Source: Hymenobacter sp. DG25B
GTDB taxonomy: Bacteria; Bacteroidota; Bacteroidia; Cytophagales; Hymenobacteraceae
NCBI RefSeq assembly: GCF_000801315.1
Contig: NZ_CP010054.1
Span: forward strand, 1,922,001-1,986,000
DNA length: 64,000 nt
Direction of reading: 5' to 3'
This document shows, piece by piece, positions 1-64,000 of the stretch. Position numbers and translations under genes: made by a program. The notes beneath the pieces were generated by a model. That model was not told the origin of the DNA. It saw nothing but the letters and a program-made list of their open reading frames with translations, and searched no databases. Positions within the stretch are counted from its first letter, which is position 1; every line of letters starts with the position of its first letter.

Positions 1-2
1 AG

Positions 3-185
3 TTGCCGGCGCCGCTTTTTGTGCGCACCCATCGGTCCTTCCTGGTCAATGCTAGCAAGATTGAAGTGATTACCAATCAGGATGTGAAGCTGTTGAAAGT
101 GGCCGTGCCGCTCAGCCAGACCTACCGCGACGAGGTGACGGAGCGGGTAGTGCAAAACCGTTTGATTACGCGCCGCTCCGGTTAG
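3..185 (+). CDS. LytTR-type response regulator, C-terminal fragment
   Basis: This is the tail of a gene that begins before the window. The visible 60 residues carry the LytTR DNA-binding signature: FVRTHRSFLVN followed by a basic stretch and an L-S-x-x-Y/R segment near the end. In this family the domain binds promoter DNA and usually follows a receiver domain, and the gene is commonly paired with a histidine kinase. The TTG at position 3 is most likely an internal leucine codon rather than a start. It converges with the histidine kinase gene downstream, only 8 nt apart. Domain assignment is good; the partner kinase is unknown because the 5' part is missing. Confidence 0.75.
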   Translation: MPAPLFVRTHRSFLVNASKIEVITNQDVKLLKVAVPLSQTYRDEVTERVVQNRLITRRSG

Positions 186-193
186 GCCATCAG

Positions 194-2380
194 CTACGCT
201 ACAATACTAAGTGCCGCCGCCTGCGGGAAAGTGCAATAGAAGGTAGTGCCCCGGCCCGGGCCGGCACTTTCTGCCCATAATCGGCCGCCGTTGCGGGCCA
301 CAAAATCCCGGCACAGCACTAAGCCCAGCCCGGTACCGCTTTCCTGAGCAGTGCCAGCCGTACTACGCGCGGGCTCGGCAGGACTCAGCAATGCCTGTAA
401 CGCTTCCGCTGATAAGCCTACTCCGGTATCGGCCACAGCTAGCTGCCAGGACCCACCTTCCTGGGTGCTGCTTACCTGCACCTGGCCGCCAGCGGAAGTA
501 AACTTAATAGCGTTGCTGAGCAGGTTACGCAGCACCAGCCGTACCATATCGGGGTCGGCCCAGGCCCATTCGGTGGCCTCCAGCGTGTGTAGCAGGGCAA
601 TATTCTTTTGCTCAGCGGCAGTGCGCAGCAGACGGAAGTTTTCCTCCACAGCTTCCTGCAGGCGCACGGCTTCGGGGTTTACCCGCTCGGAGGCCTGCAT
701 CTGCACGGCTGCCCAGCTGAGGAGGTTGTCAATCAGCGCCAGGGTCTGGTCAAGGGTTTGGTTGAGGCGCTGGGCGTATTGGATGAGTTTTTCCTGGGGT
801 AGCTGCCGGATATTAAGCAGAGAAACAAAGGCGTGCAGCGAGTTGAGCGGGCCGCGCAGGTCATGACCAATAATAGAAAAGAGCCGGTCTTTGGTAGCGT
901 TCAGCTGGGCCAGCGCAGTTCGTTGCTCCTCAATCTCCCGGTTCTTGCGGGAGAGGATTTTATTGATGCGCCAAAGCATAAGCCCGGCGCCTAACACCAC
1001 TACAAAACCCAGCGCCAATGCCCCCAACAGCAACCTTTGCTGGTGCAGGCGCTGCTGTTGCAATTGCTGGTTTTTACGCAGCAACTGCACTCGCTGGCGT
1101 TCCCGGCTTAAATCGAAGGCGCCCTGCAAACGGCCAATGGCTTCTGATTTTTCGTGGCTGAACACGGAGTCGCGCAGGGTGGCGGCTTGTTCCGCAAAGC
1201 CTAATGCTTGTTGAAAGTTGCCGCGCTCTTTTGCCAGGTGAGCCAGCAAATCGGCCGCCACCAGCTCGTCGGCCCGGATGCCGAGCTTATGGGCCAGTTG
1301 CAGGCTCTCGCGGGCCAGTAGCTCTGCCTGGGCGTTGTTGTGCAGGGCGGCGTACGTTTGGGCCGCCCGGTTTAGCCCGGTTATCAGCAGATTTTGCTCG
1401 CCCAACTGGCGAAGCCCGGCCAACGCTTTCTGATGATAAGCCAGTGCCTCCTCATGGCGTCCTAACTCATAGCTAATCTGCCCTAAAGCGCTGGCCGAAA
1501 CTGCCTCGAAGGGACTTTGCTGTTCCCTGAATATCTGCTGTGCCTGCAGGTAAGCCTGCTGCGCCGCCTGTAAATTCTTTTGCCCGGCGTAGGCGTCGCC
1601 CAGGTTATTATAACAGAGGGCGACATAAGCCAGATTGCCCGCCTGGCGGAACAACTCGGCCGATTTTCGGGTGTACTCAATGGCCCGGGGGTAGTCCTTC
1701 TCAAACAAGTAAATATTGCCGATGCTGGCCGCCGTATAAGGCTTTAAATCATTTAATTTATACTGTTCTTCCAGGCTGCTGGCCCGCAGATAATATACCA
1801 GCGCCTGCGGATATTTTCCCTGGCGCGTAAAGGCATCGGCTAGGTCGCCGGCGAAGTCTATCTGCCAGCGGGGCAGGGCCAAAAGCTGGCTGAGCTGCAA
1901 CCCCTGGCGGGCATACCGCCGCACCTGGTCAAAGTTGCCCAGCATGTTGCCCGTTAAGGTAAGGCTGCGGTAGGCGCGCAGCAGGAGCGGGTTTTGGTTG
2001 GTTTTTTGGGCCTCGGTCAGCTGTAGGCGGGCGTACCGGCTAGCTTCCTGCAACTCGCCCTTCCGCATCAAAAACTCACAGGCGCTACGATAAGCCAGCG
2101 ACAAACCAGTCGGGTATCTACTTTGCCGGGCCAAAAGGGTAGCCCGTTGTGCCAATGCCCAGGCAGAGTCCGACTGACCGGAGTTGAGCAGTTCCCAGCT
2201 TAAATCGTTCAGCGTATTCACCCGACTGGTATCGGCGAGGTGCGGCTGCTGAAGGCGCCTGTAAAGCTGCTGGGCGCGCGCCGAGGGCTGAGCAGCTGCC
2301 ACGGCCGGCGAAAGGATATTGCTAAGGTGAAGGCAGACAACAAGGCAGATAAACCGGAGGTCAGTTGCGGAGAGCATCAT
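194..2380 (-). CDS. TPR-containing membrane sensor histidine kinase
   Basis: A 728-residue hybrid of periplasmic TPR repeats and a kinase core. It opens with a hydrophobic signal segment, then has a long run of TPR-like helices (for example IGNIYLFEKDYPRAIEYTRKSAELF and LCYNNLGDAYAGQKNLQAAQQAY). A single membrane helix lies near residues 447-470 (LLLGALALGFVVVLGAGLML), followed by a short coiled coil. The H-box (IIGHDLRGPLN), N-box (LLSNAIKF) and G-boxes (VADTGVGL, GTGLGLVL) are all intact, so it should autophosphorylate. The ligand is unknown; TPR kinases of this layout are common in Bacteroidota. It lies 42 nt downstream of the Mpo1-like gene and may be cotranscribed with it. No cognate regulator is adjacent except the convergent LytTR gene. 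Confidence 0.9.
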   Translation of the reverse strand: MMLSATDLRFICLVVCLHLSNILSPAVAAAQPSARAQQLYRRLQQPHLADTSRVNTLNDLSWELLNSGQSDSAWALAQRATLLARQSRYPTGLSLAYRSACEFLMRKGELQEASRYARLQLTEAQKTNQNPLLLRAYRSLTLTGNMLGNFDQVRRYARQGLQLSQLLALPRWQIDFAGDLADAFTRQGKYPQALVYYLRASSLEEQYKLNDLKPYTAASIGNIYLFEKDYPRAIEYTRKSAELFRQAGNLAYVALCYNNLGDAYAGQKNLQAAQQAYLQAQQIFREQQSPFEAVSASALGQISYELGRHEEALAYHQKALAGLRQLGEQNLLITGLNRAAQTYAALHNNAQAELLARESLQLAHKLGIRADELVAADLLAHLAKERGNFQQALGFAEQAATLRDSVFSHEKSEAIGRLQGAFDLSRERQRVQLLRKNQQLQQQRLHQQRLLLGALALGFVVVLGAGLMLWRINKILSRKNREIEEQRTALAQLNATKDRLFSIIGHDLRGPLNSLHAFVSLLNIRQLPQEKLIQYAQRLNQTLDQTLALIDNLLSWAAVQMQASERVNPEAVRLQEAVEENFRLLRTAAEQKNIALLHTLEATEWAWADPDMVRLVLRNLLSNAIKFTSAGGQVQVSSTQEGGSWQLAVADTGVGLSAEALQALLSPAEPARSTAGTAQESGTGLGLVLCRDFVARNGGRLWAESAGPGRGTTFYCTFPQAAALSIVA

Positions 2381-2422
2381 AAAGCTATAGCCAGTAAATC
2401 AAAAACGGTGCGAAGGGAGGCG

Positions 2423-2896
2423 TTAATACTGCCACCCCAAACGCCGGTAGATAAAGTGCAGCAGCCAGAGCGGGCCAATCAGTAGAAACTGCAGATCCTT
2501 CAGAAAGCTGGGCTTTTTGCCTTCTACTTTATGCCCCCAGAACTGCCCAATCCAGGCCAGCACGAAAATAATAAGGCACACCGCCCACAGCGGTAAGCCC
2601 GCCCCGGCATCAACCACCCGAATTCCCAGGGCCATGGCCGCGGTGATGAGCACCATGCCCAGCGCCAGCCGCACCGAGAGCCGGAAATAATACCCTACCG
2701 CCAGCACCATCACCAGCGTGGCCAGGTTGAGCCATGGGCTGGTAGCGCGTAAGCTATGCGGCATCGGCACCGACCACAACAAGCCCAGGAGGGAAAACAT
2801 AATCAGCGGGACGCACACCCAGTGCACCAGCTTATTCGTGGGGTTTTGGTGGCTTTCACCGTATTCGGCGAGCAAGGCATTCAGGGCAGCAGACAT
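2423..2896 (-). CDS. Mpo1-like (DUF962) membrane protein
   Basis: A 157-residue membrane protein. The N-terminus MSAALNALLAEYGESHQNPTNKLVHWVCVPL has the NP-x-N-x-x-x-H-x-x-x-x-P pattern of the DUF962/Mpo1 family, followed by four hydrophobic helices. The yeast Mpo1 relative is an Fe(II)-dependent dioxygenase that alpha-oxidises 2-hydroxy fatty acids; whether bacterial members share that reaction is not established here. I chose the ATG at 2896 rather than the in-frame ATG at 2950, because family members begin at this point and the longer form would start right against the terminator hairpin at 2957-2989. No Shine-Dalgarno sequence is visible. Confidence 0.8.
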   Translation of the reverse strand: MSAALNALLAEYGESHQNPTNKLVHWVCVPLIMFSLLGLLWSVPMPHSLRATSPWLNLATLVMVLAVGYYFRLSVRLALGMVLITAAMALGIRVVDAGAGLPLWAVCLIIFVLAWIGQFWGHKVEGKKPSFLKDLQFLLIGPLWLLHFIYRRLGWQY

Positions 2897-2956
2897 GGCA
2901 GAGTAGGAGGTAATGAGTTGGATTAAAAATAGGGGTTTAGAATCTGCCATAAAAGC

Positions 2957-2989
2957 AACACGCCTTCCCGGATTCCGGGAAGGCGTGTT
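2957..2989 (-). terminator. Rho-independent terminator of the dienelactone hydrolase gene
   Basis: A perfect 16-bp inverted repeat (arms 2957-2972 and 2974-2989) lies just past the stop of the 3020-3907 gene. On the minus strand it is followed by GCTTTT. The central AT-poor palindrome TCCGGATTCCGGA explains the very short nominal loop. Confidence 0.8.
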
Positions 2990-3019
2990 TACTGAAAATT
3001 GAACAGCAGCCGTAGGGCC

Positions 3020-3907
3020 TTAGCCTTTCAGCTTGAATTTTTTCTTCAGGTAGGCTACCGTCAGCGCGTGGGCGTCTTCGGCGTACTCCTGGCTGTATTT
3101 GGGGTTAGAGGGGTTGGCGAAGGCGTGGTCGGCGTTATAGTTTTTAATGGTCACCTTCTTCTTGGCCGTTTCCATGTTGCGCACAAACTCGCCCACCACG
3201 GTGGGGGAAATCCACTGGTCCTGCGCGGCAAAAATACCCAGTACGTCGGTATTCAGCGTTTTCAAGCGGGCCACATCCTTCTCGGGCATGCCGTAGTACA
3301 TCACGCAGCCTACGGCTTTGGGGCCCGCCAGCAACGCCGTTTGCAATGACCAGCCACCGCCGAAGCACCAGCCTACGCTGGCAATCTGGGCTTTGGGGCC
3401 GGCATGCAGGATAGCTCCTTTAATGATGGCCTCGGCGCGGGCCGTTTGCACGGCCTGCATCAGCTTGCCGGCTTCATCAGCCGTAGTGGCCACCTTACCA
3501 TCGTAAAGGTCGAGGGCAATGACGTTGACGCCTTTCAGCTCCGTAGCAAAGCGGGCGGCTTCCTTTTTAATGTAATCGTTGAGGCCCCACCACTCGTGAA
3601 TTACGAACAGGTATTTGTCGGAACGCACGTTGCTTTTGATTTCGAAGCCGCGGGCAGTGTGGCCATCGGTGGTTTTGAATTCAATCATCTCGCCCGGGCC
3701 CTGGTACTCGTAGGGCAGGGGGGCATCGTGGCCGCCGGAGAATTCCTCGTTGGTGGCCAGCATGGCAAAGGCTTCGGTGGCTTGCTGGTTGGCAGCCGGC
3801 TTGGCGCAGCAGCTCATAGCCGGTTTGGCGGCCGTGGTAGAAGTCTGCGCGGAGGCCAGGGTGGCTGTGCCCAGCAGCGCCAGGCAAAGCGTCCAGATTT
3901 TTTTCAT
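3020..3907 (-). CDS. Secreted dienelactone hydrolase family protein
   Basis: A 295-residue alpha/beta hydrolase with a classical signal peptide (MKKIWTLCLALLGTATLASA-Q). The catalytic triad typical of dienelactone hydrolases is visible: nucleophile Cys181 in GWCFGGG, Asp230 in AAQDQW and His261 in NADHAF. The motif HEWWGLND near residue 104 is also characteristic. Family members hydrolyse dienelactones or related esters, but many exported Bacteroidota homologues have no known substrate. A short Cys/Ala-rich linker (MSCCAKPAAN) follows the signal peptide. It appears to be monocistronic, with its own terminator at 2957-2989. Confidence 0.88.
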   Translation of the reverse strand: MKKIWTLCLALLGTATLASAQTSTTAAKPAMSCCAKPAANQQATEAFAMLATNEEFSGGHDAPLPYEYQGPGEMIEFKTTDGHTARGFEIKSNVRSDKYLFVIHEWWGLNDYIKKEAARFATELKGVNVIALDLYDGKVATTADEAGKLMQAVQTARAEAIIKGAILHAGPKAQIASVGWCFGGGWSLQTALLAGPKAVGCVMYYGMPEKDVARLKTLNTDVLGIFAAQDQWISPTVVGEFVRNMETAKKKVTIKNYNADHAFANPSNPKYSQEYAEDAHALTVAYLKKKFKLKG

Positions 3908-4000
3908 GGAAAATGGAGAGTGGTTGTGAGTAAGTGAGTGAAAGGAAAGCTAAAACAAGGCAAAAATGTTAACGAAGTTTCCTGGTTGATTTTGTGCTGC

Positions 4001-5308
4001 TTAGCGGGTGTGTACCTGGGCCCGCAGCTCGGTCAGGAAAGCATACAGACCCACATAAGTGCGGTTGAGGTAAATGAAATGCTCCGAGCCGCGCGGTTCC
4101 CTCTGCTGGCGGAGTTCCGGCTGCTGCATCAGGTCATCACCTAAGGCATACAAGGCCTGCATATAGGAAGGGTCGCCGAAATCAAAGGTGTTCTGCCGGA
4201 AAGGACGCCCTACCAGTTCCAGCGAAGCCTGCATCGTACTGACATAAAACGCCCGTTTGGGGGCGGCGTCTTCCGGGCGCACCACGCCCGCCTGCTCGAG
4301 CAGGGCTGTGAGTACTGCCGGATCGGTGAGGGTTTCCGGGGCCAGCAGCGCCGTGAAGAGTTGGTGCACGTCCTCGGGAATTTCCTTTACGCAGCCAAAG
4401 TCCAGCACGCCCAGCGTGCCACCAGCATTGGTTTGTAGTAGGAAGTTGCCGGGGTGCGGGTCGGCGTGCACCTGGCGCAATTCGTTTAGCTGATACATGT
4501 AGAAGTCCCAGAGCGCCTGGCCCAGCTGGTTGCGCACTTCCTGCGTAGGGGCCGTGGCCAGAAACTCTTTCAGGTGCTGGCCCGGCAGCCAGTCCATAGT
4601 CAGGATGCGGGCCGAGGACAGTTCCGGGTAGTAGCGCGCAAACTCCAGGTGGGGCAAGTGGGCACAGGCGGCCGCCATTTCCTGGCCCCGCCGCAGCTCC
4701 AGGGCGTAATCGGTTTCCTCCAGCAGGCGCGTTTCCACTTCCTGCAGGTAAGGCCGCACGGTGGCCTCATCCAGCCCCAGAATACGCAGGGCAATGGGCT
4801 TCACCAGCCGGATATCGGAGCGGATGCTGTCGGCCACACCGGGGTACTGCACTTTCACGGCCAGCTCCCGGCCTTCCTGGCGGGCAAAGTGCACCTGCCC
4901 GATGCTGGCCGCCTGCCGGGCATTTATGTCGAATTCCTCAAACACCTCAAAGGGCGACTTCCCAAAGGCATCCCGAAACGCCTTTACTACCAGCGGGCCG
5001 GACAGTGGCGGGGTTTGATACTGGGCCTGGGCAAACTGGTCGGCATAGGCCGCGGGCAGAATATTTTTCTCCATGGCCAGCATCTGGGCCACTTTCAGCA
5101 CCGAGCCTTTCATCTCGCTCAATGTACCGTAGAGCTCTGCCGCATTTGCCTCATGCAAATCCTGCGTGGTGCTTTCGGCGCCTACTGCCCGCCTGGCGTA
5201 GTGCTTCACGTAGTTGGCTCCTACATTGAAGCCGGTTTTTGCGAAGCGCGCCGCCCGGGCTACTTTAGTGGTCGGCAGGGAATCAAGGGACTTGGAGGGT
5301 TCTTCCAT
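4001..5308 (-). CDS. ABC1/UbiB-family atypical kinase
   Basis: 435 residues of the ABC1/AarF/UbiB/ADCK protein-kinase-like fold. Visible motifs are KVAQ in the N-terminal lid (the family KxGQ motif with Gly replaced by Ala), the alanine-rich loop ASIGQVHFA, the ATP-binding lysine in LAVKVQYPG, the E-T-D-Y helix, the catalytic loop HADPHPGNFLL and the metal-binding DFG in LDFGCVKE. Members usually act as ATPases supporting quinone or isoprenoid-lipid metabolism; the substrate here is unknown. The gene follows the TetR regulator by 32 nt and is probably in one operon with it, which suggests TetR controls its expression. Confidence 0.88.
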   Translation of the reverse strand: MEEPSKSLDSLPTTKVARAARFAKTGFNVGANYVKHYARRAVGAESTTQDLHEANAAELYGTLSEMKGSVLKVAQMLAMEKNILPAAYADQFAQAQYQTPPLSGPLVVKAFRDAFGKSPFEVFEEFDINARQAASIGQVHFARQEGRELAVKVQYPGVADSIRSDIRLVKPIALRILGLDEATVRPYLQEVETRLLEETDYALELRRGQEMAAACAHLPHLEFARYYPELSSARILTMDWLPGQHLKEFLATAPTQEVRNQLGQALWDFYMYQLNELRQVHADPHPGNFLLQTNAGGTLGVLDFGCVKEIPEDVHQLFTALLAPETLTDPAVLTALLEQAGVVRPEDAAPKRAFYVSTMQASLELVGRPFRQNTFDFGDPSYMQALYALGDDLMQQPELRQQREPRGSEHFIYLNRTYVGLYAFLTELRAQVHTR

Positions 5309-5340
5309 GAGCTTGAAAAGAGAATAAGCAGGAAGAACGG

Positions 5341-5970
5341 CTACCGCCGCACCAGAAAACGCACGAAATCCAGGGCGGAATCCAGGGTGTTGCGGCCTAC
5401 CAGGTCGAAGCTCAGCGTTACGGCTTTTTCCACAGCGGCATCGGTGCGCGCAAAATCCACGGTATCATCTTTGGCGAAGAAGCCCAGCACAAACAGCATC
5501 TGCTGCCAGAAAGCGCGCGGGTACTGATCCTGAATGATGGGGCGGGCGGCTACTTCCTCCGTGCGGCGACCTTCGCGCAGAATCTCCGTCACAAAGGCCT
5601 CAAACTCCTGCCAGAAATCGTCGAGCACGCGGGGCGTGAGGCCGGGCATGCGGTGCAAAGAGCGGCGCAACGACTGCAGGGCATAGCTACGGTTGCGCTT
5701 CAGAATCTCGAGCAGCGTGTAGTAGAAGCTGAGCAGCTTTTCGCGGCTGCCGTACTGCGCCCACACCGGCTCTTTCTCGGCCGTAGCAAGAGCCTGACGG
5801 CCAAAATCGGCCCACAGCTCCCGGTCAATGGCGTCGAAGTTGGCATAGAAGCGGTAGAATTCCTGCTCGGGCAGGCCCAGCTTTTGCGTGAGCTGGTAGA
5901 CTGAGGCCGGCGGGCTGCCTTTGCGCAGCACGTAATCGAGGTAAGCTTGTTTGATGCGCTCCTTTTCCAT
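5341..5970 (-). CDS. TetR-family transcriptional regulator
   Basis: 209 residues with an N-terminal TetR helix-turn-helix (AYLDYVLRKGSPPASVYQLTQKLGLPEQEFYRFYANFDAIDRELW, residues about 9-54) and an all-helical ligand-binding C-terminal domain. The recognition helix has the usual EFYRFYANFDAI pattern. Located between the photolyase gene (47 nt upstream) and the ABC1 kinase gene (32 nt downstream) on the same strand, it probably regulates the kinase and perhaps itself. The inducer is unknown. Confidence 0.85.
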   Translation of the reverse strand: MEKERIKQAYLDYVLRKGSPPASVYQLTQKLGLPEQEFYRFYANFDAIDRELWADFGRQALATAEKEPVWAQYGSREKLLSFYYTLLEILKRNRSYALQSLRRSLHRMPGLTPRVLDDFWQEFEAFVTEILREGRRTEEVAARPIIQDQYPRAFWQQMLFVLGFFAKDDTVDFARTDAAVEKAVTLSFDLVGRNTLDSALDFVRFLVRR

Positions 5971-6017
5971 AGTATGTCTATAACCGGGTAAGGCCGGCTT
6001 GGTTACGGCTGCGGGGT

Positions 6018-7340
6018 TTACTCCAGGGCTTTATAGGCCGTGCGCAGGGTGGTAATGGCCCGTTCGCGGGCAAATTTGTGGTCTACCATGGGTTTGGGAT
6101 ATTCGCAGGTGCCGAACTCGGGTATCCATTGCCACACGTAGGCGAAGGTGGGGTCGTACTGTTCCTGCTGGCTTTGGGGGCTGTATACCCGGAACCAGGG
6201 CGCGGCCACGGCGCCGGTGCCGGCCATCCACTGCCAGTTGCCCACGTTCTGGGCCAGGTCGTAGTCCAGCAGCTTATCGGCGAAGTACCGCTCGCCCCAG
6301 CGCCAGTCAATAAGCAGATGCTTCACCAGAAAGCCTGCGGCGGCAATGCGGGCCCGGTTGGGCATATAGCCGGTTTGGTTGAGCTCCCGCATACCGGCAT
6401 CAACCAGCGGGTAGCCCGTGCGGCCTTCGCACCAGGCGGTAAACTCCGCTTCGTTGTTGCGGTAGGGCACGCGGCGCAGGCGCGGGTCGTAGCTTTCAGT
6501 GGCGGTAAAGGGAAAGTGCCAGAGCAGCATCATAAAATAGTCGCGCCAGATCAGCTCGCCCAGCAGTTTGGGGTTCAGCTCCCGGGCCTGCCGCATCAGT
6601 TCCCGCACGCTCAGGGTGCCAAACCGCAGGTGCACCGAGCGGCGCGTACTGCTATTCACCAGGCCGGGCTTGTCGCGGGTGTTATGGTAGTTGCGCACCA
6701 GGGCCTCATCGGGCAGCTCGGCGGCGGGCACAAACTGCTCAAAATGGATAAAGCCCATTTCCGGCAACGTAGGTCGGGTCGGCGCGGTGGGCAGCGCTTG
6801 CAGATTGTCGGCCCGGAAAAGCTCGGCCGTGGGGTAGGGGGCTAAGTGCTCATCGCGCACGGCGGCCTGCCAGGCTTTGCTGTAGGCCCCAAACACTTTG
6901 GAGGGCGTGCCGGACTTGCTGAGAATCTCATTCTTGGCAAAGATGACCTGATCTTTAAACGCACGAAACTCCACCCCGCGCGCCTTCAGCAGTTCCGCCA
7001 CGTCGGTATCCCGGGCAGTGGCGTAGGGCTCGTAATCCTCATTGGTGTACACGGCTGCTACCTCCAACTGCTGGAGCAACTGCCCGAATACCTCCACCGG
7101 CCGGCCATGGTAGGCCAGTAAGGTGCCGCCGGCTTGTTCCGTTTGCCGGGCCAGGCGCTCTACCTCCTGGTAGATAAATGTGACGCGCGCATCCCGCCGG
7201 CTGGGCAGGTTGTCCAGAATATCCCGGTCGTAGATGAACAGGGGCACTACCGGGTAGCCGCTTTGCAGCGCCGCCGTGAGGCCCGCATTATCATGCTGAC
7301 GCAGGTCGCGCCGGTGCCAGAACAATACGATTTTAGCCAT
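6018..7340 (-). CDS. phrB: Deoxyribodipyrimidine photo-lyase / cryptochrome-family flavoprotein
   Basis: 440 residues matching class I CPD photolyases. The N-terminal antenna (photolyase) domain starts MAKIVLFWHRRDLRQHDNAGL. The C-terminal FAD-binding half contains GELIWRDYFMMLLWHFP, the substrate-pocket region LNQTGYMPNRARIAAAGFLVKHLLIDWRWGERYF and the flavin/DNA motif NVGNWQWMAGTGAVA. The family repairs UV cyclobutane dimers using blue light and FADH-; a cryptochrome-like role cannot be excluded from sequence alone. It lies 36 nt downstream of an atypical SDR gene on the same strand, a pairing that suggests cotranscription. Confidence 0.92.
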   Translation of the reverse strand: MAKIVLFWHRRDLRQHDNAGLTAALQSGYPVVPLFIYDRDILDNLPSRRDARVTFIYQEVERLARQTEQAGGTLLAYHGRPVEVFGQLLQQLEVAAVYTNEDYEPYATARDTDVAELLKARGVEFRAFKDQVIFAKNEILSKSGTPSKVFGAYSKAWQAAVRDEHLAPYPTAELFRADNLQALPTAPTRPTLPEMGFIHFEQFVPAAELPDEALVRNYHNTRDKPGLVNSSTRRSVHLRFGTLSVRELMRQARELNPKLLGELIWRDYFMMLLWHFPFTATESYDPRLRRVPYRNNEAEFTAWCEGRTGYPLVDAGMRELNQTGYMPNRARIAAAGFLVKHLLIDWRWGERYFADKLLDYDLAQNVGNWQWMAGTGAVAAPWFRVYSPQSQQEQYDPTFAYVWQWIPEFGTCEYPKPMVDHKFARERAITTLRTAYKALE

Positions 7341-7376
7341 GCGCTGCGAGCGTAGATTTCGGCGGAAAGTACGGCA

Positions 7377-8090
7377 TTACTTTAAGCGGCCCATACCACC
7401 ATCTACCGGCAACACCTGGCCGGTAATAAAGGAGCCGTGTTCAGAGAGGAGAAAGGCGGCCATATAGGCCAGGTCCTGGGGCTGGCCCACGCGCTGCAAC
7501 GGGTGGCGCTTGGCGCTGGCTTCGGCCTTTTCCGGGGTGTTGAGCAGCGCCGCGGCCAGGGGCGTATCCGTCAGGGAAGGAGCAATGGCATTCACCCGGA
7601 TGCCGCTGCCCGCATACTCGGAAGCCAGGGAGCGGGCCAGGCCTTCTACCGCCGCTTTGGAGGTGGCAATGCTGGCATGGAAAGCCATGCCGGTTTCAGC
7701 AGCTACCGTGCTGAACAGTACAATGGAAGCACCGGAAGCCTTCTTCAGCCGCTTCATGGTGGCCTGCAGTACCTGCACCGCGCCCAGCACATTCAGCTCA
7801 AAATCGGCCCGGAAATCATCCATCGGAATGCGCTCAAACGGGCGGAGCTTGATGCTGCCGGGGCAGTAGACTACGCCATGCAGTACTTCGGGCAAGCCAT
7901 CCAGCGCAGCCCCGATGGGCTGCGTGACATCCAGCTCGAGGAACGTGGTATTCAGTTCGGCCAGCTCGGGAGACAGGTGGCGGGAGGCAGTAAATAAATT
8001 GGCGTTTAACTGGTGCAGCAGGCGGGCCGTAGCCAGCCCGATACCCGAAGATGCGCCAACAAGCAGGATGTTTTTATCCGCGAATTCCAT
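7377..8090 (-). CDS. Atypical short-chain dehydrogenase/reductase lacking the catalytic Tyr
   Basis: 237 residues with a Rossmann fold: GASSGIG at residues 12-18, the unusual VYCPGS where NNAG normally sits (74-79), Ser127, and Lys145 in HASIATSKAAVEG. The canonical YxxxK tyrosine position (141) is isoleucine; the codon is ATT, so this is not a translation artefact. The cofactor site looks intact, so it probably binds NAD(P)H, but classical SDR catalysis is doubtful. I chose the ATG at 8090 because the longer frame adds 16 residues without family resemblance. It is the first gene of the SDR-photolyase-TetR-ABC1 cluster. Confidence 0.85.
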   Translation of the reverse strand: MEFADKNILLVGASSGIGLATARLLHQLNANLFTASRHLSPELAELNTTFLELDVTQPIGAALDGLPEVLHGVVYCPGSIKLRPFERIPMDDFRADFELNVLGAVQVLQATMKRLKKASGASIVLFSTVAAETGMAFHASIATSKAAVEGLARSLASEYAGSGIRVNAIAPSLTDTPLAAALLNTPEKAEASAKRHPLQRVGQPQDLAYMAAFLLSEHGSFITGQVLPVDGGMGRLK

Positions 8091-8291
8091 GCGTGGAGGG
8101 TGAATTAGGATTGGTGCTCTCCAAACTGTGCCAGGCAAAGAAGGTTTTGCCGGTTTTTTACTTTATTCAAGAATTAACAGGAGCATCTATATTGCGAAAA
8201 ATATGAATTCAGCAAAAATTCGCTAACACTTCGCGCCCCATTCCGTAGCTTGCAGCACCTTCCCTGTTCCACCCAAACCCTACGTGCCAAG
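8091..8291. promoter_or_regulatory. Divergent promoter region between SDR cluster and pyc
   Basis: The 201 nt between two divergent starts hold no gene. An AT-rich core (about 8150-8225) contains a loose inverted repeat GCGAAAAAT...AAAAATTCGC. A TAGCTTGC element at 8246-8253 is two steps from the Bacteroidota -7 consensus and could serve pyc. The assignment is weak. Confidence 0.35.
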
Positions 8292-11200
8292 ATGAATATC
8301 CGCAAACTGCTGGTCGCCAACCGGGGCGAAATTGCCATTCGTGTACTGCGTGCGGCAACTGAGCTGGGCATTACCACGGTAGCCATTTATACTTACGAGG
8401 ACCGCTACTCCCTGCACCGCTACAAGGCCGATGAAGCCTACCAGGTGGGCCGCGACGACGACCCCCTGAAGCCGTATCTGGACATTGAAGGAATCATCCG
8501 GACGGCCAAGGAGAATGGGGTGGATGCTATTCATCCGGGCTATGGCTTTCTAAGTGAAAATGCCACGCTGGCCCGCCGCTGCGGCGAGGAAGGCATCATT
8601 TTCGTAGGCCCGCGCCCGGAGGTGATGGAGGCCCTGGGTGATAAGGTGGCCGCGAAAAAAGTGGCGGTGCAGTGTCAGGTGCCCATCATTGAAAGCAGCA
8701 TTCAGGACCTGACCACCTTTGAAATTGCGCAGGAAGAAGCCCACCGCATCGGCTACCCCGTGATGCTGAAAGCGGCTTCCGGTGGGGGCGGGCGGGGCAT
8801 GCGCATCATCCGCGACGACGAGCAGATGGAGCGGGGCTTTTACGAGGCTCGTAATGAGGCCCTGAAAGCCTTCGGCGACGACACCGTGTTCCTGGAGAAG
8901 TTTGTGGAGCAGCCCAAGCACATTGAGGTGCAGCTGGTAGCCGATAACCACGGTGGCCTCACGCACCTCTACGAGCGGGACTGCTCCGTGCAGCGCCGCT
9001 ACCAGAAGGTAGTGGAAGTAGCACCCTCGCTCAACCTCCCCGACCACATGCGGGAGCTCCTGTATGAGTATGCCCTGCGCCTGGGCCGGGCCGTGAACTA
9101 CAACAATGTGGGCACCGTGGAATTCCTGGTGAACCCCGAGCACGACCGGATTTACTTTATCGAGGTGAACCCCCGCATTCAGGTAGAGCACACCGTAACC
9201 GAGATGATTACGGGCATCGACCTGATTAAAACCCAGCTGCACATTGCCGACGGCCGCCGCCTCAGCGACCCGGAAATTGGCCTGGGCCCGGACGTAACGC
9301 CGCTCAAAATTGGCTATGCCATTCAGTGCCGCATCACCACCGAAGACCCTGAGCAGGACTTCAAGCCCGATTATGGTACCATTACGGCCTACCGCTCGGC
9401 GGGCGGCTTCGGCATCCGGCTGGACCAGGGCTCGGTGTACACCGGCGTGAAGGTGTCGCCGTTTTTTGACTCCCTGCTGGTAAAGGTTTCCACCCACGCG
9501 CCCACGCTGCAGGGCGCCGCAACCAAGATGGCGCGTACTTTGGATGAGTTCCGGATACGCGGGGTAAGCACCAACATTCAGTTTCTGCAGAACATCATTG
9601 CCAACCCGGTTTTCATGGCCGGCGAGGCTAATGTGGACTTCATTAAGGATCATCAGGAACTGTTCAAATTCAAGCCGCGCCTGGACCGGGCCACCAAGGT
9701 ACTCAGCTTCCTGGGCGACGTCATTGTGAACGGCCACCCCGATGTGCGCGGCCTGGTAGATGCCAGGCGCGAGCTGCGCAAGCCGCGCCTGCCCGAGGTG
9801 AACCTGGCTACCGGCTGGAGCATGGCCCTCGATGCCCATTCTCCCGGAGCACCTGCCGGCAATGGGCAGGCAGTTTCGCGCACGGCCCCCTATCCGCCCG
9901 GCACCAAGCAAAAGCTCACGGAGCTGGGGCCCGAAGGCTTCTCAAAATGGCTGCGCGAAGACCCCAAAATCCACTACACCGATACTACCCTGCGCGATGC
10001 GCACCAGAGCCTGCTGGCCACGCGCATGCGCACCTTCGATATGCTGAAGGTGGCTGAAAGCTACGCCCGTATGCACCCCCAGACGTTTTCCTTGGAATGC
10101 TGGGGCGGCGCTACGTTTGATGTGGCCCTGCGCTTTTTGCACGAAGACCCGTGGGAGCGGCTGGCCAAGCTGCGCCAGGCCGTGCCCAACATTCTGCTGC
10201 AAATGCTCATTCGCGGGGCCAACGGCGTGGGCTACAAAGCCTACCCTGATAACCTCACGGAGCGCTTTGTGCAGCAGGCCGCCGAAACCGGCATCGACGT
10301 GTTTCGCATTTTCGACTCCCTGAACTGGATGCCGGGTATGGAGGCCTGCATTGGGTTTGTGCGCAACAAAACGGACCGTTTGGCCGAGGCCAGCATCTGC
10401 TACACCGGCGACATTCTGAACCCCAAGCGCAACCGCAAGTATTCCCTGGAATACTACCTGCGCCTGGCCAAACAGATTGAGGAAGCCGGCGCGCATATTC
10501 TGTGCATTAAGGATATGGCCGGCCTGCTGAAACCCTACGCGGCCAAGGAGCTGGTTACGGCATTGCGGGACACCGTCAGCCTGCCCATTCACCTGCACAC
10601 CCACGATACGTCTTCCCTGCAGGCCGCCACCTACCTGAAAGCGGTGGAGGCCGGCGTGGATGTGATTGACGTGGCGCTGGGAAGCCTGTCGGGCCTCACC
10701 TCGCAGCCCAACTTCAACTCCGTAGTGGAGATGCTGCGCGGGCAGCCCCGCCACCGCGAGTTCGAGCAACGCTCCCTCAACGAATTCTCCAACTACTGGG
10801 AAGCCGTGCGGGAGCATTACTACCCGTTTGAGTCGGGGCTGAAAGCGGGTACCTCCGAAGTGTTTCAGCACGAAATTCCGGGTGGGCAGTACTCTAACCT
10901 GCGGCCTCAAGCGGCATCTTTGGGCTTGCTGGATAAGTTTGAAACCGTGAAAACCACCTTTGCCGATGTCAACCAGCTATTCGGCGACATTGTGAAAGTA
11001 ACGCCCTCCTCCAAGGTAGTAGGGGATATGGCTTTGTTCCTGGTTTCCAACAACCTGACCACGGCCGATGTGCTGGAGAAAGGCCCCAGCCTAAGCTTCC
11101 CGGAATCGGTGCGGGAGCTGTTCCGCGGGGACATTGGGCAGCCGGAAGGCGGCTGGCCGAAAGACGTGCAAAAGGCTATTCTGAAAGACGAGCAGCCCTT

Positions 11201-11816
11201 CACCGACCGCCCCAACGAGCACCTGGCCCCCATAGACTTTGACGCCGAGTGGCAGAAGTTTGAAGAGAAGTTTGGTCAGCGCGGCAAGTTCACGGATCTG
11301 CTTTCCTGGCTGCTTTACCCCAAAGTGTTTGAGCAGTACTGGGCGCACCTGCAGCAATACGGCGAGGTATCGGTTATTCCCACCCTGGTGTTTTTCTACG
11401 GCCTGCAGCCCGGCGAGGAAACCATTATTGAAATTGCCCGGGGCAAGAGTATCATCGTAGGCCTGCAAAGCATTGGCCCCGTGAATGAGGACGGCTGCCG
11501 CACCATTTTCTTCTCCCTCAACGGCCAGACGCGCAACCTGGAAATCAGAGATACCAGCGTGGAGGTAAAGCGCGTGCTGAACCCCAAGGCCGATAAAGCC
11601 AACCCCCGGCAGATAGGAGCGCCTTTGCAGGGGCTGCTTTCCAAAGTGCTGGTAAAGGATGGCGAAGCCGTGAAGCGCAACGCCCCGCTGTTCATTATTG
11701 AAGCCATGAAAATGGAAACCACCATTACTGCTTCAGAAGATACCACGGTGCAGGCCGTCAATCTGCCCGAAGGTACCTTGGTGCACGCCGATGACCTGGT
11801 AGTGACGCTGAGCTAA
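8292..11816 (+). CDS. pyc: Pyruvate carboxylase
   Basis: A single-chain pyruvate carboxylase of 1174 residues, close to the usual 1150. Domains in order: biotin carboxylase (about 1-460; MNIRKLLVANRGEIAIR, ATP-grasp GGGGRGM, and EVNPRIQVEHTVTE), carboxyltransferase (about 555-850; DTTLRDAHQSLLATRMR, IHLHTHDTS metal ligands), the conserved PYC/OADA domain, and a C-terminal biotinyl domain with the biotinylated Lys1140 in EAMKMET. It carboxylates pyruvate to oxaloacetate, replenishing the TCA cycle. The ATG at 8292 fits the family N-terminus better than the upstream in-frame start. It is monocistronic with a strong terminator, and transcribed divergently from the SDR gene. Confidence 0.97.
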   Translation: MNIRKLLVANRGEIAIRVLRAATELGITTVAIYTYEDRYSLHRYKADEAYQVGRDDDPLKPYLDIEGIIRTAKENGVDAIHPGYGFLSENATLARRCGEEGIIFVGPRPEVMEALGDKVAAKKVAVQCQVPIIESSIQDLTTFEIAQEEAHRIGYPVMLKAASGGGGRGMRIIRDDEQMERGFYEARNEALKAFGDDTVFLEKFVEQPKHIEVQLVADNHGGLTHLYERDCSVQRRYQKVVEVAPSLNLPDHMRELLYEYALRLGRAVNYNNVGTVEFLVNPEHDRIYFIEVNPRIQVEHTVTEMITGIDLIKTQLHIADGRRLSDPEIGLGPDVTPLKIGYAIQCRITTEDPEQDFKPDYGTITAYRSAGGFGIRLDQGSVYTGVKVSPFFDSLLVKVSTHAPTLQGAATKMARTLDEFRIRGVSTNIQFLQNIIANPVFMAGEANVDFIKDHQELFKFKPRLDRATKVLSFLGDVIVNGHPDVRGLVDARRELRKPRLPEVNLATGWSMALDAHSPGAPAGNGQAVSRTAPYPPGTKQKLTELGPEGFSKWLREDPKIHYTDTTLRDAHQSLLATRMRTFDMLKVAESYARMHPQTFSLECWGGATFDVALRFLHEDPWERLAKLRQAVPNILLQMLIRGANGVGYKAYPDNLTERFVQQAAETGIDVFRIFDSLNWMPGMEACIGFVRNKTDRLAEASICYTGDILNPKRNRKYSLEYYLRLAKQIEEAGAHILCIKDMAGLLKPYAAKELVTALRDTVSLPIHLHTHDTSSLQAATYLKAVEAGVDVIDVALGSLSGLTSQPNFNSVVEMLRGQPRHREFEQRSLNEFSNYWEAVREHYYPFESGLKAGTSEVFQHEIPGGQYSNLRPQAASLGLLDKFETVKTTFADVNQLFGDIVKVTPSSKVVGDMALFLVSNNLTTADVLEKGPSLSFPESVRELFRGDIGQPEGGWPKDVQKAILKDEQPFTDRPNEHLAPIDFDAEWQKFEEKFGQRGKFTDLLSWLLYPKVFEQYWAHLQQYGEVSVIPTLVFFYGLQPGEETIIEIARGKSIIVGLQSIGPVNEDGCRTIFFSLNGQTRNLEIRDTSVEVKRVLNPKADKANPRQIGAPLQGLLSKVLVKDGEAVKRNAPLFIIEAMKMETTITASEDTTVQAVNLPEGTLVHADDLVVTLS

Positions 11817-11839
11817 GTAAGAAGTGAAAACTGCTGCCA

Positions 11840-11887
11840 GACCTCATCGGTCAACCTAAGTTAGGTTGACCGATGAGGTCTTGTTTT
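11840..11887 (+). terminator. Rho-independent terminator of pyc
   Basis: A perfect 20-bp inverted repeat (arms 11840-11859 and 11861-11880) is followed by TTGTTTT. It lies 24 nt after the pyc stop codon. Confidence 0.85.
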
Positions 11888-11958
11888 GCCGGAATTTTAC
11901 GTACTTACTGTGCTTAAATCTTAGCGCAAGGCAGTTGAAAGCATCATTTCTCCGTGTT

Positions 11959-12732
11959 ATGAAGAAGTTTATTGGAGCTGGTTTCCCGAAACTGGTGGGT
12001 AGTGTAGCCCTTTTGCTGGTGGCCCTTCCATCGGCCTGGGCCCAGCAGGCATCCAGTAACCCCCTGGCTGAGCAGGAAAACCTGCGCGTGCTGGGCGCAA
12101 ACGGCCTCAACAATATCGTGATGGTGAAAAACACGCTATATGAGGGCGTGCGAGGAACCCCCTATTTTTTGCCGGCTTGGAGCACAGGTGATATTCTGCT
12201 TTCTACTAAGCAGCGCGTAGTCAACGTGCCCCTGAAGTATGATGTGTACAGCCACCAGATTATGGCGCGGCGCTCTAAAGGTGACTCTATTTGGGTAGAT
12301 CAGGGGCGTATTGTGGAGTTTACGCTGAATGATGACCGGGCTTTGCCGGGCCAGCCGGCCAGGCACCTTTTTCGCCTTTTCACCAATTTACCCAACCAGC
12401 CCAACCGGCCGGAGTTCCTGGAAGTGCTGCATCCCTCCGGGCCATATGTGCTGTTGAAACGTCCGGTAAAGACGCTGCAAAAAGCAAGCACGCAGCAGGC
12501 CTACAGTGCTGACCGCCCTTATGATGAGTTTATTGATGCGCCGGAGTATTATCTGCTGAACCCCCAGGGAACCCTGACGCTGGTAAAGCCCTCCCAAAAA
12601 GCGCTACTAGCGGCAGTGCCCGCCGAATGGGCAGAACCACTACGTGCCCAGTTGAAAAAAGCCAGCCTCCGCACCGAGGACGACTTATTCAACGCCGTGT
12701 CACAGCTAAATCTACTGGTCTCAAAAAAATAA
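11959..12732 (+). CDS. Secreted protein of unknown function
   Basis: 257 residues beginning with a signal peptide (MKKFIGAGFPKLVGSVALLLVALPSAWA-Q). The mature part is soluble, mixed alpha/beta, with no family that I recognise. It has a FLPAWSTGDILL segment and a repeated theme of short beta strands (VNVPLKYDVYSHQIMARR), with a lysine-rich C-terminal helix. The start at ATG 11959 places the signal peptide at the N-terminus; a longer frame would run back into the pyc terminator. It is monocistronic, with its own terminator. Function not assigned. Confidence 0.7.
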   Translation: MKKFIGAGFPKLVGSVALLLVALPSAWAQQASSNPLAEQENLRVLGANGLNNIVMVKNTLYEGVRGTPYFLPAWSTGDILLSTKQRVVNVPLKYDVYSHQIMARRSKGDSIWVDQGRIVEFTLNDDRALPGQPARHLFRLFTNLPNQPNRPEFLEVLHPSGPYVLLKRPVKTLQKASTQQAYSADRPYDEFIDAPEYYLLNPQGTLTLVKPSQKALLAAVPAEWAEPLRAQLKKASLRTEDDLFNAVSQLNLLVSKK

Positions 12733-12756
12733 TAAAATCCGGCCGTCAGCTCCTCC

Positions 12757-12796
12757 AAACAGACCCCGCTGGCAAGTGCTGGCGGGGTCTGTTTTT
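12757..12796 (+). terminator. Rho-independent terminator
   Basis: 13-bp arms 12757-12769 and 12782-12794 (AAACAGACCCCGC and its complement) followed by TTTTT. It closes the secreted-protein gene ending at 12732. The 225 nt from there to 13021 hold no visible gene. Confidence 0.8.
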
Positions 12797-13021
12797 GCCA
12801 ATTGTTAGGAATAGGCCTGCTGTTGCATTATCAAAGGAAGATGTTTCCCGGTCAAAGTGCGGAGTCAGACCGATAAACGCCTGGTTATGCTGGAAATAGT
12901 TTGACTATAGAATTCAACTGCCATTTTCACCGGCGCGGGAATAGGAATTGCGGGCGCTGATAAAAAAGGACAATGCCGCTATTTAGAACAACTTCCTGCG
13001 TCAAAATATCTACCTTGTGTT

Positions 13022-14356
13022 ATGAAATCCATTATTTTCATAGTTGTATTGGCGTGTTCTGCTTTCACCGGGCTGGGACAGAAAAAAGCCAAGGCCAGTG
13101 AAGCGGCCGCTATTTCGGCGGCTACGGTAGAGCGGGTGGCCAAAACGCTGGCTGCCGATGCAATGCAGGGTCGGGCCGGGCAAGTGGGCGGCGTACTGGC
13201 GGCCAAATTTCTGGCGGCGGAATTCAACCGGATTGGCCTGGATAAATTTCCCGGCCTCACTTCCTTCGAGCAAACCTTCACGGCCTACGAAACCCGAACC
13301 ACCGCGCTGTATGTAATGCTGAACAATGTGCCGGTGGCCAAGGAGAAAACTGTTCTGGTAACGGGCCAGCCGCACCTGAACTGGGCCGAGGATGATGACC
13401 CTGCGCCCCGCGTAATTGTGCTGGGGGCAGAAGCTAACTTTAACAAGGCAATTAGGCCCCTCCTGGAGCCCACTGAAAACACCGTTGTCTTCATTGACCC
13501 GGCCCACCAGGAAGCCTTTACCAGGCTCAGCCGCCACTTGCAAGGCGGGCAGCTGCAGTCCCAGAAGCCCGGCCCCTTCTCTACGGTACTGGCGGTAGTA
13601 GCGGTAGGCAATAATCCTATTCATTACCGCATAGCGGCCAACACAACGGTGCGGCCCGTGGAGATGCGCAACGTGGTTGGCGTTTTACCGGGCCAAAACC
13701 CGGAGCGGGCCGAAGAAACGGTAGTATTCTCTGCCCACTACGACCACCTGGGTTTTCTACCGGCCGTGGCCGGCGACTCTATTGCCAATGGCGCCGATGA
13801 CGATGCCAGCGGCACTTCTGCCGTGGTAGCGCTGGCTGAGTATTTCAAGAAGAAAAACGATAATGCCCGTACGCTGGTGTTTGTGGCGTTTACCGCCGAG
13901 GAAATAGGCGGCTTTGGCTCCCAATACTTTTCCCGGCAACTTCCTCCTCAGAAGGTAGCCGCCATGTTTAACATTGAAATGATAGGCAAGCCCGCCAAGT
14001 TTGGGCCCAAAACAGCCTTTATAACCGGGTACGATAAGTCGGACTTTGGCAAAATACTGCAGCGCAATCTGGCTGGCAGCCCCTTCCGCTTCGAGCCCGA
14101 CCCATACCCAGAGCAGCAACTGTTCTACCGCTCCGATAATGCCACACTGGCCCGCTTAGGCGTACCGGCCCACACCATCAGCACCGACCAGATTCCTACC
14201 GACAAACTCTACCACACGGTAGATGACGAAGTAGAAAGCCTGGACCTGAAAAATATGGCGGCGGTAATTTCAGCCATTGCGGAAAGCGCTACCAGTATCG
14301 TAGCCGGGCAGGATACCCCCACGCGCATTACCAACGCGGGTAGTATAGTACGGTAG
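13022..14356 (+). CDS. Secreted M28-family zinc aminopeptidase
   Basis: 444 residues with a signal peptide (MKSIIFIVVLACSAFTGLG-Q) and the M28 co-catalytic zinc site: His in FSAHYDHLG, Asp in NGADDDASG, Glu pair in FTAEEIGGFGS, acidic ligand in NIEMIG and His in KLYHTVDDE. The family removes N-terminal amino acids from peptides in the periplasm or outside the cell, feeding peptide uptake. A protease-associated-like region lies between residues 100 and 200. A TACCTTGT element 4 nt upstream of the ATG resembles a -7 box but is too close to be convincing. It converges with a small secreted-protein gene. Confidence 0.88.
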   Translation: MKSIIFIVVLACSAFTGLGQKKAKASEAAAISAATVERVAKTLAADAMQGRAGQVGGVLAAKFLAAEFNRIGLDKFPGLTSFEQTFTAYETRTTALYVMLNNVPVAKEKTVLVTGQPHLNWAEDDDPAPRVIVLGAEANFNKAIRPLLEPTENTVVFIDPAHQEAFTRLSRHLQGGQLQSQKPGPFSTVLAVVAVGNNPIHYRIAANTTVRPVEMRNVVGVLPGQNPERAEETVVFSAHYDHLGFLPAVAGDSIANGADDDASGTSAVVALAEYFKKKNDNARTLVFVAFTAEEIGGFGSQYFSRQLPPQKVAAMFNIEMIGKPAKFGPKTAFITGYDKSDFGKILQRNLAGSPFRFEPDPYPEQQLFYRSDNATLARLGVPAHTISTDQIPTDKLYHTVDDEVESLDLKNMAAVISAIAESATSIVAGQDTPTRITNAGSIVR

Positions 14357-14369
14357 CTTCCTGATTAGC

Positions 14370-14672
14370 TTAACGAGGTATCCCGGGCTGACTGCCGGCC
14401 GGGGCAGAAAGGGGCATGTCTTTTCTTTCCGTGGCCTGCATCTGTTCCCGCGTCGACAGGTTCTCACTGCTGTCCGACAAGCCTCCTTCGAGCAGCGTTT
14501 CCAGCTTAACTCCGGCAATAGCATTGGCTAATACCCGGGGCATAGCCGGTTCCGGGTCGCCGAGGCCGGTAATGGTGCGGGAAGGATTATCGGGTTTAGA
14601 CTGCGCCCGCAGCGTAGCATGCGCTGCTAATAGGAGGGAGAATAGTAATAGGAGGCGGTAAATAGTTTTCAT
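14370..14672 (-). CDS. Small secreted protein, unknown function
   Basis: 100 residues with a clear signal peptide (MKTIYRLLLLFSLLLAAHATLRA-Q) followed by about 75 hydrophilic residues with no recognised domain. No cysteine is present. It ends 13 nt from the convergent M28 peptidase gene. It could be a periplasmic structural or stress protein, but nothing in the sequence decides this. Confidence 0.55.
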   Translation of the reverse strand: MKTIYRLLLLFSLLLAAHATLRAQSKPDNPSRTITGLGDPEPAMPRVLANAIAGVKLETLLEGGLSDSSENLSTREQMQATERKDMPLSAPAGSQPGIPR

Positions 14673-14789
14673 TACTTAGTTTGGTAACTATTATAGAATT
14701 GATAAAACAAAACTATGGATACTGTCGAGTATATCCTAATAATTTGTCCTAAAGGAAGAATTATTTTTATATAATTTATAAAAGCAAAA

Positions 14790-14816
14790 AGCTCCTATGG
14801 CAAAGCCATAGGAGCT
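14790..14816 (-). terminator. Rho-independent terminator of the outer-membrane protein gene
   Basis: 12-bp arms (14790-14801, 14805-14816) with an AAA loop. On the minus strand a TTTTTGCTTTTA tract follows, as expected for the gene ending at 14852. Confidence 0.85.
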
Positions 14817-14851
14817 GGAAAAAGCGCTAAAAATGCAATGCCTGTGCAGGC

Positions 14852-15670
14852 TTAGTAAGGCAGGCGCAGGCTCATACCGGCACCCAGCTGCAGGCCACCG
14901 CTGGGGGCGTTAAACTGATGGCCGGCGTTGGCATCTATCCGGAAACCGGGCACAGGGCGCCAGTAAACGCCGGTAGTTACGCCCGGCTGCCAGGTTTGGC
15001 GGCCCAGCACATAGGCCTCGGAAAAGAAGCCGAAATGGTTGCTCAGGGGGCCATTTAAAGCCAGCGAGCCAATATACTGTCCGCGTTTGGTGTCCTCGGC
15101 CCGAAAACCTTTCTGGGTGAAACCAAAGTTGCCTTCTAAACCATATCGGTCGCCTATCATCTGTGAAATTAATAGGCGGGCCGAGGGCTCATAGGTTTTG
15201 GCAGGAAAGGAGGCGTCGCCATTGCGGAGCGTCATTTCGGCCAGTACTACCACTTGGGAGCGGGCATTCTGCACTGTGGAGGCCAAAAACTTAGCACCTA
15301 CGGTAAGGGGAGCAAAGCCTGCCACGGCGGGAGTAGTAGGGGTTTCCAGGCTGGAAGAGCGGGGCTGGGCATGCAGATAGTTCTGCGTGGCCCGCAACTC
15401 AATATGGTTAAAGAAACCTACCCGCAGGGTGGCCGAAGACATAGTCCGGCTGGCCCCAAAACGCCCGGACGCCGGAAGCTGATTAATGCCGGCATCCAGC
15501 TGCACCTGGCCCGGGTAAAGCATGTTAGTAGTGATGGTGACACCCGGCCGGTCTGGGCGGATGTTTCGCACAAATGGCGAGTCGGTTAATTCGTCGCCCG
15601 ATGTTTGGGCCAAGGTGCGGGTAGCGGTGCCTATGAGCACGGCCAGCCCCAGCAGAATGGTCTTACGCAT
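14852..15670 (-). CDS. Outer-membrane transporter-like protein (phenol MetA-like family)
   Basis: 272 residues with a signal peptide (MRKTILLGLAVLIGTATRTLA-Q). A conserved start of the mature region (IRPDRPGVTITTNMLYPGQVQLDAG) matches the MetA-pathway/transporter family often annotated as outer-membrane beta-barrels. The rest is alternating aromatic/polar strands ending in an aromatic residue (SLRLPY), typical of barrel insertion. The substrate is unknown. The gene has its own terminator, and a further terminator separates it from the upstream minus-strand gene. Confidence 0.7.
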   Translation of the reverse strand: MRKTILLGLAVLIGTATRTLAQTSGDELTDSPFVRNIRPDRPGVTITTNMLYPGQVQLDAGINQLPASGRFGASRTMSSATLRVGFFNHIELRATQNYLHAQPRSSSLETPTTPAVAGFAPLTVGAKFLASTVQNARSQVVVLAEMTLRNGDASFPAKTYEPSARLLISQMIGDRYGLEGNFGFTQKGFRAEDTKRGQYIGSLALNGPLSNHFGFFSEAYVLGRQTWQPGVTTGVYWRPVPGFRIDANAGHQFNAPSGGLQLGAGMSLRLPY

Positions 15671-15824
15671 GAAGACCGGACACCTAAATGGCTCCTTAAG
15701 TTCAGTTGGGTACGTGCAAAACTCTGGCTTTACGGCAGCGCAGAAGCTAAGGTTTCAAAAAAGGGTCTATTTTTTTCTGACAATGGGTTCGGTTTTTCCA
15801 AAATCAATTCTTCTTAACAATAAA

Positions 15825-15863
15825 GCTACTACCCTGAATGAAAGCTCCGTTCAGGGTAGTGGC
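15825..15863 (-). terminator. Rho-independent terminator of small ORF 15890-16099
   Basis: Arms ACTACCCTGAA and its complement (15828-15838, 15850-15860), extended by a G-U and two more pairs. It is followed on the minus strand by TTTATTGTT. Confidence 0.7.
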
Positions 15864-15889
15864 TGGGAAATCGGGCCACAGGTGACCAG

Positions 15890-16099
15890 CTACATACTGG
15901 AAGACTCAGCTTTGTTGGCGAAGCGCTGCAGAATAAACTCTGCATCGTCAGGGATGCCCGTGAGCAGGCGGCGCTCCGCGGCATCGCACCAGTTGCGCAA
16001 CAGGGAGGGGTCGTTGCGCTGGTAGCGCAGCCGCTCGGGGTGCATGGCCAGCCACGTATTCACATAGTTGTGGGCCTGCTGATAGGTGAAAGGTTGCAT
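15890..16099 (-). CDS. Small conserved-looking protein, unknown function
   Basis: 69 residues beginning MQPFTYQQAHNYVNTWLAMHPERL, helical and soluble, with a single Trp-Cys pair in the middle. The ATG at 16099 was preferred because the 41 residues of the longer frame look like non-coding translation. The terminator immediately downstream supports a real transcript. No function is inferred. Confidence 0.5.
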   Translation of the reverse strand: MQPFTYQQAHNYVNTWLAMHPERLRYQRNDPSLLRNWCDAAERRLLTGIPDDAEFILQRFANKAESSSM

Positions 16100-16590
16100 T
16101 TGCGGCCGCCACGGCAGGAAGGTAAGCTGCCCGGCTGGGTATATAAGATACTGATTAATGGTTTTAAAATCAAAGGTTTGTAGCCAGGGTTTCAGCAAAC
16201 AAAAACGAAATAGCAGCAACACTTGAAGCCCCTCAGCTGGTCAGTCCCATTGAACTCAGCTTCAGCCTTAGGGGCAGCTGAGCGCATAGCTCCTCAAATT
16301 ATTTTCAGGGGAGCTGATCTGTTTACTACAGGCCTATTCATGTTCGTCAAAAGCTACAGAGTAACTCGGGTCTGGTAGTCCGTGGAATAGGGTTAGCGGT
16401 CTGGCTTCAGGTTTTTTAAGTCTTCAGTTAGCAGGCACTTAATCTGAAAAGAATATAAAGCCAAGATCATTCCTGGAGTTTAGCCGTACCTGTTTTGCGA
16501 GGCTTAAGTGGAAAGGTATTTCGTGAGCAAATCAAGGCGCAGTAGGCAAGCAATTGTGATTAAATGGATATTAATATGGTTTGTACAGGC
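16100..16590. other. Long intergenic region without a gene
   Basis: About 490 nt between the small minus-strand gene and the promoter of the B12-binding protein. It holds no convincing reading frame. Several short CAGCT-centred inverted repeats cluster at about 16229-16316 and could fold into a compound hairpin. No known RNA family was recognised. Confidence 0.5.
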
Positions 16591-16620
16591 TTTGGAAAAC
16601 GCCATGATTTCGTAATTTTC
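16591..16620 (+). promoter_or_regulatory. Putative promoter of the B12-binding protein gene
   Basis: TTTG at 16591-16594, an 18-nt spacer and TAATTTTC at 16613-16620 fit the Bacteroidota TTTG/TAnnTTTG promoter with one mismatch in the -7 element. The transcript would start almost at the ATG (16626). Confidence 0.45.
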
Positions 16621-16625
16621 GCCGC

Positions 16626-17690
16626 ATGAGTGCCAAGCTTGCCCAAAAAACCGCCCGTACCCTCATCGAAACAACCGATGAAGTAGCGCATGCAGCCTTT
16701 CGTGCTTACCAGGCCGTCGCCGGCCATGCTGCACTGAATGAATCTGAGAAGCTGCCCGAAATCCAGAACCAGATTTACCCCCTGGCCATGGCTATCCAAA
16801 TGGACAGTGCGCCCTTGTTTGATACCCACATTGCGCAATTGCGCAAACAGGACAGTAGCCCTGCCCGCGACCAGGAGCTTATTGCCCAGCTGGTGGCCCT
16901 GAAGCAAGTGCTTTCCCAACGCCTGCCCATCACGGCCTATATTCTGGCCGCCAAATATCTGAACGACGCCATTGGCTACCTGAGTGAGTCGCTGCCCACG
17001 GTGGAGCAACCACTGGTAACTTTTCCCATGCCGGATAACCCGCTGGCTGATCTGGCGCACCGGTACCTGGATACGCTATTGGCTGCCGACCGCCAGGTTG
17101 CTATTCAACTGATTGTGGATGAGGCGCGAAGCGGCACCGATGTGCGCGCTATTTACGAGCATGTATTGATGCCCGTGCAGTGGGAAGTGGGCGAGCGGTG
17201 GCACAGCAGGGCTATTACGGTGGCGCAGGAACACTTCTGCACGGCTACTACCGAGCTGGCTGCTGCCCAGCTGTATCCCTTCCGGCACAGCCAGCCCCGC
17301 AACGGACGCATGGCCGTTGTAACTACCGTGGCCGGCGACCTGCACGGAATGGGAGCCCGGGTTTTAGCCGATTATCTGGAGATGGAGGGGTGGAAAGTTT
17401 ACTACCTGGGCGTAAATACCCCTACCGACAGTCTCCTGAATTTGCTGCAGGACCTGCGACCTGATTTACTGGCTATGGCCGCCTCCATGCCGCAGCACCT
17501 GGCGGTAATCCGCGAGCTGCTGGCTGCCAAAGAGCTGGCTGCCGAATTAAGCCAGATAAAAGTGCTGGTAGGCGGCGCCGCGTTCAGCACCGACCCCGAA
17601 GCCTGGCGGACTACGGGCGCCGATGCCTATGCTGCCACGCCCGCAAAAGCCGTAGAGTGGGCAAAAGCGGTTTTTTCTACTGCTGGTTAG
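16626..17690 (+). CDS. CarH-like cobalamin-binding sensor without a DNA-binding domain
   Basis: 354 residues. The C-terminal half is a B12-binding module like that of CarH/LitR photoreceptors: Trp192 followed at +10/+11 by Glu202-His203 (WHSRAITVAQEH, the motif that caps the upper axial face of adenosylcobalamin), then the base-off histidine His240 in GDLHGMG and a Rossmann B12 domain ending around residue 345. The N-terminal 170 residues are helical with no MerR helix-turn-helix. CarH releases DNA on light-driven loss of the adenosyl group; here the output must be something else, for example a protein partner. It overlaps by 4 nt the end of the convergent TPR gene. Confidence 0.85.
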   Translation: MSAKLAQKTARTLIETTDEVAHAAFRAYQAVAGHAALNESEKLPEIQNQIYPLAMAIQMDSAPLFDTHIAQLRKQDSSPARDQELIAQLVALKQVLSQRLPITAYILAAKYLNDAIGYLSESLPTVEQPLVTFPMPDNPLADLAHRYLDTLLAADRQVAIQLIVDEARSGTDVRAIYEHVLMPVQWEVGERWHSRAITVAQEHFCTATTELAAAQLYPFRHSQPRNGRMAVVTTVAGDLHGMGARVLADYLEMEGWKVYYLGVNTPTDSLLNLLQDLRPDLLAMAASMPQHLAVIRELLAAKELAAELSQIKVLVGGAAFSTDPEAWRTTGADAYAATPAKAVEWAKAVFSTAG

Positions 17691-18025
17691 TCGTCTTCAT
17701 AATCCAGGCCCAGTACTTTGTTCAAAGCGCCCTGTAGCTCGCTGGCGGCGTGCAACTGGCCGGCGCGGCGGCTTACCTGCAGGCCCAGGCGGTAAACCTT
17801 TTCAGCTTCTTCCGGCTTTTCCAGCTGCTCCAGCAGCTTACCGGCGTGATAATACGTACCCACATAATCCGGGTGCTCATCCAGTAGTTTCTGGTAGAAG
17901 CCCAGCGCTTTCTGTGGATCAGTGGGACGATACTCCGTGGCCAGCGCGTATATCGTGAAGGGGTCGTTGGGGTCGTCCTGATAAAAGGCGAGGAGTTGCT
18001 GCAGGCGGCTTGACGCGGTTTCCAT
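17687..18025 (-). CDS. Small TPR-repeat protein
   Basis: 112 residues composed largely of tetratricopeptide repeats (DPFTIYALATEYRPTDPQKALGFYQKLLDEHPDYVGTYYHAGKLLEQL) with an acidic C-terminus (YEDD). It is cytoplasmic with no signal sequence. The ATG at 18025 gives the compact TPR protein; the open frame upstream is antisense to etfB. It is probably a scaffolding protein with unknown partners. It is transcribed divergently from etfB, with the palindrome at 18050-18065 between them. Confidence 0.75.
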   Translation of the reverse strand: METASSRLQQLLAFYQDDPNDPFTIYALATEYRPTDPQKALGFYQKLLDEHPDYVGTYYHAGKLLEQLEKPEEAEKVYRLGLQVSRRAGQLHAASELQGALNKVLGLDYEDD

Positions 18026-18049
18026 AGGGAGTGAGTTTTCAGTATCTTC

Positions 18050-18065
18050 GCCCCAAATTTGGGGC
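18050..18065. promoter_or_regulatory. 16-bp perfect palindrome upstream of etfB
   Basis: GCCCCAAATTTGGGGC is a perfect palindrome directly after a TATCTTCG element (18043-18050) that resembles the -7 box. It lies 36 nt before the etfB ATG. It could be an operator for a dimeric repressor or a 5'-end hairpin. Confidence 0.5.
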
Positions 18066-18101
18066 TTTCCCGTAGTTATCCCTCCATATAAGCAGCCGTA
18101 G

Positions 18102-18842
18102 ATGAAGTTTCTCGTTTGCATCAGCAACGTTCCCGACACGACCACCAAAATCACCTTCACCCCCGATAACAAGGAATTCAATAAAGCAGGGGTGCAATTC
18201 GTGATTAACCCTTGGGATGAATATGCCCTCACCCGTGCCATTGAGCTCAAAGAAGCCCAGGGCAGCGGCACCGTAACGGTGCTGAACGTAGGGGAGGCCG
18301 ATACCGAACCCAATATCCGCAAGGCGCTGGCCATTGGCGCCGACGACGCCATCCGCGTGAATGCTCATCCCAAGGATGCTTATTTCGTGGCCCAGCAGAT
18401 TGCCAGCGTAGCCAAAGAAGGCGGCTACGATGTTATCCTGATGGGGAAAGAGAGCATCGACTACAACGGTTTCCAGGTGCACGGCATGGTAGGCGAGATG
18501 CTGGGCATTCCCACCGTGGCCCCGGCCATGAAGCTGGATATGAACGGCAACACCGCCACGCTGGAACGCGAAATTGAAGGCGGCAAAGAAATTGTGGAGG
18601 TAAATACGCCTTTCGTAGCCTCGTGCCAGCAGCCTATGTGTGAGCCCCGCATTCCCAACATGCGCGGCATTATGACGGCCCGCACCAAGCCCCTGAAGGT
18701 CATTGAGCCCGTAGGTGAAGGTGCCCGCACCGAGGTAGCCGAGTATGCATTGCCTCCCAAAAAGCAGGGCGTGAAGCTTATCCCCGCAGAAAATGCCGGC
18801 GAGCTGATTAAGCTCCTCCGCAACGAAGCCAAAGTCATCTAA
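18102..18842 (+). CDS. etfB: Electron transfer flavoprotein subunit beta
   Basis: 246 residues of the ETF beta/FixA family: MKFLVCISNVPDTTTKITF start, the nucleotide-binding core (GADDAIRVNAHPKDAYFVAQQIA, ILMGKESIDYNGFQVHGMVGEMLG) and the recognition-loop segment VNTPFVASCQQPMCEPRIPNMRGIMTARTKPL. With EtfA it forms a heterodimer carrying FAD (and AMP) that takes electrons from acyl-CoA dehydrogenases. The 123-nt gap to etfA contains only AT-rich sequence with a weak AAACTTC/GAAGTTT inverted repeat, so the two are probably one operon. Confidence 0.95.
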   Translation: MKFLVCISNVPDTTTKITFTPDNKEFNKAGVQFVINPWDEYALTRAIELKEAQGSGTVTVLNVGEADTEPNIRKALAIGADDAIRVNAHPKDAYFVAQQIASVAKEGGYDVILMGKESIDYNGFQVHGMVGEMLGIPTVAPAMKLDMNGNTATLEREIEGGKEIVEVNTPFVASCQQPMCEPRIPNMRGIMTARTKPLKVIEPVGEGARTEVAEYALPPKKQGVKLIPAENAGELIKLLRNEAKVI

Positions 18843-18965
18843 ACTTCGAATTATAAATTTTGAAGTTTAGGTTCTTGCTGTTGTTAAACTTGCTGTAAGT
18901 CAGTTGGTTTAACCAGTAAAACTGAACAATGGCTTCAGAAGGATGAATTCATAATTCCAGGAAAT

Positions 18966-19943
18966 ATGTCCGTACTCGTAGTAGTAGAATGTGATAACGG
19001 CGAAGTAAAAAAATCTTCGCTGGAAGTGGCTTCTTACGGGAGCCAGGTAGCCCAGATGCTCGGTACTTCCGCCACGGCCATTGCCGTAGGTGAGGCTACC
19101 GAAGCCAATCTGGCCAAGCTGGGAGAGCAAGGCATCAGCAAAGTGCTGTATGACGCCGAGCCCCGCCTGAAGGATTTCGTGAATGGTGCTTACACCAAGC
19201 TCATTGCCGCCGCCGCGCAGCAGGAAGACGCCAAAGTAATTATCCTGGCCAACTCCAACATTGGCGCGGCCGTTGGCTCGCGCCTGTCGGTGCGGTTGCA
19301 GGCCAGCCTGGCTACCAACGTGGTAGAGTTGCCCCAGATCAATGGTGGTCAGTTCCTGGTAAAGCGCGGCGCCTTCTCGGGCAAAGCCTTCGCCGATGTG
19401 GTGCTGCAGGGCGAGCGTAAGATTATTGCCGTAAAGAAAAACTCCATTGAGCCGCTGCACGAAGCCGGCAAAACCGCTCCGGTTGTATCGTTCTCGGCTC
19501 AGCTTTCCGATGCTGACTTTGCCGATGCGCCCAAGCAGGTAATCATGCAGGACCAGGCCGGCGGCATTCTGCTGCCCGAAGCGGACCGCGTGGTATCCGG
19601 TGGCCGCGGCATGAAGGGCCCCGAAAACTGGCACCTCATTGAGGACCTGGCCAAGGCTCTGGGTGCGGCTACGGCCTGCTCCAAGCCGGTTTCCGACGTA
19701 GACTGGCGCCCTCACCACGAGCACGTGGGCCAGACGGGCATCACCGTTTCGCCCAACCTGTACATTGCCTGCGGTATTTCGGGCGCTATTCAGCACCTGG
19801 CCGGGGTAAACTCCAGCAAGGTAATTGTGGTTATCAACAAAGACCCCGAGGCCCCGTTCTTCAAAGCCGCTGATTACGGCATTGTAGGCGACGTATTCGA
19901 TGTTCTGCCCAAACTGACCCAGGCTGTTAAAGAGCTGGGCTAG
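18966..19943 (+). CDS. etfA: Electron transfer flavoprotein subunit alpha
   Basis: 325 residues: an N-terminal ETF domain (MSVLVVVECDNGEVKKSSLEVASYG) and a C-terminal FAD-binding domain. The FAD domain is recognised by VSGGRGMKGPENWHLIEDLAKALGAA, SKPVSDVDWRPHHEHVGQTG, YIACGISGAIQHLAGV and INKDPEAPFFKAADYGIVGD. It pairs with EtfB to pass electrons from beta-oxidation to the quinone pool. A strong hairpin terminator follows. Confidence 0.96.
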   Translation: MSVLVVVECDNGEVKKSSLEVASYGSQVAQMLGTSATAIAVGEATEANLAKLGEQGISKVLYDAEPRLKDFVNGAYTKLIAAAAQQEDAKVIILANSNIGAAVGSRLSVRLQASLATNVVELPQINGGQFLVKRGAFSGKAFADVVLQGERKIIAVKKNSIEPLHEAGKTAPVVSFSAQLSDADFADAPKQVIMQDQAGGILLPEADRVVSGGRGMKGPENWHLIEDLAKALGAATACSKPVSDVDWRPHHEHVGQTGITVSPNLYIACGISGAIQHLAGVNSSKVIVVINKDPEAPFFKAADYGIVGDVFDVLPKLTQAVKELG

Positions 19944-19954
19944 GTTTTAGGAGT

Positions 19955-20018
19955 TTAGGGTCTTGGGAAAAACCTGTTTCTAAGTAAACGGGTTTTTTCC
20001 AAGACCCTAAGTCTTTTT
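19955..20018 (+). terminator. Rho-independent terminator of etfBA
   Basis: A long stem of about 25 bp (TTAGGGTCTTGGGAAAA and its complement, outer limits 19955 and 20010) is followed by GTCTTTTT. Confidence 0.85.
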
Positions 20019-20126
20019 CAGGTTTTGTTAGTACAGGGGCGGAGCCTTTCTTTTCTTTGCACGTATCATCTACTCAGACCTGCCCCCACATCCTTAAGAC
20101 CCTACGTCCTCAAGACCCCAACAACC

Positions 20127-20744
20127 TTGAAAAAAATACAGCTCGAAATTCTGGGCCTTTCCTCCAGCCAGTCGCAATCCGGCTCGTTTGCCCTTATTCT
20201 GGGGGAGAAGACCGGCAACCGGCGGCTGCCGATTATCATCGGCATGTTTGAAGCCCAGAGTATTGCTATCCAGATAGAGAAAATCAGCCCCAACCGCCCG
20301 CTCACCCACGATTTGTTTAAGTCGTTTGCCGAGCACGTGCACGTGGTTATTCTGGAAGTAGTGATATCTGACCTGAAGGAAGGCGTATTCTACTCCAAGA
20401 TTGTGTGCTCTGATGGGGCCAGTACCTTTGAGCTGGACGCCCGCCCTTCCGATGCCATTGCCATTGGTCTGCGTTTCGGCGTGCCGATTTACACCGTAGA
20501 AAGCGTGCTGAGCGAAGCCGGGATTATCCTTTCTGACCTCGACGAAACCGGCGAGGATACGGATGAGGACGACGAGGATGAGGACGATGACACCGGCACC
20601 CGGCCTACTCCCACGGAGCCGCGTGAGCCCACCGGGCAGGTTTCTCTGGACGAGCTGACCAAAATGCTGGCCCAGGCCCTCGAGAAAGAAGACTACGAAA
20701 AAGCCGCTAAAATTCGCGACGAACTCAATAAGCGGAAAGACTAA
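20127..20744 (+). CDS. Bifunctional-nuclease-domain (DUF151) protein with UVR motif
   Basis: 205 residues. The N-terminal 135 residues are a BFN/DUF151 domain (KKIQLEILGLSSSQSQSGSFALILGEKTGNRRLPIIIG, DARPSDAIAIGLRFGVPIY). A very acidic linker (EDTDEDDEDEDDD) follows, then a C-terminal UVR-type helical motif (LTKMLAQALEKEDYEKAAKIRDELNKR). BFN proteins have reported nuclease activity; the UVR motif mediates protein contacts in UvrB/UvrC and Clp adaptors. The start is taken as TTG 20127, because the family begins at this lysine-rich sequence and no in-frame ATG precedes it closely. Confidence 0.85.
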   Translation: MKKIQLEILGLSSSQSQSGSFALILGEKTGNRRLPIIIGMFEAQSIAIQIEKISPNRPLTHDLFKSFAEHVHVVILEVVISDLKEGVFYSKIVCSDGASTFELDARPSDAIAIGLRFGVPIYTVESVLSEAGIILSDLDETGEDTDEDDEDEDDDTGTRPTPTEPREPTGQVSLDELTKMLAQALEKEDYEKAAKIRDELNKRKD

Positions 20745-20764
20745 TAGGCTTCCTGCATTTCCCG

Positions 20765-20800
20765 GCAATGGCTTCCTCCACAGGAAGCCATTGCTGTTTT
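20765..20800 (+). terminator. Rho-independent terminator
   Basis: 13-bp arms GCAATGGCTTCCT and complement (20765-20777, 20782-20794), CCAC loop, then TGTTTT. It closes the BFN/UVR gene. Confidence 0.8.
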
Positions 20801-20860
20801 AGGTTGATTCCCATCTTGAGGCAACCTTGTAACTTACCGCCCGCAACTGTTCTTTCGCTT

Positions 20861-21400
20861 ATGTCTGAAACCGACCTTCGCTATCCTATTGGCCAGGCAG
20901 AACTACCTGCCGGCCCGCTTTCCTTCGGCGCCCGTATGGCCCTGATGGCCCAGATGGCTATGCTGCCCGACCAGGTACGGGCCGCCGCCGCTGGACTGAC
21001 GCCGGAACAGCTGAATACCCCGTACCGCCCGGGAGGCTGGACAGTGCGCCAGGTACTACACCACCTGCCCGATTCCCACATGAATGCTTATATGCGTTTC
21101 CGGCTGGCTCTCACCGAAGATGTACCCACCATTAAGCCTTATGATGAAGGCGCCTGGGCGGAGCTGCCGGATGTAGCGGCCACCTCGGTAGGCGTATCCC
21201 TGTCTTTGCTGAATGCCCTGCACTCGCGCTGGACTACGCTTCTGCGCCAGCTAACCGAGGAGCAGTGGGCCCGCCGCTTCTACCATCCCGGCTCCCAAAA
21301 GGAATTCACCCTGGATCAGGCCCTGGCTATGTATGCCTGGCACGGACGGCACCACCTGGCCCATATTTCCAGCCTGCGCGACAGGGAAGGGTGGTGGTAA
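20861..21400 (+). CDS. DinB-superfamily bacillithiol transferase-like protein (YfiT type)
   Basis: 179 residues matching the YfiT/BstA branch of DinB proteins: LRYPIGQAELPAGPL start, PGGWTVRQVLHHLPDSHMNAYMRFRLALTED, and the C-terminal WHGRHHLAHI, which supply the three metal-binding histidines. The family holds a divalent metal and transfers bacillithiol to electrophiles, or acts as a metal-dependent hydrolase. Bacillithiol is known in Bacteroidota, which fits. The ATG at 20861 was chosen; the longer frame runs through the preceding terminator. Confidence 0.85.
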   Translation: MSETDLRYPIGQAELPAGPLSFGARMALMAQMAMLPDQVRAAAAGLTPEQLNTPYRPGGWTVRQVLHHLPDSHMNAYMRFRLALTEDVPTIKPYDEGAWAELPDVAATSVGVSLSLLNALHSRWTTLLRQLTEEQWARRFYHPGSQKEFTLDQALAMYAWHGRHHLAHISSLRDREGWW

Positions 21401-21411
21401 AAGCCAGCACC

Positions 21412-21840
21412 GTGAAAATAATAATTAATGTGCTTTGCCTGTTGGGGCTGGCCTTAGTATGCGCCTGTGGAGGTTTCGCGGGGCCTTATGGCTATGCCGA
21501 AAAAGTGAGCTCCACTTGCCCACGTGATACTCTTATTAATCGACTCATCCGCCTGAAAGCCGCCGGTCGGTATAATCATCCCTACTCCTTCCCGGATGGT
21601 CCCGCGACATATCCCTCTTATTACCGTTTTTACTTCTTTTCCCGGCAGTATAACTGCATTTTATTCACGGTTGTCAGGTCCGGCTTTAATAACGATTCAG
21701 CCATCCTACTAATCGGCGTTAAAGAACCAAGCCCTAACAGTGAGTGGACTGAGTTTAATCATGGCCTCGATAGTAAGCGGCAAAAAGCCCTAATCGAATG
21801 GTTTAATAAGGAGATAAAACCGGTTATTAATTGCCCGTGA
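21412..21840 (+). CDS. Putative lipoprotein, unknown function
   Basis: About 142 residues if started at GTG 21412, giving a hydrophobic N-terminus MKIIINVLCLLGLALVCAC-G with a cysteine where lipid attachment could occur. The mature part has several Tyr/Phe residues and two cysteines near the ends. No family is recognised. Base composition is more AT-rich than its neighbours, which may indicate a lineage-specific or acquired gene. It lies 11 nt after the DinB gene. Confidence 0.55.
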   Translation: MKIIINVLCLLGLALVCACGGFAGPYGYAEKVSSTCPRDTLINRLIRLKAAGRYNHPYSFPDGPATYPSYYRFYFFSRQYNCILFTVVRSGFNNDSAILLIGVKEPSPNSEWTEFNHGLDSKRQKALIEWFNKEIKPVINCP

Positions 21841-21938
21841 ATCAACTTCGGAATTGACTCAAATACCTTCTGTGAAAGCCTGCGCGATATAGAAGTGTAG
21901 TAAGGAACATATCAGTTTAAGCTCACCAAAAATAGTCT

Positions 21939-22241
21939 ATGCGAGTATTCCTTTTGTTTATTGGTGTATGTGTAGGGGCAATAGTGTTGTGGCTGGCCTT
22001 TTACGCTTGGGGTCCTCCCGCCTGGATTGGATGGCGTAACAAACAGAATTCATACCAGGTAAAGCCCGGCATGACTTATAGGCAAGTCCTTGCTATTATG
22101 GGGCCTGCCGACCATAAAAGTACTTGCGGTGACACCACGTATACCTGTTATACCTATCGGACTCACCCTTTCGCTTCGGATGATATCTGCCTCACCATTG
22201 GCCCTGACAGCGTTGTCACAGGCATCAGCCATGGGGACTAA
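21939..22241 (+). CDS. Small membrane-anchored protein with BamE/SmpA-like motif
   Basis: 100 residues: an N-terminal membrane segment (MRVFLLFIGVCVGAIVLWLAFYAW) followed by a short outer domain with VKPGMTYRQVLAIMGPAD. This resembles the V-x-x-GMT-x-x-x-V-x-x-x-x-G-x-P signature of the BamE/SmpA fold. Three cysteines (TCGDTTYTC, DIC) could form disulfides. The relation to BamE is a local motif match only, and a role in envelope assembly is speculative. Confidence 0.55.
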   Translation: MRVFLLFIGVCVGAIVLWLAFYAWGPPAWIGWRNKQNSYQVKPGMTYRQVLAIMGPADHKSTCGDTTYTCYTYRTHPFASDDICLTIGPDSVVTGISHGD

Positions 22242-22271
22242 AAAGTAACTATTCGTATAAAGTAGCCGCAT

Positions 22272-22312
22272 AAAAAAGCCCCTGACGCCAGCTGGTGTGT
22301 CAAGGGCTTTTT
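22272..22312. terminator. Bidirectional Rho-independent terminator
   Basis: AAAAAAGCCC(C)TGAC pairs with GTCAAGGGCTTTTT around GCCAGCTGGT. It lies between the plus-strand small protein and the minus-strand mlaF, with A/T tracts on both sides. Confidence 0.75.
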
Positions 22313-22353
22313 ATCTGGATGAAGCAGGCTGAAAACCGGCCTATTTAGCTAAG

Positions 22354-23163
22354 CTATACTTCCGAAAGGGGTTCGTTAGCCAAAGCTTCCATACCACCGT
22401 CGCTGGTCTCTTCTACTTTCTTGGCGGCACGCACCAGGCTGCTGCTGAAAATGAATTCGCGGAGCTCGGGTACCTGAGCATTCAGGATTTCGTCCTTATT
22501 ACCATCCCAGAGCTTTAAGCCTTTGTGTAAGAAGATAATATGGTCACCGATTTCAACCACGGAGTTCATGTCGTGGGTGATGACGACGGTGGTGATTTGA
22601 TACTCGTGCGTGATTTCATGAATCAGCTCATCAATCTTGATGCTGGTGGCGGGGTCGAGGCCGGAGTTGGGTTCGTCGCAGAATAGGTAAGTACAGTTGG
22701 GAGCAATGGCGCGGGCAATGCCCACGCGCTTTTTCATGCCCCCGGAAATTTCAGAGGGCATTTTGTTGCCGGCGTTTTCCAGACCCACGCGCTTCAGGCA
22801 AAACTCCACCCTGTCCCGGCGCTCTTCTTTAGACATTTCCGGGGTGAGCATCTTCAGCGGAAACTCCGTGTTTTCATACACGGTCATGGAGTCGAAGAGG
22901 GCGCCGCCCTGGAACAACATGCCAATCTTGCGGCGGATTTCCTGCCGGATCTGCACCTTGTTGTTGGTGAAGATGGTGCCATCGAAGGTAATGCTACCAA
23001 TATCGGGCTGCATGAGCCCTACAATGCATTGCAGCAGCACGCTTTTGCCGGTGCCGGAGCCACCCAGTACCAGATTGCATTTGCCCGTTTCGAACGTGCA
23101 GGTAATACCCTTCAGCACTTGGTTGCCATCGAAGGATTTCTGGACGTTATGAACTTCAATCAT
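22354..23163 (-). CDS. mlaF: MlaF-type ABC transporter ATP-binding protein
   Basis: 269 residues of the lipid-transport (Mla/MCE) ABC ATPase family: Walker A GGSGTGKS, signature EISGGMKKRVGIARAIA, Walker B YLFCDEPNSGLDP (the DEPNSGLDP form is typical of MlaF) and the H-loop VVITHDM. It works with the MlaE permease at the inner membrane to move phospholipids between membranes. It is downstream of mlaE on the same strand, with a 102-nt gap filled by an inverted repeat. No MlaD/MCE substrate-binding protein gene is adjacent. Confidence 0.92.
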   Translation of the reverse strand: MIEVHNVQKSFDGNQVLKGITCTFETGKCNLVLGGSGTGKSVLLQCIVGLMQPDIGSITFDGTIFTNNKVQIRQEIRRKIGMLFQGGALFDSMTVYENTEFPLKMLTPEMSKEERRDRVEFCLKRVGLENAGNKMPSEISGGMKKRVGIARAIAPNCTYLFCDEPNSGLDPATSIKIDELIHEITHEYQITTVVITHDMNSVVEIGDHIIFLHKGLKLWDGNKDEILNAQVPELREFIFSSSLVRAAKKVEETSDGGMEALANEPLSEV

Positions 23164-23184
23164 TTTGTTACGCTAATGGCTGGT

Positions 23185-23255
23185 GGCTAATAGCTGATGG
23201 CTATTGGGCTTTCAAGAGGAGGGACTACACAAGCTAACAGCCATCAGCTATCAGC
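23185..23255. repeat. REP-like inverted repeat between mlaE and mlaF
   Basis: TAGCTGATGGCT (23191-23202) pairs perfectly with AGCCATCAGCTA (23239-23250), and flanking GGCTAA/CAGCC sequences extend the stem. The composition (repeated GGCTAAT/AGCTGAT units) is unlike coding sequence. Confidence 0.65.
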
Positions 23256-23265
23256 CAACGGCCTG

Positions 23266-23997
23266 TTATAGGAGCAAGGCCGCCAGAACGTAGTCGGCAA
23301 TGAGAATGGCAATGATGGAGTTGGTGACGGCGCCGGTACTGGCGGCACCTACTTCCAGTGCGCCACCCTTGGTGAAGTAGCCTTTGTAGGCGGAAATGGC
23401 GGATACCAGGAAGGCAAAAACCACGGACTTGATCAGGGCGAAGGTGATGTTGTAAGGAATAAAATCGGTGCGGATACCACCAATATACTCCTGCGCCGAC
23501 ATAGCGCCCGACAGCGTGCCGGCCAGATAACCACCAAAGATGGAAAGCCCCATGGCCATAATCACCAGCAGCGGAAACATCAAAATGGCGGCTACTACCT
23601 TCGGCAAAACCAGATAAGAAGCAGAGTTGATGCCCATTACTTCCAGCGCATCTACCTGCTCTGTAATGCGCATGGTGCCCAGGCCGCCCGCAATGCTGGA
23701 GCCTACTTTGCCCGCCAGCACAATGCTGGTTATGGTGGGGGCCAGCTCCAGAATGGTCATTTCGCGCACCATAAACCCGATGGTGGATTTCGGAATGAGC
23801 GGGTTGGTCAGGTTGTAGGCAATCTGCACGCAGGTTACGGCCCCAATAAAGGCCGAGACAATAGCTACGATAAAGATGGAGTCAACCCCAATCAGAATGG
23901 CCTCATCCAGCGTACGGGACCAAAGTACTCTCAGCCGCTCTTTGCGCGTGAGCATACTTTGCATGAAGAGAATAAAGGAGCCGAAGGTTTTGACCAT
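23266..23997 (-). CDS. mlaE: MlaE-type lipid ABC transporter permease
   Basis: 243 residues with five to six membrane helices and the MlaE signature around LELAPTITSIVLAGKVGSSIAGGLGTMRITEQVDALEVMGINSASYLVLPKVVA. Further features are FGGYLAGTLSGAMSAQEYIGGIRTDF and a C-terminal GA-rich helix. It forms the membrane part of a phospholipid transport complex with MlaF. It is divergent from the frameshifted SDR gene at 24112. Confidence 0.92.
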   Translation of the reverse strand: MVKTFGSFILFMQSMLTRKERLRVLWSRTLDEAILIGVDSIFIVAIVSAFIGAVTCVQIAYNLTNPLIPKSTIGFMVREMTILELAPTITSIVLAGKVGSSIAGGLGTMRITEQVDALEVMGINSASYLVLPKVVAAILMFPLLVIMAMGLSIFGGYLAGTLSGAMSAQEYIGGIRTDFIPYNITFALIKSVVFAFLVSAISAYKGYFTKGGALEVGAASTGAVTNSIIAILIADYVLAALLL

Positions 23998-24111
23998 ACA
24001 ATGTGAAACTATAGCAGAAAAGCGGAAACTTGCGCCGAAGCTGGTAGCAGCTGAGCAGCGGCCCGTAGCGGTTCGCTCCCCTTACGTAAAACCGATTCAA
24101 CAAGTAAAGGA

Positions 24112-24824
24112 ATGCAAAAATTAATCGTAGTAACGGGTGGCACCAAAGGAATTGGGCGGGCCGTTGTGGAACGCTTTGCGCAAGAAGGCCATGCCGTGGT
24201 TACCTGTGCCCGCTCGGCCGCCGATTTGCTCGTGCTTAGTGATACCATGGCGCAGAAGTATCCGGACGTGAGCGTGTACACGCTGGCCGCCGATCTGAGC
24301 CACCCCGCGACACCGCCCGCTTTCTGGATTTTGTGCGCAGCCTGAAAGGAGAGGTGGAAGTGCTGGTAAACAACACCGGCGGCTTTGAGCCCGGCCGCCT
24401 GCAGGACGAGCCCACCGACGGCTCCCAGCTGCGCCGCATGATTGACGTGAACCTGTACAGCGCCTACGATATTACGCAGGGCCTGCTGCCGGATATGATT
24501 GCGCGCCGCACGGGCCATATCTTCAATATGTGCTCCACGGCCAGCATCACCGCCTATACCAACGGCGGCTCCTACTGCATTGCCAAGTTTGCCCTGTATG
24601 GCATGACCAAAGTGCTGCGCGCCGAGCTGAGGGAGCACAACATCCGGGTAACGGCTGTGCTGCCCGGCGCCACGCTCACCAACAGCTGGGAAGGCACCGA
24701 CCTGCCCCCCGAGCGCTTTATGTGCCCCGAGGACGTAGCCGACGCTATTTTCAGCGCCTACTCTTTGTCGCCCCGCGCCGTGGTGGAAGAAATCCTGATC
24801 CGGCCGCAGTTGGGGGATATTTAA
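24112..24824 (+). pseudogene. Short-chain dehydrogenase interrupted by a single-base frameshift
   Basis: Two overlapping frames together make one SDR. The first (24112-24345) has MQKLIVVTGGTKGIGRAVVERFAQEG and runs to AADLSHP; the second, from about 24309, continues DTARFLDFVRSLKGEVEVLVNNTGG and contains the active site (Ser in MCSTAS, Tyr-x-x-x-Lys in GSYCIAKFALYG). The frames differ by +2, so one base is missing near 24301-24309 (CACCCCGCGACACC). Apart from this the gene is intact to IRPQLGDI, so it is either a recent mutation or an assembly error. The residue pattern fits a 3-ketoacyl-ACP-reductase-like SDR. Confidence 0.8.
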
Positions 24825-24871
24825 GCCCGAAGCTTAGACCGGTTTACTTCTGGGTTTAAGCAATGCAGGCA

Positions 24872-25654
24872 CTAATCTGCCTTCACCACTTTGCCTTTGC
24901 CGGTAACGGATACGGCTACTCCCGGCGGGTTGCCCGCGTAAAAAAGCGTGCCCGCACCGGCATGGGAACCGAATAATCCCCCCGTTACCAGCAGATGCGC
25001 ATTGCCCGCGGTGGCCCGGTTTATTAGTACAAAGCTGTGGCGCGTGGTGAGGTCCTGGGCATAAACGGAACCCAGACCACCCAGCGTCAGGTGCAGGGAA
25101 TCGGTGCGGCCTGCTACGCGAATATCGCCTAACTCATACAAATCCAGCCAGAGGTAGCGACTGTCCACTTGCAGGTCGAAGTCGCCGGCGCCTACTAGGT
25201 GACAGAAAAGCTTTTCCGCGCGGAAAGTGCCCTGGGTGCGCACGGTATTCTGGCCTTTTTGAAAAAGGTTGAGCAGAGTAGGAGTGTGCACGGTTACCTC
25301 GCGCGGCACATCGTAGCGGCGCACCCAATTGCAGCGGCTGGTATTCCGAATGGTGAGGGCACCGTCCTGCTCGGTCAGCTCCAGGTCTTCCTGCAGGTTC
25401 TGGCCGGTGCGCACCTCCGCAAAAGTGGCCGTATCCTGCACCAGCGTCACATCCACGTTATCGAAAACCGTGAGCGTGTGGAGGGGCGCCAGCTCCCGGC
25501 GGATGGTGGTTAGCTTGCCCGTGCTTTTAAAGCAGTCCAACTCATGGTCTGGCTGGCAGCCGGCAAGCAACACCCAGGCAAAGGTCAGCGTTAGCCAACT
25601 ACTGAAAAGCGCCGCAGAGGCTCTATCTTGCGGCCGAAACGCAACCCGAAACAT
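24872..25654 (-). CDS. Head-GIN-domain putative lipoprotein (DUF2807)
   Basis: About 260 residues: a signal sequence ending LTFAWVLLAGC (lipobox, cysteine available for acylation) and a head-GIN beta-helix-like domain. Indicators are FDNVDVTLVQDTATFAEVRTGQNLQEDLELTEQDGALTIRN and the glycine-rich turns HLVGAGDFDLQVDS, YELGDIRVAG and LGGLGSVYAQDL. The family is a surface/periplasmic putative adhesin common in Bacteroidota. Either GTG 25660 or ATG 25654 can be the start; I give the ATG. Its 5' end sits only 9 nt from the divergent SDR start, so the promoters must lie inside the opposite genes. Confidence 0.82.
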   Translation of the reverse strand: MFRVAFRPQDRASAALFSSWLTLTFAWVLLAGCQPDHELDCFKSTGKLTTIRRELAPLHTLTVFDNVDVTLVQDTATFAEVRTGQNLQEDLELTEQDGALTIRNTSRCNWVRRYDVPREVTVHTPTLLNLFQKGQNTVRTQGTFRAEKLFCHLVGAGDFDLQVDSRYLWLDLYELGDIRVAGRTDSLHLTLGGLGSVYAQDLTTRHSFVLINRATAGNAHLLVTGGLFGSHAGAGTLFYAGNPPGVAVSVTGKGKVVKAD

Positions 25655-25663
25655 CTTCACGCA

Positions 25664-26359
25664 ATGGACCTGATTGGCAAGGTAGCTATTCTCACGGGCG
25701 TCAGCAAAGGAATTGGCCTGGCTACGGCCGAGGCATTATTGGCGCATGGTGCTATTGTGGCAGGCTGGGGCCGCACCGCACCCAAACAATTAAAGCACGA
25801 GCGTTTCCACTTCTTTAAGTGTGATGTGCGCAAGGAAGCGGCCGTGATAAAAGCTTACGCCGAAACCCGCGAAAAGCTGGGCCAGGAAGTACACGTGCTG
25901 GTAAACAACGCCGGCCTGGGCATTTCCGGTCCCGTAGACGGCTTCGATTCCGACGACTGGCACCTCATGTTTGATACCAACGTGCACGGCATGTTCTACT
26001 GCACCAAAGCCGTGCTGCCGCAAATGCGCGAGCAGCAGCTGGGCCATATTATCAATATATCTTCCATTGCCGGCCAGCAGGGCATCGAGAAAATGGCCGG
26101 CTACTGTGCCACCAAGTTCGCGGTAAAGGGCTTCTCGCAGTCCTTGTTTAAAGAGGTGCGAAATGATGGCATTAAAGTAACGTGCCTGTATCCGGGCTCG
26201 GTGCAGACCAATTTCTTCGATGAGATACCCGGTACCGAAGCCAACGCCTCTATGATGCAGCCCGAGGACATTGCCGCCACCATTGTGCACGCCATTGAAA
26301 CGCCCTTCAACTTCCACATTGTGGATATTGAAATGCGCCCTTTGCAACCCAAGAAATAG
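25664..26359 (+). CDS. Short-chain dehydrogenase/reductase (3-ketoacyl reductase-like)
   Basis: 231 residues with the full SDR set: TGVSKGIG cofactor loop, NNAGLG, ISSIAGQQG with the catalytic Ser, GYCATKFAVKG (Tyr-x-x-x-Lys) and YPGSVQTNF. It is a cytoplasmic NAD(P)-dependent oxidoreductase, substrate unknown. It starts at ATG 25664 (MDLIGKVAILTG); the longer frame overlaps the divergent lipoprotein start. A large REP-like palindrome follows the stop codon. Confidence 0.88.
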   Translation: MDLIGKVAILTGVSKGIGLATAEALLAHGAIVAGWGRTAPKQLKHERFHFFKCDVRKEAAVIKAYAETREKLGQEVHVLVNNAGLGISGPVDGFDSDDWHLMFDTNVHGMFYCTKAVLPQMREQQLGHIINISSIAGQQGIEKMAGYCATKFAVKGFSQSLFKEVRNDGIKVTCLYPGSVQTNFFDEIPGTEANASMMQPEDIAATIVHAIETPFNFHIVDIEMRPLQPKK

Positions 26360-26361
26360 CC

Positions 26362-26456
26362 GTAGCGCGAAGCTCCAGCTTCGCGTATCGTTGGCCGATT
26401 CGCACCCGAGCCGGCCAACCTCAGCAACGATGCGCGAAGCTGGAGCTTCGCGCTAC
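26362..26456. repeat. Large REP/BIME-like palindromic repeat before gldA
   Basis: Two arms of about 30 bp (26362-26393 and 26425-26456) are inverted copies with one mismatch. Each arm is itself a hairpin: CGCGAAGCT-CC-AGCTTCGCG and CGCGAAGCT-GG-AGCTTCGCG. The element ends 5 nt before the gldA start codon. The nested design is like REP-pair elements moved by REP-associated transposases. Confidence 0.8.
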
Positions 26457-26461
26457 ACCCT

Positions 26462-27370
26462 ATGGTAGAAGTTCAACACCTGACCAAGCTTTTCGGGACT
26501 CAGGCCGCCGTCAACGATATTTCGTTCAGCGTGGGCAAGGGCGAGATTCTGGGCTTTCTGGGGCCGAACGGGGCCGGCAAAAGCACCACCATGAAAATTG
26601 CCACCGGCTACCTGCCGCCCACCAGCGGCACCGTACGTGTGGCTGATTTTGACGTGGTGGAGCACCCGCTGGAAGTGCGCCGCCGCGTGGGCTACCTGCC
26701 CGAGCACAACCCGCTCTATCTGGATATGTACGTGCACGAGTACCTCGATTTCATAGGCTCGGTGCACGGACTGAAAGGGCAGGAGCGCCGGCGCCGTGTG
26801 CAGCTAATGGTGGACCGGGTAGGGCTGGGCCGCGAGCAGAACAAGCTGATTGGGGCTTTAAGCAAGGGATACCGCCAGCGTGTGGGTCTGGCCCAAGCCC
26901 TGGTGCACGACCCCCAAGTACTTATCCTGGACGAACCTACCACCGGCCTCGACCCCAACCAGATTGGCGAAATCCGCCAGCTTATCCGCGAGCTGGGCCA
27001 GGACAAAACCGTCATCTTCAGCACCCACATTCTACCCGAGGTACAGGCGCTCTGCGACCGGGTAGTCATCATCAGCCGCGGCCAACTGGTAGCCGACTCG
27101 CCGGTGCGGGACCTGGGTGCTTTGGCCCAAGGCGAAACCATTATCCGCGCCGAGTTTGAAGGCCCGATTGACGCGGAAGTGCTGCGCCGTCTGCCGGAAG
27201 TAAAAGCAGTAGAGCCCGGCCCCGGCAACACCTGGCGCATCCGCACCGCCGGCACCACCGACCAGCGCGGTGCCATTTCCCGCCTCGCCGCCCAGCAAGG
27301 CTGGATTCTGCTGGGCCTGCGCCAGGAAGAACAGTCCCTGGAGCAGGTGTTTGGCGAATTGACCAAATAG
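26462..27370 (+). CDS. gldA: Gliding-motility ABC transporter ATP-binding protein GldA
   Basis: 302 residues: Walker A GPNGAGKST, signature LSKGYRQRVGLAQALV, Walker B LILDEPTTGLDPNQ and H-loop STHILPE. A C-terminal extension of about 80 residues (TIIRAEFEGPIDAEVLRRLPEVKAVEPG) is typical of GldA/YxlF-type ATPases. With GldF and GldG, encoded next, it forms an ABC complex required for gliding in Flavobacterium. In Cytophagales lineages without visible gliding the complex may serve another envelope process. The start codon lies directly after the palindromic repeat. Confidence 0.9.
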   Translation: MVEVQHLTKLFGTQAAVNDISFSVGKGEILGFLGPNGAGKSTTMKIATGYLPPTSGTVRVADFDVVEHPLEVRRRVGYLPEHNPLYLDMYVHEYLDFIGSVHGLKGQERRRRVQLMVDRVGLGREQNKLIGALSKGYRQRVGLAQALVHDPQVLILDEPTTGLDPNQIGEIRQLIRELGQDKTVIFSTHILPEVQALCDRVVIISRGQLVADSPVRDLGALAQGETIIRAEFEGPIDAEVLRRLPEVKAVEPGPGNTWRIRTAGTTDQRGAISRLAAQQGWILLGLRQEEQSLEQVFGELTK

Positions 27371-27378
27371 AACGAAAA

Positions 27379-27511
27379 ATCCCCTCCTTTTTTAAGGAGG
27401 GGTGGCCACAGGCCGGGGTGGTAAAATCGTTGTTTACTTGAATGACTTTAAGTCTTTTAGCTCTAGCTTAACCACCCCCAGCCCCTCCTTGAAAAAAGGA
27501 GGGGAGCTTAG
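27379..27511. repeat. Nested inverted repeat inside the gldA-gldF interval
   Basis: CCCCTCCTT...AAGGAGGGG hairpins occur at both ends (27381-27402 and 27482-27504). Between them GGGGTGGT...ACCACCCC sequences are complementary, so the whole 130 nt can fold on itself. It separates gldA from gldF although all three gld genes run in the same direction. Confidence 0.75.
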
Positions 27512-27538
27512 TACTAAAACAGTTTACAAAAGCCTTAG

Positions 27539-28264
27539 ATGCTCGCCATCCTTCGCAAAGAATTCAATGCCTTCCTCAACTCGCCCGTGGCCTATGTGGT
27601 CATTGGGGTGTTTCTGGTGGCTACCGGCCTGTTCGTGTGGGTATTCCCCGAAAGCTCCGTACTCGACTACGGCTTTGCCGACCTGCAGACGCTCTTCAAC
27701 CTGGCCCCCTGGATTTTTCTGTTCCTGATTCCGGCCATTACCATGCGCACGTTTGCGGAGGAGAAGAAGGCCGGCACCATTGAGCTGTTGCTCACGCGCC
27801 CCCTCACCGATGGGCAGCTGGTAGGAGGGAAGTACCTGGCCTGCCTGCTGCTGGCGCTGCTGGCGCTGGTGCCCACGCTGCTGTATTACTTCTCCGTGTA
27901 TCAGCTGGGCAACCCCGTTGGCAACATTGACTCGGCGGCGTTTGCCGGTTCTTTCCTCGGGCTGGCGCTGCTGGCGGCGGTGTTTGCGGCCATTGGCGTG
28001 TTGGCCTCCGCCCTTACCCGCGACCAGATTATTGCCTTTCTGGTGGCGGTGGTGGGCTGCTTTCTGGTGTATTCCGGGTTCGATTCGCTGGCTTCCCTGT
28101 TTGATGGGGCACTGGCCTACTACATCGGGCAGTTCGGCATTGCCGCGCACTACCGCGACATGAGCAAAGGCCTCGTGGACTCGCGCGACCTGCTCTATTT
28201 CTTCTCCATCGTGGCCCTGATGCTGGTTTCTACCCGCCTCGTGCTGCGCAGCCGCAACTGGTAA
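27539..28264 (+). CDS. gldF: Gliding-motility ABC transporter permease GldF
   Basis: 241 residues, six membrane helices, ABC-2 type. The N-terminus MLAILRKEFNAFLNSPVAYVVIGVFL and the loop AITMRTFAEEKKAGTIELLLTRPLTDGQLVGGKYLA are characteristic of GldF. It forms the membrane channel with GldA ATPase and GldG. It is followed after 16 nt by gldG. Confidence 0.93.
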   Translation: MLAILRKEFNAFLNSPVAYVVIGVFLVATGLFVWVFPESSVLDYGFADLQTLFNLAPWIFLFLIPAITMRTFAEEKKAGTIELLLTRPLTDGQLVGGKYLACLLLALLALVPTLLYYFSVYQLGNPVGNIDSAAFAGSFLGLALLAAVFAAIGVLASALTRDQIIAFLVAVVGCFLVYSGFDSLASLFDGALAYYIGQFGIAAHYRDMSKGLVDSRDLLYFFSIVALMLVSTRLVLRSRNW

Positions 28265-28280
28265 CCGGACTTTCTGACGC

Positions 28281-30002
28281 ATGGAAACTACTCCCAACGC
28301 CCTGCCCGCGCCCGTTGCCCCGGTTAAATCCCGCAAACAGCAGGACCTGCTCCGGTTCGGTCTGTTTGTGCTGGCGCTTTTTGTCCTCAACTTCATTGCC
28401 CAGCTCTATTTCTTCCGCCTCGACCTCACCGAGGATAAGCGCTACAGCATGGCCCCGGCCACCAAGCAGCTGCTGGAGCAGATGCCCGAGCCCGTAACCG
28501 TAACGGTATACCTGGCCGGCGACTTCCCGCCTGCCTTCCGCCGCCTGCAGCAGGCCACCCGCGAAACGCTGGACGAAATGCAGATACACGCCGGCTCCAA
28601 GCTGCGCTATGTTTTCGTCGATCCTGCGGCCGCTTCTTCCGAGGAAGCCCGCAACAAGGAATACCAGCGCCTGATCCAGAAAGGGCTGACCCCCACCAAC
28701 CTGGGAGCCAATGAAAACGGCAAGCGCGTCGAGAAAATCATCTTCCCCTGGGCTACCATTACCGTGGGCAGTAAGGAGCAGAACGTGCTGCTGCTGCGCG
28801 GCAACCAGGCCGCCGCGCCCGATGTGCGCCTCAACCAAAGCATTGAAGGTTTAGAGTACGAAATGGCCAGCGCCATTCGGCGGCTGCAGCCCAGCACCCG
28901 CAAAGTTATTGGCATAGTAGAAAGCCACGGCGAGCTGGATAACCTGCAAATGGCTGATATGATTGGCTCCCTGCAGCGCGACTACAACGTGTACCGCGTA
29001 GACCTGAGCAAGGTGCCCAGCCTTAAGCCGCTGGCTGCCGTTATCATCGCCAAGCCCCAGCGCCCCTATACCGAGGCTGAGAAGTTTAAGCTGGATGAGT
29101 ACATCACCCAGGGCGGCCGGGCCATGTTTTTCGTGGATATGATGCGCGTGAACCTGGACAGCGCCAACCGCGGCGGCATGCTCTCATTCCCCATCGAGCT
29201 GAACCTCACCGACCTGCTTTTCAAGTACGGCGCCCGCTTCAACGGCGACCTGATCCTGGATATCAACTCCGGTCTAATCCCTTTGGTAACGGGCGTTACC
29301 GGCAATAAGCCGCAGGTAGAGCCCATGCCGTGGCAGTTTTACCCCATCGTCAACTCTTTCAGCCCGCACCCCATCACCCGCAACCTGGATGCGGTGTACT
29401 TCAAGTTTGTGGGCACAATTGATACGGTCAAAGCCGCGGGCATTCGCAAAACGCCGCTCATGTTCACCTCCCGCTACACCCGCGTGCTGCCCGCGCCGGT
29501 GCCCGTAAACCTGAACGATGCCCGCCTGCCGCCCGACCCCAAACTATACACCAGCGGCCCCAAGCCCGTAAGCTACCTGCTGGAAGGTCAGTTTCGCTCC
29601 CTGTTCGCCAATCGTACCAAGCCTGGTACCACTGAGTTTCAGCCCGCGCAAACGGCCAATGCCCGCCCCGGAAAGATTCTGCTGATATCGGACGGGGACT
29701 TTGTGCGCAACGATGTAGATACCAAAACCGGCCGCCCCCTGCGTCTGGGCTACGACCGGATGGCCACCACCGAATTCGCCAACCGCGAGCTGGTGCAAAA
29801 CGCCACCGACTACCTCCTGGATGAAACCGGCCTGATTGCCGTTCGCGGCAAAGAAATTACGCTGCGCCCGCTGGATAAAGTGAAAGTCAACGAAGAAAAA
29901 CGCCGCTGGCAGCTGCTGAATATCGGCGCCCCGCTGGTGTTGTTAGCCTTGTTTGGGCTGGTGCGGGCATGGCTGCGCAAGCGGAAGTATGCCTCGTTTT
30001 AA
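28281..30002 (+). CDS. gldG: Gliding-motility ABC transporter auxiliary protein GldG
   Basis: 573 residues: an N-terminal membrane helix (LLRFGLFVLALFVLNFIAQLYFFRLDLTEDKRYSMAPATKQLLE), a large periplasmic ABC-type-uncharacterised-transport domain (VTVYLAGDFPPAFRRLQ, IGIVESHGELDN, FFVDMMRVNLDSA), and a C-terminal membrane helix before a basic tail (RAWLRKRKYASF). GldG is thought to act as the extracytoplasmic part of the GldAFG transporter. It is the last gene of the apparent operon; an AT-rich foreign-looking lipoprotein gene follows. Confidence 0.92.
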   Translation: METTPNALPAPVAPVKSRKQQDLLRFGLFVLALFVLNFIAQLYFFRLDLTEDKRYSMAPATKQLLEQMPEPVTVTVYLAGDFPPAFRRLQQATRETLDEMQIHAGSKLRYVFVDPAAASSEEARNKEYQRLIQKGLTPTNLGANENGKRVEKIIFPWATITVGSKEQNVLLLRGNQAAAPDVRLNQSIEGLEYEMASAIRRLQPSTRKVIGIVESHGELDNLQMADMIGSLQRDYNVYRVDLSKVPSLKPLAAVIIAKPQRPYTEAEKFKLDEYITQGGRAMFFVDMMRVNLDSANRGGMLSFPIELNLTDLLFKYGARFNGDLILDINSGLIPLVTGVTGNKPQVEPMPWQFYPIVNSFSPHPITRNLDAVYFKFVGTIDTVKAAGIRKTPLMFTSRYTRVLPAPVPVNLNDARLPPDPKLYTSGPKPVSYLLEGQFRSLFANRTKPGTTEFQPAQTANARPGKILLISDGDFVRNDVDTKTGRPLRLGYDRMATTEFANRELVQNATDYLLDETGLIAVRGKEITLRPLDKVKVNEEKRRWQLLNIGAPLVLLALFGLVRAWLRKRKYASF

Positions 30003-30049
30003 ATTTTTGACGTGATTGTATTTTATTAAATAGAATATATTTTATAAAC

Positions 30050-30493
30050 ATGAGTAATATTGTTATAACTGCTTTTTTCTTAATGTTTATTTTGAGCGGG
30101 TGCTACAACAATAAAATGATTCACTCTAGTGGCAAGAATGAAATTGTTTATTCTCTGCCACTGCCACGTGGGTTTAAAAGATTGGAGTCTGCAGATTATC
30201 ATGGTAGAAAGCTTGTTAAGTTTAACTATCCAGACTCCTCCTGTGTATTTATTACGGATAAAAATGGTTATGTAGCTGATTTTATGTCCCTGAAATACGG
30301 AGACGGTATTTATGTCTTTGTTGCAACTGAGGACACTGTTAATATAAATGGACTATATAAAAATAAATATTGGAGAGAGATAAAAAAGAATAATGTAATT
30401 TATGGATATAGTAATGTTTCTGAGGATAGAAGAGCTGAATTTGATATGGTTATTAATAATATGAATATTCGATATCCTGAAAAGAAAAAGTAA
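30050..30493 (+). CDS. AT-rich putative lipoprotein, unknown function
   Basis: 147 residues with a lipoprotein signal (MSNIVITAFFLMFILSGC, Cys18). The mature protein is hydrophilic and Lys/Asn/Tyr-rich. Its coding sequence is about one third GC, whereas the neighbouring genes are about 60%; codons such as AAT, TTT and ATA dominate. This points to recent acquisition from a low-GC relative. No domain is recognised, and no mobility gene flanks it. Confidence 0.65.
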   Translation: MSNIVITAFFLMFILSGCYNNKMIHSSGKNEIVYSLPLPRGFKRLESADYHGRKLVKFNYPDSSCVFITDKNGYVADFMSLKYGDGIYVFVATEDTVNINGLYKNKYWREIKKNNVIYGYSNVSEDRRAEFDMVINNMNIRYPEKKK

Positions 30494-30538
30494 TAGATTC
30501 AACTCTTCAAGGATGTGAAGTCGACAATGGCGGCATTT

Positions 30539-30865
30539 CTAAGCCTCTAACTTACTCAGCAACATAGGCACAATAGTGTCACCTTCGGGCAGGCCCTGCT
30601 GCCGCCACAGCTCAATGCCACGGCGCACCAGCACAAAGGAGGGGAGCTGGGAGGCATGGAAACTGCTGACCACCGCCGGATGACTGGCCCCATCTATTTT
30701 AAGCACCCGAATGGCCGTGCCCAGCTGGCCCTGCAGCTGATCGAGGGAAGTTGTGATAGTTGCCGCCGTTTGCTTGCCTTCGCTGTTCAATGCCGGCGGC
30801 AGCAGCACCAGCAGTACTGGCGCATCAGGCGACGAAGGCAGCGGTTGGGATTGGGAGACAGTCAT
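30539..30865 (-). CDS. Thioredoxin-like fold protein without CxxC
   Basis: 108 residues. The pattern VLLVLLPPAL...IRVLKIDGASHPAVVSSFHASQLPSFVLVRRGIELWRQQGLPEGDTIVPML follows the thioredoxin fold after its active-site helix, including the cis-Pro region (QLPSFVLVRRG). The CxxC motif is absent and the protein has no cysteine at all. It therefore cannot act as a redox thioredoxin and may be a binding protein. It is divergent from the PAS kinase gene. Confidence 0.7.
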   Translation of the reverse strand: MTVSQSQPLPSSPDAPVLLVLLPPALNSEGKQTAATITTSLDQLQGQLGTAIRVLKIDGASHPAVVSSFHASQLPSFVLVRRGIELWRQQGLPEGDTIVPMLLSKLEA

Positions 30866-31037
30866 GAGCGGTAAGAAAAATTGTTGGCGTAAAATTGCCT
30901 TTCTGGCGTATCTATGACCATGATATTTGTCAGCTTGCTACTCGCTATTTGTCATATTCGTCGGATTAATTCCGAAGTTTGAGGAAAGCCCCCACGGTCA
31001 TTTTCCTCCATTCCCCGCTACCGTCCGCTACCAGTAC

Positions 31038-32651
31038 ATGCCCACAAATCCTGTCAACATCGCCCTGAATGACGTTCTGATCAATCAGGCAGAAGAGTTT
31101 ATAGGCATTTATGATGATGCCAGCGGCCGTTTTACCCGGGTCAATAAAGCGGGCGCACAGCTGTTGGGTTACCCATCAGAGGAAGCCTTTTTAGCTGATT
31201 TAGACGCCACCCCCCGGTTGCCAGCCCTGCCACCTACCTATTGGGAAGCCTTGCGTACGGAAGCCCGCCGGGCCGGCCGGCAGGAGGTAGAAACCGAAGT
31301 AAGTCGGCAGAACGGCGAATTGTTCTGGGGCAAGCTGCAGCTTAGCTTTTTAGAGATTGACGGCCGCGCCAGCTTTCTGGTGCGCCTGAGCGAGCAGGAG
31401 CGACTGCACCAGGCCGAGCGGGATCTGGCCCAGAGCGAGCGGCGCTTTGAGGCCGTTTTTTCCAATGCGACCATCGGCATCATCGTCTGCGACCGGCAGG
31501 GCAGCATCATATCAGCCAACCGCCACTCCCAGCAGCTGTTTGGCTATGCTGATAGTGAGTTGCTGGGCCAGAAGATAGAAGTGCTGGTACCCAATGCCAT
31601 TGGCCGCCAGCACCAGAAGCTGCGGGAGTCCTTCAATGCGCAACCATCAGTGCGGGCTATGGGCCAGCACAGCGGCGACCTGCAGGCCCAGCGCAAAGAC
31701 GGTTCTGTTTTCCCCGTAGAAGTTAGTCTGAGCTACTTTTATGAGGAGCAGGACCTGTATGTGGTTTCCTATATCCTGGATATCACCTTCAAGAAAAATG
31801 CCGAGCAGGCCCTGATTAATGAGCGCCAACGGGTAGAGCGCCTCAATACCGAGCTGGAGCAGAAAGTAGCCGACCGTACCCACGCCCTGCTCAACACCCT
31901 GGAACAGCTGGAGCAGCGCTCCGAAGAACTGACCATTGCGCTGGCCGCCGAGCAGGAGCTGGGCGAGCTGAAGTCGCGCTTTGTGTCTATGGCCTCGCAC
32001 GAGTTCCGCACGCCGCTCACGGCCGTACTCACCTCGGCCACGCTCATTGAAAAGTACCCCGGCGGCGACCAGCAGGACAAGCGCCTGAAACATCTGCAGC
32101 GCATACGGTCCTCGGTGAACCACCTGAACGATATTCTGGAGGAGTTCCTGTCGGTAGGCAAAATTGAGGAAGGCAAGATAGAAACCCGTCCGGCCCGGCT
32201 GGATATGGCCGTGCTGCTCACCGATACCGTTACCGATGTGCAGGGCATGCTGAAAGCCGGCCAGTCCATTGATAAGCAGGTAAGCTGCCAGGAGCATGTC
32301 TGGCTGGACCCCTCCCTGATGCGGAAGATTCTGGTGAACCTGCTGTCCAACGCCATTAAATATTCCGGCGAGAATTCCGTGGTAACGGTGCGCGCCCAGT
32401 GCAGCCAGGGTCAGCTCACGCTCACGGTGCAGGACCAGGGCGTGGGCATTTCGGATGAGGACAAGGAGCACCTGTTTGAGCGGTTCTTCCGGGCCCGCAA
32501 CGTCACCAATATTCCCGGTACGGGCCTGGGATTGTATATTATTGCGAAATATCTGGAGCTGATGCGGGGTACCATCTCCCTGGAAAGTAAGCTGCAGGAA
32601 GGTACCACCGTCACTATTACCATTCCCTATGACCACCATTCTGCTGATTGA
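31038..32651 (+). CDS. PAS-domain sensor histidine kinase
   Basis: 537 residues, no obvious membrane segment. Two PAS domains (about residues 10-120, IGIYDDASGRFTRVNKAGAQLLGY; and 135-255, FSNATIGIIVCDRQGSIISANRHSQQLFGY), then a coiled coil (ERLNTELEQKVADRTHALLNTLEQLEQ), an HisKA domain with H-box SMASHEFRTPLTAVLTSATLI, and an HATPase domain (NLLSNAIKYSG, VQDQGVGIS, GTGLGLYI). It starts at ATG 31038; upstream codons do not look coding. The gene ends 23 nt inside the regulator gene, implying coupled translation and a functional pair. Confidence 0.9.
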   Translation: MPTNPVNIALNDVLINQAEEFIGIYDDASGRFTRVNKAGAQLLGYPSEEAFLADLDATPRLPALPPTYWEALRTEARRAGRQEVETEVSRQNGELFWGKLQLSFLEIDGRASFLVRLSEQERLHQAERDLAQSERRFEAVFSNATIGIIVCDRQGSIISANRHSQQLFGYADSELLGQKIEVLVPNAIGRQHQKLRESFNAQPSVRAMGQHSGDLQAQRKDGSVFPVEVSLSYFYEEQDLYVVSYILDITFKKNAEQALINERQRVERLNTELEQKVADRTHALLNTLEQLEQRSEELTIALAAEQELGELKSRFVSMASHEFRTPLTAVLTSATLIEKYPGGDQQDKRLKHLQRIRSSVNHLNDILEEFLSVGKIEEGKIETRPARLDMAVLLTDTVTDVQGMLKAGQSIDKQVSCQEHVWLDPSLMRKILVNLLSNAIKYSGENSVVTVRAQCSQGQLTLTVQDQGVGISDEDKEHLFERFFRARNVTNIPGTGLGLYIIAKYLELMRGTISLESKLQEGTTVTITIPYDHHSAD

Positions 32652-33681
32652 GGATAACGACTTCATCCGGGAAAACACCGCCGAGATTCTGGAGCTGGCC
32701 GGCTACACCGTAGTTACCGCCGAAAACGGAAAAGTAGGCGTGGAGCAGGCCCTGGCCGCCCGCCCCGATCTGGTGATTTGTGATATTATGATGCCCGTGC
32801 TGGATGGCTACGGCGTGCTGCAGATTTTTAACCAGAACCCGCAGCTTTCCGGAGTGCCGTTCATCTTCCTCACAGCCAAAACCGAGCGCACCGACATGCG
32901 CCGCGGCATGGAGCTGGGCGCCGATGACTACCTCACCAAGCCCTTTGACGATACCGAGCTGCTGAGCGCCATTACCAGCCGCCTCAAACGCTTCCAGCAC
33001 CTTAAACCCGACTACGACCTGCAAGGGGAGGGCCTGCACGAGTTCCTGCAGGATGCCCGCACTGTTGGCAACCTGGAAAGCCTGACTACTGACCGCAAAG
33101 TGTACCAGGTGCGTAAAAAGCAGGATATTTATTCTGAAGGCGACGAGCCCACGCGCTTGTACTTCGTAAAATCGGGCCGCATCAAAACCATCCGGACCAC
33201 GCCCGCCGGCAAGGAGCTGATAACCGGCATCTACAACCCCGGCGACTTTTTTGGTTACATGGCGCTGCTGGAACAAACCCGCCACACCGACTCCGCGGTA
33301 GCCGTGGATGACTCCGCGCTGGTGTACATCCCCAAAGAAGACTTTACCCAGCTGCTGCTACGCAATGCGGAGGTTAGCAAGCACTTTATCCGGCTGCTGG
33401 CCGGCCGCGTGAGCGAGCGGGAACAGCAGCTTTTGGGCATGGCCTACAACTCCATCCGGCGGCGCGTGGCCGATACGCTGCTGCAAATGCACGAGCAGCT
33501 GGGCAGCGAGGAGGAAACCCCCATTCAGCTCTCCCGCGACGATATGGCCGCCGTGGTAGGCACTGCCTCAGAGTCCCTTATCCGGACGCTAAGCGAGTTT
33601 AAGCACGATGGGCTGATTGAGATGAGCGGCAAAGGCATTCGGGTGCTGCAGCCCGAGAAGCTGCGGCGGGCCAACTGGTAA
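32629..33681 (+). CDS. Response regulator fused to CRP/FNR-type DNA-binding module
   Basis: 350 residues. N-terminal receiver domain (1-122) with phosphoacceptor Asp52 (ICDIMMPVLDG), switch Thr/Lys in FLTAKTER and YLTKPFD. Middle cyclic-nucleotide-binding-like domain (about 150-260; IYSEGDEPTRLYFVKSGRIKTIR, GDFFGYMALLEQ). C-terminal Crp helix-turn-helix (LSRDDMAAVVGTASESLIRTLSEFKHDGLIEM). The second input may bind a nucleotide or be vestigial, since a clear RxA cAMP-phosphate site is not evident. It overlaps the kinase gene by 23 nt, and is therefore the probable phosphorylation target of that kinase. Confidence 0.9.
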   Translation: MTTILLIEDNDFIRENTAEILELAGYTVVTAENGKVGVEQALAARPDLVICDIMMPVLDGYGVLQIFNQNPQLSGVPFIFLTAKTERTDMRRGMELGADDYLTKPFDDTELLSAITSRLKRFQHLKPDYDLQGEGLHEFLQDARTVGNLESLTTDRKVYQVRKKQDIYSEGDEPTRLYFVKSGRIKTIRTTPAGKELITGIYNPGDFFGYMALLEQTRHTDSAVAVDDSALVYIPKEDFTQLLLRNAEVSKHFIRLLAGRVSEREQQLLGMAYNSIRRRVADTLLQMHEQLGSEEETPIQLSRDDMAAVVGTASESLIRTLSEFKHDGLIEMSGKGIRVLQPEKLRRANW

Positions 33682-33781
33682 CTGCTAAACTCGTTGCTGG
33701 CACTGCCTGGGGCCTAAAACCACGGCAAATCAGGTAGCGGAAATGCCTGGAATTTCGTCCCGAAAATACCCCGCCATTTCC

Positions 33782-33789
33782 TATCTTTG
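33782..33789 (+). promoter_or_regulatory. Putative -7 promoter element of dnaN
   Basis: TATCTTTG matches TAnnTTTG exactly, 35 nt before the dnaN ATG. No clean TTTG lies at the expected upstream distance; TTTCG at 33753 is the nearest candidate. Confidence 0.5.
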
Positions 33790-33824
33790 TCCTCTTCCAA
33801 AAACGCCCGACAACCCGCCTCTTT

Positions 33825-34949
33825 ATGAAGTTTATCGTCTCGTCTTCCGCCTTGCTCAAGCAACTGCAGAGCATCAATGGCGTGGTCACGAATAACCCCG
33901 TAGTGCCCATTCTGGAGAACTTTCTCTTTGAGATTGAGGACGGCAAGCTGACGATTACGGCCTCCGACCTGGAAACCAGCATGATGACCGAGCTGCCCGT
34001 GGAAGCCCGCGAAAGTGGCCGCATTGCCGCCCCCGCGCGCATTCTGCTGGATACGCTCAAAAACCTGCCCGACCAGCCCGTAACCTTCACGCTGGACGAG
34101 GAAACCTACACCATCGAAATCAGCTCGGCCAACGGCCGCTATAAGCTGGCCGGTGAAAATGCCACCGATTTTCCCCGCGTGCCGGTGGTAAAAGGCTCGG
34201 CGCCCATTGAAATTCCGTCGTCGTCGCTGGCCCGCGCTATCAACAAGACCATCTTCGCGGTGAGCACCGACGAACTGCGCCCCGCTATGACGGGCATTCT
34301 GGTGCAGCTGGCCGATAACCAGGTAACGTTTGTGGCCACCGATGGCCACCGCCTGCTGCGCTACCGCCGCCAGGATGTGGGGGCCGGTCAAACGGCTAAC
34401 CTCATCATTCCGCGCAAAGCCTTCAACCTGCTCAAAAACGCGCTGCCCTCCGAGGCTACGCCGGTGCGCGTGGAGTTTAACCACTCCAACGCCTTCTTCT
34501 CCTTCAACCAGATGCGCCTGGTGTGTCGCCTGATTGATGAGCGCTACCCCGACTACGAAAACGTCATTCCGGTCAGCAACCCCAACAAGCTCATCATCGA
34601 CCGGGCCGCCCTGCTGAACTCGGTGAAGCGCATTGCCATCTACTCCAACAAAACCACCCACCAGGTGCGCCTGCGCCTGGCCGGCTCGGAGCTGACGGTT
34701 TCAGCCGAAGATCTGGACTTCAGCAACGAAGCCAACGAAAAACTGGCTTGCCAGTACGACGGCGAGGATATGGAAATTGGCTTCAACGCCAAGTTCCTCA
34801 TCGAAATGCTGTCGAATATCGACTCCGAGGAAATTACTCTTGAGCTGAGCACGCCCAACCGCGCCGGTCTGCTCATGCCCACCATTGCCGACGACAACGA
34901 AAGCATTCTGATGCTGGTAATGCCGGTAATGCTGAACAACTACGTGTAG
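33825..34949 (+). CDS. dnaN: DNA polymerase III subunit beta (sliding clamp)
   Basis: 374 residues, the usual clamp length, with three beta-clamp domains. Recognisable are MKFIVSSSALLKQLQSINGVV, the second-domain start KGSAPIEIPSSSLARAINKTIFAVSTDELRPAMTGI, VATDGHRLLRY and the C-terminal hydrophobic end ILMLVMPVMLNNYV that forms the partner-binding pocket. As a ring dimer it tethers DNA polymerase III to DNA. No dnaA or recF is adjacent, so this is not the classical origin cluster. Confidence 0.97.
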   Translation: MKFIVSSSALLKQLQSINGVVTNNPVVPILENFLFEIEDGKLTITASDLETSMMTELPVEARESGRIAAPARILLDTLKNLPDQPVTFTLDEETYTIEISSANGRYKLAGENATDFPRVPVVKGSAPIEIPSSSLARAINKTIFAVSTDELRPAMTGILVQLADNQVTFVATDGHRLLRYRRQDVGAGQTANLIIPRKAFNLLKNALPSEATPVRVEFNHSNAFFSFNQMRLVCRLIDERYPDYENVIPVSNPNKLIIDRAALLNSVKRIAIYSNKTTHQVRLRLAGSELTVSAEDLDFSNEANEKLACQYDGEDMEIGFNAKFLIEMLSNIDSEEITLELSTPNRAGLLMPTIADDNESILMLVMPVMLNNYV

Positions 34950-34984
34950 CAGCGGGTTGAACTGCTCAACAACAAATAAAGTCG

Positions 34985-35026
34985 GAACGTCATGCTGAGC
35001 GCCGCCGCAGCATGACGTTCTTTTTT
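34985..35026 (+). terminator. Terminator of dnaN (REP-type hairpin)
   Basis: Arms GAACGTCATGCTG and complement (34985-34997, 35008-35020) are followed by TTTTTT. The GTCATGCTGAGC core is shared with the intergenic repeat at 59432. Confidence 0.85.
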
Positions 35027-35039
35027 ACTCTTACCTCCG

Positions 35040-35378
35040 ATGAAAAAATCCGAAATCCGCTTCAGCATTGCCCTCGACGACCAGAAAGTACCCGAGGCCA
35101 TCAGCTGGACCGCCACCGACGCCGGCCCCGATATTCACTTTGCCAAAGCCATTAACGTGTCTATCTGGGACCGGGACCAAGAAGGCACCATGAAAATTGA
35201 CCTCTGGACCAAGGATATGCCCGTAGATGCCATGAAGTATTTCGTAGTGGATACCATTGGCTCTATGGCCGAAACCATTCTAACGGCCACCAACGATACC
35301 GTAATGGCGACCAAGATGCGCGAGCTGTGCGCGGAGCTTTCCAAGCACATCGACCAGGAGCAGAAAACGCAGAAGTAG
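35040..35378 (+). CDS. gldC: Gliding-motility-associated protein GldC
   Basis: 112 residues, cytoplasmic, matching GldC: MKKSEIRFSIALDDQKVPEAISWTATDAG, INVSIWDRDQEGTMKIDLWTKDMPVDAMKYFVVDTIGSMAETILTATND. GldC improves gliding in Flavobacterium johnsoniae, but its biochemical role is unknown. It stands alone here, 5 kb from gldAFG, between dnaN and a convergent gene, with terminators on both sides. Confidence 0.9.
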   Translation: MKKSEIRFSIALDDQKVPEAISWTATDAGPDIHFAKAINVSIWDRDQEGTMKIDLWTKDMPVDAMKYFVVDTIGSMAETILTATNDTVMATKMRELCAELSKHIDQEQKTQK

Positions 35379-35387
35379 AACTGGCAA

Positions 35388-35440
35388 ATGCATAAAAAAG
35401 CCCCGTCTGAATCTTCAGACGGGGCTTTTTTTATGCATTC
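35388..35440. terminator. Bidirectional terminator between gldC and 35450 gene
   Basis: The stem AAAAAAGCCCCGTCTGAA/TTCAGACGGGGCTTTTTT extends outward through TGCAT pairs. A/T tracts on both sides suit both convergent genes. Confidence 0.88.
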
Positions 35441-35449
35441 AAGGGTAGC

Positions 35450-35989
35450 TTACCGGCCACGCACGCTGCTGGCAGGGGTGCTACGCCCTTCTGGGCGGGC
35501 AGGCGCAATAACAGCGCCTTTGCTGCTGGCGGGCAGCGGCTCCTGCACCGATTTTACGAGCATGATATTGCTGGAACGAGCTGCATAGTCTTTATCATAC
35601 TTGTAGAACACCGAGCGGGAGTCATAGTAGTTCGTGTACTGATCGGTAGAAAGTACCGAAGCCAGCTCCTTGTCACGCTCTTTGCAAACGCCTTTGCACT
35701 GCTCATCAATGAGCTTCTGGTTGCCGGCGTGCTTCTGCTCAATAGCAGCCATTTTAGCCACTTTGTCTTCGTTTATAGTACGCAGGCGGGAAGCCTGGTA
35801 ACCGTTCAGGCGGAGCTGGCGCACCATCTGGTCGGAGAGGCGGTCGGCCCGGTGCTCTACGGCTGCCATGTTTAGGCGCGGTGAAGAGCTGGTTTTATCC
35901 TGCGTAGTGGTGATAAACGATTTCTGCTGGGCCTGAGCACTAATGCTAGTGGCCAGAAGCAAGGCGGCAATGGCAAGTGTATTACGCAT
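35450..35989 (-). CDS. Secreted helical protein, Spy/CpxP-like in layout
   Basis: 179 residues with signal peptide MRNTLAIAALLLATSISAQA-Q. The middle is long amphipathic helix (VEHRADRLSDQMVRQLRLNGYQASRLRTINEDKVAKMAAIEQKH... RDKELASVLSTDQYTNYYDSR), resembling the helical-hairpin periplasmic proteins that end in an L-T/S-x-x-Q-type turn. Two close cysteines (QCKGVC) occur. The C-terminus is low-complexity. The similarity to Spy/CpxP is by layout only. It is convergent with gldC across a shared terminator. Confidence 0.55.
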   Translation of the reverse strand: MRNTLAIAALLLATSISAQAQQKSFITTTQDKTSSSPRLNMAAVEHRADRLSDQMVRQLRLNGYQASRLRTINEDKVAKMAAIEQKHAGNQKLIDEQCKGVCKERDKELASVLSTDQYTNYYDSRSVFYKYDKDYAARSSNIMLVKSVQEPLPASSKGAVIAPARPEGRSTPASSVRGR

Positions 35990-36168
35990 AGTCAGGGTTC
36001 GTTAGCTGTGGTTGGTTTCCTACCGAAAGCTGCACCTGGGCTGGTACAGTTTCCGATAAATTACTATCCCTTAACGAAAAACTGTGCCAAGGAGTTCGGC
36101 CAGATGAGCTTTGACCCGGCTATGGCCTCTACCAACGCCACCGGAAAGTAGACGAACCGGCCTGGCTG

Positions 36169-36705
36169 CTACCAGGTGTTCTTCCACATCATAGACTCCA
36201 CCGGCTTGTCGGTGCGGTCGTTGTACTTGGCGTTGGCCTTGCGGTTGTAGAAGGTTTCCACATCACCCTGCACCACAAAGTAGATCAGCTGGCCAATGGG
36301 CATACCGGCATACACGCGCACCGGCATGGAAACGCTGATTTCCAGCGTCCAGGTGTTGCAGAAACCAATGTCGCCTTTGCCGGCGGTAGCATGAATATCA
36401 ATGCCCAGGCGGCCTACGCTGCTTTTGCCTTCCAGGAACGGCACGTGCGCGTGGCTCTCGGTATACTCCTCTGTTACGCCCAGATACAAGGTGCCGGGCT
36501 CCAGCACATAGCCTTCTGCCGGAATTTCAAAGGTCTGAATCTCATTGTGCTGGCGGGCGTCCAGCACGGCGTCGCGGTAGGTAGCCAGATAGCGGCCCAG
36601 GTGCACGTCGTAGGAATTGGTGCCGAGACAGGCCCGATCATACGGCTGGATAACAATATTGCCCCGCTCCATTTCGGCGAGAATCTGCTGATCGGTGAGA
36701 ATCAT
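36169..36705 (-). CDS. dcd: dCTP deaminase
   Basis: 178 residues with the family signatures LGTNSYDVHLGRYLATY, PGTLYLGVTEEY, FLEGKSSVGRLGIDIHATAGKGDIGF and the catalytic glutamate in NTWTLEISV. It deaminates dCTP to dUTP for dTMP synthesis (or dCTP directly to dUMP in bifunctional members). The GDIGFCN segment differs slightly from the common GFxG. It lies 21 nt downstream of an uncharacterised membrane-protein gene in the same direction. Confidence 0.93.
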   Translation of the reverse strand: MILTDQQILAEMERGNIVIQPYDRACLGTNSYDVHLGRYLATYRDAVLDARQHNEIQTFEIPAEGYVLEPGTLYLGVTEEYTESHAHVPFLEGKSSVGRLGIDIHATAGKGDIGFCNTWTLEISVSMPVRVYAGMPIGQLIYFVVQGDVETFYNRKANAKYNDRTDKPVESMMWKNTW

Positions 36706-36726
36706 GACTGGCTTTTGAAGTAATAC

Positions 36727-37581
36727 TTACGCTTGTTCTTCTTCCTCTTCGTAGCGGTCTTCGCGCAGGCCGGAGCTGCGGCGCGGCGCCACGGTTTCTT
36801 CTGCCTCCGGCTCCTCTTCTCCATACGACGTCAAGGTATCCAGGCGGCCGCGCAGCTCCGGAATGGTTACCAAGGTAAGGCGCCCCACCAGGAAAAGGGA
36901 GGTGCCGGCCAGCAGCAGGGTCAGGTAGTCGAGCCAGCCATACTGGGAAGGTGCTGCCGGTGTGCTGGCTGCCGGGGAGGTTACGGTAGTGGTGGTAGTG
37001 GTTTCCTCCGGCTGGGGCGTAGTATCCTCTAATGGAGCGGCAATAGTGGCATCTACATCGGCGGGCGGCACGGCGGCGCCGTCGGCGGTGGTTTCGTCGG
37101 GGGCGGGGTCTGCGGAGGCGTTAAACTGCGCCGTGGCCTGCTTAATCTCCCGTTGCAGGGCCCGAATCAGCGCCACCCGCTCGTCGCGGGGGAGGTTGTG
37201 AATAAAGAACTCGAAGTTTCGGTCCAGCAGAATACTGTTCAGCTGCTTTTCAAACTCGGCCAAATCCGTGCGCCCTTTGCCAAAGCGGGCTTTGTAGCGC
37301 TCGGCAACGCCGTTGTAATTCTGAAAGAGCGTGTGCAGGTCGTCGCGGCCGGGGAAGTCATCGAAAGCGCGCCGGTCTTTGGCTGTACGCAGGTTCACCG
37401 GGAATTTTCGCCGCGTAAACGACTTGTCGTACACAGTTTCCATGGTGCGAAAATTCAGCTCGTCTACGGTGCGGTCGAAGAGGCGCTTGTTATCAGCGGC
37501 CGGTCCGTTCAGCTGCGCCCATAGCAGGGAAGGCAGCAGAATCAGCAAAAAAACCGGAAAAAGAAAGCGGAAACGTGGCAT
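36727..37581 (-). CDS. Membrane-anchored protein with low-complexity linker, unknown function
   Basis: 284 residues: signal peptide (MPRFRFLFPVFLLILLPSLLWA-Q), a helical charged domain (about 30-165; TVYDKSFTRRKFPVNLRTAKDRRAFDDFPGRDDLHTLFQNYNGV), a Thr/Pro/Ala-rich linker (about 165-220), one membrane helix (YLTLLLAGTSLFLVGRLTLV) and an acidic cytoplasmic tail ending EEEEEQA. ATG 37581 was preferred because it puts the signal peptide first. It is upstream of dcd by 21 nt; no functional link is evident. Confidence 0.65.
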   Translation of the reverse strand: MPRFRFLFPVFLLILLPSLLWAQLNGPAADNKRLFDRTVDELNFRTMETVYDKSFTRRKFPVNLRTAKDRRAFDDFPGRDDLHTLFQNYNGVAERYKARFGKGRTDLAEFEKQLNSILLDRNFEFFIHNLPRDERVALIRALQREIKQATAQFNASADPAPDETTADGAAVPPADVDATIAAPLEDTTPQPEETTTTTTVTSPAASTPAAPSQYGWLDYLTLLLAGTSLFLVGRLTLVTIPELRGRLDTLTSYGEEEPEAEETVAPRRSSGLREDRYEEEEEQA

Positions 37582-37641
37582 AAGACGAAGCAGATTTGCC
37601 CGCAAAGGTAACCGGTTGCTGTCGTGGTTGGGAGCCATAGC

Positions 37642-37679
37642 AAAAAAACTGTCATCCCCAGCGTGGCCAAGGATGACAG
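37642..37679 (-). terminator. Terminator of hemL (REP-type hairpin)
   Basis: CTGTCATCC (37649-37657) pairs with GGATGACAG (37671-37679), and on the minus strand a run of seven T residues follows. The GTCATCC core resembles the repeat at 60515. Confidence 0.8.
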
Positions 37680-37701
37680 CTTCAGAAGTGCCGCAGGAAA
37701 A

Positions 37702-39027
37702 TTACAGCCCGTGGGCTTCTATCAGCGACTCGCGGCAGGCCGTGAGGTAGCGGTCGGCCAGCTCATCGGTAATGGCGGTAGAAACAAACAGGGCCTCAAA
37801 CTGCGCCGGTGCCAGGTACATGCCGCGGTGCAGCATGGCCCGGAAATAACGGCCGAAGGCCTCGGTGTCGGAGGTTTTGGCGCTGGCCAGGTCCGTTACG
37901 GGCTGCGCCGTGAAAAACAGGCTGAACATAGAGCCTACCTGATTCACGGTGTAGTTCAGGCCCAGGTCAGCGGCAATCTGACGGGTGCCGTCCGCAATGC
38001 GGGTGCTGATGCGGTTGAGCTCCGTATATAGCTCCGGGTGCTGCTGCAGGTAAGTGAGCTGGGCAATGCCGGCGGCGGTGGCAATGGGGTTGCCGGAGAG
38101 CGTACCGGCCTGGTACACTTTGCCCGCGGGGGCCACATTATCCATAATATCCTGACGGCCGCCGTACGCGCCCACTGGCATACCACCGCCAATGATTTTG
38201 CCCAGCGTGGTCATGTCCGGCTTGATGCCATAAAGCTCCTGCGCGCCACCGGGGGCCAAGCGGAAGCCCGTCATCACCTCATCAAAAATGAACACAATGC
38301 CGTGCTCGGTGCACAGCTCGCGCAGGCCTTGCAGAAAGCCCGCGGCGGGCTCTACCAGGCCCATATTGCCCACTACGGGCTCAATAATAATGGCGGCAAT
38401 CTGGTTGGGGTTGGCGGCAATGGCGCGCTCCACGGCTTCCAGGTCGTTGTAAGGCACCGTGAGCGTGTCTTTGGCTACGCCTTCGGTCACGCCGGGGGAG
38501 TCGGGCGCGCCCAGGGTGAGGGCGCCGGAGCCGGCGGCAATCAGGAAGGAGTCGCCGTGGCCGTGGTAGCAGCCTTCAAACTTGAGAATCTTGTCGCGGC
38601 CGGTAAAGCCCCGCGCCACCCGAATGGCCGACATGGTAGCCTCGGTGCCAGAGTTCACCAACCGGACCTTCTCAATGCTGGGCACCATCTGCTTGATGAG
38701 CTCGGCCATTTCCACTTCCCGCTGGGTAGGCGCCCCGAAGGAAAGCGAATTGGGAATGGCCTGCTGCACGGCCTCCAGCACAATTTCCGGGGCGTGGCCC
38801 AGAATCATGGGTCCCCAAGAGTTAATGAAGTCCAGGTACTGGTTACCGTCCACATCCGTCAGCCAGGCGCCCTTCGCCGACTGCATGAAAACCGGATGGC
38901 CGCCCACGGCCCGGAAGGCCCGCACCGGCGAGTTTACCCCGCCGGGAATATGCTGCTTAGCCCGTTCGAATAACGCGTTGCTGGTAGAAAGCGTGAGCTC
39001 AGGAGCCGAAGAAACAGAAGGATTCAT
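37702..39027 (-). CDS. hemL: Glutamate-1-semialdehyde 2,1-aminomutase
   Basis: 441 residues, class III aminotransferase fold. N-terminus [75 protein letters not shown] lysine in [17 protein letters not shown]; and [12 protein letters not shown]. It converts glutamate-1-semialdehyde to 5-aminolevulinate, the second step of tetrapyrrole synthesis by the C5 route. It starts at ATG 39027. Tetrapyrrole supply also feeds siroheme, which the sulfur genes later in the window need. Confidence 0.96.
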
Positions 39028-39077
39028 ATCGAAAGAGAATTCAGGTTGCAAAAGAAAGCGGGCAGGGGCCTTTGGGG

Positions 39078-40946
39078 TTACCGGCCATCCACCGGGTTCA
39101 GAACTTCTACCTCCATGCGCTCCAGCTTGGTGATGGGCACATACTGGTTATCGTGGCCACCCGCGGGGTAGCCGATACCCTGAAACAGCGTGCCCGAAAC
39201 CGGACCGGAATTGGCCAGCTGGTTCTGGAAGGTAGAGCCATACTCGTGCAGGCGGGAGCCAAAATAGTATAACAGCTCAAACCCAATGCTGGAAAACACA
39301 GAGGGCGGCAAATGCTGCTGCTGCAGGTAAAGCTGGCGGAAGCGCCGCACGCCCGGCGCCGTTTTGTCCAGGTAATGCGGATACACCAGGTATACGTCGC
39401 GCGCATCCAGCTGCTCCATCGAAATCCTGGCATTTTCCAGCCAGGAAGCAAACGTAATCAGTGGGAGGCGGGCGCCCTGCGTTTGCAGCAAACCCAGCGT
39501 GTAGGGGCCGGCTTTGCGTCCTTCGGAGGCCATTACCAGGTGGCCAACGGTCTTCAGATCGATACCCGCAAAGCCCTGGGCCAGGGACTCATCTACATCA
39601 GAATTGATGCGGCGCAGTACCTGCACTTTGCCGCCCAGCGCTTCATAGGTGGTTTTGTACGTTTCGCCAAAAGCCTTTTCGTCCTTGTTGTCTTCGTATA
39701 AAACCACCGCCGTGCGACCGGGGAAGTTGTTGTAGGCAAACTGGGCCGCCTGCCGGGCCTGTGTTACCGAGCTGGGCTCGTAGAGATAATGCCAAGGGTT
39801 ATCCAGCACCAACTCGGCATCCTGCGACAAGGGATTTATGGTGATAATCTGATGCTCGAGGGCAAAGCGGGCCAGCAGTTTGCTGCCTGACTTGTACACC
39901 GGGCCCACAATCATATCCATGGCGGCCAGCTCGGGCATAGCCAGCAGGCGCTTCAGCTGCAGGGTATCAGCACCAGTATCGTAGGCGAAGAGCTGCAGGG
40001 GGCGGCCTTCGCGCTGCAAAGAGTCCTGGGCCAGGCGCATGCCGGCGTACAAATCGGTTACAAACTGGAGCTTGCGCTGCTTTTCCCAGCTGGGGTCGTT
40101 CAGCTCGAAGGGGAGGAGCACGGCCACATTGTAGCTGCTCTTTTTCTGCGGGCGCACGCGCGGGGAATACCGGGTGCGGTCCAGAGAAAACTGGTTAATC
40201 AGCTGTTCCAGCTGGGCTTTATCGGCCTCGGTGTACCAGCCGCCCAGCACCAGCTTATCGGCGTAGGCAGTGGCCAGGGTGGCATCCTGCGGGTAGCGGC
40301 GCACCATATTCTGAAACAGGGCTTTGTCTTTGATGCGCGGCAGATAGGTGGCCTTCAGCGCGGTGCGCTCGGTTTCCAGTTTGCCGGCCGGAATCTGCCC
40401 CAGTACGCGCAGGGCATTATCCACTTCGCCCTGCTCAAAAGAAATCTGCCCCTGCAGAAAATAGGCCTCGGCCAGCGCCGGCCAGGTGGGGTACTCACTG
40501 CGCAGCAGGTTCAGCATCTGCTCGGCCTCGGCCCATTTCTTGGCGCGCGTGGCGGCTACGGCATACAGATAAGCCGCCTCCGGCGCACGCTTAAACTTAG
40601 CCGAGGGCACGGTAAGGGGTTGCAGCTCCTGCATGGCCAGCTCGTAGCGGCCCTGCTCAATGAGCAGCTTGCCGTTTTGGTAGCGGGTATTTTGGTCTGA
40701 GGAGCGCAGATTGCCTGGCAGGGGTGGCTGCGCCTTGGCAATGGCCGGTTTGGCTGGCGCCGAGGCTGCCTTTTTAGTTGCCGCCGGTTTAGCGGGCGTA
40801 GTAGGGGCCTTAGTTGTTGCAGTAGAAGCGCTGGGTTTAGAAACCGGAGTATCTTTTCGAATGGCAGATGGCTGAGCCTGCACCGAGAAGGCTAGGCTTA
40901 ATCCAATACCAAAGCTCGCGAACCGCAACGTCATAAAATGCCTCAT
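39078..40946 (-). CDS. TPR plus periplasmic-binding-fold protein (LpoA/branched-chain-like)
   Basis: 622 residues with a signal peptide ([19 protein letters not shown]), an Ala/Lys/Pro-rich linker, TPR-like repeats (about 90-260; [50 protein letters not shown]) and a type I periplasmic-binding domain ([69 protein letters not shown]). The combination resembles penicillin-binding-protein activators of the LpoA type and branched-chain substrate-binding proteins. The ligand is unknown. It starts at ATG 40946; 50 nt separate it from hemL downstream. Confidence 0.8.
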
Positions 40947-41163
40947 GGGAGGACCAGAATGAAAGGATGAATCGAAGGCAAACAGCCATTCAATTAAAAG
41001 TGCCGGACAAAGGTACGTAGTATGCTGCAGGAAGATGGCGGGGGTGGAGAGTTGCTGCGAACTACCCGGCGGAGTCCGCCATTTTTTCACCTTAGCTGAA
41101 TACCTGTATTTTGCGCGGTAACTTCCCCACTACATGCATCTTACTTCCTCCACTTTGCCTGCT

Positions 41164-42540
41164 ATGTCGTGGCAGCGCCTGCTGGCGCGCCGCCGCTACC
41201 CCGACCAGCCTCAGCTGCACCTGGTGGCCGATATGCCCGTGGTGCGCGGCGCCTTTGTGGCCGATTACGACCGGGTCGTGTTCAGTTCGGCCTTCCGGCG
41301 GCTGCAGCGCAAAACCCAGGTAATGCCCCTGCCGGAAACCGATTTTGTGCATACCCGCCTCACCCATTCCCTGGAAACGGCCTGCGTGGGCCGCTCCCTG
41401 GGCCGGCTTAGCGGGCGAAGACTGATGGAAGCCGATGCCGACCTGGCCGCCGCGCTGCCCACTCTCGACCAGGATTTCGGCGACATTGTAGCCGCTGCCT
41501 GCCTGAGTCACGATATCGGCAACCCGCCCTTTGGCCACTCGGGTGAGGATGCTATTTCGGCCTACTTCACCAGCCGGGAAGCCGAGCGGTTTATCACCGG
41601 GCTTTCGGCGGCGCAGCAGGCCGATTTGCAGCATTTTGAGGGCAACGCCGCCGGGTTTCGGGTGCTCACGCATACCTATCCGGCGCACAGCACCGGCACG
41701 GCGGGGCTGGGACTTACCTATGCCGTGCTGGGTGCTTTTACCAAGTATCCGCGTCCCTCTATGGTAGAGGATAAAGCCCGTACGGGCGGTACCAGCGAGA
41801 AAAAGTACGGCTACTTTCAGTGCGAGAAAGGTCGCTTCCGGCACGTGGCCGAGGAGCTGGGACTGCTGCCGAAAGGGGAGGAGGGCGCCGGCTTTTACCA
41901 CCGCCACCCGCTGGCGTTTCTGGTAGAAGCCGCCGATGACCTCTGCTACCGCATCATCGATTTTGAAGACGGCCTCAAGCTCGGCCTCATCGACCACCAC
42001 CACGGCCTGAAGCTGCTGCGCCGTATGCTCAACGACCCGCCCACCCGCCAGGCCAGCGTGCAGTGGCACGACTGGCGCGAGGAGCTGGGCTACATCCGCG
42101 CCCGCCTCATTGGCAAGCTGGTGGATGAAGTGTCGCAGCGCTTTGCGGAGCATGTGCCCGCTATGCTCACGGGCCAGTACGACCAGCCCCTGGTGAAAGA
42201 GCTGGAGTGCTGGCACGAACTGCAGGAAGTACAGATGCTATCCGTAGAAAAGCTCTACCGCAGCCGCCCGGTTTTAGAGATTGAAGCCGCCGGTTTCGAG
42301 GTGCTCGGTGGGCTGCTGGATGCTTTCCTGCACGCCACATTCGATGCCCAGCGCAGCCACCGCAGCCGCAAGCTCCTGGATTTGCTGCCCATGCAATTCC
42401 GCGCCATGGGTCCGCAGGCGGAGCTGCCGGCTTACGAGCAGATTATTCTGCTGACCGATTTTATTGGCGGCTTATCAGACCAGAATGCACTGGCATTGTA
42501 TCGTACTATTAAGGGTATTGATTTGCCGAAGGGCTTCTAA
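41164..42540 (+). CDS. dgt: Deoxyguanosinetriphosphate triphosphohydrolase-like HD protein
   Basis: 458 residues (468 if started at ATG 41134). It shows the dGTPase N-terminus (VVFSSAFRRLQRKTQVMPLPETDFVHTRLTHSLETACVGRSLG) and the metal-binding HD motif AACLSHDIGNPPFGHSGEDA. The later HPLAFLVEAADDLCYRIIDFEDGLKLGLI supplies the remaining metal ligand. It hydrolyses dNTPs to deoxynucleoside and triphosphate, controlling nucleotide pools. It is divergent from the TPR/binding-fold gene. Confidence 0.92.
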   Translation: MSWQRLLARRRYPDQPQLHLVADMPVVRGAFVADYDRVVFSSAFRRLQRKTQVMPLPETDFVHTRLTHSLETACVGRSLGRLSGRRLMEADADLAAALPTLDQDFGDIVAAACLSHDIGNPPFGHSGEDAISAYFTSREAERFITGLSAAQQADLQHFEGNAAGFRVLTHTYPAHSTGTAGLGLTYAVLGAFTKYPRPSMVEDKARTGGTSEKKYGYFQCEKGRFRHVAEELGLLPKGEEGAGFYHRHPLAFLVEAADDLCYRIIDFEDGLKLGLIDHHHGLKLLRRMLNDPPTRQASVQWHDWREELGYIRARLIGKLVDEVSQRFAEHVPAMLTGQYDQPLVKELECWHELQEVQMLSVEKLYRSRPVLEIEAAGFEVLGGLLDAFLHATFDAQRSHRSRKLLDLLPMQFRAMGPQAELPAYEQIILLTDFIGGLSDQNALALYRTIKGIDLPKGF

Positions 42541-42548
42541 TCGTTGCT

Positions 42549-43262
42549 TTAATTTGCCTGGGGGCTTCTCGGTGAGGCGGCCCACGCCGTGAGTAAGCTG
42601 TCAAGAAATTGATGGCTGGCAGCTAAAAGATGTCTCCCGGCAGCTATTTCTTTTGCTGATTGCACCCACTCGCCCGGCACAAGGTCGTGCGCCTCATGCT
42701 CCAGCATGGCGGCCAGAATTTCAGCCGTTACTTCCGGGTGAAACTGCAGGCCAATCACGCGCTGCTGCCAGCTAAAAGCCTGGTTGGTGCAGGCTGCGGA
42801 GGAGGCCAGTAGCCGGGCGCCGGGTGGCAGGGAGAATATTTCCCCGTGCCAGTGCAGCGGCGTAAGAGAAGCAGGAAACTCGCCCGAGAAAAAGCGGTGG
42901 GCTTCCTGAGAAAAATGAATCGGGAAAAAGCCTATTTCCGGCGCCGGGCCATCGGAAACTGTGGCGCCTAAGGCTTCGGCAACAAGCTGCGCCCCCAGGC
43001 AGATGCCCAGCACGGGAAGGCCTCCGTCTATTGCCCGCCGGATAAATTGCTTCTCCTCGCGAAGCCAAGGGAACAAGGCCTCATCATGGACGCTCATTTC
43101 ACCGCCCAGCACTACCAGCACATCCAGCTCTGTTAAATCAGGGAAAGCCGGAGCCGGAGCATGCAAATGCGTGAAGGTTAGCCGGTGCCCTTTATCTGCG
43201 GCCCATTGGGCTATATAGCCCGGGCCTTCAAAGGATACATGCTGAAAGATGTGGAGCTGCAT
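42549..43262 (-). CDS. Class I glutamine amidotransferase (GMP synthase-like)
   Basis: 237 residues with the complete triad: nucleophile Cys in GICLGAQLVAEALGA, and His plus Glu in LQFHPEVTAE. LHWHGEIFSLPPGA matches the GATase1 subgroup resembling the GuaA N-terminal domain. No synthetase domain is attached, so the acceptor is unknown; relatives hydrolyse gamma-glutamyl compounds. Start ATG 43262 (MQLHIFQHVSFEGPG). It converges with dgt and lies downstream of guaA. Confidence 0.85.
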   Translation of the reverse strand: MQLHIFQHVSFEGPGYIAQWAADKGHRLTFTHLHAPAPAFPDLTELDVLVVLGGEMSVHDEALFPWLREEKQFIRRAIDGGLPVLGICLGAQLVAEALGATVSDGPAPEIGFFPIHFSQEAHRFFSGEFPASLTPLHWHGEIFSLPPGARLLASSAACTNQAFSWQQRVIGLQFHPEVTAEILAAMLEHEAHDLVPGEWVQSAKEIAAGRHLLAASHQFLDSLLTAWAASPRSPQAN

Positions 43263-43424
43263 AGAAGCTAAGGCGAATTGTAATGATGCAAAGTACCGCA
43301 AAGGTATCGTGGCACGGGACCGGAGCAGCCGGCTTTTCCGGAGTACTTCGGCTTAAAACCAAGTGGAACAAAGGCTGCTCTACCTGTTGGCTCGCCACCG
43401 GCCAGCACCAGGTCCTTGTAATGC

Positions 43425-43458
43425 AACAAGCCGTTTCAGCTGGCTGAAACGGCTTGTT
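43425..43458 (-). terminator. Hairpin terminator of guaA
   Basis: 16-bp perfect arms AACAAGCCGTTTCAGC/GCTGAAACGGCTTGTT (43425-43440, 43443-43458) just past the guaA stop. The trailing U-tract is weak. Confidence 0.65.
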
Positions 43459-43479
43459 GTATCAGGAAATCCCGTAGGC

Positions 43480-45012
43480 TTATTCCCACTCAATAGTTGC
43501 GGGTGGCTTGGAGCTGATGTCGTACACCACGCGGTTGATGCCGCGCACCTGGTTGATGATTTTGTTGCTGACGTCGGCCAGGAACTCGTAGGGGAGGTGG
43601 GCCCAGTCGGCCGTCATGCCATCTACGCTGGTTACGGCGCGCAGGGCTACTACTTGCTCGTAGGTGCGCTCATCGCCCATTACGCCTACGCTCTGAATGG
43701 GCAGCAGCATCACGCCGGCCTGCCATACTTTATCATAGAGGCCGTATTCTTTCAGGCCGTTGATGAAGATGGCGTCGGCGCGCTGCAGCAGGTCTACTTT
43801 GGCAGGGGTAATATCCCCGAGGATGCGGATGCCCAGGCCGGGGCCGGGAAAGGGGTGGCGGTGCAGAATATTGACGGGCAGCTCCAGGGTGTGGCCTACT
43901 TCGCGCACCTCGTCCTTAAACAAGGCCCGCAACGGCTCCACAATCCGCAGATTCATTTTCTCGGGCAGGCCGCCCACATTGTGGTGGCTCTTGATGGTCA
44001 CGGCCGGGCCTTTTACCGATACCGATTCAATGACATCGGGGTAAATAGTGCCCTGGGCCAGCCAGCGGGCGCCTTCTACTTTCTGCGCTTCGCGGTCGAA
44101 TACCTCAATAAAGGTGCGGCCAATGGCTTTGCGCTTCAGCTCGGGGTCGGTGAGGCCTTTCAGCGCCTCGTAGAACTCAGGGGAGGCATCTACGCCGCGC
44201 ACGTTCAGGCCCAGGTCTTTGTAGGAGTGCAATACCTGTTCGTACTCGTCTTTGCGCAGCAGGCCGTTGTTTACGAAAATGCCGTGCAGGCGCTTGCCAA
44301 TGGCTTTATGCAGTAATAAGGCTGCTACGGAAGAGTCTACGCCGCCGGACAGGCCCAGAATGACCTGATCCTGCTCGCCAATGGTGCGCTGCAGGGTTTC
44401 CACCATGCTATCCACGAAATGCTCCGGCGTCCAGCTCTGGTCAAGCCCACAAATGCTCACTACAAAGTTCTGGAGCAGGGTTTTGCCGTCGGTGGAGTGC
44501 GTTACTTCGGGGTGAAACTGAATACCATACGTGTTCTGACCCTGGATGTGGAAGGCGGCCACGGCTACTTCCGGCGTGCCGGCAATGATGTCGAAACCGG
44601 CCGGCAGCGTCTTAATCGTGTCGCCGTGCGACATCCAGACCTGCGACTCAGTGGGCACGCCGTGCAGCAGGGGCGAGTCGTGGTGCACGTGGCTGAGGCG
44701 GGCGCGGCCATATTCCCGGATGGTGGCCGGCAGCACTTCGCCGCCGTTTTGCTGCGCCAGCAACTGCGCACCGTAGCACACGCCCAGCACCGGCACGTGG
44801 CCCAGGTACTTGCTGAGGTCGGGGTTGGGGGCTTCCGGGTCGCGCACGGAGCAGGGTGAGCCCGAAAGCACAACGCCCCGGATGTCCTCAGTGAGGTCCG
44901 GGGCGTGGTTATACGGATGAATTTCGCAGTAAACGTTCAATTCCCGGATGCGCCGGGCAATGAGCTGCGTGTACTGCGACCCAAAATCGAGAATCAGAAT
45001 CTGTTGAGGCAT
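43480..45012 (-). CDS. guaA: GMP synthase (glutamine-hydrolysing)
   Basis: 510 residues: glutamine amidotransferase domain (1-195; [40 protein letters not shown]), ATP-pyrophosphatase domain with the P-loop [15 protein letters not shown], and a C-terminal dimerisation domain ending KPPATIEWE. It converts XMP to GMP using glutamine and ATP. The ATG at 45012 is preferred over a TTG two codons upstream. Divergent from the secreted CarboxypepD-domain gene at 45303. Confidence 0.97.
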
Positions 45013-45213
45013 GGGCAAAGGTAAGCCCCCCCAGGCTCATCGACAAAACCCATTTTAAGAAAGCTATGCTGGACCGGAGCAGGAAAAAGAAAGGACGGGT
45101 AATGTCACAAAATGGATTTAAAAAACAGCCATTTAAATGAAAATAGTACCATGTATATAGTTATTATACTTGACATTAAGGTGAAAAATACAACGTATTA
45201 CAATCACTATATA

Positions 45214-45233
45214 CGTCACAATTGCGTCACAAT
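45214..45233. promoter_or_regulatory. Tandem CGTCACAAT direct repeat in divergent region
   Basis: Two copies of CGTCACAAT (45214-45222, 45225-45233) are spaced by 11 nt start to start, about one helical turn, in the AT-rich 290-nt region between guaA and the 45303 gene. This geometry suits a transcription-factor site. A CACCTTTG element follows at about 45259. Confidence 0.45.
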
Positions 45234-45302
45234 ATGCCTTTTGCTGCTCTCGATTATCCTGCACCTTTGTCACAGTACCGCTCACTCAAACCCCGTGCTG
45301 CT

Positions 45303-45827
45303 ATGCGTTACCTCTCCTCTTCGCTGGCCTTGCTAACCTGGTTAACGCCAGCAGTTCTGCTAGCTCAGGCACAACCTCAGGCCGCCGCAACGCCTTCCAC
45401 CACTTTAGTAGCTGTGCAGGTGACGCACCAGCCTGCTCCAACTACCGAAGTGCAGGCAGAAGAGCTGGCTCCCCTCACCACACCGGCCACAGCGGCCACA
45501 CAGGCGGCCACCGCCGAGGAAGTAGCCACCCCGGCCGCCACGGCAGAGGTTGCAGCCAGCCAGCCGGAAATGGTGGTTTTGAAAGGTAAAGTTTTAAATG
45601 AAGAAAGCCAACCCCTGGTAGGAGCCACCGTGTATGTGAAAGGCGCGGCCATAGCCGCCAGCACCAACGCCAATGGCGAGTATACTATTAAGGTGCCGGC
45701 CGGTATCAACTCCTTATTGTTTAGCTACATCGGCTATGCTGATAAAGAGCTGAATGCCAGTAATTACCTTCCCCTGAATGTTTATCTGGAAGCTGCGGCC
45801 GCCCGTGGCAAAGCCAGAGTAAAGTAA
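45303..45827 (+). CDS. Secreted protein with stand-alone CarboxypepD regulatory-like domain
   Basis: 174 residues: signal peptide (MRYLSSSLALLTWLTPAVLLA-Q), an Ala/Thr/Glu-rich linker (about 25-85) and one CarboxypepD_reg-like beta-sandwich (VVLKGKVLNEESQPLVGATVYVKGAAIAASTNANGEYTIKVPAGINSLLFSYIGYADKEL). In Bacteroidota this domain usually precedes a TonB plug/barrel; here the gene ends right after it, so there is no receptor. It could be a free periplasmic domain or a surface protein. A terminator follows. Confidence 0.78.
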   Translation: MRYLSSSLALLTWLTPAVLLAQAQPQAAATPSTTLVAVQVTHQPAPTTEVQAEELAPLTTPATAATQAATAEEVATPAATAEVAASQPEMVVLKGKVLNEESQPLVGATVYVKGAAIAASTNANGEYTIKVPAGINSLLFSYIGYADKELNASNYLPLNVYLEAAAARGKARVK

Positions 45828-45875
45828 CACCACCCACCCCTCCGCTCCACCCCGACCTCTCTCTCTGCGCTATGA

Positions 45876-45917
45876 AAACAAAAAGAAGGAACGCCCCAGG
45901 CGTTCCTTCTTTTTGTT
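45876..45917 (+). terminator. Rho-independent terminator
   Basis: ACAAAAAGAAGGAACGCC pairs with GGCGTTCCTTCTTTTTGT (45878-45895, 45899-45916), with an internal T-rich 3' arm. A/T symmetry means it could work in both directions. Confidence 0.8.
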
Positions 45918-46030
45918 GGTAGACTAAGTAAAAGGAGTGAGCCGTAGATTTTTTCCGGGGCGTTGCCGCTTGATTGCTAGGCGGTTTGCTGCGTCAGCAA
46001 GCCCCTGCACAGGCAAAGAATGCAGAATTA

Positions 46031-46062
46031 TTGCGCGGCCCGCAAAAACCTGTGTATATTTG
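46031..46062 (+). promoter_or_regulatory. Promoter of the SRP RNA gene
   Basis: TATATTTG at 46055-46062 is an exact TAnnTTTG element, and TTG at 46031-46033 lies 21 nt upstream. The predicted start a few bases later agrees with the first paired base of the RNA at 46068. Confidence 0.75.
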
Positions 46063-46067
46063 CAACG

Positions 46068-46155
46068 GCGAATCAGTACGACCAGCTCCCGCTGAACTCC
46101 CCCAGGACCGGAAGGTAGCAAGGGTAGGTGGTTGAGCGGTGCGATATTGGTTCGC
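46068..46155 (+). ncRNA. ffs: Small signal recognition particle RNA (4.5S)
   Basis: An 88-nt hairpin RNA. The conserved domain IV tip is present (CCAGGACCGGAAGGTAGCAA, where E. coli has CAGGTCCGGAAGGAAGCAG), and the ends GCGAA...TTCGC close the rod. Eight T residues follow immediately (46156-46163) as terminator. It binds Ffh and guides ribosomes making membrane proteins to FtsY. It lies between a terminator and the transaldolase gene, with its own promoter. It is the small bacterial form without the Alu domain. Confidence 0.9.
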
Positions 46156-46209
46156 TTTTTTTTGTCCATGCCCCAACGAAACCGCGCGGTGCGTTTGCCC
46201 GCAATCGGT

Positions 46210-46217
46210 TAGCTTTG
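46210..46217 (+). promoter_or_regulatory. Putative -7 element of the transaldolase gene
   Basis: TAGCTTTG matches TAnnTTTG exactly, 28 nt before the ATG at 46245. The only nearby TTTG (46194) is too close for a normal -33 element. Confidence 0.45.
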
Positions 46218-46244
46218 GGGCATTGTTGTTTCCAATCTACCCGC

Positions 46245-46901
46245 ATGAAATTCTTCATTGATACCGCCAACCTGAAGGAAATTCAGGAAGCCGTGGAGCT
46301 AGGTGTGCTCGACGGTGTAACCACCAACCCCTCGCTGATGGCCAAAGAGGGCATTAAAGGCACGGATGCCGTGATGTCGCACTACCGCCAGATCTGCGAA
46401 ATGGTAGACGGCGACGTGTCGGCCGAGGTAATTGCCACTGACTACGAAGGCATAATTCGGGAAGGCGAGGCCCTGGCCGAGCTGCACCCCAACATCGTAG
46501 TGAAGGTGCCCATGATCCGGGATGGTGTGAAAGCCATCAAATATTTCTCGGAGAAAGGCATCAAAACCAACTGCACTCTGATTTTCTCGGCCGGGCAGGC
46601 GCTGCTGGCCGCCAAAGCCGGTGCCACCTACGTGTCGCCTTTCGTGGGTCGTCTGGATGACATCGGGGCCGATGGCATGCAGCTGATTCAGCAGATTGTG
46701 GATATTTTCTCCAACTACGGCTATCCTACGCAGGTGCTGGCCGCCTCCGTGCGCCACGTACCGCACCTCATTCAGTGCGCTGAGCTGGGAGCCGATGTGG
46801 CTACCTGCCCGCTGAATGTAATTACCGGTTTGCTGAACCACCCGCTTACCGACAAAGGCCTGGCCACCTTCTTGGCCGACCATAAAAAAGTAAATTCTTA
46901 A
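46245..46901 (+). CDS. Small transaldolase / fructose-6-phosphate aldolase-type enzyme
   Basis: 218 residues, the length of the FSA/TalC subgroup. [95 protein letters not shown]. The Schiff-base lysine is that in VVKVPM. Members act either as transaldolase in the pentose phosphate pathway or as fructose-6-phosphate aldolase; sequence inspection does not decide between them. It starts at ATG 46245. Confidence 0.93.
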
Positions 46902-46968
46902 TGTTGAATGTTGCGTGTTGAATGAGCCGCTGAAGCATGCCGCTTATTCAACACGCAACCTTTTACCA
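46901..46968. repeat. Intergenic inverted repeat after the transaldolase gene
   Basis: GTTGCGTGTTGAAT (46910-46923) pairs perfectly with ATTCAACACGCAAC (46946-46959), with partial pairing of the bases inside. There is no T-tract, so it is more like an intergenic repeat than a terminator. Confidence 0.65.
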
Positions 46969-46983
46969 GTCAACATTTTCGCC

Positions 46984-47187
46984 GTGTACATCATCAAAGT
47001 AAAAGGCAAGGCCAAGATTCCGGACTACATCCAGCTGCGCGATGAGAACTTCGTGCTCATTGCCTATTTCCGGGCCGACCGCCCCCTGAAAGATTTGCAT
47101 CGCTACGGGCTGGAAGGCAAAGAAACTGCGCTGGCCGGCGTAATTGAGGGCCTGGAGTTCGGTAAATTGCAAAAGCTGGACGTATAG
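46984..47187 (+). CDS. Small conserved-looking protein upstream of ftsE-like gene
   Basis: 67 residues from GTG 46984: MYIIKVKGKAKIPDYIQLRDENFVLIAYFRADRPLKDLHRYGLEGKETALAGVIEGLEFGKLQKLDV. It is compact, with beta strands followed by a helix. No named family is recognised. The codon use matches neighbouring genes and the frame stops 86 nt before the FtsE-type ATPase gene, so it is probably real. Upstream in-frame starts run through the inverted repeat. Confidence 0.6.
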   Translation: MYIIKVKGKAKIPDYIQLRDENFVLIAYFRADRPLKDLHRYGLEGKETALAGVIEGLEFGKLQKLDV

Positions 47188-47273
47188 CTTCGGCCCCTGG
47201 CTGCCCGGAAATTCCGGTAACCTAATTTGAATTGTTGAACGAGCGGAGCCCTGTTTCGCGCAATTTTGCTTTT

Positions 47274-47981
47274 ATGCCCACCGCTGCCAACCCGGTTATC
47301 GAGCTGCACGATGCCTACATTATGCAGGACGTGAACACCGTGCTGCAGAAAGTATCCTTTGTCCTGGACAAGGGCGAATTTGCGTACCTGGTGGGCCGGA
47401 CCGGCTCGGGCAAAAGCTCTTTGCTGAAAACCATTTACGCCGACTTACCCTTGGGCGCCGGGGCCGGCAACGTAGCCGGTTTTGCTTTGCCGCGCCTCAG
47501 CAGTGGTAAAGTGCCCATGCTGCGCCGCAAGCTGGGTATCATCTTTCAGGATTTCCAGCTGCTCTTCGACCGTACCGTGGCCGATAACCTCCTGTTTGTG
47601 CTGAATGCTACCGGCTGGAAAGGGAAGTCCCTGAAAAAACAGCGCATCTCGGAAGTGCTGATGCGTGTAGGCTTGTCCAATGCCGGCAGCAAAATGCCGC
47701 ACCAGCTTTCCGGCGGCGAGCAGCAGCGGGTAGTAATTGCCCGGGCCCTGCTGAATGAGCCCCTGCTGCTGCTGGCCGATGAGCCCACCGGCAACCTGGA
47801 CCCCGACGTGACGGACAGTATCATGCGTTTGTTCATGGAAATCAACAACGCCGGCACCGCCGTGCTCATGGCCACGCACAACTACCAGCTCATCAAAAAC
47901 TACCCCAAGCGCGTGCTCCAGTGCAAAGATGGTCAGCTGCTGGACTCCACTGCCCTGCCCATGGAACTGAGCGGCAACTAG
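47274..47981 (+). CDS. ftsE: FtsE-type cell-division ABC ATP-binding protein
   Basis: 235 residues: Walker [11 protein letters not shown], the FtsE-like [29 protein letters not shown], signature [16 protein letters not shown], Walker [13 protein letters not shown] and H-loop ATHNYQL. FtsE works with FtsX at the septum to control peptidoglycan hydrolases. ftsX is not adjacent, so a related LolD/MacB-type role is possible, but the [10 protein letters not shown] segment favours FtsE. Start ATG 47274. Confidence 0.85.
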
Positions 47982-48017
47982 TTTCCGGCTTTCCGTTTTC
48001 CGTCATTTCGCATAGCC

Positions 48018-48929
48018 ATGCCCGGCCTGTCAGTTTTGCTGCCCATTTACTGCCGGGACGTAACGCGGCTGGTGCTGGCACTGGTGCAACAGGCCGCCAG
48101 CTGGCCCGGGCCGGTAGAAATCCTGTGTTTTGATGATGCCTCCGACGAGGATACCCGCCGGTTAAACCGCTCTATGGCTGCCTGGCCGGGCGTTGTGTAC
48201 CGGGAACTACCGCGCAATGTGGGGCGCTCAGCTATTCGTAATCAACTGGCTGCGGCTGCCCTGCACCCCTGGTTGCTACTGCTGGATAATAATATCTCCC
48301 TGTCTGAGCCCAACTTTCTCGCCCGCTATGCCGGCACTTTAACTTCGGCGCCGGTAATAGTAGGTGGAACGATGTACGCTGAAACCGCCCCCGCCGCTCC
48401 GGAGCTGCGGCTGCGCTGGCACTATGGCCGGCTGCGGGAAGCCCGCCCGGCCCGGGTGCGGCAGTTGCAGCCACACACCTCGTTTATCCTGAAAAATGTG
48501 CTGATGGAAGCCGCCGTATTTCGCCGGTTTGGTTTGGATGAAGCCCTAACGCACTACGGCCACGAGGACAGCAAGCTGGGCTGGCAGCTGCAAAAAGCGG
48601 GCATTGCCGTGCAGCATATTGATAACCCCGTGCTGCATGATGGCCTGGAACCCGCCACCGTTTTTCTGGAAAAAACGCAGCAGGCTGTGCGCAATCTGGT
48701 GTACCTGTACCAAACTGAAGGGTGGGGGACCGACACCAGCCTGTTGCGGACTGCCCTGCGGCTACGGCGTGCGGGGCTGGCAGGGATATACCAAGCGGGA
48801 TTTAGGCTGCTATACAACAGCGTGCAACGGGCGCTGCTTTCTGGAACTCCTAACCTCCGGCAGCTGGATGGCCTTAAGCTGTACTGGGCGCTGCAGGATC
48901 TACAACACTACCGCACCGGGAAAAAATAA
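48018..48929 (+). CDS. Family 2-like glycosyltransferase
   Basis: 303 residues with a GT-A fold: LSVLLPIYCRDVTRLVLALVQQ, EILCFDDASDEDTRRLNRSMAAW, a DNN in LLLLDNNISL where many members carry DxD, and YGHEDSKLGWQLQKAGIAVQHIDNPVLHDG, the ED-containing acceptor motif. It transfers a sugar to an unknown acceptor, presumably for surface polysaccharide. It lies 36 nt after ftsE. Confidence 0.85.
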   Translation: MPGLSVLLPIYCRDVTRLVLALVQQAASWPGPVEILCFDDASDEDTRRLNRSMAAWPGVVYRELPRNVGRSAIRNQLAAAALHPWLLLLDNNISLSEPNFLARYAGTLTSAPVIVGGTMYAETAPAAPELRLRWHYGRLREARPARVRQLQPHTSFILKNVLMEAAVFRRFGLDEALTHYGHEDSKLGWQLQKAGIAVQHIDNPVLHDGLEPATVFLEKTQQAVRNLVYLYQTEGWGTDTSLLRTALRLRRAGLAGIYQAGFRLLYNSVQRALLSGTPNLRQLDGLKLYWALQDLQHYRTGKK

Positions 48930-48958
48930 AGCGCCAGCCTGGAGGAAGGCTGGCGCTT
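48929..48958. terminator. Bidirectional hairpin terminator
   Basis: AAGCGCCAGCCT pairs with AGGCTGGCGCTT (48929-48940, 48947-48958). On the minus strand a TTTATTTTTT tract follows, suiting the convergent 48990-49838 gene best. Confidence 0.7.
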
Positions 48959-48989
48959 GTTGTTGCAATAGTGTTGTAACCGGGGTGGG

Positions 48990-49838
48990 TTAGTCGTTGT
49001 CGGTGTTTTTAACTTCGCTCTTGACCTCTTTGTAGGCGCCTTTCACTGCGTTGCCCACTTTGCTGCCTACTTTCTTGGCACCCTGGCCTACATCTTTGCC
49101 TACTTCTTTGGCTCCGCCGGCTACGTCCTTCGCGGCCCCGCCAACGGCATCAGCCCCTTCCGCCACGCGGGCTTCGGTTTTGTCGAAGGACTTGAAGGCC
49201 GCGTACTTGGCCTTTTCCTTGGCAATTTCCTCGCGGTCGGCAGTAGATACCTGGTCTTTAATCACGTCGTAACGGTCGTCCAGGGCTTTCCAGTCGGCAT
49301 TCACGTTGCGCCAGTCGTCAATATCGTAGCGGTTCTCGTTGGCTTTCACCATGGCGGTGAAGGCCTCGTACTTGGCGCGCACGTTCTGAGGCGTTACTGC
49401 GGCATACTCACTGGTCATGGGCTTGTAGTACTTGCCCATTTTCATAGTTGTGGTTGTGCCGGTAGCTGAGGCCCGGTTTTTCCAGGTCATGTCGCGCTTG
49501 TCGTAAGCGGTGGTGTAGCGGGTGCGCAGCTGCTCAATTTCCTGCCGGCGCGCGTCATCATACTGATCCGCGTACTTATCTACGGCGGCTACTTTGGTAT
49601 CGAAGTCAGACTTCAGCTGGGTGGTTTCCTGGTTGTAGTCGGCTTCCGATTCGTTGGCTACGTTTTCAGAGCGGGTTTCGGCATCGGTCACAAACGTTTT
49701 GAAATCGTTGTAGGCCTGTTCGCCATCCTGCGAAACCTCAGTTCTATCCGTGCGGCTGCAGCTGCTTTGCGTGAACGACACGCCACCGGCCAATAGAATA
49801 GCCGCCAGGGCGTTTATGGTGAAGGTTTTCTTTATCAT
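48990..49838 (-). CDS. Secreted helical stress-like protein with KEVGKxVGxGAKKVG repeats
   Basis: 282 residues with a signal region (MIKKTFTINALAAILLAGGVSFTQSSC, possible lipid-attachment Cys). Then comes a long helical domain rich in Tyr, Asp and Arg (about 40-225) and a C-terminal 11-residue-type amphipathic repeat (GGAAKDVAGGAKEVGKDVGQGAKKVGSKVG) like LEA/YtxH proteins. Members of such families protect membranes or proteins under stress, but no specific role is known. It is monocistronic and convergent with the glycosyltransferase gene. Confidence 0.65.
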   Translation of the reverse strand: MIKKTFTINALAAILLAGGVSFTQSSCSRTDRTEVSQDGEQAYNDFKTFVTDAETRSENVANESEADYNQETTQLKSDFDTKVAAVDKYADQYDDARRQEIEQLRTRYTTAYDKRDMTWKNRASATGTTTTMKMGKYYKPMTSEYAAVTPQNVRAKYEAFTAMVKANENRYDIDDWRNVNADWKALDDRYDVIKDQVSTADREEIAKEKAKYAAFKSFDKTEARVAEGADAVGGAAKDVAGGAKEVGKDVGQGAKKVGSKVGNAVKGAYKEVKSEVKNTDND

Positions 49839-49963
49839 GGTAGTTCGGAAAAGATAAGGGAGAAAAGAAGAGTACTTAGGGAGAGAGTATCCTTTCCCTG
49901 CTTAACGCAGGCATTCAGGCCCGGGTTACGCCGGGCTTGCGGCCCGGGTTTCGCGGCTCCTTC

Positions 49964-49971
49964 TATCTTTG
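49964..49971 (+). promoter_or_regulatory. Putative -7 element of the aminotransferase gene
   Basis: TATCTTTG is an exact TAnnTTTG match 42 nt before the ATG at 50014. Confidence 0.5.
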
Positions 49972-50013
49972 ATGCCTTCCTGATACTCGGCCTGCTTGTC
50001 CATTCCTGCCTTT

Positions 50014-51141
50014 ATGCCTCCTATACTGATGCTGGACCTGGCGGCCCAGCACGCGCCCCTGCGCGCCGCGCTGGACGCGGCGCTGCAGCAATGCCTGAAT
50101 GAAAGCGCTTTTATTCAGGGTCCGGCAGTTGCAAAGCTGGCGCAGGAGCTAAGTGAGTATCTGGGCGGCCCCCACGTGGTGCCCTGCGCCAATGGTACCG
50201 ATGCCTTGCAGCTGGCTCTCATGAGCCTGCGCCTGCCCAAGGGCAGTGAGGTGCTGGTGCCCGCTTTCACGTACGTAGCTACCCTGGAAGCCGCCGCCGT
50301 ACTGGGGCTTACTCCGGTACCGGTAGATGTGCTGCCCACCACCTTTGGGCTGGATCCGCAGGCCGTTGAGGCCGCCATTACGCCGCGCACCGCGGCCATA
50401 GTGGCCGTGCATTTATTTGGGCAGTGTGCCGATTTGGAAAGCCTGCGCCGCATTGCCAGCCACCATGGCTTGGCGCTGATTGAAGACAATGCCCAGTCGC
50501 TGGGCGCCACGTTTACTTCCAGCGCCGGGGCAACCTGGGTAGCCGGAACAGTAGGAGAGGTGGGCACTACCTCGTTTTTCCCCAGTAAAAACCTGGGCGC
50601 TATGGGGGATGGGGGCGCTCTATTCACCCAGGATAGCAGCCGGGCCGAGCTGCTGCGCCAACTGGCTAACCACGGCCAAACGCGCAAATACCACCACGAG
50701 CACATCGGCCTCAATTCCCGGCTGGATACCCTGCAGGCCGCCCTGCTGCGCGTGAAGCTGCCCCATCTGGCGCAATGGACCACCGCCCGCCAGCGCATAG
50801 CGGCTCAGTATGATGCCGCATTTGCTGGCGTAGAAGGCCTGATGCCGCCCGCCCGCGACCCGCGCAGCACCCATGTGTACCATCAGTACACTGTGCAGGT
50901 AACCGACACGGCCCGCCGCGACGCACTGCAACAGCACCTGGCGGCGAATAGGGTGCCCAGCGTGGTATATTACCCGGTACCGGTGCATCAGCAGCCCGCT
51001 TATAAGTACTTAGGTTACCAGGCCGGGCAGTTTCCGGTGGCTGAACGGCTGTGCCATACGGTGTTATCATTGCCCATTCATCCTACCCTGGCGCCAGAGC
51101 AGGTGGCCTGCGTATCAGATGCGGTGAAGTCATTTTTCTGA
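50014..51141 (+). CDS. DegT/DnrJ/EryC1-type sugar aminotransferase
   Basis: 375 residues, PLP-dependent: PCANGTDALQLALMSL, VPAFTYVATLEAAAVLGLTPVPVDV, LIEDNAQSLGA, PLP lysine in TSFFPSKNLGAMGDGG, and NSRLDTLQAALLRVKLPHL. The family transaminates nucleotide-linked keto-sugars. The next gene is a Gfo/Idh/MocA oxidoreductase; the two together resemble WbpE and WbpB of 2,3-diamino-mannuronate synthesis, but WbpA/WbpD partners are not here. ATG 50014 is preferred over the upstream TTG. Confidence 0.9.
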   Translation: MPPILMLDLAAQHAPLRAALDAALQQCLNESAFIQGPAVAKLAQELSEYLGGPHVVPCANGTDALQLALMSLRLPKGSEVLVPAFTYVATLEAAAVLGLTPVPVDVLPTTFGLDPQAVEAAITPRTAAIVAVHLFGQCADLESLRRIASHHGLALIEDNAQSLGATFTSSAGATWVAGTVGEVGTTSFFPSKNLGAMGDGGALFTQDSSRAELLRQLANHGQTRKYHHEHIGLNSRLDTLQAALLRVKLPHLAQWTTARQRIAAQYDAAFAGVEGLMPPARDPRSTHVYHQYTVQVTDTARRDALQQHLAANRVPSVVYYPVPVHQQPAYKYLGYQAGQFPVAERLCHTVLSLPIHPTLAPEQVACVSDAVKSFF

Positions 51142-51214
51142 TAATTGCCGCTAAGTGAAAGCAAAGCCGCGCTGATAGTCCGGATTTACGCCGTTACCGC
51201 TACATTCGCCTATT

Positions 51215-52243
51215 GTGAATGATTCTGCCCTTCCCGCCGTCCGGTTTGTAATTTGTGGTATAGGCCATATTGGCCGGCGGCACGCGGCACTGGTTGCCCG
51301 GCAGCCCGGCGCCCGTCTGGTGGCCCTGGTTGATGTGCGGGAGGAACTGCGGTCCGGGTTGGCGGCCGAGTTCCCCGGCGTGCCCTTCTTTTCGTCGTTG
51401 GATCAGTACCTGCTGGCCGGGCCCGCTGCCGATGTGCTGACCGTGGCTACGCCCAATCATCTGCACGCGCCCCAGGCTATGCAAGGGCTGCACGCCGGCC
51501 TGCATGTGCTGGTGGAAAAACCCATTGCGCTGCGTACCCACGATGCCGAAGCCATTGTGCGCGCGGCCCAGGCTTCTAGCCGCCTAGTGTTTGGGGTGAT
51601 GCAGAATCGCTACTCGCCGCCCGCCGCCTGGCTCAAGAATGTTTATGAAGAAGGCCGCCTGGGGCAGATATATCTGGTGCAGTTTAACTGCTTCTGGAAC
51701 CGCGACGCCCGTTATTACCGCCCGGGCGGCTGGCGCGGCACCCAGGCACAGGATGGCGGCACACTCTTCACCCAGTTCAGCCACTTCGTGGATTTGCTCT
51801 ACTGGGTATTCGGCGACGTTACCAATATCTCCGCCCGCTTCCGTGACTTCACGCACCAGCAGCTTACCGAGTTTGAAGACTCCGGCCTGGTTTCCTTTGA
51901 TTTAGTACGCGGCGGCAGCGGCACGCTGCAATACAGCACTGCCGTTTGGGACCAAAACTTGGAAAGCTCCTTAACGGTAATAGCCGAGCATGGCAGCCTG
52001 CGCCTGGGTGGCCAGTACATGGATAAGCTGGAGTACTGCCACCTACGGAATTATCAGTGCCCTGAGTTACCACCTACTAACCCCGCCAATGATTACGGGC
52101 CCTACCAGGGTAGCGCTGCCAACCATGTGCAGGTGATTGAGAATGTGGTGAATACCTTGCAAAATGGTTGTGCGGCTACCACCAATGCGCTGGATGGGCT
52201 AAAAGTAGTTGAGATAATTGAGCAGATATATCAGTTGAAATAA
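51215..52243 (+). CDS. Gfo/Idh/MocA-family sugar oxidoreductase (WbpB-like)
   Basis: 342 residues from a GTG start. The NAD-binding domain shows FVICGIGHIGRRHAAL, and the conserved VEKPIALRTHDAEAIV contains the EKP motif. Later come GRLGQIYLVQFNCFWNRDARYYRPGGWRGTQAQDGGTLFTQFSHFVDLLYW, which supplies the catalytic His region. It most resembles UDP-GlcNAcA 3-dehydrogenases (WbpB/WlbA), fitting the adjacent aminotransferase. It is probably cotranscribed with that gene (73-nt gap). Confidence 0.87.
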   Translation: MNDSALPAVRFVICGIGHIGRRHAALVARQPGARLVALVDVREELRSGLAAEFPGVPFFSSLDQYLLAGPAADVLTVATPNHLHAPQAMQGLHAGLHVLVEKPIALRTHDAEAIVRAAQASSRLVFGVMQNRYSPPAAWLKNVYEEGRLGQIYLVQFNCFWNRDARYYRPGGWRGTQAQDGGTLFTQFSHFVDLLYWVFGDVTNISARFRDFTHQQLTEFEDSGLVSFDLVRGGSGTLQYSTAVWDQNLESSLTVIAEHGSLRLGGQYMDKLEYCHLRNYQCPELPPTNPANDYGPYQGSAANHVQVIENVVNTLQNGCAATTNALDGLKVVEIIEQIYQLK

Positions 52244-52306
52244 GCACGCATTCATCATAGAAGCGTAATTCAGACTTTTTATCTGATACTTCTGGTAGAA
52301 TGCTGC

Positions 52307-52830
52307 TTGTTCTGCGTGAACATTCTAATTCTTTTTAAGGCCGTAATACTGGATATCGGGCAGAGTAATATTTCTGCAGCCAACTTATTTATTGCCTTGT
52401 TTTTTGGTGCCTGGCTTCTGACTGCGCTGTGGTCGGCGTCTGAAATACTTCTTCTTCGCCAATTGCTTTTAAAGGATGGGTGTTTAGTCCTAAAAAGGGG
52501 GGGCTGTTTGTAAAACAAAGAATCCCTTACAGCTCCATTCTTCGTCTGGAAACCAAGGAAGAGAAGTTAGAATATTCCACCCGAATCTTTCGTGATTCTG
52601 ACCTGCTGTACCATGGTGAGAAATTAACAATCATTACCAGGCAGCACAAGGTGGTAGTTCGCTCTATATGGCTGGGTGATTACCTGACTTTCAGGAATAA
52701 ATTGAGCCATCTAGCTATCAATGCCAGGTTGTATAGCCCTAGTGCATTTAGGGAAAGCAAAAGCTATTTTGTGTTAGTTATAGGCGGTATCTTTATTCTG
52801 ATAATGAGCTATGTAAATCTATTTAAGTAA
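52307..52830 (+). pseudogene. Membrane protein with PH-like domain, frame broken at a G7 tract
   Basis: Two frames form one plausible protein. The first (52307-52513) encodes two membrane helices (MFCVNILILFKAVILDI and LFIALFFGAWLLTALWS) then LLLRQLLLKDGCLVLKRG. The second (entered about 52497) continues LFVKQRIPYSSILRLETKEEKLEYSTRIFRDSDLLYHGEKLTIITRQHK, a PH-domain-like strand pattern, and ends in a membrane helix. The break is at A5G7 (52492-52503); one extra G would join them. Homopolymer slippage (phase variation), a true mutation or a sequencing error would all look like this. Confidence 0.65.
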
Positions 52831-52855
52831 CTAAGATTCAAAAGAGCTTATCTAC

Positions 52856-53587
52856 ATGACTACTTATACTGCGCAAGCTTATTCCGAGCTGAGAACCTGG
52901 CAGAAGCGCATGCAGCAGAAACCCTCGCTGCTCAACCGTTTTGCCCGGCGGGTACAGGCCAAAATGAATGCTTTATTACCGGAAAAAGTACACTTGGCGC
53001 TAACTGCGGCTATTAAACAAATGGTGCGCGGAGTACTGTTTGGCTCAATGCAAATCACAAGAAAACCGCTGGTCGAAAGCAGTTTGAGCGAGCGGGAAAC
53101 CCTGATTCGTACGCGCATCCGGTACTACCGCAATACGGCTGCCGCCGAAGGTGCCGTAACGGGGGCGGGTGGTTTCCTTTTAGGCCTTGCTGATTTTCCG
53201 TTGCTGCTCAGCCTGAAATTGAAGCTGCTCTTTGATATTGCCGCGCTCTACGGCCACGATGTGCGCGACTATACCGAGCGACTGTACCTGCTGCATATTT
53301 TTCAGCTGGCCTTCAGCAGTCAGCACACGCGTAATGAAGTATACCAGCGGGTGGCCAATTGGGAAACCTACCGCCTTACCCTGCCCACGGATGTAAATGA
53401 GTTCGACTGGCGCACCTTCCAGCAGGAGTACCGCGACTACATTGACCTGGCTAAAATGGCTCAGCTAATCCCCGTTATCGGGGCGGCGGTAGGCGCGGTG
53501 GCTAATTATCGGTTATTAGTACAGCTGGGCGAAACGGCCATACATTGTTACCGCATGCGTTGGTTTGCTCACAATAAACCTGAATAG
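52856..53587 (+). CDS. EcsC-family protein
   Basis: 243 residues: AEGAVTGAGGFLLGLADFPLLLSLKLKLLFDIAALYGHDVRDYTERLYLLHIFQLAF is the EcsC core, and IPVIGAAVGAVANYRLLVQLGETAIHCYRMRWF is the C-terminal conserved block. EcsC accompanies the EcsAB ABC transporter in Firmicutes; in Gram-negative bacteria its function is unknown. It is a peripheral membrane or membrane-embedded protein. It is 25 nt downstream of the frameshifted membrane gene. Confidence 0.88.
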   Translation: MTTYTAQAYSELRTWQKRMQQKPSLLNRFARRVQAKMNALLPEKVHLALTAAIKQMVRGVLFGSMQITRKPLVESSLSERETLIRTRIRYYRNTAAAEGAVTGAGGFLLGLADFPLLLSLKLKLLFDIAALYGHDVRDYTERLYLLHIFQLAFSSQHTRNEVYQRVANWETYRLTLPTDVNEFDWRTFQQEYRDYIDLAKMAQLIPVIGAAVGAVANYRLLVQLGETAIHCYRMRWFAHNKPE

Positions 53588-53959
53588 CTATTGCCGTGTA
53601 GTGCCTGCTCCAAATTCAAATGGATGGTTAATGAAATCTAAATTAGAGGAACAATTACTGATGATAAAGCCAAGCTCTACAGCAAACCAATGTGAGGGCC
53701 TGCTTATACAGTTTCTGAGTAGATGTAACTGCCTTAGCGTCATTTTGCTATTTGATGATAAATAGGGTTTGCGTTATTTTTTAAGGGGGGAATTGAGTTA
53801 TCACTACAAACTACTCGAGCACAGGGTACTTTTATCTAATCAAAAATCATTATAAATGAAGGGAATGTTGATTTTTTTATACTACGTTTGTGTAAGACAT
53901 AACAAGAGAAAAAATTATTTTTCCTTCGTTTTTTATCCCCCACCTTATTTTCTTTACCC
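53588..53959 (+). promoter_or_regulatory. Gene-free interval with promoter-like element for the small basic protein
   Basis: 372 nt with no convincing gene. The last 150 nt are strongly AT-rich. TACGTTTG at 53883-53890 matches TAnnTTTG exactly and would give a leader of about 60 nt before the ATG at 53960. Confidence 0.45.
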
Positions 53960-54214
53960 ATGGCATTTGATTTCGGTCAGCTCGAAAACGCCCTCAACGC
54001 CGCTAAGAATAGCGAAATCGTGAAAAAAGACCTGCGCAAAGCAGTTCGCAGCGTTTCTTCGGCTATTAATGCACTCCAGGAAGCTGTTTCTCAAATGGAA
54101 ACGGTACTGGCTGATGATTACCAGCCTGCTGCCAAGGAGCGTAAGCCCCGCGTAGCCAGCGTAGGTGGCGCTAAGCGTGGCCGCAAGCCTAAAAACGCGC
54201 AGCCTGCCAGCTAA
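53960..54214 (+). CDS. Small basic protein with AT-hook-like tail
   Basis: 84 residues: an N-terminal helical part (FGQLENALNAAKNSEIVKKDLRKAVRSVSSAINALQEAVSQMETVLADDY) and a basic C-terminus with KRGRKPK. The core GRKP resembles an AT-hook (consensus centred on R-G-R-P). This suggests DNA binding, perhaps as a nucleoid-associated or regulatory protein, but no family is recognised. A promoter-like element and a strong terminator flank it. Confidence 0.65.
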   Translation: MAFDFGQLENALNAAKNSEIVKKDLRKAVRSVSSAINALQEAVSQMETVLADDYQPAAKERKPRVASVGGAKRGRKPKNAQPAS

Positions 54215-54230
54215 TATCTGGTCTTGAATT

Positions 54231-54274
54231 AAAAAAGGGCGGCCCTAACCAAATGGTTAGGGCCGCCCTTTTTT
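54231..54274 (+). terminator. Rho-independent terminator of the small basic protein gene
   Basis: 21-bp arms (54231-54251 and 54254-54274) around GGGCGGCCCTAACCA, with an A/T-tract inside the stem, so it may work in both directions. Confidence 0.88.
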
Positions 54275-54346
54275 ATGTATACGTGTGCCCGGTATCCATT
54301 ACCAATAATAGAAAGTGGCTTAGAGTGGCTGCCTACACGAAGTTTG

Positions 54347-54378
54347 TTTGCAAACCCATCAATCCGGTTTTACCTTTG
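54347..54378 (+). promoter_or_regulatory. Promoter of the permease/riboswitch transcript
   Basis: TTTG (54347-54350), a 20-nt spacer and TACCTTTG (54371-54378) fit the Bacteroidota consensus without mismatch. The sequence just downstream (CTTTGGGGCATCAATTCTTT) closely matches the cysH leader promoter on the other strand, CTTTGGGCACCAATTCTTT. Confidence 0.8.
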
Positions 54379-54406
54379 GGGCATCAATTCTTTCTAGCCC
54401 AAAGGA

Positions 54407-54526
54407 TTGTTTTTATACAGAGACGCGGAGAGAAAGGCTCTACGATGCGTCGGCAACCTCCGCTAATGGCCGGAACGGTGCCCAACCGAAGGTCAGAGAA
54501 GCTACTTCCTGACAATATAAAAACAA
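54407..54526 (+). promoter_or_regulatory. SAM-I-type riboswitch upstream of the amino-acid permease
   Basis: P1 is TTGTTTTTAT (54407-54416) with ATAAAAACAA (54517-54526). After ACAGA comes P2 GACGC (54422-54426) with GCGTC (54447-54451), enclosing GGAGAGAAAGGCTCTACGAT; here GAG/CTC replaces the usual GGG/CCC as a compensating change. GGCAACC follows, then a short P3 (TCCG/CGGA), the ACGGTGCCCAACC core, and P4 GTCAG-A-GAAG/CTTC-CTGAC (54492-54513). This order and these conserved bases are those of the SAM-I clan. It is read by eye without a covariance search; the exact subfamily is open. Confidence 0.85.
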
Positions 54527-54532
54527 CACACC

Positions 54533-54637
54533 GTGGACTTCTGCCCCCGCTTTACTGCCCCGCTTTTTAGTTCTCCCGCCTTCCAGCGCGTCCCTTTGCG
54601 TGCCGCCTGTTGTTGCGCCGGATGTTGTTGCTGTTAA
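54533..54637 (+). CDS. Polycysteine leader peptide (34 aa) upstream of the permease
   Basis: A GTG-start ORF begins exactly 6 nt after the 3' end of riboswitch helix P1 and runs 34 codons. It starts M-D-F-C-P-R-F and ends R-A-A-CCC-A-G-CCCC-stop, so seven of the last nine residues are cysteine (TGT TGT TGC ... TGT TGT TGC TGT TAA), eight cysteines in all. The A-rich P1 3' strand (ATAAAAACAACACACC) sits where Bacteroidota ribosomes favour A-rich sequence. Its likely role is as a cysteine-responsive leader whose translation reports Cys-tRNA supply. A matching ORF precedes cysH. Expression is not proven. Confidence 0.75.
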   Translation: MDFCPRFTAPLFSSPAFQRVPLRAACCCAGCCCC

Positions 54638-54647
54638 CCAGCAGCAG
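54625..54647 (+). promoter_or_regulatory. Hairpin spanning the leader-peptide cysteine codons and stop
   Basis: TTGTTGCTG (54625-54633) pairs with CAGCAGCAG (54639-54647), nine pairs including two G-U, with loop TTAAC containing the stop codon. The 5' arm is the last cysteine codons, so a ribosome there would melt it. Confidence 0.5.
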
Positions 54648-54856
54648 GGCCGCCCTTTCAGGGAGCAAGCGCCCGAAACTCTAATTCTCGTTTTTCTCTC
54701 TTTCGGATTTGTGGCCTGCTCTGTTTCAGAGGTAAGGTAGCCGCCCCTGTGTGTCCTGGGTTCCGGCAGCCGCTTTCGTCACAGCCGGCGCCAGGAATCA
54801 ATTAACCCAACGTGTGCTCCGGCGGCTTTGCTTCGCCGGACACGACTACCCACTAT
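54648..54856 (+). other. Untranslated leader between polycysteine ORF and permease
   Basis: 209 nt with no further ORF of note. A CTCGTTTTTCTCTCTTTC pyrimidine tract lies near 54687-54704. A hairpin CCGGCG...CGCCGG (about 54815-54840) sits 20 nt before the start codon. Either could form part of an expression platform; no clear intrinsic terminator was identified. Confidence 0.4.
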
Positions 54857-56314
54857 ATGCTTAAAAAATCACTGGAACTGCTGCGGCAGGAAGCCGCCGA
54901 AACCGGCGCTAATACCTTAAAACGAAGCCTGAATGGCTTTAATTTGATTACCATTGGCATTGGGGTAATTATTGGGGCCGGCCTGTTCTCGCTGACGGGT
55001 ATTGCGGCCGCCAACAATGCCGGGCCGGCCGTTACTCTGTCGTTTGTAGTGGCGGCCGTTGGCTGCGCTTTTTCTGCCTTATGCTACGCTGAGTTTGCCT
55101 CCATGGTGCCGGTTTCCGGCTCGGCCTATACCTATGCCTATGCCACCATGGGGGAGCTTTTTGCCTGGATTATTGGCTGGGATTTGGTCCTGGAGTATTC
55201 CGTAGGCGCCGCTACGGTGGCCATTAGCTGGTCGCAGTACCTCCTGAGGTTTCTCGGTAAGTACGGTATTCATTTGCCACCCCAGCTGGTAATGTCGCCG
55301 TTTGAAACGGCCGCTTTGGCGGATGGCAGCACGGTGCATGGCTTTGTGAATATTCCGGCCATGCTCATCGTGCTGGCTATTACCATGATTATCATTCGGG
55401 GCACGGCCGGCTCGGCGTGGTTTAATGCGCTGGTAGTTACGCTGAAGGTGGCCGTAGTACTGGTGTTCATTGCCCTGGGCTGGCAGTACATTGATCCGGC
55501 TAACTATCAACCCTACATTCCGCAGAATACCGGCGTGTTTGGGGAGTTTGGCTGGAGCGGGATTCTGCGCGGGGCCGGCGTGGTCTTCTTCGTGTTTATC
55601 GGGTTTGATATTGTGGCCACCATGGCTCAGGAAACCAAGAATCCGCAGAAGAATATGCCCATCGGCATCATCGGCTCCCTGCTGATCTGCACGGTGCTAT
55701 TTGTACTGTTTGGCCACGTGATGACGGGACTGGCCAACTACACGGAGTTTAAAAACAGCGCCGCGCCGGTAGCCATTGCCATTGAGAAAACGCCCTATGC
55801 CTGGCTTTCATCGGCCGTTATCCTGGCCATTATCATCGGGTATACGTCCGTTATTCTGGTGGATTTGCTGGGGCAGAGCCGCGTGTTTTTCTCCATGGCG
55901 AAAGACGGCCTGCTGCCGCCGGTTTTCTCGCGTATTCACGAGCAGTTCCGCACACCGTTGCAATCCAATCTGCTGCTGGGGTTGTTTATAGCCCTGTTTG
56001 CGGGCTTCGTGCCCATTTCCGTTGTCGGCGAAATGACTTCCATTGGTACTTTGCTGGCTTTTGTGATGGTGTGCCTGGGCATTCTCATCATGCGCAAGAA
56101 AGAACCCGATGCGCCCCGTGGTTTCCGCACGCCCTGGGTACCGCTGGTGCCTATTCTGGGTATTGTAACCTGCCTGATTATGATGGTGTCGTTGCCCTGG
56201 GAAACGTGGCTGCGCCTGGCCGTTTGGCTGGCTATTGGTTTGGCTATCTACTTCGGCTATGGCAAGAAGCACAGCAAGCTGGGGCAAAAAGCGCAACAGA
56301 AACAGATAGTATAG
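54857..56314 (+). CDS. APC-superfamily amino-acid permease (CAT-like), SAM-riboswitch controlled
   Basis: 485 residues, about 12 membrane helices. The APC signature is present: LITIGIGVIIGAGLFSLTGIAAANNAGPAVTLSFVVAAVGCAFSALCYAEFASMVPVSGSAYTYAYATMGELFAWIIGWDLVLEY, and later VFFVFIGFDIVATMAQETKNPQKNMPIGI. It resembles cationic/small-amino-acid transporters of the CAT group. The SAM riboswitch and polycysteine leader upstream suggest the substrate is methionine, cysteine or a relative rather than a basic amino acid; that is inference from regulation. Start ATG 54857 (MLKKSLELLRQEA). Confidence 0.9.
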   Translation: MLKKSLELLRQEAAETGANTLKRSLNGFNLITIGIGVIIGAGLFSLTGIAAANNAGPAVTLSFVVAAVGCAFSALCYAEFASMVPVSGSAYTYAYATMGELFAWIIGWDLVLEYSVGAATVAISWSQYLLRFLGKYGIHLPPQLVMSPFETAALADGSTVHGFVNIPAMLIVLAITMIIIRGTAGSAWFNALVVTLKVAVVLVFIALGWQYIDPANYQPYIPQNTGVFGEFGWSGILRGAGVVFFVFIGFDIVATMAQETKNPQKNMPIGIIGSLLICTVLFVLFGHVMTGLANYTEFKNSAAPVAIAIEKTPYAWLSSAVILAIIIGYTSVILVDLLGQSRVFFSMAKDGLLPPVFSRIHEQFRTPLQSNLLLGLFIALFAGFVPISVVGEMTSIGTLLAFVMVCLGILIMRKKEPDAPRGFRTPWVPLVPILGIVTCLIMMVSLPWETWLRLAVWLAIGLAIYFGYGKKHSKLGQKAQQKQIV

Positions 56315-56337
56315 GCAACCGCTTCCTGCTGGATGTA

Positions 56338-56375
56338 ATAAAAAGCCCCGCCGTATATTACGGTGGGGCTTTTTT
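56338..56375. terminator. Bidirectional terminator between convergent sulfur transcripts
   Basis: AAAAGCCCCGCCGTA pairs with TACGGTGGGGCTTTT, ending in TTTTTT on the plus strand and AAAAAGCCCC reversed on the minus. It separates the permease from the siroheme/TSUP fusion gene. Confidence 0.85.
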
Positions 56376-56394
56376 GTGCAATACTCTTCCTGAC

Positions 56395-57906
56395 TTATAT
56401 AAGCAGCCGGCGCAACGACCACATACTCCACACAATTACCATCAGGCCCACGCCCACAAACATCCAGCGCACGGGAATGCGGCCGGCCAGGCGGGCTGCC
56501 AGCGGGGCCGCCGCCACGCCGCCCACAATCAGCCCCAGAATAATCTGCCAGTGCGAAATGCCAATGGTGGCGAAAAAGGTAACAGCGCTGGCAAACGTGA
56601 CGAAGAACTCCGTCACACTCACCGAGCCGATAACGTACTGTGGCGTGCGCCCGCCGGCAATGAGCGTGCTGGTCACCAAGGGGCCCCAGCCGCCCCCGCC
56701 AAAGGAATCCAGGAACCCGCCGGCCGCCGCCAGTATTCCCAGCTTCTTGTGCTTTTTGCGCGGACCGGGTTTAGAAAAGGCTTTGGAAATAATGCGCAGG
56801 CCCAGCAGCAGCAGGTACAGGGAAAGGAAAGGCTTCACATAAGCCCCGTATTCCTCCCCAAACTTCGCCAAAAGATAAGCCCCGGTAATGGCGCCCAGCA
56901 CCCCCGGAATCAACAGCACTTTAAACAGCTTGCGGTTCACGTTGCCGAAGCGGTAATGATGATAGCCTGAGGCCCCGCTGGCAAACATTTCGGCGGTATG
57001 AATGCTGGAGCTCACGGCCGCCGGCGAAATATTCAGCGTCATCAGGCTGATGGCCGTCACCACCCCGTAGCCCATGCCCAGCAGGCCATCAATGAGCTGC
57101 GCACCAAACCCAATGGCCACAAAAAGAAAGAACGTATCCGAAGACGTGGCTGCTTCCCACACCTGCTGCCATGTGAAGTAGTAGGAGAGGATGTTGAACA
57201 CCAGCATGGCCGCGAAGGCCAGCAGCGAGCCGGTAGCAATATGGCGCCAGCGCGCCGCCGCCGGCGACTCATAGGCCGGCCCCCCGGCCAGCTCCGCCGT
57301 TACCTCATTCAGCGACTTTACTTTTTTGGCGAAGTCGCCGCCCACTTTCTCCCGAATCACGGTCATGTGCTGGAGCACGTCGTGCAGCTCCTGGGGCAGG
57401 GTGTGGCTTAGCATTTCGCGCAGGCGCTTGGCAATGGTAGCCGACTTTCCGTTGGTGCTGATGGCAATTTTCAGGTCGCCCTTCTGCACAATGGAACCCA
57501 GGTAAAAGTCACAGGCCTCGGGCATGTTGGCCACGTTGCAGAGCAGGCGCTGTAGCGTAGCATCGGCCTTAATGCGCAGGTTGAGCGTCTGGTCATGGGT
57601 GGCCACAATCACCAGGTCGTGGCCCACCAAATCGGTGGCTTGGTAGGGCTGCTCGCGCAGTTGTACCGAAGGGTGCTGTGCCGCCAGCCGCTTCAGCTCC
57701 GGCGAAAACCAGGTAGCCACTACCGTTACCGCGGCGCCAGGACTGTTCAGCAGCATCGCCGACAGCTTCTCGCAGCCAGTCCCGCCCCCGCCCACCAACA
57801 GCACATGTAATTGCTCCAGCTTCAAAAACACCGGAAACAGCCGGTTGGTACCGGGTAGCGGCGGCGGTTCTGGCTGGGGCATAGGGTTATTAGCGGAGAG
57901 CGGCAT
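56395..57906 (-). CDS. Fusion of siroheme-synthase NAD-binding domain with TSUP (TauE/SafE) transporter
   Basis: 503 residues. The N-terminal 200 match the precorrin-2 dehydrogenase part of CysG/Met8 (LFPVFLKLEQLHVLLVGGGGTGCEKLSAMLLNSPGAAVTVVA, VANMPEACDFYLGSIVQKGDLKIAISTNGKSATIAKRLREML). The rest is an eight-helix TSUP sulfite/sulfate permease (FGAQLIDGLLGMGYGVVTAISLMTLNISPAAVSSSIHTAEM, GFLDSFGGGGWGPLVTSTLIAGG). It thus joins siroheme synthesis (sulfite-reductase cofactor) with transport of sulfate, sulfite or a related anion. Last gene of the cysHDN operon, 202 nt after cysN. ATG 57906. Confidence 0.9.
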   Translation of the reverse strand: MPLSANNPMPQPEPPPLPGTNRLFPVFLKLEQLHVLLVGGGGTGCEKLSAMLLNSPGAAVTVVATWFSPELKRLAAQHPSVQLREQPYQATDLVGHDLVIVATHDQTLNLRIKADATLQRLLCNVANMPEACDFYLGSIVQKGDLKIAISTNGKSATIAKRLREMLSHTLPQELHDVLQHMTVIREKVGGDFAKKVKSLNEVTAELAGGPAYESPAAARWRHIATGSLLAFAAMLVFNILSYYFTWQQVWEAATSSDTFFLFVAIGFGAQLIDGLLGMGYGVVTAISLMTLNISPAAVSSSIHTAEMFASGASGYHHYRFGNVNRKLFKVLLIPGVLGAITGAYLLAKFGEEYGAYVKPFLSLYLLLLGLRIISKAFSKPGPRKKHKKLGILAAAGGFLDSFGGGGWGPLVTSTLIAGGRTPQYVIGSVSVTEFFVTFASAVTFFATIGISHWQIILGLIVGGVAAAPLAARLAGRIPVRWMFVGVGLMVIVWSMWSLRRLLI

Positions 57907-58108
57907 TTTGGTTGTATTCAGAGAAGTGAAAGCAGAAATGCAGCCGTATCTGTTGAAGTGTGACACGGTTTTTTTGCTGGAGATATTCCGCACAACCGCC
58001 CCAGCTGTTAGCTTCCTGGCTTCAGAAGCAGAATGAGGTAATGCGTTGTTTTGAAGTTACTTGAACTAAATTATTTAATTTTTAGGGTAACTCCTGCGCT
58101 CCGGAGCT

Positions 58109-59386
58109 TCAGCCTACTACACTGGCCGGCACAAGGGGAGAAAAAACGGCCTCCACCGCGCCAATCAGCCCGGCGGCTACCGTATCACCGCTCAGCTCAT
58201 CTACCAGAATAAATGAGCCGGTGGCGCGGTTCTGGCGGTAGTGGTCCACGGCCAGCGGTACGGCGGTTTTCAGGCGTACCCGCACGATGTCGTTTAGCTG
58301 GGCCGAGTCGGTGGGGGCTTGGGCGAAGGTGTGCACGTTTACCTTGTGCAGGATGGCCGGAATGGCGGCTTTCACCAGCGCCGCGTGGTGCTGCAGCAGC
58401 AGCCTGCGGCCGGGCAGCAGGGGCTGCTCACTCATCCAGCACAGCGTAGCTTCCAGCTCCCGCGTGAGGGTAGGCTCGTCGTTTAGTGGCACCAGGGTGT
58501 CGCCCCGGCTCACGTCCACATCATCGCGCAGCCGAATGACTACGGACTGCGGAGCTGCCGCCGTTTCCACTGCCTGCTGACTGACTTCAATGGCTTCAAT
58601 CGTTGATTCCTGGCCCGAGGGCAGAATGCGCACTTTATCACCGGGGCGGTACTGGCCGCTGAGCACCTGACCGGTATAGCCGCGGTAGTCGGGCAGCTCG
58701 GGCGTTTGCGGGCGAATAACATACTGCACCTGGAAGCGGGGAGCGGCGGCCACTTCTACGGCGCCGGGCACCCTTTCCAGGTGTTCCAGCAGGCTGGGGC
58801 CCGTGTACCACGGCAGCTGCCGGGAGCGGGTTACCACATTGTCGCCGTGCAGAGCACTCAGCGGAATGGCCCTGGCTTTGGGAAGTTGGAAGTGGTCGGT
58901 AAGGGCGGCGTAGTCGGCGGAAATCTGGTTGAAAATTGTCTCATCATACTGCACCAAATCCATCTTATTCACGGCCAACACAAAGTGCCGGATGCCTAGG
59001 AGCGCGGCAATAAGCGTGTGGCGGCGGGTTTGCTCAATCACGCCCTGGCGCGCATCCACCAGCACAATAGCCAGGTCGGCGTTGCTGGCGCCCGTCACCA
59101 TATTGCGGGTGTACTGCACGTGGCCGGGGGCATCGGTAATGATGAACTTGCGGCGGGGCGTGGTGAAGTATTTGTAGGCGACATCAATGGTGATACCCTG
59201 TTCCCGCTCGGCGCGCAGGCCGTCCGTCAGCAGGGCCAGATCCACTACGCCGTTGGAAGCCTGACGCTTTTCCAGCGCGGCCAGTACATCCAGGGAAACA
59301 GATTCAGAATCGTAGAGCAGGCGGCCAATCAAAGTGCTTTTGCCGTCGTCGACGCTGCCGCAGGTGATAAATCGGAGAAGGTCCAT
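58109..59386 (-). CDS. cysN: Sulfate adenylyltransferase subunit 1 (GTPase)
   Basis: 425 residues: translational-GTPase motifs GSVDDGKSTLIGRLL (G1), ITIDVAYKYF (G2), DAPGHVQY (G3) and NKMDLV (G4), then two beta-barrel domains (YTGQVLSGQYRPGDKVRILPSG). With CysD it couples GTP hydrolysis to ATP + sulfate giving APS. No APS-kinase (CysC) fusion is present, consistent with APS being reduced directly. Start ATG 59386; a longer frame reads into the REP-like repeat. Confidence 0.95.
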   Translation of the reverse strand: MDLLRFITCGSVDDGKSTLIGRLLYDSESVSLDVLAALEKRQASNGVVDLALLTDGLRAEREQGITIDVAYKYFTTPRRKFIITDAPGHVQYTRNMVTGASNADLAIVLVDARQGVIEQTRRHTLIAALLGIRHFVLAVNKMDLVQYDETIFNQISADYAALTDHFQLPKARAIPLSALHGDNVVTRSRQLPWYTGPSLLEHLERVPGAVEVAAAPRFQVQYVIRPQTPELPDYRGYTGQVLSGQYRPGDKVRILPSGQESTIEAIEVSQQAVETAAAPQSVVIRLRDDVDVSRGDTLVPLNDEPTLTRELEATLCWMSEQPLLPGRRLLLQHHAALVKAAIPAILHKVNVHTFAQAPTDSAQLNDIVRVRLKTAVPLAVDHYRQNRATGSFILVDELSGDTVAAGLIGAVEAVFSPLVPASVVG

Positions 59387-59431
59387 GGGGTGAGTTAGTG
59401 ATTTGGTGAAATGGTGAGTTTTCCGAACCGT

Positions 59432-59543
59432 CATGCTGAGCCTGTCGAAGCATCTCGCGTGCTGATGTTGCAGTGCTAATCACGGTATACCACATTAGCG
59501 AGATGCTTCGATCCTCTGCTTGATGCGCAGAATGCTCAGCATG
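59432..59543. repeat. REP-like nested inverted repeat between cysD and cysN
   Basis: Outer pair CATGCTGAGC/GCTCAGCATG (59432-59441, 59534-59543) and inner pair CGAAGCATCTCG/CGAGATGCTTCG (59446-59457, 59499-59510). The GTCATGCTGAGC motif recurs at the dnaN terminator and, as GTCATCCTGAGC, at 60517. Confidence 0.8.
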
Positions 59544-59566
59544 CTGTTCGAATGGAATTTCACCAC

Positions 59567-60478
59567 TTAGAAATAGCCGTTGCGTTTCCGGTCTTCCATG
59601 CCGGCCTCAGAGATGTTGTCATCGAGACGAGTAGCCCCCCGCTCGCTAACCTTGGCCAGCAGCAGTTCTTCAATGATGTCTTCCACGGTAGCGGCGTCAC
59701 TTTCTACCGCGGCGGTGCAGGTGGAGTCGCCCACGGTGCGGAAGCGCACCTGCCGGGTCACAATCTCATCGTCCTGATCCAGCCGGATGTGCTCCGTGAG
59801 GCCCAGTAGCTGGCCGGAGGGCAGCACCACACAGGTGCGCTCATGGCCGAAATAAATGTCGGGCAGCGCAATGTTTTCGCGCTGGATGTAGCGCCACACA
59901 TCCAGCTCCGTCCAGTTGGAAATGGGGAATACGCGCACGTTTTCGCCCTTCTGAATGCGGCCGTTGTAGATGTTCCACAACTCGGGGCGCTGGCGCTTGG
60001 GGTCCCACTGGCCAAACTCGTCGCGCACAGAGAAGATGCGCTCCTTGGCGCGGGCCTTCTCTTCGTCGCGGCGGGCGCCGCCAATGCAGGCATCAAACGC
60101 AAACTCCTCAATAGTCTCCAGCAGGGTGTAAGTCTGCAGCGGATTGCGGCTGGGATACTTACCGCCCGGCTCATGCAGGCGCTGCCGCTTAATGGTTTCC
60201 TCCACGCGGCGCACAATCAGCTTCTCACCCAACTGCTCGGCCAGCGCATCGCGGTAAGCCAGCACCTCGGGAAAGTTGTGGCCGGTATCCACGTGCACCA
60301 GCGGGAAGGGAAACCGACCGGGCCGAAAGGCTTTTTCGGCCAGGCGCGTGAGCACAATGGAGTCTTTGCCACCGGAAAACAGCAGGGCCGGCCGCTCAAA
60401 CTGGCCGGCCACTTCCCGCAGAATATGGATGGCTTCGGCTTCCAGCCGGTCGAGATAATCGAAAGTGGGGGTACTCAT
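59567..60478 (-). CDS. cysD: Sulfate adenylyltransferase subunit 2
   Basis: 303 residues with the PP-loop LLFSGGKDSIVLTRLAEKAF, VDTGHNFPE, IGGARRDEEKARAKERIFSVRDEFGQWDPKRQRPELWNIYNGRI and the C-terminal RTVGDSTCTAAVESDAATVEDIIEELL, all typical of CysD. It is the catalytic ATP-sulfurylase subunit working with CysN. Both neighbouring junctions of this gene carry REP-like repeats. Confidence 0.97.
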   Translation of the reverse strand: MSTPTFDYLDRLEAEAIHILREVAGQFERPALLFSGGKDSIVLTRLAEKAFRPGRFPFPLVHVDTGHNFPEVLAYRDALAEQLGEKLIVRRVEETIKRQRLHEPGGKYPSRNPLQTYTLLETIEEFAFDACIGGARRDEEKARAKERIFSVRDEFGQWDPKRQRPELWNIYNGRIQKGENVRVFPISNWTELDVWRYIQRENIALPDIYFGHERTCVVLPSGQLLGLTEHIRLDQDDEIVTRQVRFRTVGDSTCTAAVESDAATVEDIIEELLLAKVSERGATRLDDNISEAGMEDRKRNGYF

Positions 60479-60514
60479 GTATGTAGTCGGGCTATCAGTT
60501 CAATTTTTTTCAAC

Positions 60515-60612
60515 TGTCATCCTGAGCTTTGCGAAGGACCTTCTCCCGTTTGAATTACCACCGAACGGTTTCGTTCTGGTGTGACAAGGTCCTTCGCAAG
60601 CTCAGGATGACA
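60515..60612. repeat. REP-like inverted repeat between cysH and cysD
   Basis: Arms of about 27 bp with one bulge (60515-60542 and 60586-60612): TGTCATCCTGAGCTT...GCGAAGGACCTT and its complement. There is no U-tract on the minus strand, so read-through from cysH to cysD is expected. Confidence 0.82.
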
Positions 60613-60618
60613 AAGAAT

Positions 60619-61398
60619 TTAAGTAGTAGCCGGCACCGGTTCTACCACCGGGTCGGGGCCGTTGTGTGCAGCGGTGGTGTGCAGGCCGCATTCTTTGGCC
60701 GATAGATCTTCCCACCACCAGCGGCCGGCGCGGAAATCCTCGCCGGGCCCAATGGCGCGGGTGCAGGGCGCGCAGCCAATGCTGACAAATCCCTGCTGGT
60801 GCAGCGTGTTCACCGGAATACCGTGTTGCTGGGTGAAGGTCACCGCCTCGTCCCAGGTCCAGTCGAACAGCGGGTGGACTTTCATCAGGTTGTGCGCGGC
60901 GTCCCACTCCATGGATTCCATGGTCTGGCGGTTCTGGGATTGTTCGGCCCGAATGCCCGTTACCCACGCCTGCCGGCCCGCCAAGGCTCGATTCAGGGGC
61001 TCTACTTTGCGGATAAAGCAGCATTCCTTGCGGTTGTCCACGCTCTCGTAGAAGGAGTTAGGGCCTTTCTCTAGGAGCAGGTTTTGCACCCCGGCCTGCT
61101 GCGGAAAGAACACCTCAATGGGCTTCTGATACTTGAGCAGCGTCTTGTTCCAGGTGGCGTAGGTTTCCTGAAAATTGCGGCCAGTATCCAGCGTAAACAC
61201 CTGAATAGGCAGGTCGAACTCAAAAATCAGGTGGCTGATAATCTGGTCTTCCAGCCCAAAGGAGGTGGAAAACACGGCCTGCTCGGGGAAGTATTCGGCC
61301 ACGAGGCGCAGCCGTTCCAGGGCCGAAGCCTGAATCAGCCGGGGGCGCAGGTCGTCCAGCAAGGCGTGGACGGCCAGCGCAGCATTTGCTGCAGACAT
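60619..61398 (-). CDS. cysH: Assimilatory APS reductase (4Fe-4S type)
   Basis: 259 residues. PAPS/APS-reductase fold (AVFSTSFGLEDQIISHLIFEFDLPIQVFTLDTGRNFQETYATW). Both cysteine pairs that hold the 4Fe-4S cluster of APS-specific enzymes are present: RKECCFIRK and GCAPCTRAI. The C-terminal KECGLHT carries the catalytic cysteine. It reduces APS to sulfite with thioredoxin. Start ATG 61398. First gene of the cysH-cysD-cysN-siroheme/TSUP operon, behind a 430-nt leader with a SAM riboswitch and a polycysteine ORF. Confidence 0.96.
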   Translation of the reverse strand: MSAANAALAVHALLDDLRPRLIQASALERLRLVAEYFPEQAVFSTSFGLEDQIISHLIFEFDLPIQVFTLDTGRNFQETYATWNKTLLKYQKPIEVFFPQQAGVQNLLLEKGPNSFYESVDNRKECCFIRKVEPLNRALAGRQAWVTGIRAEQSQNRQTMESMEWDAAHNLMKVHPLFDWTWDEAVTFTQQHGIPVNTLHQQGFVSIGCAPCTRAIGPGEDFRAGRWWWEDLSAKECGLHTTAAHNGPDPVVEPVPATT

Positions 61399-61609
61399 AA
61401 CAGGAAAGTAGGAGAGGAGAACCAAGCAGTAAGCCCGGATTCCGGCCAAACAATGGCCCCGGCAGCGGACAGCGGCGTTACAGCACAACGACGCGTAGTG
61501 CCCGGCGAGGCAGAAGGCGGGGTGGGCAGCTACGGAGCGGCTATGCGCACAAGCGCATCAGCGGGCCATCAGTAGAAGCACACAACCAGAACAGCGGAGG
61601 GGTGTGGTG
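61399..61609 (-). other. Untranslated leader between polycysteine ORF and cysH
   Basis: 211 nt, close to the 219 nt at the same place before the permease. A hairpin GCTATGCGC/GCGCAT-C-AGC (61540-61562) and a smaller GGCCA/TGGCC (61444-61458) are visible. No U-tract terminator was found. Confidence 0.4.
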
Positions 61610-61705
61610 CTAGCAACAACAGGGCATACCCATCATGGCACAACACCCATGCTGTACAGCAGAGGAGGTGGCGGATGTGGTAGCGGAGTTGAGGAAGCGT
61701 TTCAC
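61610..61705 (-). CDS. Polycysteine leader peptide (31 aa) upstream of cysH
   Basis: A GTG-start ORF exactly 6 nt after riboswitch P1, 31 codons. It starts M-K-R-F-L-N and ends H-G-CC-A-MM-G-M-P-CCC-stop (TGT TGT GCC ATG ATG GGT ATG CCC TGT TGT TGC TAG). Five cysteines and three methionines crowd the last 12 residues. GGGTGTTGTGC, over the first Cys pair, can pair (10 of 11) with GCACCACACCC directly after the stop codon. Start position and ending parallel the permease leader ORF. Likely a translation-based sensor of cysteine (perhaps also methionine) supply. Confidence 0.75.
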   Translation of the reverse strand: MKRFLNSATTSATSSAVQHGCCAMMGMPCCC

Positions 61706-61711
61706 AGTCTG

Positions 61712-61809
61712 TTGTTTTTATATGCCCAGGACTTGGCACCGTTTCGGATGGTCCGCTGGTTGCCGGCGCTTCGTAGAGCCTGTCTCTCCACGCCTCTGTA
61801 TAAAAACAA
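61712..61809 (-). promoter_or_regulatory. SAM-I-type riboswitch upstream of cysH operon
   Basis: Read on the minus strand: P1 TTGTTTTTAT (from 61809) with ATAAAAACAA (ending 61712). ACAGAGGCG then leads into P2 (GGCG/CGCC), the GGAGAGACAGGCTCTACGAAG core with GAG/CTC covariation, CCGGCAACC, P3, and ACGGTGCCAAGTCC. The order matches SAM-I; P4 looks much shorter than in the permease copy. The first half from GGATTGTTTTTATACAGAG is identical to the copy at 54404. It is positioned to switch off sulfate assimilation when SAM is plentiful. Confidence 0.87.
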
Positions 61810-61835
61810 TCCTTTGATGGTAAAGAATTGGTGCC

Positions 61836-61868
61836 CAAAGATAGGGTCCGAAATTTTACACTTCCAAA
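61836..61868 (-). promoter_or_regulatory. Promoter of the cysH operon
   Basis: On the minus strand TTTG (61868-61865), a 21-nt spacer and TATCTTTG (61843-61836) match the Bacteroidota promoter exactly. The predicted transcript begins about 20 nt before the riboswitch. Confidence 0.8.
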
Positions 61869-62123
61869 ATTTATTTTTCTTGCTGACGTTGAAGTAGAGC
61901 CACCCAGCTGTAAAATCGGAAATTAAATATTCTGCTAAAGTGAAAAATAAATTATTCTAAAAATAGATTATCAGAGCAATTATATAAAGCTTGTATTAAT
62001 TGAAAACAAGTTTATAAGCTACTGAAAAGCAATAGCATGTGCTATGTTTTATTTTTTAAATCAGTAATCCGGTAAATAAAAATCAGCCTATGAAGAGAAA
62101 AATTCGGGAAATGCTTCACATCA
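61869..62123. other. AT-rich intergenic region
   Basis: 255 nt, strongly AT-rich, between the cysH promoter and the end of the flippase gene. No gene or convincing hairpin terminator is seen. Confidence 0.5.
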
Positions 62124-63605
62124 TTAATGTCTGAAGCGACTACTGATTTTTTGCAAAAACGGAAGGGCTTCTGGCGCCGAATTCGTCATTAAAAGTAAAC
62201 CCACATACACCACCGTCAGCACGCCGGAGCGCAGTAGCATGGTCAGGAAAGGGGAGTTGAGCGTGGGCATCAGCCAGCCACAAATTCCGGCAACAGCCGC
62301 TAAACCAACAATGAGCGGAATGCGCCAGGTGAAGGGCTGCATGCGGTAGCTGTACCACACAAACCACGTGCGGGCCACATTAATACTGGTGAGAGAAAGC
62401 AGCGCTGCCAGCGCTGCTCCGGTAAGGCCCCACGCCGGAATCAGCAGCAGGTTGAGGCCCACCGTAACCAGCGCCAGGGAGATATTGAAAATCAAATCGT
62501 AGCGGTAGCGCGGGGAGGTTACCACAATCAGCCCGTTCACGCCCGTCATGCTGTCGAAGAGCCGGCCCATGAGGAGCAGCAGCACGGCCGTGGTGCCAAT
62601 GGCGTACTCGGGGCGGTGAATAAGGTGGTAGATGAAATCCAGATTGAGGCCGATGCCCAGCGCCAGCCAGCAGCCCAAAGTAGTGAGCAGGCGCGTGGTG
62701 TTGCGGTAAAAATCGGCCATGCGGGGCTGGTCGTTTTCCTTCCAATACTCGGCCAGCAGGGGGAAGGCAATTTTGCTGAGCGCCCGCCAGGGTATGGTGA
62801 GGGCGGTGCTGATGTTGATGGCAATGGCATAGACTCCGGCGGCGGCCAGGTTTATTTTGGAGCCCAGCATCAGTGAATCCACCGTCATTATCACAGTGCC
62901 CGAAATATTGGAAAGCAGCGCAAAAGCCCCAAAGTTTACCAGCTCGCGCACAGGGCGCACGCGAAATACCGCCTTGGTGGGCCGCAGATGCAGCTCCCCG
63001 ATATATGCCAGATAGCCCGTGAGCAAAAGCGTAATCAGGCTGTTGACCCCAATATAAGCCAGCACAAACTGGTGGAATGTCAGGTAGCCGGTTCCGAATA
63101 AGAAGGCGGCGCCCGCAATGAGTATCCGCAGGAGAATTTCCTGCAGAAAGGAAGAAAACGCGGTGTGATACAGCCCTTTCAGGTAGGCATCCTGCAGGGA
63201 ATACAGCAGCGTAAACAAGGCCAGCACAATGCCCCAGAGGTAATAAGGTCCCAGCAGGCCGGCATCGTGCGAATACAAACTCAGAAAGACCGGCTGGCCC
63301 AGCACATACAGGGCGGTAACCACCGCAAAGCCCACCAGCGGCAAGCCCAGCAGCAGCGGTAAAAAGCCATGGTGGCGGTTTTCAGCGTCGCGGAAATACG
63401 GGAAGAACCGAATGCCCATGCTGGCAAACCCCACCGCCGAAAGCTGCGCGAAAATGGTGGCAATAGACACCAAAACCTGCGTGAGTCCCAGCTGACTGGG
63501 CGCTAGAAAACGCGGCAGCAGCAACGTGGTATTCACGAAGCCCAGGGCCAGCCCAATGTAGGAAATTACGGTATTGCGCAGTCCCTGCCGCTGAACGATG
63601 CCCAA
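62124..63605 (-). CDS. Polysaccharide flippase (Wzx/MOP superfamily)
   Basis: About 493 residues with 12-14 membrane helices and the O-antigen flippase pattern: GLRNTVISYIGLALGFVNTTLLLPRFLAPSQLGL, FGAFALLSNISGTVIMTVDSLMLG, GVYAIAINISTALTIPWRALSKIAFPLLAEYW and a C-terminal TM bundle. It exports lipid-linked oligosaccharides for surface polysaccharide. I chose the TTG at 63605 as start because upstream residues (His/Leu/Phe-rich) look non-coding; a GTG at 63662 is the alternative. Nearest partner is the deacetylase-like fragment upstream. Confidence 0.87.
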   Translation of the reverse strand: MGIVQRQGLRNTVISYIGLALGFVNTTLLLPRFLAPSQLGLTQVLVSIATIFAQLSAVGFASMGIRFFPYFRDAENRHHGFLPLLLGLPLVGFAVVTALYVLGQPVFLSLYSHDAGLLGPYYLWGIVLALFTLLYSLQDAYLKGLYHTAFSSFLQEILLRILIAGAAFLFGTGYLTFHQFVLAYIGVNSLITLLLTGYLAYIGELHLRPTKAVFRVRPVRELVNFGAFALLSNISGTVIMTVDSLMLGSKINLAAAGVYAIAINISTALTIPWRALSKIAFPLLAEYWKENDQPRMADFYRNTTRLLTTLGCWLALGIGLNLDFIYHLIHRPEYAIGTTAVLLLLMGRLFDSMTGVNGLIVVTSPRYRYDLIFNISLALVTVGLNLLLIPAWGLTGAALAALLSLTSINVARTWFVWYSYRMQPFTWRIPLIVGLAAVAGICGWLMPTLNSPFLTMLLRSGVLTVVYVGLLLMTNSAPEALPFLQKISSRFRH

Positions 63606-63681
63606 GGTTAATGAGTAGAAATGTGGTAAGTGAAAGTGTAATGAATGTGCATAAGGCACCACTTGTAAGCCTACTAATCCA

Positions 63682-64000
63682 TCAACTCACCGAAACACAA
63701 ATATCCAAGCTATTGACGAAGTAGACGGAATGTGCACGAAGGTACTCCATGATGGCTCGGAACTGTTGAGGGCCGTTGTGTTCGTTGGCCGGGTCGAAGT
63801 TCTCATTATGCCAGAGCACGGTACACACCCCCCCAAAACGCTCAATTTCCTTGAACATAGGCACCAGGGCTGGAAGGATTTCGTCTGGCCTCAGGCGCAG
63901 GTAGTTGGGATGGTAAAGCGTGGCGTCCATCACGTTTAGAGGGATTTCGAGGAAATCGTGGGCCCGGCCCCGCTGGAAATCGAACAGGTAAAAGGGCAGG
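63682..64000 (-). CDS. Polysaccharide deacetylase-like protein, C-terminal fragment
   Basis: The reading frame is open from the right edge of the window to the stop at 63682, so the gene starts outside. The visible end (PFYLFDFQRGRAHDFLEIPLNVMDATLYHPNYL, GGVCTVLWHNENFDPANEHNGPQQFRAIMEYL) resembles the end of Bacteroidota polysaccharide-deacetylase-family proteins, with L-E-I-P-L and W-H-N as landmarks. It is upstream of the flippase on the same strand, consistent with a surface-polysaccharide locus beyond the window. Confidence 0.65.
   Translation of the reverse strand, partial: LPFYLFDFQRGRAHDFLEIPLNVMDATLYHPNYLRLRPDEILPALVPMFKEIERFGGVCTVLWHNENFDPANEHNGPQQFRAIMEYLRAHSVYFVNSLDICVSVS

Follow-up and report, generated by a model that had tools for sequence, protein, structure and literature searches.

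Bacteroidota appear to place a cysteine- and methionine-ending mini-gene directly under the SAM riboswitch in many species

Why should two convergent sulfur operons of one bacterium, Hymenobacter sp. DG25B, carry leaders built in the same order, with a promoter-like site, a SAM-I aptamer and then a short upstream open reading frame (uORF) that ends in cysteine codons? In the window analysed here, a stretch of 64,000 nucleotides, this order is indeed found twice, before a permease gene on the plus strand and before cysH, cysD, cysN and a fusion with a CysG N-terminal domain on the minus strand. The features, with proteins named by NCBIfam models, are these.

54347..54378, plus strand: Bacteroidota-type promoter-like site of the permease leader, TTTG-N20-TACCTTTG (sequence match)
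54410..54523, plus strand: SAM-I (S-box) aptamer of the permease leader (RF00162, 68.1 bits, E 1.6e-14, model positions 1-108)
54516..54526, plus strand: 3' strand, UAUAAAAACAA, of the extended 11-bp P1 of the permease leader, overlapping the A-rich stretch that precedes the uORF start (sequence)
54533..54637, plus strand: uORF of the permease leader, 34 codons, GTG start, tail VDFCPRFTAPLFSSPAFQRVPLRAACCCAGCCCC before the stop (sequence; the trait recurs in relatives)
54860..56314, plus strand: APC-family amino-acid permease, ATG at 54860 (NCBIfam)
61836..61868, minus strand: Bacteroidota-type promoter-like site of the cysH leader, TTTG-N21-TATCTTTG (sequence match)
61715..61806, minus strand: SAM-I (S-box) aptamer of the cysH leader (RF00162, 72.5 bits, E 8.6e-16, model positions 1-108)
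61712..61722, minus strand: 3' strand, UAUAAAAACAA, of the extended P1 of the cysH leader, adjoining the uORF start (sequence)
61610..61705, minus strand: uORF of the cysH leader, 31 codons, GTG start, Cys and Met tail VKRFLNSATTSATSSAVQHGCCAMMGMPCCC before the stop (sequence)
60619..61398, minus strand: cysH-type APS/PAPS reductase, ATG at 61398, at the head of the sulfate operon (NCBIfam NF002537.0, 255.1 bits, E 6.8e-76, above cut-off)
59567..60478, minus strand: cysD, sulfate adenylyltransferase small subunit (TIGR02039.1, 415.5 bits, above cut-off)
58109..59434, minus strand: cysN, sulfate adenylyltransferase large subunit (TIGR02034.1, 533.3 bits, above cut-off)
56395..57897, minus strand: CysG N-terminal domain plus a further, membrane-like half (TIGR01470.1, 108.4 bits, residues 21-191 of the scanned frame, above cut-off)

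Much of what the original prediction had said of these two leaders could be confirmed. Both aptamers, proposed from their letters alone, match the full covariance model with scores above the RF00162 gathering cut-off of 44.4 bits, and their 5' end, GGATTGTTTTTATACAGAG, is identical in the two leaders. The GTG codon placed 6 nt past P1 lies there if the extended 11-bp stem (UUGUUUUUAUA / UAUAAAAACAA) is taken, and 9 nt past the P1 end as defined by Rfam; the distance from uORF to gene, given as about 215 nt, is 222 nt for the permease and 211 nt for cysH when measured from the uORF stop; and the two GTG uORFs of 31-34 codons with terminal cysteine runs are present. The hallmark of a Cys leader peptide, i.e. 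a Cys-codon run in a short ORF that lies between a putative promoter and a sulfur gene, can thus be recognized. The leaders do not look like leaderless short ORFs of the mycobacterial type, since from the promoter-like sites to the uORF starts there are 155 nt (plus strand) and 131 nt (minus strand), with the aptamer in between. As for the proteins, the top NCBIfam model for the permease is BcaP (E 1.4e-169, 565 bits, under its own cut-off of 690 bits), and the second half of the CysG fusion has no NCBIfam match and looks membrane-like by eye. Two leaders alone are weak evidence, because this GC-rich genome has many copies of TGYTGYTGYTRR (172 matches on both strands, many of which look by eye like CTG-type repeats), and it is therefore the comparative test that carries the weight.

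Within the Hymenobacter genome, three of the four SAM leaders have a uORF with a Cys run, the metH leader being the one without. Among Cytophagales, where all 110 SAM matches from 59 genomes were counted (the filters lose some weak matches), relatives were scanned for the arrangement that had been predicted: 39 leaders have a uORF that starts 5-14 nt past P1 and holds at least three Cys in its last 12 codons, compared with a mean of 0.85 and a maximum of 3 in shuffled leaders. Within the order, 10 of the 18 sampled families that bear SAM leaders show the arrangement, and it is also found in named Sphingobacteriales, Saprospiraceae and Flavobacteriia; here the named set consists of the best 80 loci among the matches listed, and the class-level sample of 28 new loci plus three more regions, of 79 matches listed. 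Judging from these sequences, Bacteroidota appear to place a Cys/Met-ending mini-gene directly under the SAM riboswitch in many species.

The arrangement follows the downstream gene, as far as gene classes assigned by motif regular expressions within about 1.5 kb can tell (19 of the 110 were left as "other", and one is metK). No Cys-run uORF was seen in the 37 Cytophagales leaders that precede metH, CBL/CGS or metK, and a start codon at +7 to +12 past P1 is present in 50 of the 54 leaders of sulfur genes, in 1 of the 36 of methionine genes and in 13 of the 20 others. TonB-dependent or SusC-like receptors and ATP-grasp proteins are also found downstream of such leaders. O-acetylhomoserine sulfhydrylase leaders are less uniform, with 12 of 33 in the order set failing the Cys criterion, which counts against the reading as a serial attenuator developed below; three of these (L186, L192 and L193) do have a Cys run, the uORF definition used having missed the start, and the other nine have either a uORF without a Cys run or no uORF. 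For further comparisons we used a strict set of 84 leaders from L001-L196 and the 59 named loci that have a SAM aptamer; in each of them the uORF starts at +4 to +16 and holds at least three Cys in its last 12 codons. L005-L059, which are biased because they are the best-scoring among the matches listed, enter this set and the terminator counts, and are kept out of the order counts. Of these 84 leaders, 36 have the promoter pattern in the 90 nt before the aptamer, where mononucleotide shuffles predict 0.25; of 33 metH leaders, 2 have it.

The tail of the uORF is what is conserved: the Cys-codon runs persist in relatives, as the prediction demanded, while the remaining uORF diverges to the point that all 84 of 84 peptides are distinct. 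TGY runs lie in frame inside the uORF in 40 of 44 cases in the order set and 28 of 29 in the named set, and the last Cys is the final codon in 28 of 38 uORFs. The four order-set runs outside the defined uORF are those of L186, L192, L193 and L074; in L186 a start codon overlaps P1 (by eye), and in L074 a second run follows the uORF stop. Both TGT and TGC are used in 92% of the 84 tails. One may of course ask whether slippage in trinucleotide repeats, or chance, produced the runs, for which the abundance of TGYTGYTGYTRR in the GC-rich genome (the 172 matches) would speak, yet the in-frame placement, the mixing of codons and the 39 of 110 leaders against 0.85 in shuffles contradict this explanation, and we have discarded it.

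Cysteine is not the only sulfur amino acid in these tails. They hold 116 in-frame ATG codons, against 10 and 10 in the other two frames and 17-20 expected, and Met makes up 106 of 881 non-Cys residues in tails compared with 15 of 1849 in uORF bodies (the Met test covered 80 of a wider set of 84 leaders with at least two Cys, and the frame test 82 of the strict 84, namely those that are long enough). Since Met codons are also in the tail, it is better named a sulfur-amino-acid (Cys plus Met) leader. Other uORFs with Cys motifs are known to sense a metal such as copper, and Cys and Met ligands suit Cu(I), so that a metal-sensing peptide could be imagined; nonetheless we regard this as very improbable, given that the genes controlled are sulfur genes under a SAM aptamer and that the Cys runs differ in length and spacing between leaders.

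How the two modules are connected is suggested by the closing stem of the aptamer. P1 pair 3 is C-G in 27 of 33 metH leaders and U-A in 75 of 84 uORF leaders, and pair 8 is C-G in 29 of 33 metH leaders and A-U in 78 of 84 uORF leaders. By this comparison of sequences, P1 of the uORF class is altered on both strands, and its 3' strand is at the same time the putative A-rich region upstream of the uORF start. The frequency of A before that start is 0.80 at -14, 0.71 at -13, 0.69 at -12, 0.60 at -6 and 0.48 at -3, although the position of the A-tract is partly fixed by the choice of the 84 leaders (at least three Cys, start at +4 to +16) and the statistics ignore kinship. For Flavobacterium johnsoniae it is reported that A at -3, -6, -12 and -13 favours initiation (PMC6847099). 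Because P1 takes in the region ahead of the uORF's own start, the two sensors look serial rather than side by side. One result counts against this: P1 extends past the Rfam stem by a mean of 2.17 bp, compared with 1.19 in leaders with swapped partners.

In a parallel wiring the riboswitch would act alone on transcription or on the main gene, the uORF being translated whatever the SAM level. The modules are separable, as leader ORFs of the Cys or Cys/Met kind occur without an RF00162 aptamer in L251 and L269 (these two and L253 gave no aptamer match up to E 0.5, and L253 is not counted as a leader peptide because no clear start codon was seen for its Cys-rich frame). Among the best 80 named loci of the matches listed, only RF00162, tRNA and tmRNA reach the gathering score, so no other aptamer was found there. 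The narrow spacing of the uORF start after P1 (mode +9), the class-specific rewriting of P1 into an A-rich start region and the absence of a regular terminator after P1 nevertheless make parallel wiring improbable.

Taken together, we consider it likely that the leaders act as serial attenuators with two layers: SAM would gate translation of the uORF, and the supply of Cys-tRNA and Met-tRNA would set stalling at its end. In the first layer, the architecture of which is visible in the leaders, SAM binding would stabilise P1 and so shut off uORF translation. In the second, to which the codon pattern points, low SAM would let ribosomes load, and their passage through the last codons would report, by stalling or its absence, on charged Cys-tRNA and Met-tRNA. 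Expression of the sulfur genes would then most likely require ribosomes held on the uORF, i.e. low SAM plus low Cys or Met; without held ribosomes, the bare, pyrimidine-rich and weakly structured uORF RNA and the sequence that follows would allow transcription to end. The prediction of SAM and cysteine sensors in one leader before sulfur genes is thereby retained as a combination, whereas its confinement to cysteine, the side-by-side wiring and the notion of a local trait are not. The sign could also be reversed, with uORF translation repressing the main gene and SAM relieving that repression, yet SAM-I switches usually turn sulfur genes off and here the SAM-I aptamers precede sulfur-assimilation genes, which leaves this a slim chance. 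In its favour one may cite, from PMC11260477, the Mycobacterium tuberculosis metE uORF, whose translation is reported to repress the main gene, and uORFs at B12 riboswitches, reported with both signs.

What happens after stalling is harder to read. Terminator-like sites of -10 kcal/mol or less are found in 96% of 23 CBL/hom leaders (13% in shuffles), and in 18% of the 84 uORF leaders (7% in shuffles; at -8 kcal/mol the values are 30% and 15%). An intrinsic terminator of the trp type, with hairpin and U tract, is therefore not supported as a class-wide output, although single lineages may have one, and the excess over shuffles suggests that intrinsic terminators may serve in some of them. Most metH leaders lack terminators as well (they are found in 21% of 56), so that a missing terminator does not set the uORF class apart.

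The same sensors might instead have a different output, where the stalled ribosome alters downstream folding, either between terminator and antiterminator or by unmasking the start of the main gene. Translation attenuation has been described for mycobacterial cysteine genes (PMC13236596), and several observations fit such an output: hairpins with apparent partner changes after the stop in Pedobacter leaders (by eye), the roughly twofold excess of terminator-like sites over shuffles, and the Kapaibacterium leader L269, which lacks a SAM aptamer and has a Met/Cys tail followed by a hairpin and U tract (by eye). On the other hand, the place of the terminator-like sites is not constant, no common structure emerged when six orthologue groups (7, 4, 7, 7, 5 and 5 sequences) were folded by consensus, the distance from stop to gene ranges from 46 to 394 nt (with gene starts chosen mechanically), and pairing of the Cys run with downstream sequence (mean z -0.25, t -2.3) barely exceeds the controls (-0.18 and -0.09). 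The run pairs weakly with the uORF body (mean z -0.25) and shows no pairing with the P1/start region (+0.21). We thus regard a folding output as rather unlikely.

In the serial attenuator, Rho would most plausibly bring transcription to its end; this is the weakest step, one that we put forward with somewhat more doubt than belief. C exceeds G in 98% of 51 uORF bodies, a weak sign of Rho use because main coding sequences (78%) and methionine-class leaders (71%) share it, and uORF bodies are less structured than the main coding sequence in 76% of 82. More tentative still is the complete scheme, a serial three-signal sensor across Bacteroidota (SAM, then Cys-tRNA and Met-tRNA) in which the pyrimidine-rich uORF would be a Rho-loading site, covered only when ribosomes queue behind a stalled one.

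If the serial attenuator is real, bacteria without Shine-Dalgarno sequences build a riboswitch output by rewriting the closing stem of the aptamer as the A-rich start of a leader peptide, and direct metabolite binding and codon-based tRNA sensing are joined in series. A single SAM regulon would also be split into sulfur-assimilation genes with a uORF and metH or CBL/CGS genes without, and the leaders would provide a sequence signature for uncharacterised sulfur transporters and enzymes.

In the open-licence literature we found no description of a SAM riboswitch and a Cys-codon leader peptide in one leader, and nothing on Hymenobacter riboswitches. Mycobacterial polycysteine short ORFs are said to have been described by Canestrari in 2020 as cysteine-responsive attenuators. 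A flavobacterial transcriptome paper mentions leader-peptide attenuation of amino-acid operons, and not SAM, in its accessible text (PMC9723704). The Cys leader peptides of Actinobacteria (Mycobacterium, Propionibacterium acnes and Bifidobacterium longum; PMC1262725, accessible sections) are similar in being short ORFs that precede cysteine genes, carry Cys runs close to their stop and lack a conserved terminator; Rho, as in tna, is proposed there too, the authors rating their own polyY evidence weak. They belong, however, to another phylum and no riboswitch in front of them is described in those sections, whereas the uORF of Bacteroidota is built onto the closing stem P1 of a SAM aptamer, has Met codons as well and is used before genes of many types. 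The translational SAM-I (RF00162) type shares the aptamer family and a ribosome-binding region in the 3' side of P1 (PMC2258182), yet here the gated frame is that of a leader uORF, whose stop lies 46-394 nt ahead of the sulfur gene, and the gated region is an A-tract, in keeping with the natural lack of Shine-Dalgarno sequences in Bacteroidetes (PMC6847099). As in the B12 riboswitch/uPPE2 system of M. tuberculosis, a riboswitch would control a translated uORF needed by the downstream gene; there the ligand is B12, the uORF overlaps the gene, termination-reinitiation is reported and the portion available of PMC11260477 describes no run of amino-acid control codons. The metL leader peptide of Streptomyces lividans (MSTTSDRTPATEATTTPGARCMCRRMCAF) also has Cys and Met codons near its end and no typical terminator, but it precedes the methionine importer metNIQ, is leaderless and has no riboswitch mentioned in the excerpt of PMC8079986. 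Finally, uORFC-8-2 upstream of cysS in Rhodobacterales has Cys codons and a proposed ribosome-mediated attenuation, but these are two tandem codons inside a motif that ends in a terminator, with no riboswitch in the available part of PMC8632094. The parts are known separately, and their combination is what appears to be new here, as far as the open-licence literature shows.

Two leaders of the Hymenobacter stretch, one on each strand, carry a short upstream ORF (uORF) directly after helix P1 of a SAM-I aptamer (RF00162), in the following arrangement (local coordinates):

54347-54378, plus strand: promoter-like site TTTG-N20-TACCTTTG, by sequence match
54410-54523, plus strand: SAM aptamer of the permease leader (RF00162, 68.1 bits)
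54533-54637, plus strand: uORF read from the sequence, GTG start, 34 codons, C-terminal end CCCAGCCCC
54860, plus strand: ATG of the APC permease gene, main gene of this leader
61868-61836, minus strand: promoter-like site TTTG-N21-TATCTTTG, by sequence match
61806-61715, minus strand: SAM aptamer of the cysH leader (RF00162, 72.5 bits)
61705-61610, minus strand: uORF read from the sequence, GTG start, 31 codons, C-terminal end CCAMMGMPCCC

The SAM-family assignment of the original prediction is borne out by both covariance scores, and the aptamer 5' end, GGATTGTTTTTATACAGAG, is indeed common to the plus and minus copies. Its spacing of 6 nt between P1 and the GTG holds in both leaders for an extended 11-bp P1 and fails for the P1 defined by Rfam, where the distance is 9 nt. 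The minus-strand leader precedes cysH, cysD and cysN, followed by a CysG-N-domain fusion gene. Two other elements lie nearby: a REP-like long inverted repeat between cysD and cysH (60509-60665, CCTGAGCTTTGCGAAGGACCT..., with an RF02901 match below cut-off, 31.7 bits vs 97) and a strong, terminator-like palindrome 3' of the upstream gene (54229-54280, GGGCGGCCCTAACC...GGTTAGGGCCGCCCTTTTTT).

A covariance search of this genome yielded four RF00162 matches, three of which (permease, cysH and O-acetylhomoserine sulfhydrylase, OAHS) have a uORF right after P1, that of the OAHS leader ending in MENTLAFACSNPLAPAALLRPGPSTDVCVSAFVTTRMRMRCCCSACCCCC and a stop; the fourth, before metH, has no uORF after P1. 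Similar uORFs occur in the named Hymenobacter OAHS leaders L201, L210 and L211, and RF00162 was found in 120/120 genus genomes and 59/60 family genomes searched. Within that family, the CBL/CGS and hom leaders (L005-L059, among the matches listed) show a very uniform terminator about 50-60 nt past P1, e.g. GCTCTTCTGACTTGTCGGAAGGGCTTTTTT, which is a conventional SAM-I platform, present in the same genomes.

The expectation that relatives would pair a SAM aptamer with a nearby Cys-ending ORF was pursued in the 110 leaders that make up all RF00162 matches listed across 59 order genomes. A uORF had to begin with ATG or GTG 5-14 nt after P1, and a Cys tail to contain three or more Cys among its final 12 codons. 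The expectation was confirmed in 39 of the 110 leaders; when the sequence behind the start region was dinucleotide-shuffled 20 times, the mean was 0.85 and the maximum 3.

Cys-tail uORFs by main gene in the order set (gene classes from motif regexes, gene starts from the longest ORF)
OAHS: 21/33
cysH: 4/6
APC permease: 3/3
ATP-grasp: 4/4
NirA-like: 1/1
TonB/SusC: 3/5
cysteine-desulfurase-like: 2/2
other: 1/19
metH: 0/33
CBL/CGS: 0/3
metK: 0/1

Such uORFs are thus absent before the methionine genes of this set. Sulfur-gene leaders have a start codon at +7 to +12 in 50/54 cases, methionine-gene leaders in 1/36 and the others in 13/20, and 40 of the 44 TGY runs (at least 3) in the first 260 nt are in frame within the uORF. 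Cys-tail uORFs occur in 10/18 families with any SAM match and in 10/12 with a sulfur-gene SAM leader. Among the 12 of 33 OAHS leaders that lack the Cys tail as defined, three have a Cys run whose start the definition missed. Some OAHS leaders (L208, L146, L158) have a short uORF with one Cys-Met pair (QCM, RCM) instead of a run. The five SAM leaders before TonB-dependent receptor/SusC-like genes (L135, L145, L164, L172, L173) may mark candidate uptake systems for sulfur compounds, and in L040, L130, L137, L147 and L170 the Cys-tail leader type precedes an ATP-grasp-like protein, assigned by eye.

A second survey was anchored on the OAHS protein rather than the aptamer (alignment of 14 proteins, then a scan). 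Among the best 80 named loci of the matches listed, 59 have RF00162, in 57 cases at most 700 nt upstream of the gene. In thirty of these 57 leaders the uORF tail carries three or more Cys; judged by record title, these thirty include Pedobacter, Mucilaginibacter, Sphingobacterium, Pontibacter and Hymenobacter as well as Thermonema, Lewinella, Saprospiraceae, Psychroflexus and a Flavobacteriia MAG. The other 27 comprise 11 whose tail holds two or more Cys or Met, 6 with fewer and 10 with no start at +4 to +16. TGY runs in this set are in frame in 28/29. Two loci, L251 and L269, gave no Rfam match up to E 0.5. The former (L251:2520-3000, Flavobacteriaceae MAG) has a polycysteine leader ORF shortly after a TATATTTG element, and the latter (L269:2520-3000, Kapaibacterium MAG) a Met/Cys-rich leader ORF, then a terminator-like hairpin and U tract, and looks like a classical attenuator. 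Since both have the leader ORF without a SAM aptamer, aptamer and leader ORF are separable modules.

The tails are also rich in methionine: across 80 uORFs whose tails have two or more Cys, it makes up 106/881 non-Cys residues in the last 16 positions vs 15/1849 in the bodies. A frame count covered 82 of the 84 strict uORFs (start at +4 to +16, three or more Cys among the final 12 codons). Tail ATGs number 116 in frame vs 10 and 10 out of frame, and body ATGs 12, 9 and 3 over the three frames, where composition predicts 17-20 per frame, kinship being ignored. The in-frame excess therefore argues for a tail that works at the codon level and contains cysteine as well as methionine.

P1 itself differs between the classes. 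Its last 8 nt hold on average 0.48 G/C in the 84 uORF leaders vs 2.85 in 33 metH leaders; pair 3 is C-G in 27/33 metH and U-A in 75/84 uORF leaders, and pair 8 is C-G in 29/33 and A-U in 78/84, so both strands are altered in concert in the uORF class. The mean extra P1 length is 2.17 bp in uORF leaders and 0.36 in metH leaders, an extension that is specific only in part, because partners swapped between leaders still give 1.19 bp. Upstream of the uORF start, A reaches 0.80 (-14), 0.71 (-13), 0.69 (-12), 0.60 (-6) and 0.48 (-3), a placement partly set by the fixed distance to P1 in leaders chosen for start distance. In F. johnsoniae, A at -3, -6, -12 and -13 and low structure are positive determinants of initiation (PMC6847099, in excerpt), and where SAM-I switches hide the RBS in the aptamer core, it lies within the 3' side of P1 (PMC2258182, in excerpt). 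By the logic of the latter, the architecture suggests that SAM would shut off the uORF at a putative start region embedded in P1.

As to how the uORF would act on the main gene, terminator-like hairpins of -10 kcal/mol or below occur in 18% of the 84 uORF leaders (shuffles 7%), 21% of 56 metH leaders (3%) and 96% of 23 CBL/CGS and hom leaders (13%); the Cys run pairs weakly with neighbouring RNA, and no shared fold was found across six orthologue groups. C exceeds G in 98% of 51 uORF bodies and 94% of 48 segments of 100 nt after the stop, compared with 71% of 35 methionine-class leaders and 78% of 51 main CDSs. The bodies are less structured than CDS in 76% of 82, as expected anyway of G-poor RNA, and the last codon is the last Cys in 28/38 uORFs. 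Rho-linked control is tentatively the most likely output, at somewhat less than even confidence, and output through RNA folding is its chief rival. In this the Bacteroidota leaders resemble the cysteine leaders of Actinobacteria, for which a tna-like role of Rho has been proposed; the authors call that prediction weak (PMC1262725, in excerpt).

SAM binding and uORF translation in these leaders are putative, as read from sequence. A search of part of the openly licensed literature found no description of a SAM riboswitch combined with a leader peptide of the cysteine or Cys/Met type. The parts are already known separately: cysteine leader ORFs in Actinobacteria, SAM-I switches whose P1 contains the RBS, and riboswitch-controlled uORFs, as for B12 and uPPE2 (PMC11260477, in excerpt). 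For metNIQ of S. lividans, a leader peptide of the Met/Cys type has been reported (PMC8079986, in excerpt). Because they are known singly and that search found no description of their combination, we rate as new the apparent serial wiring of known parts, the distribution of which seems wide.
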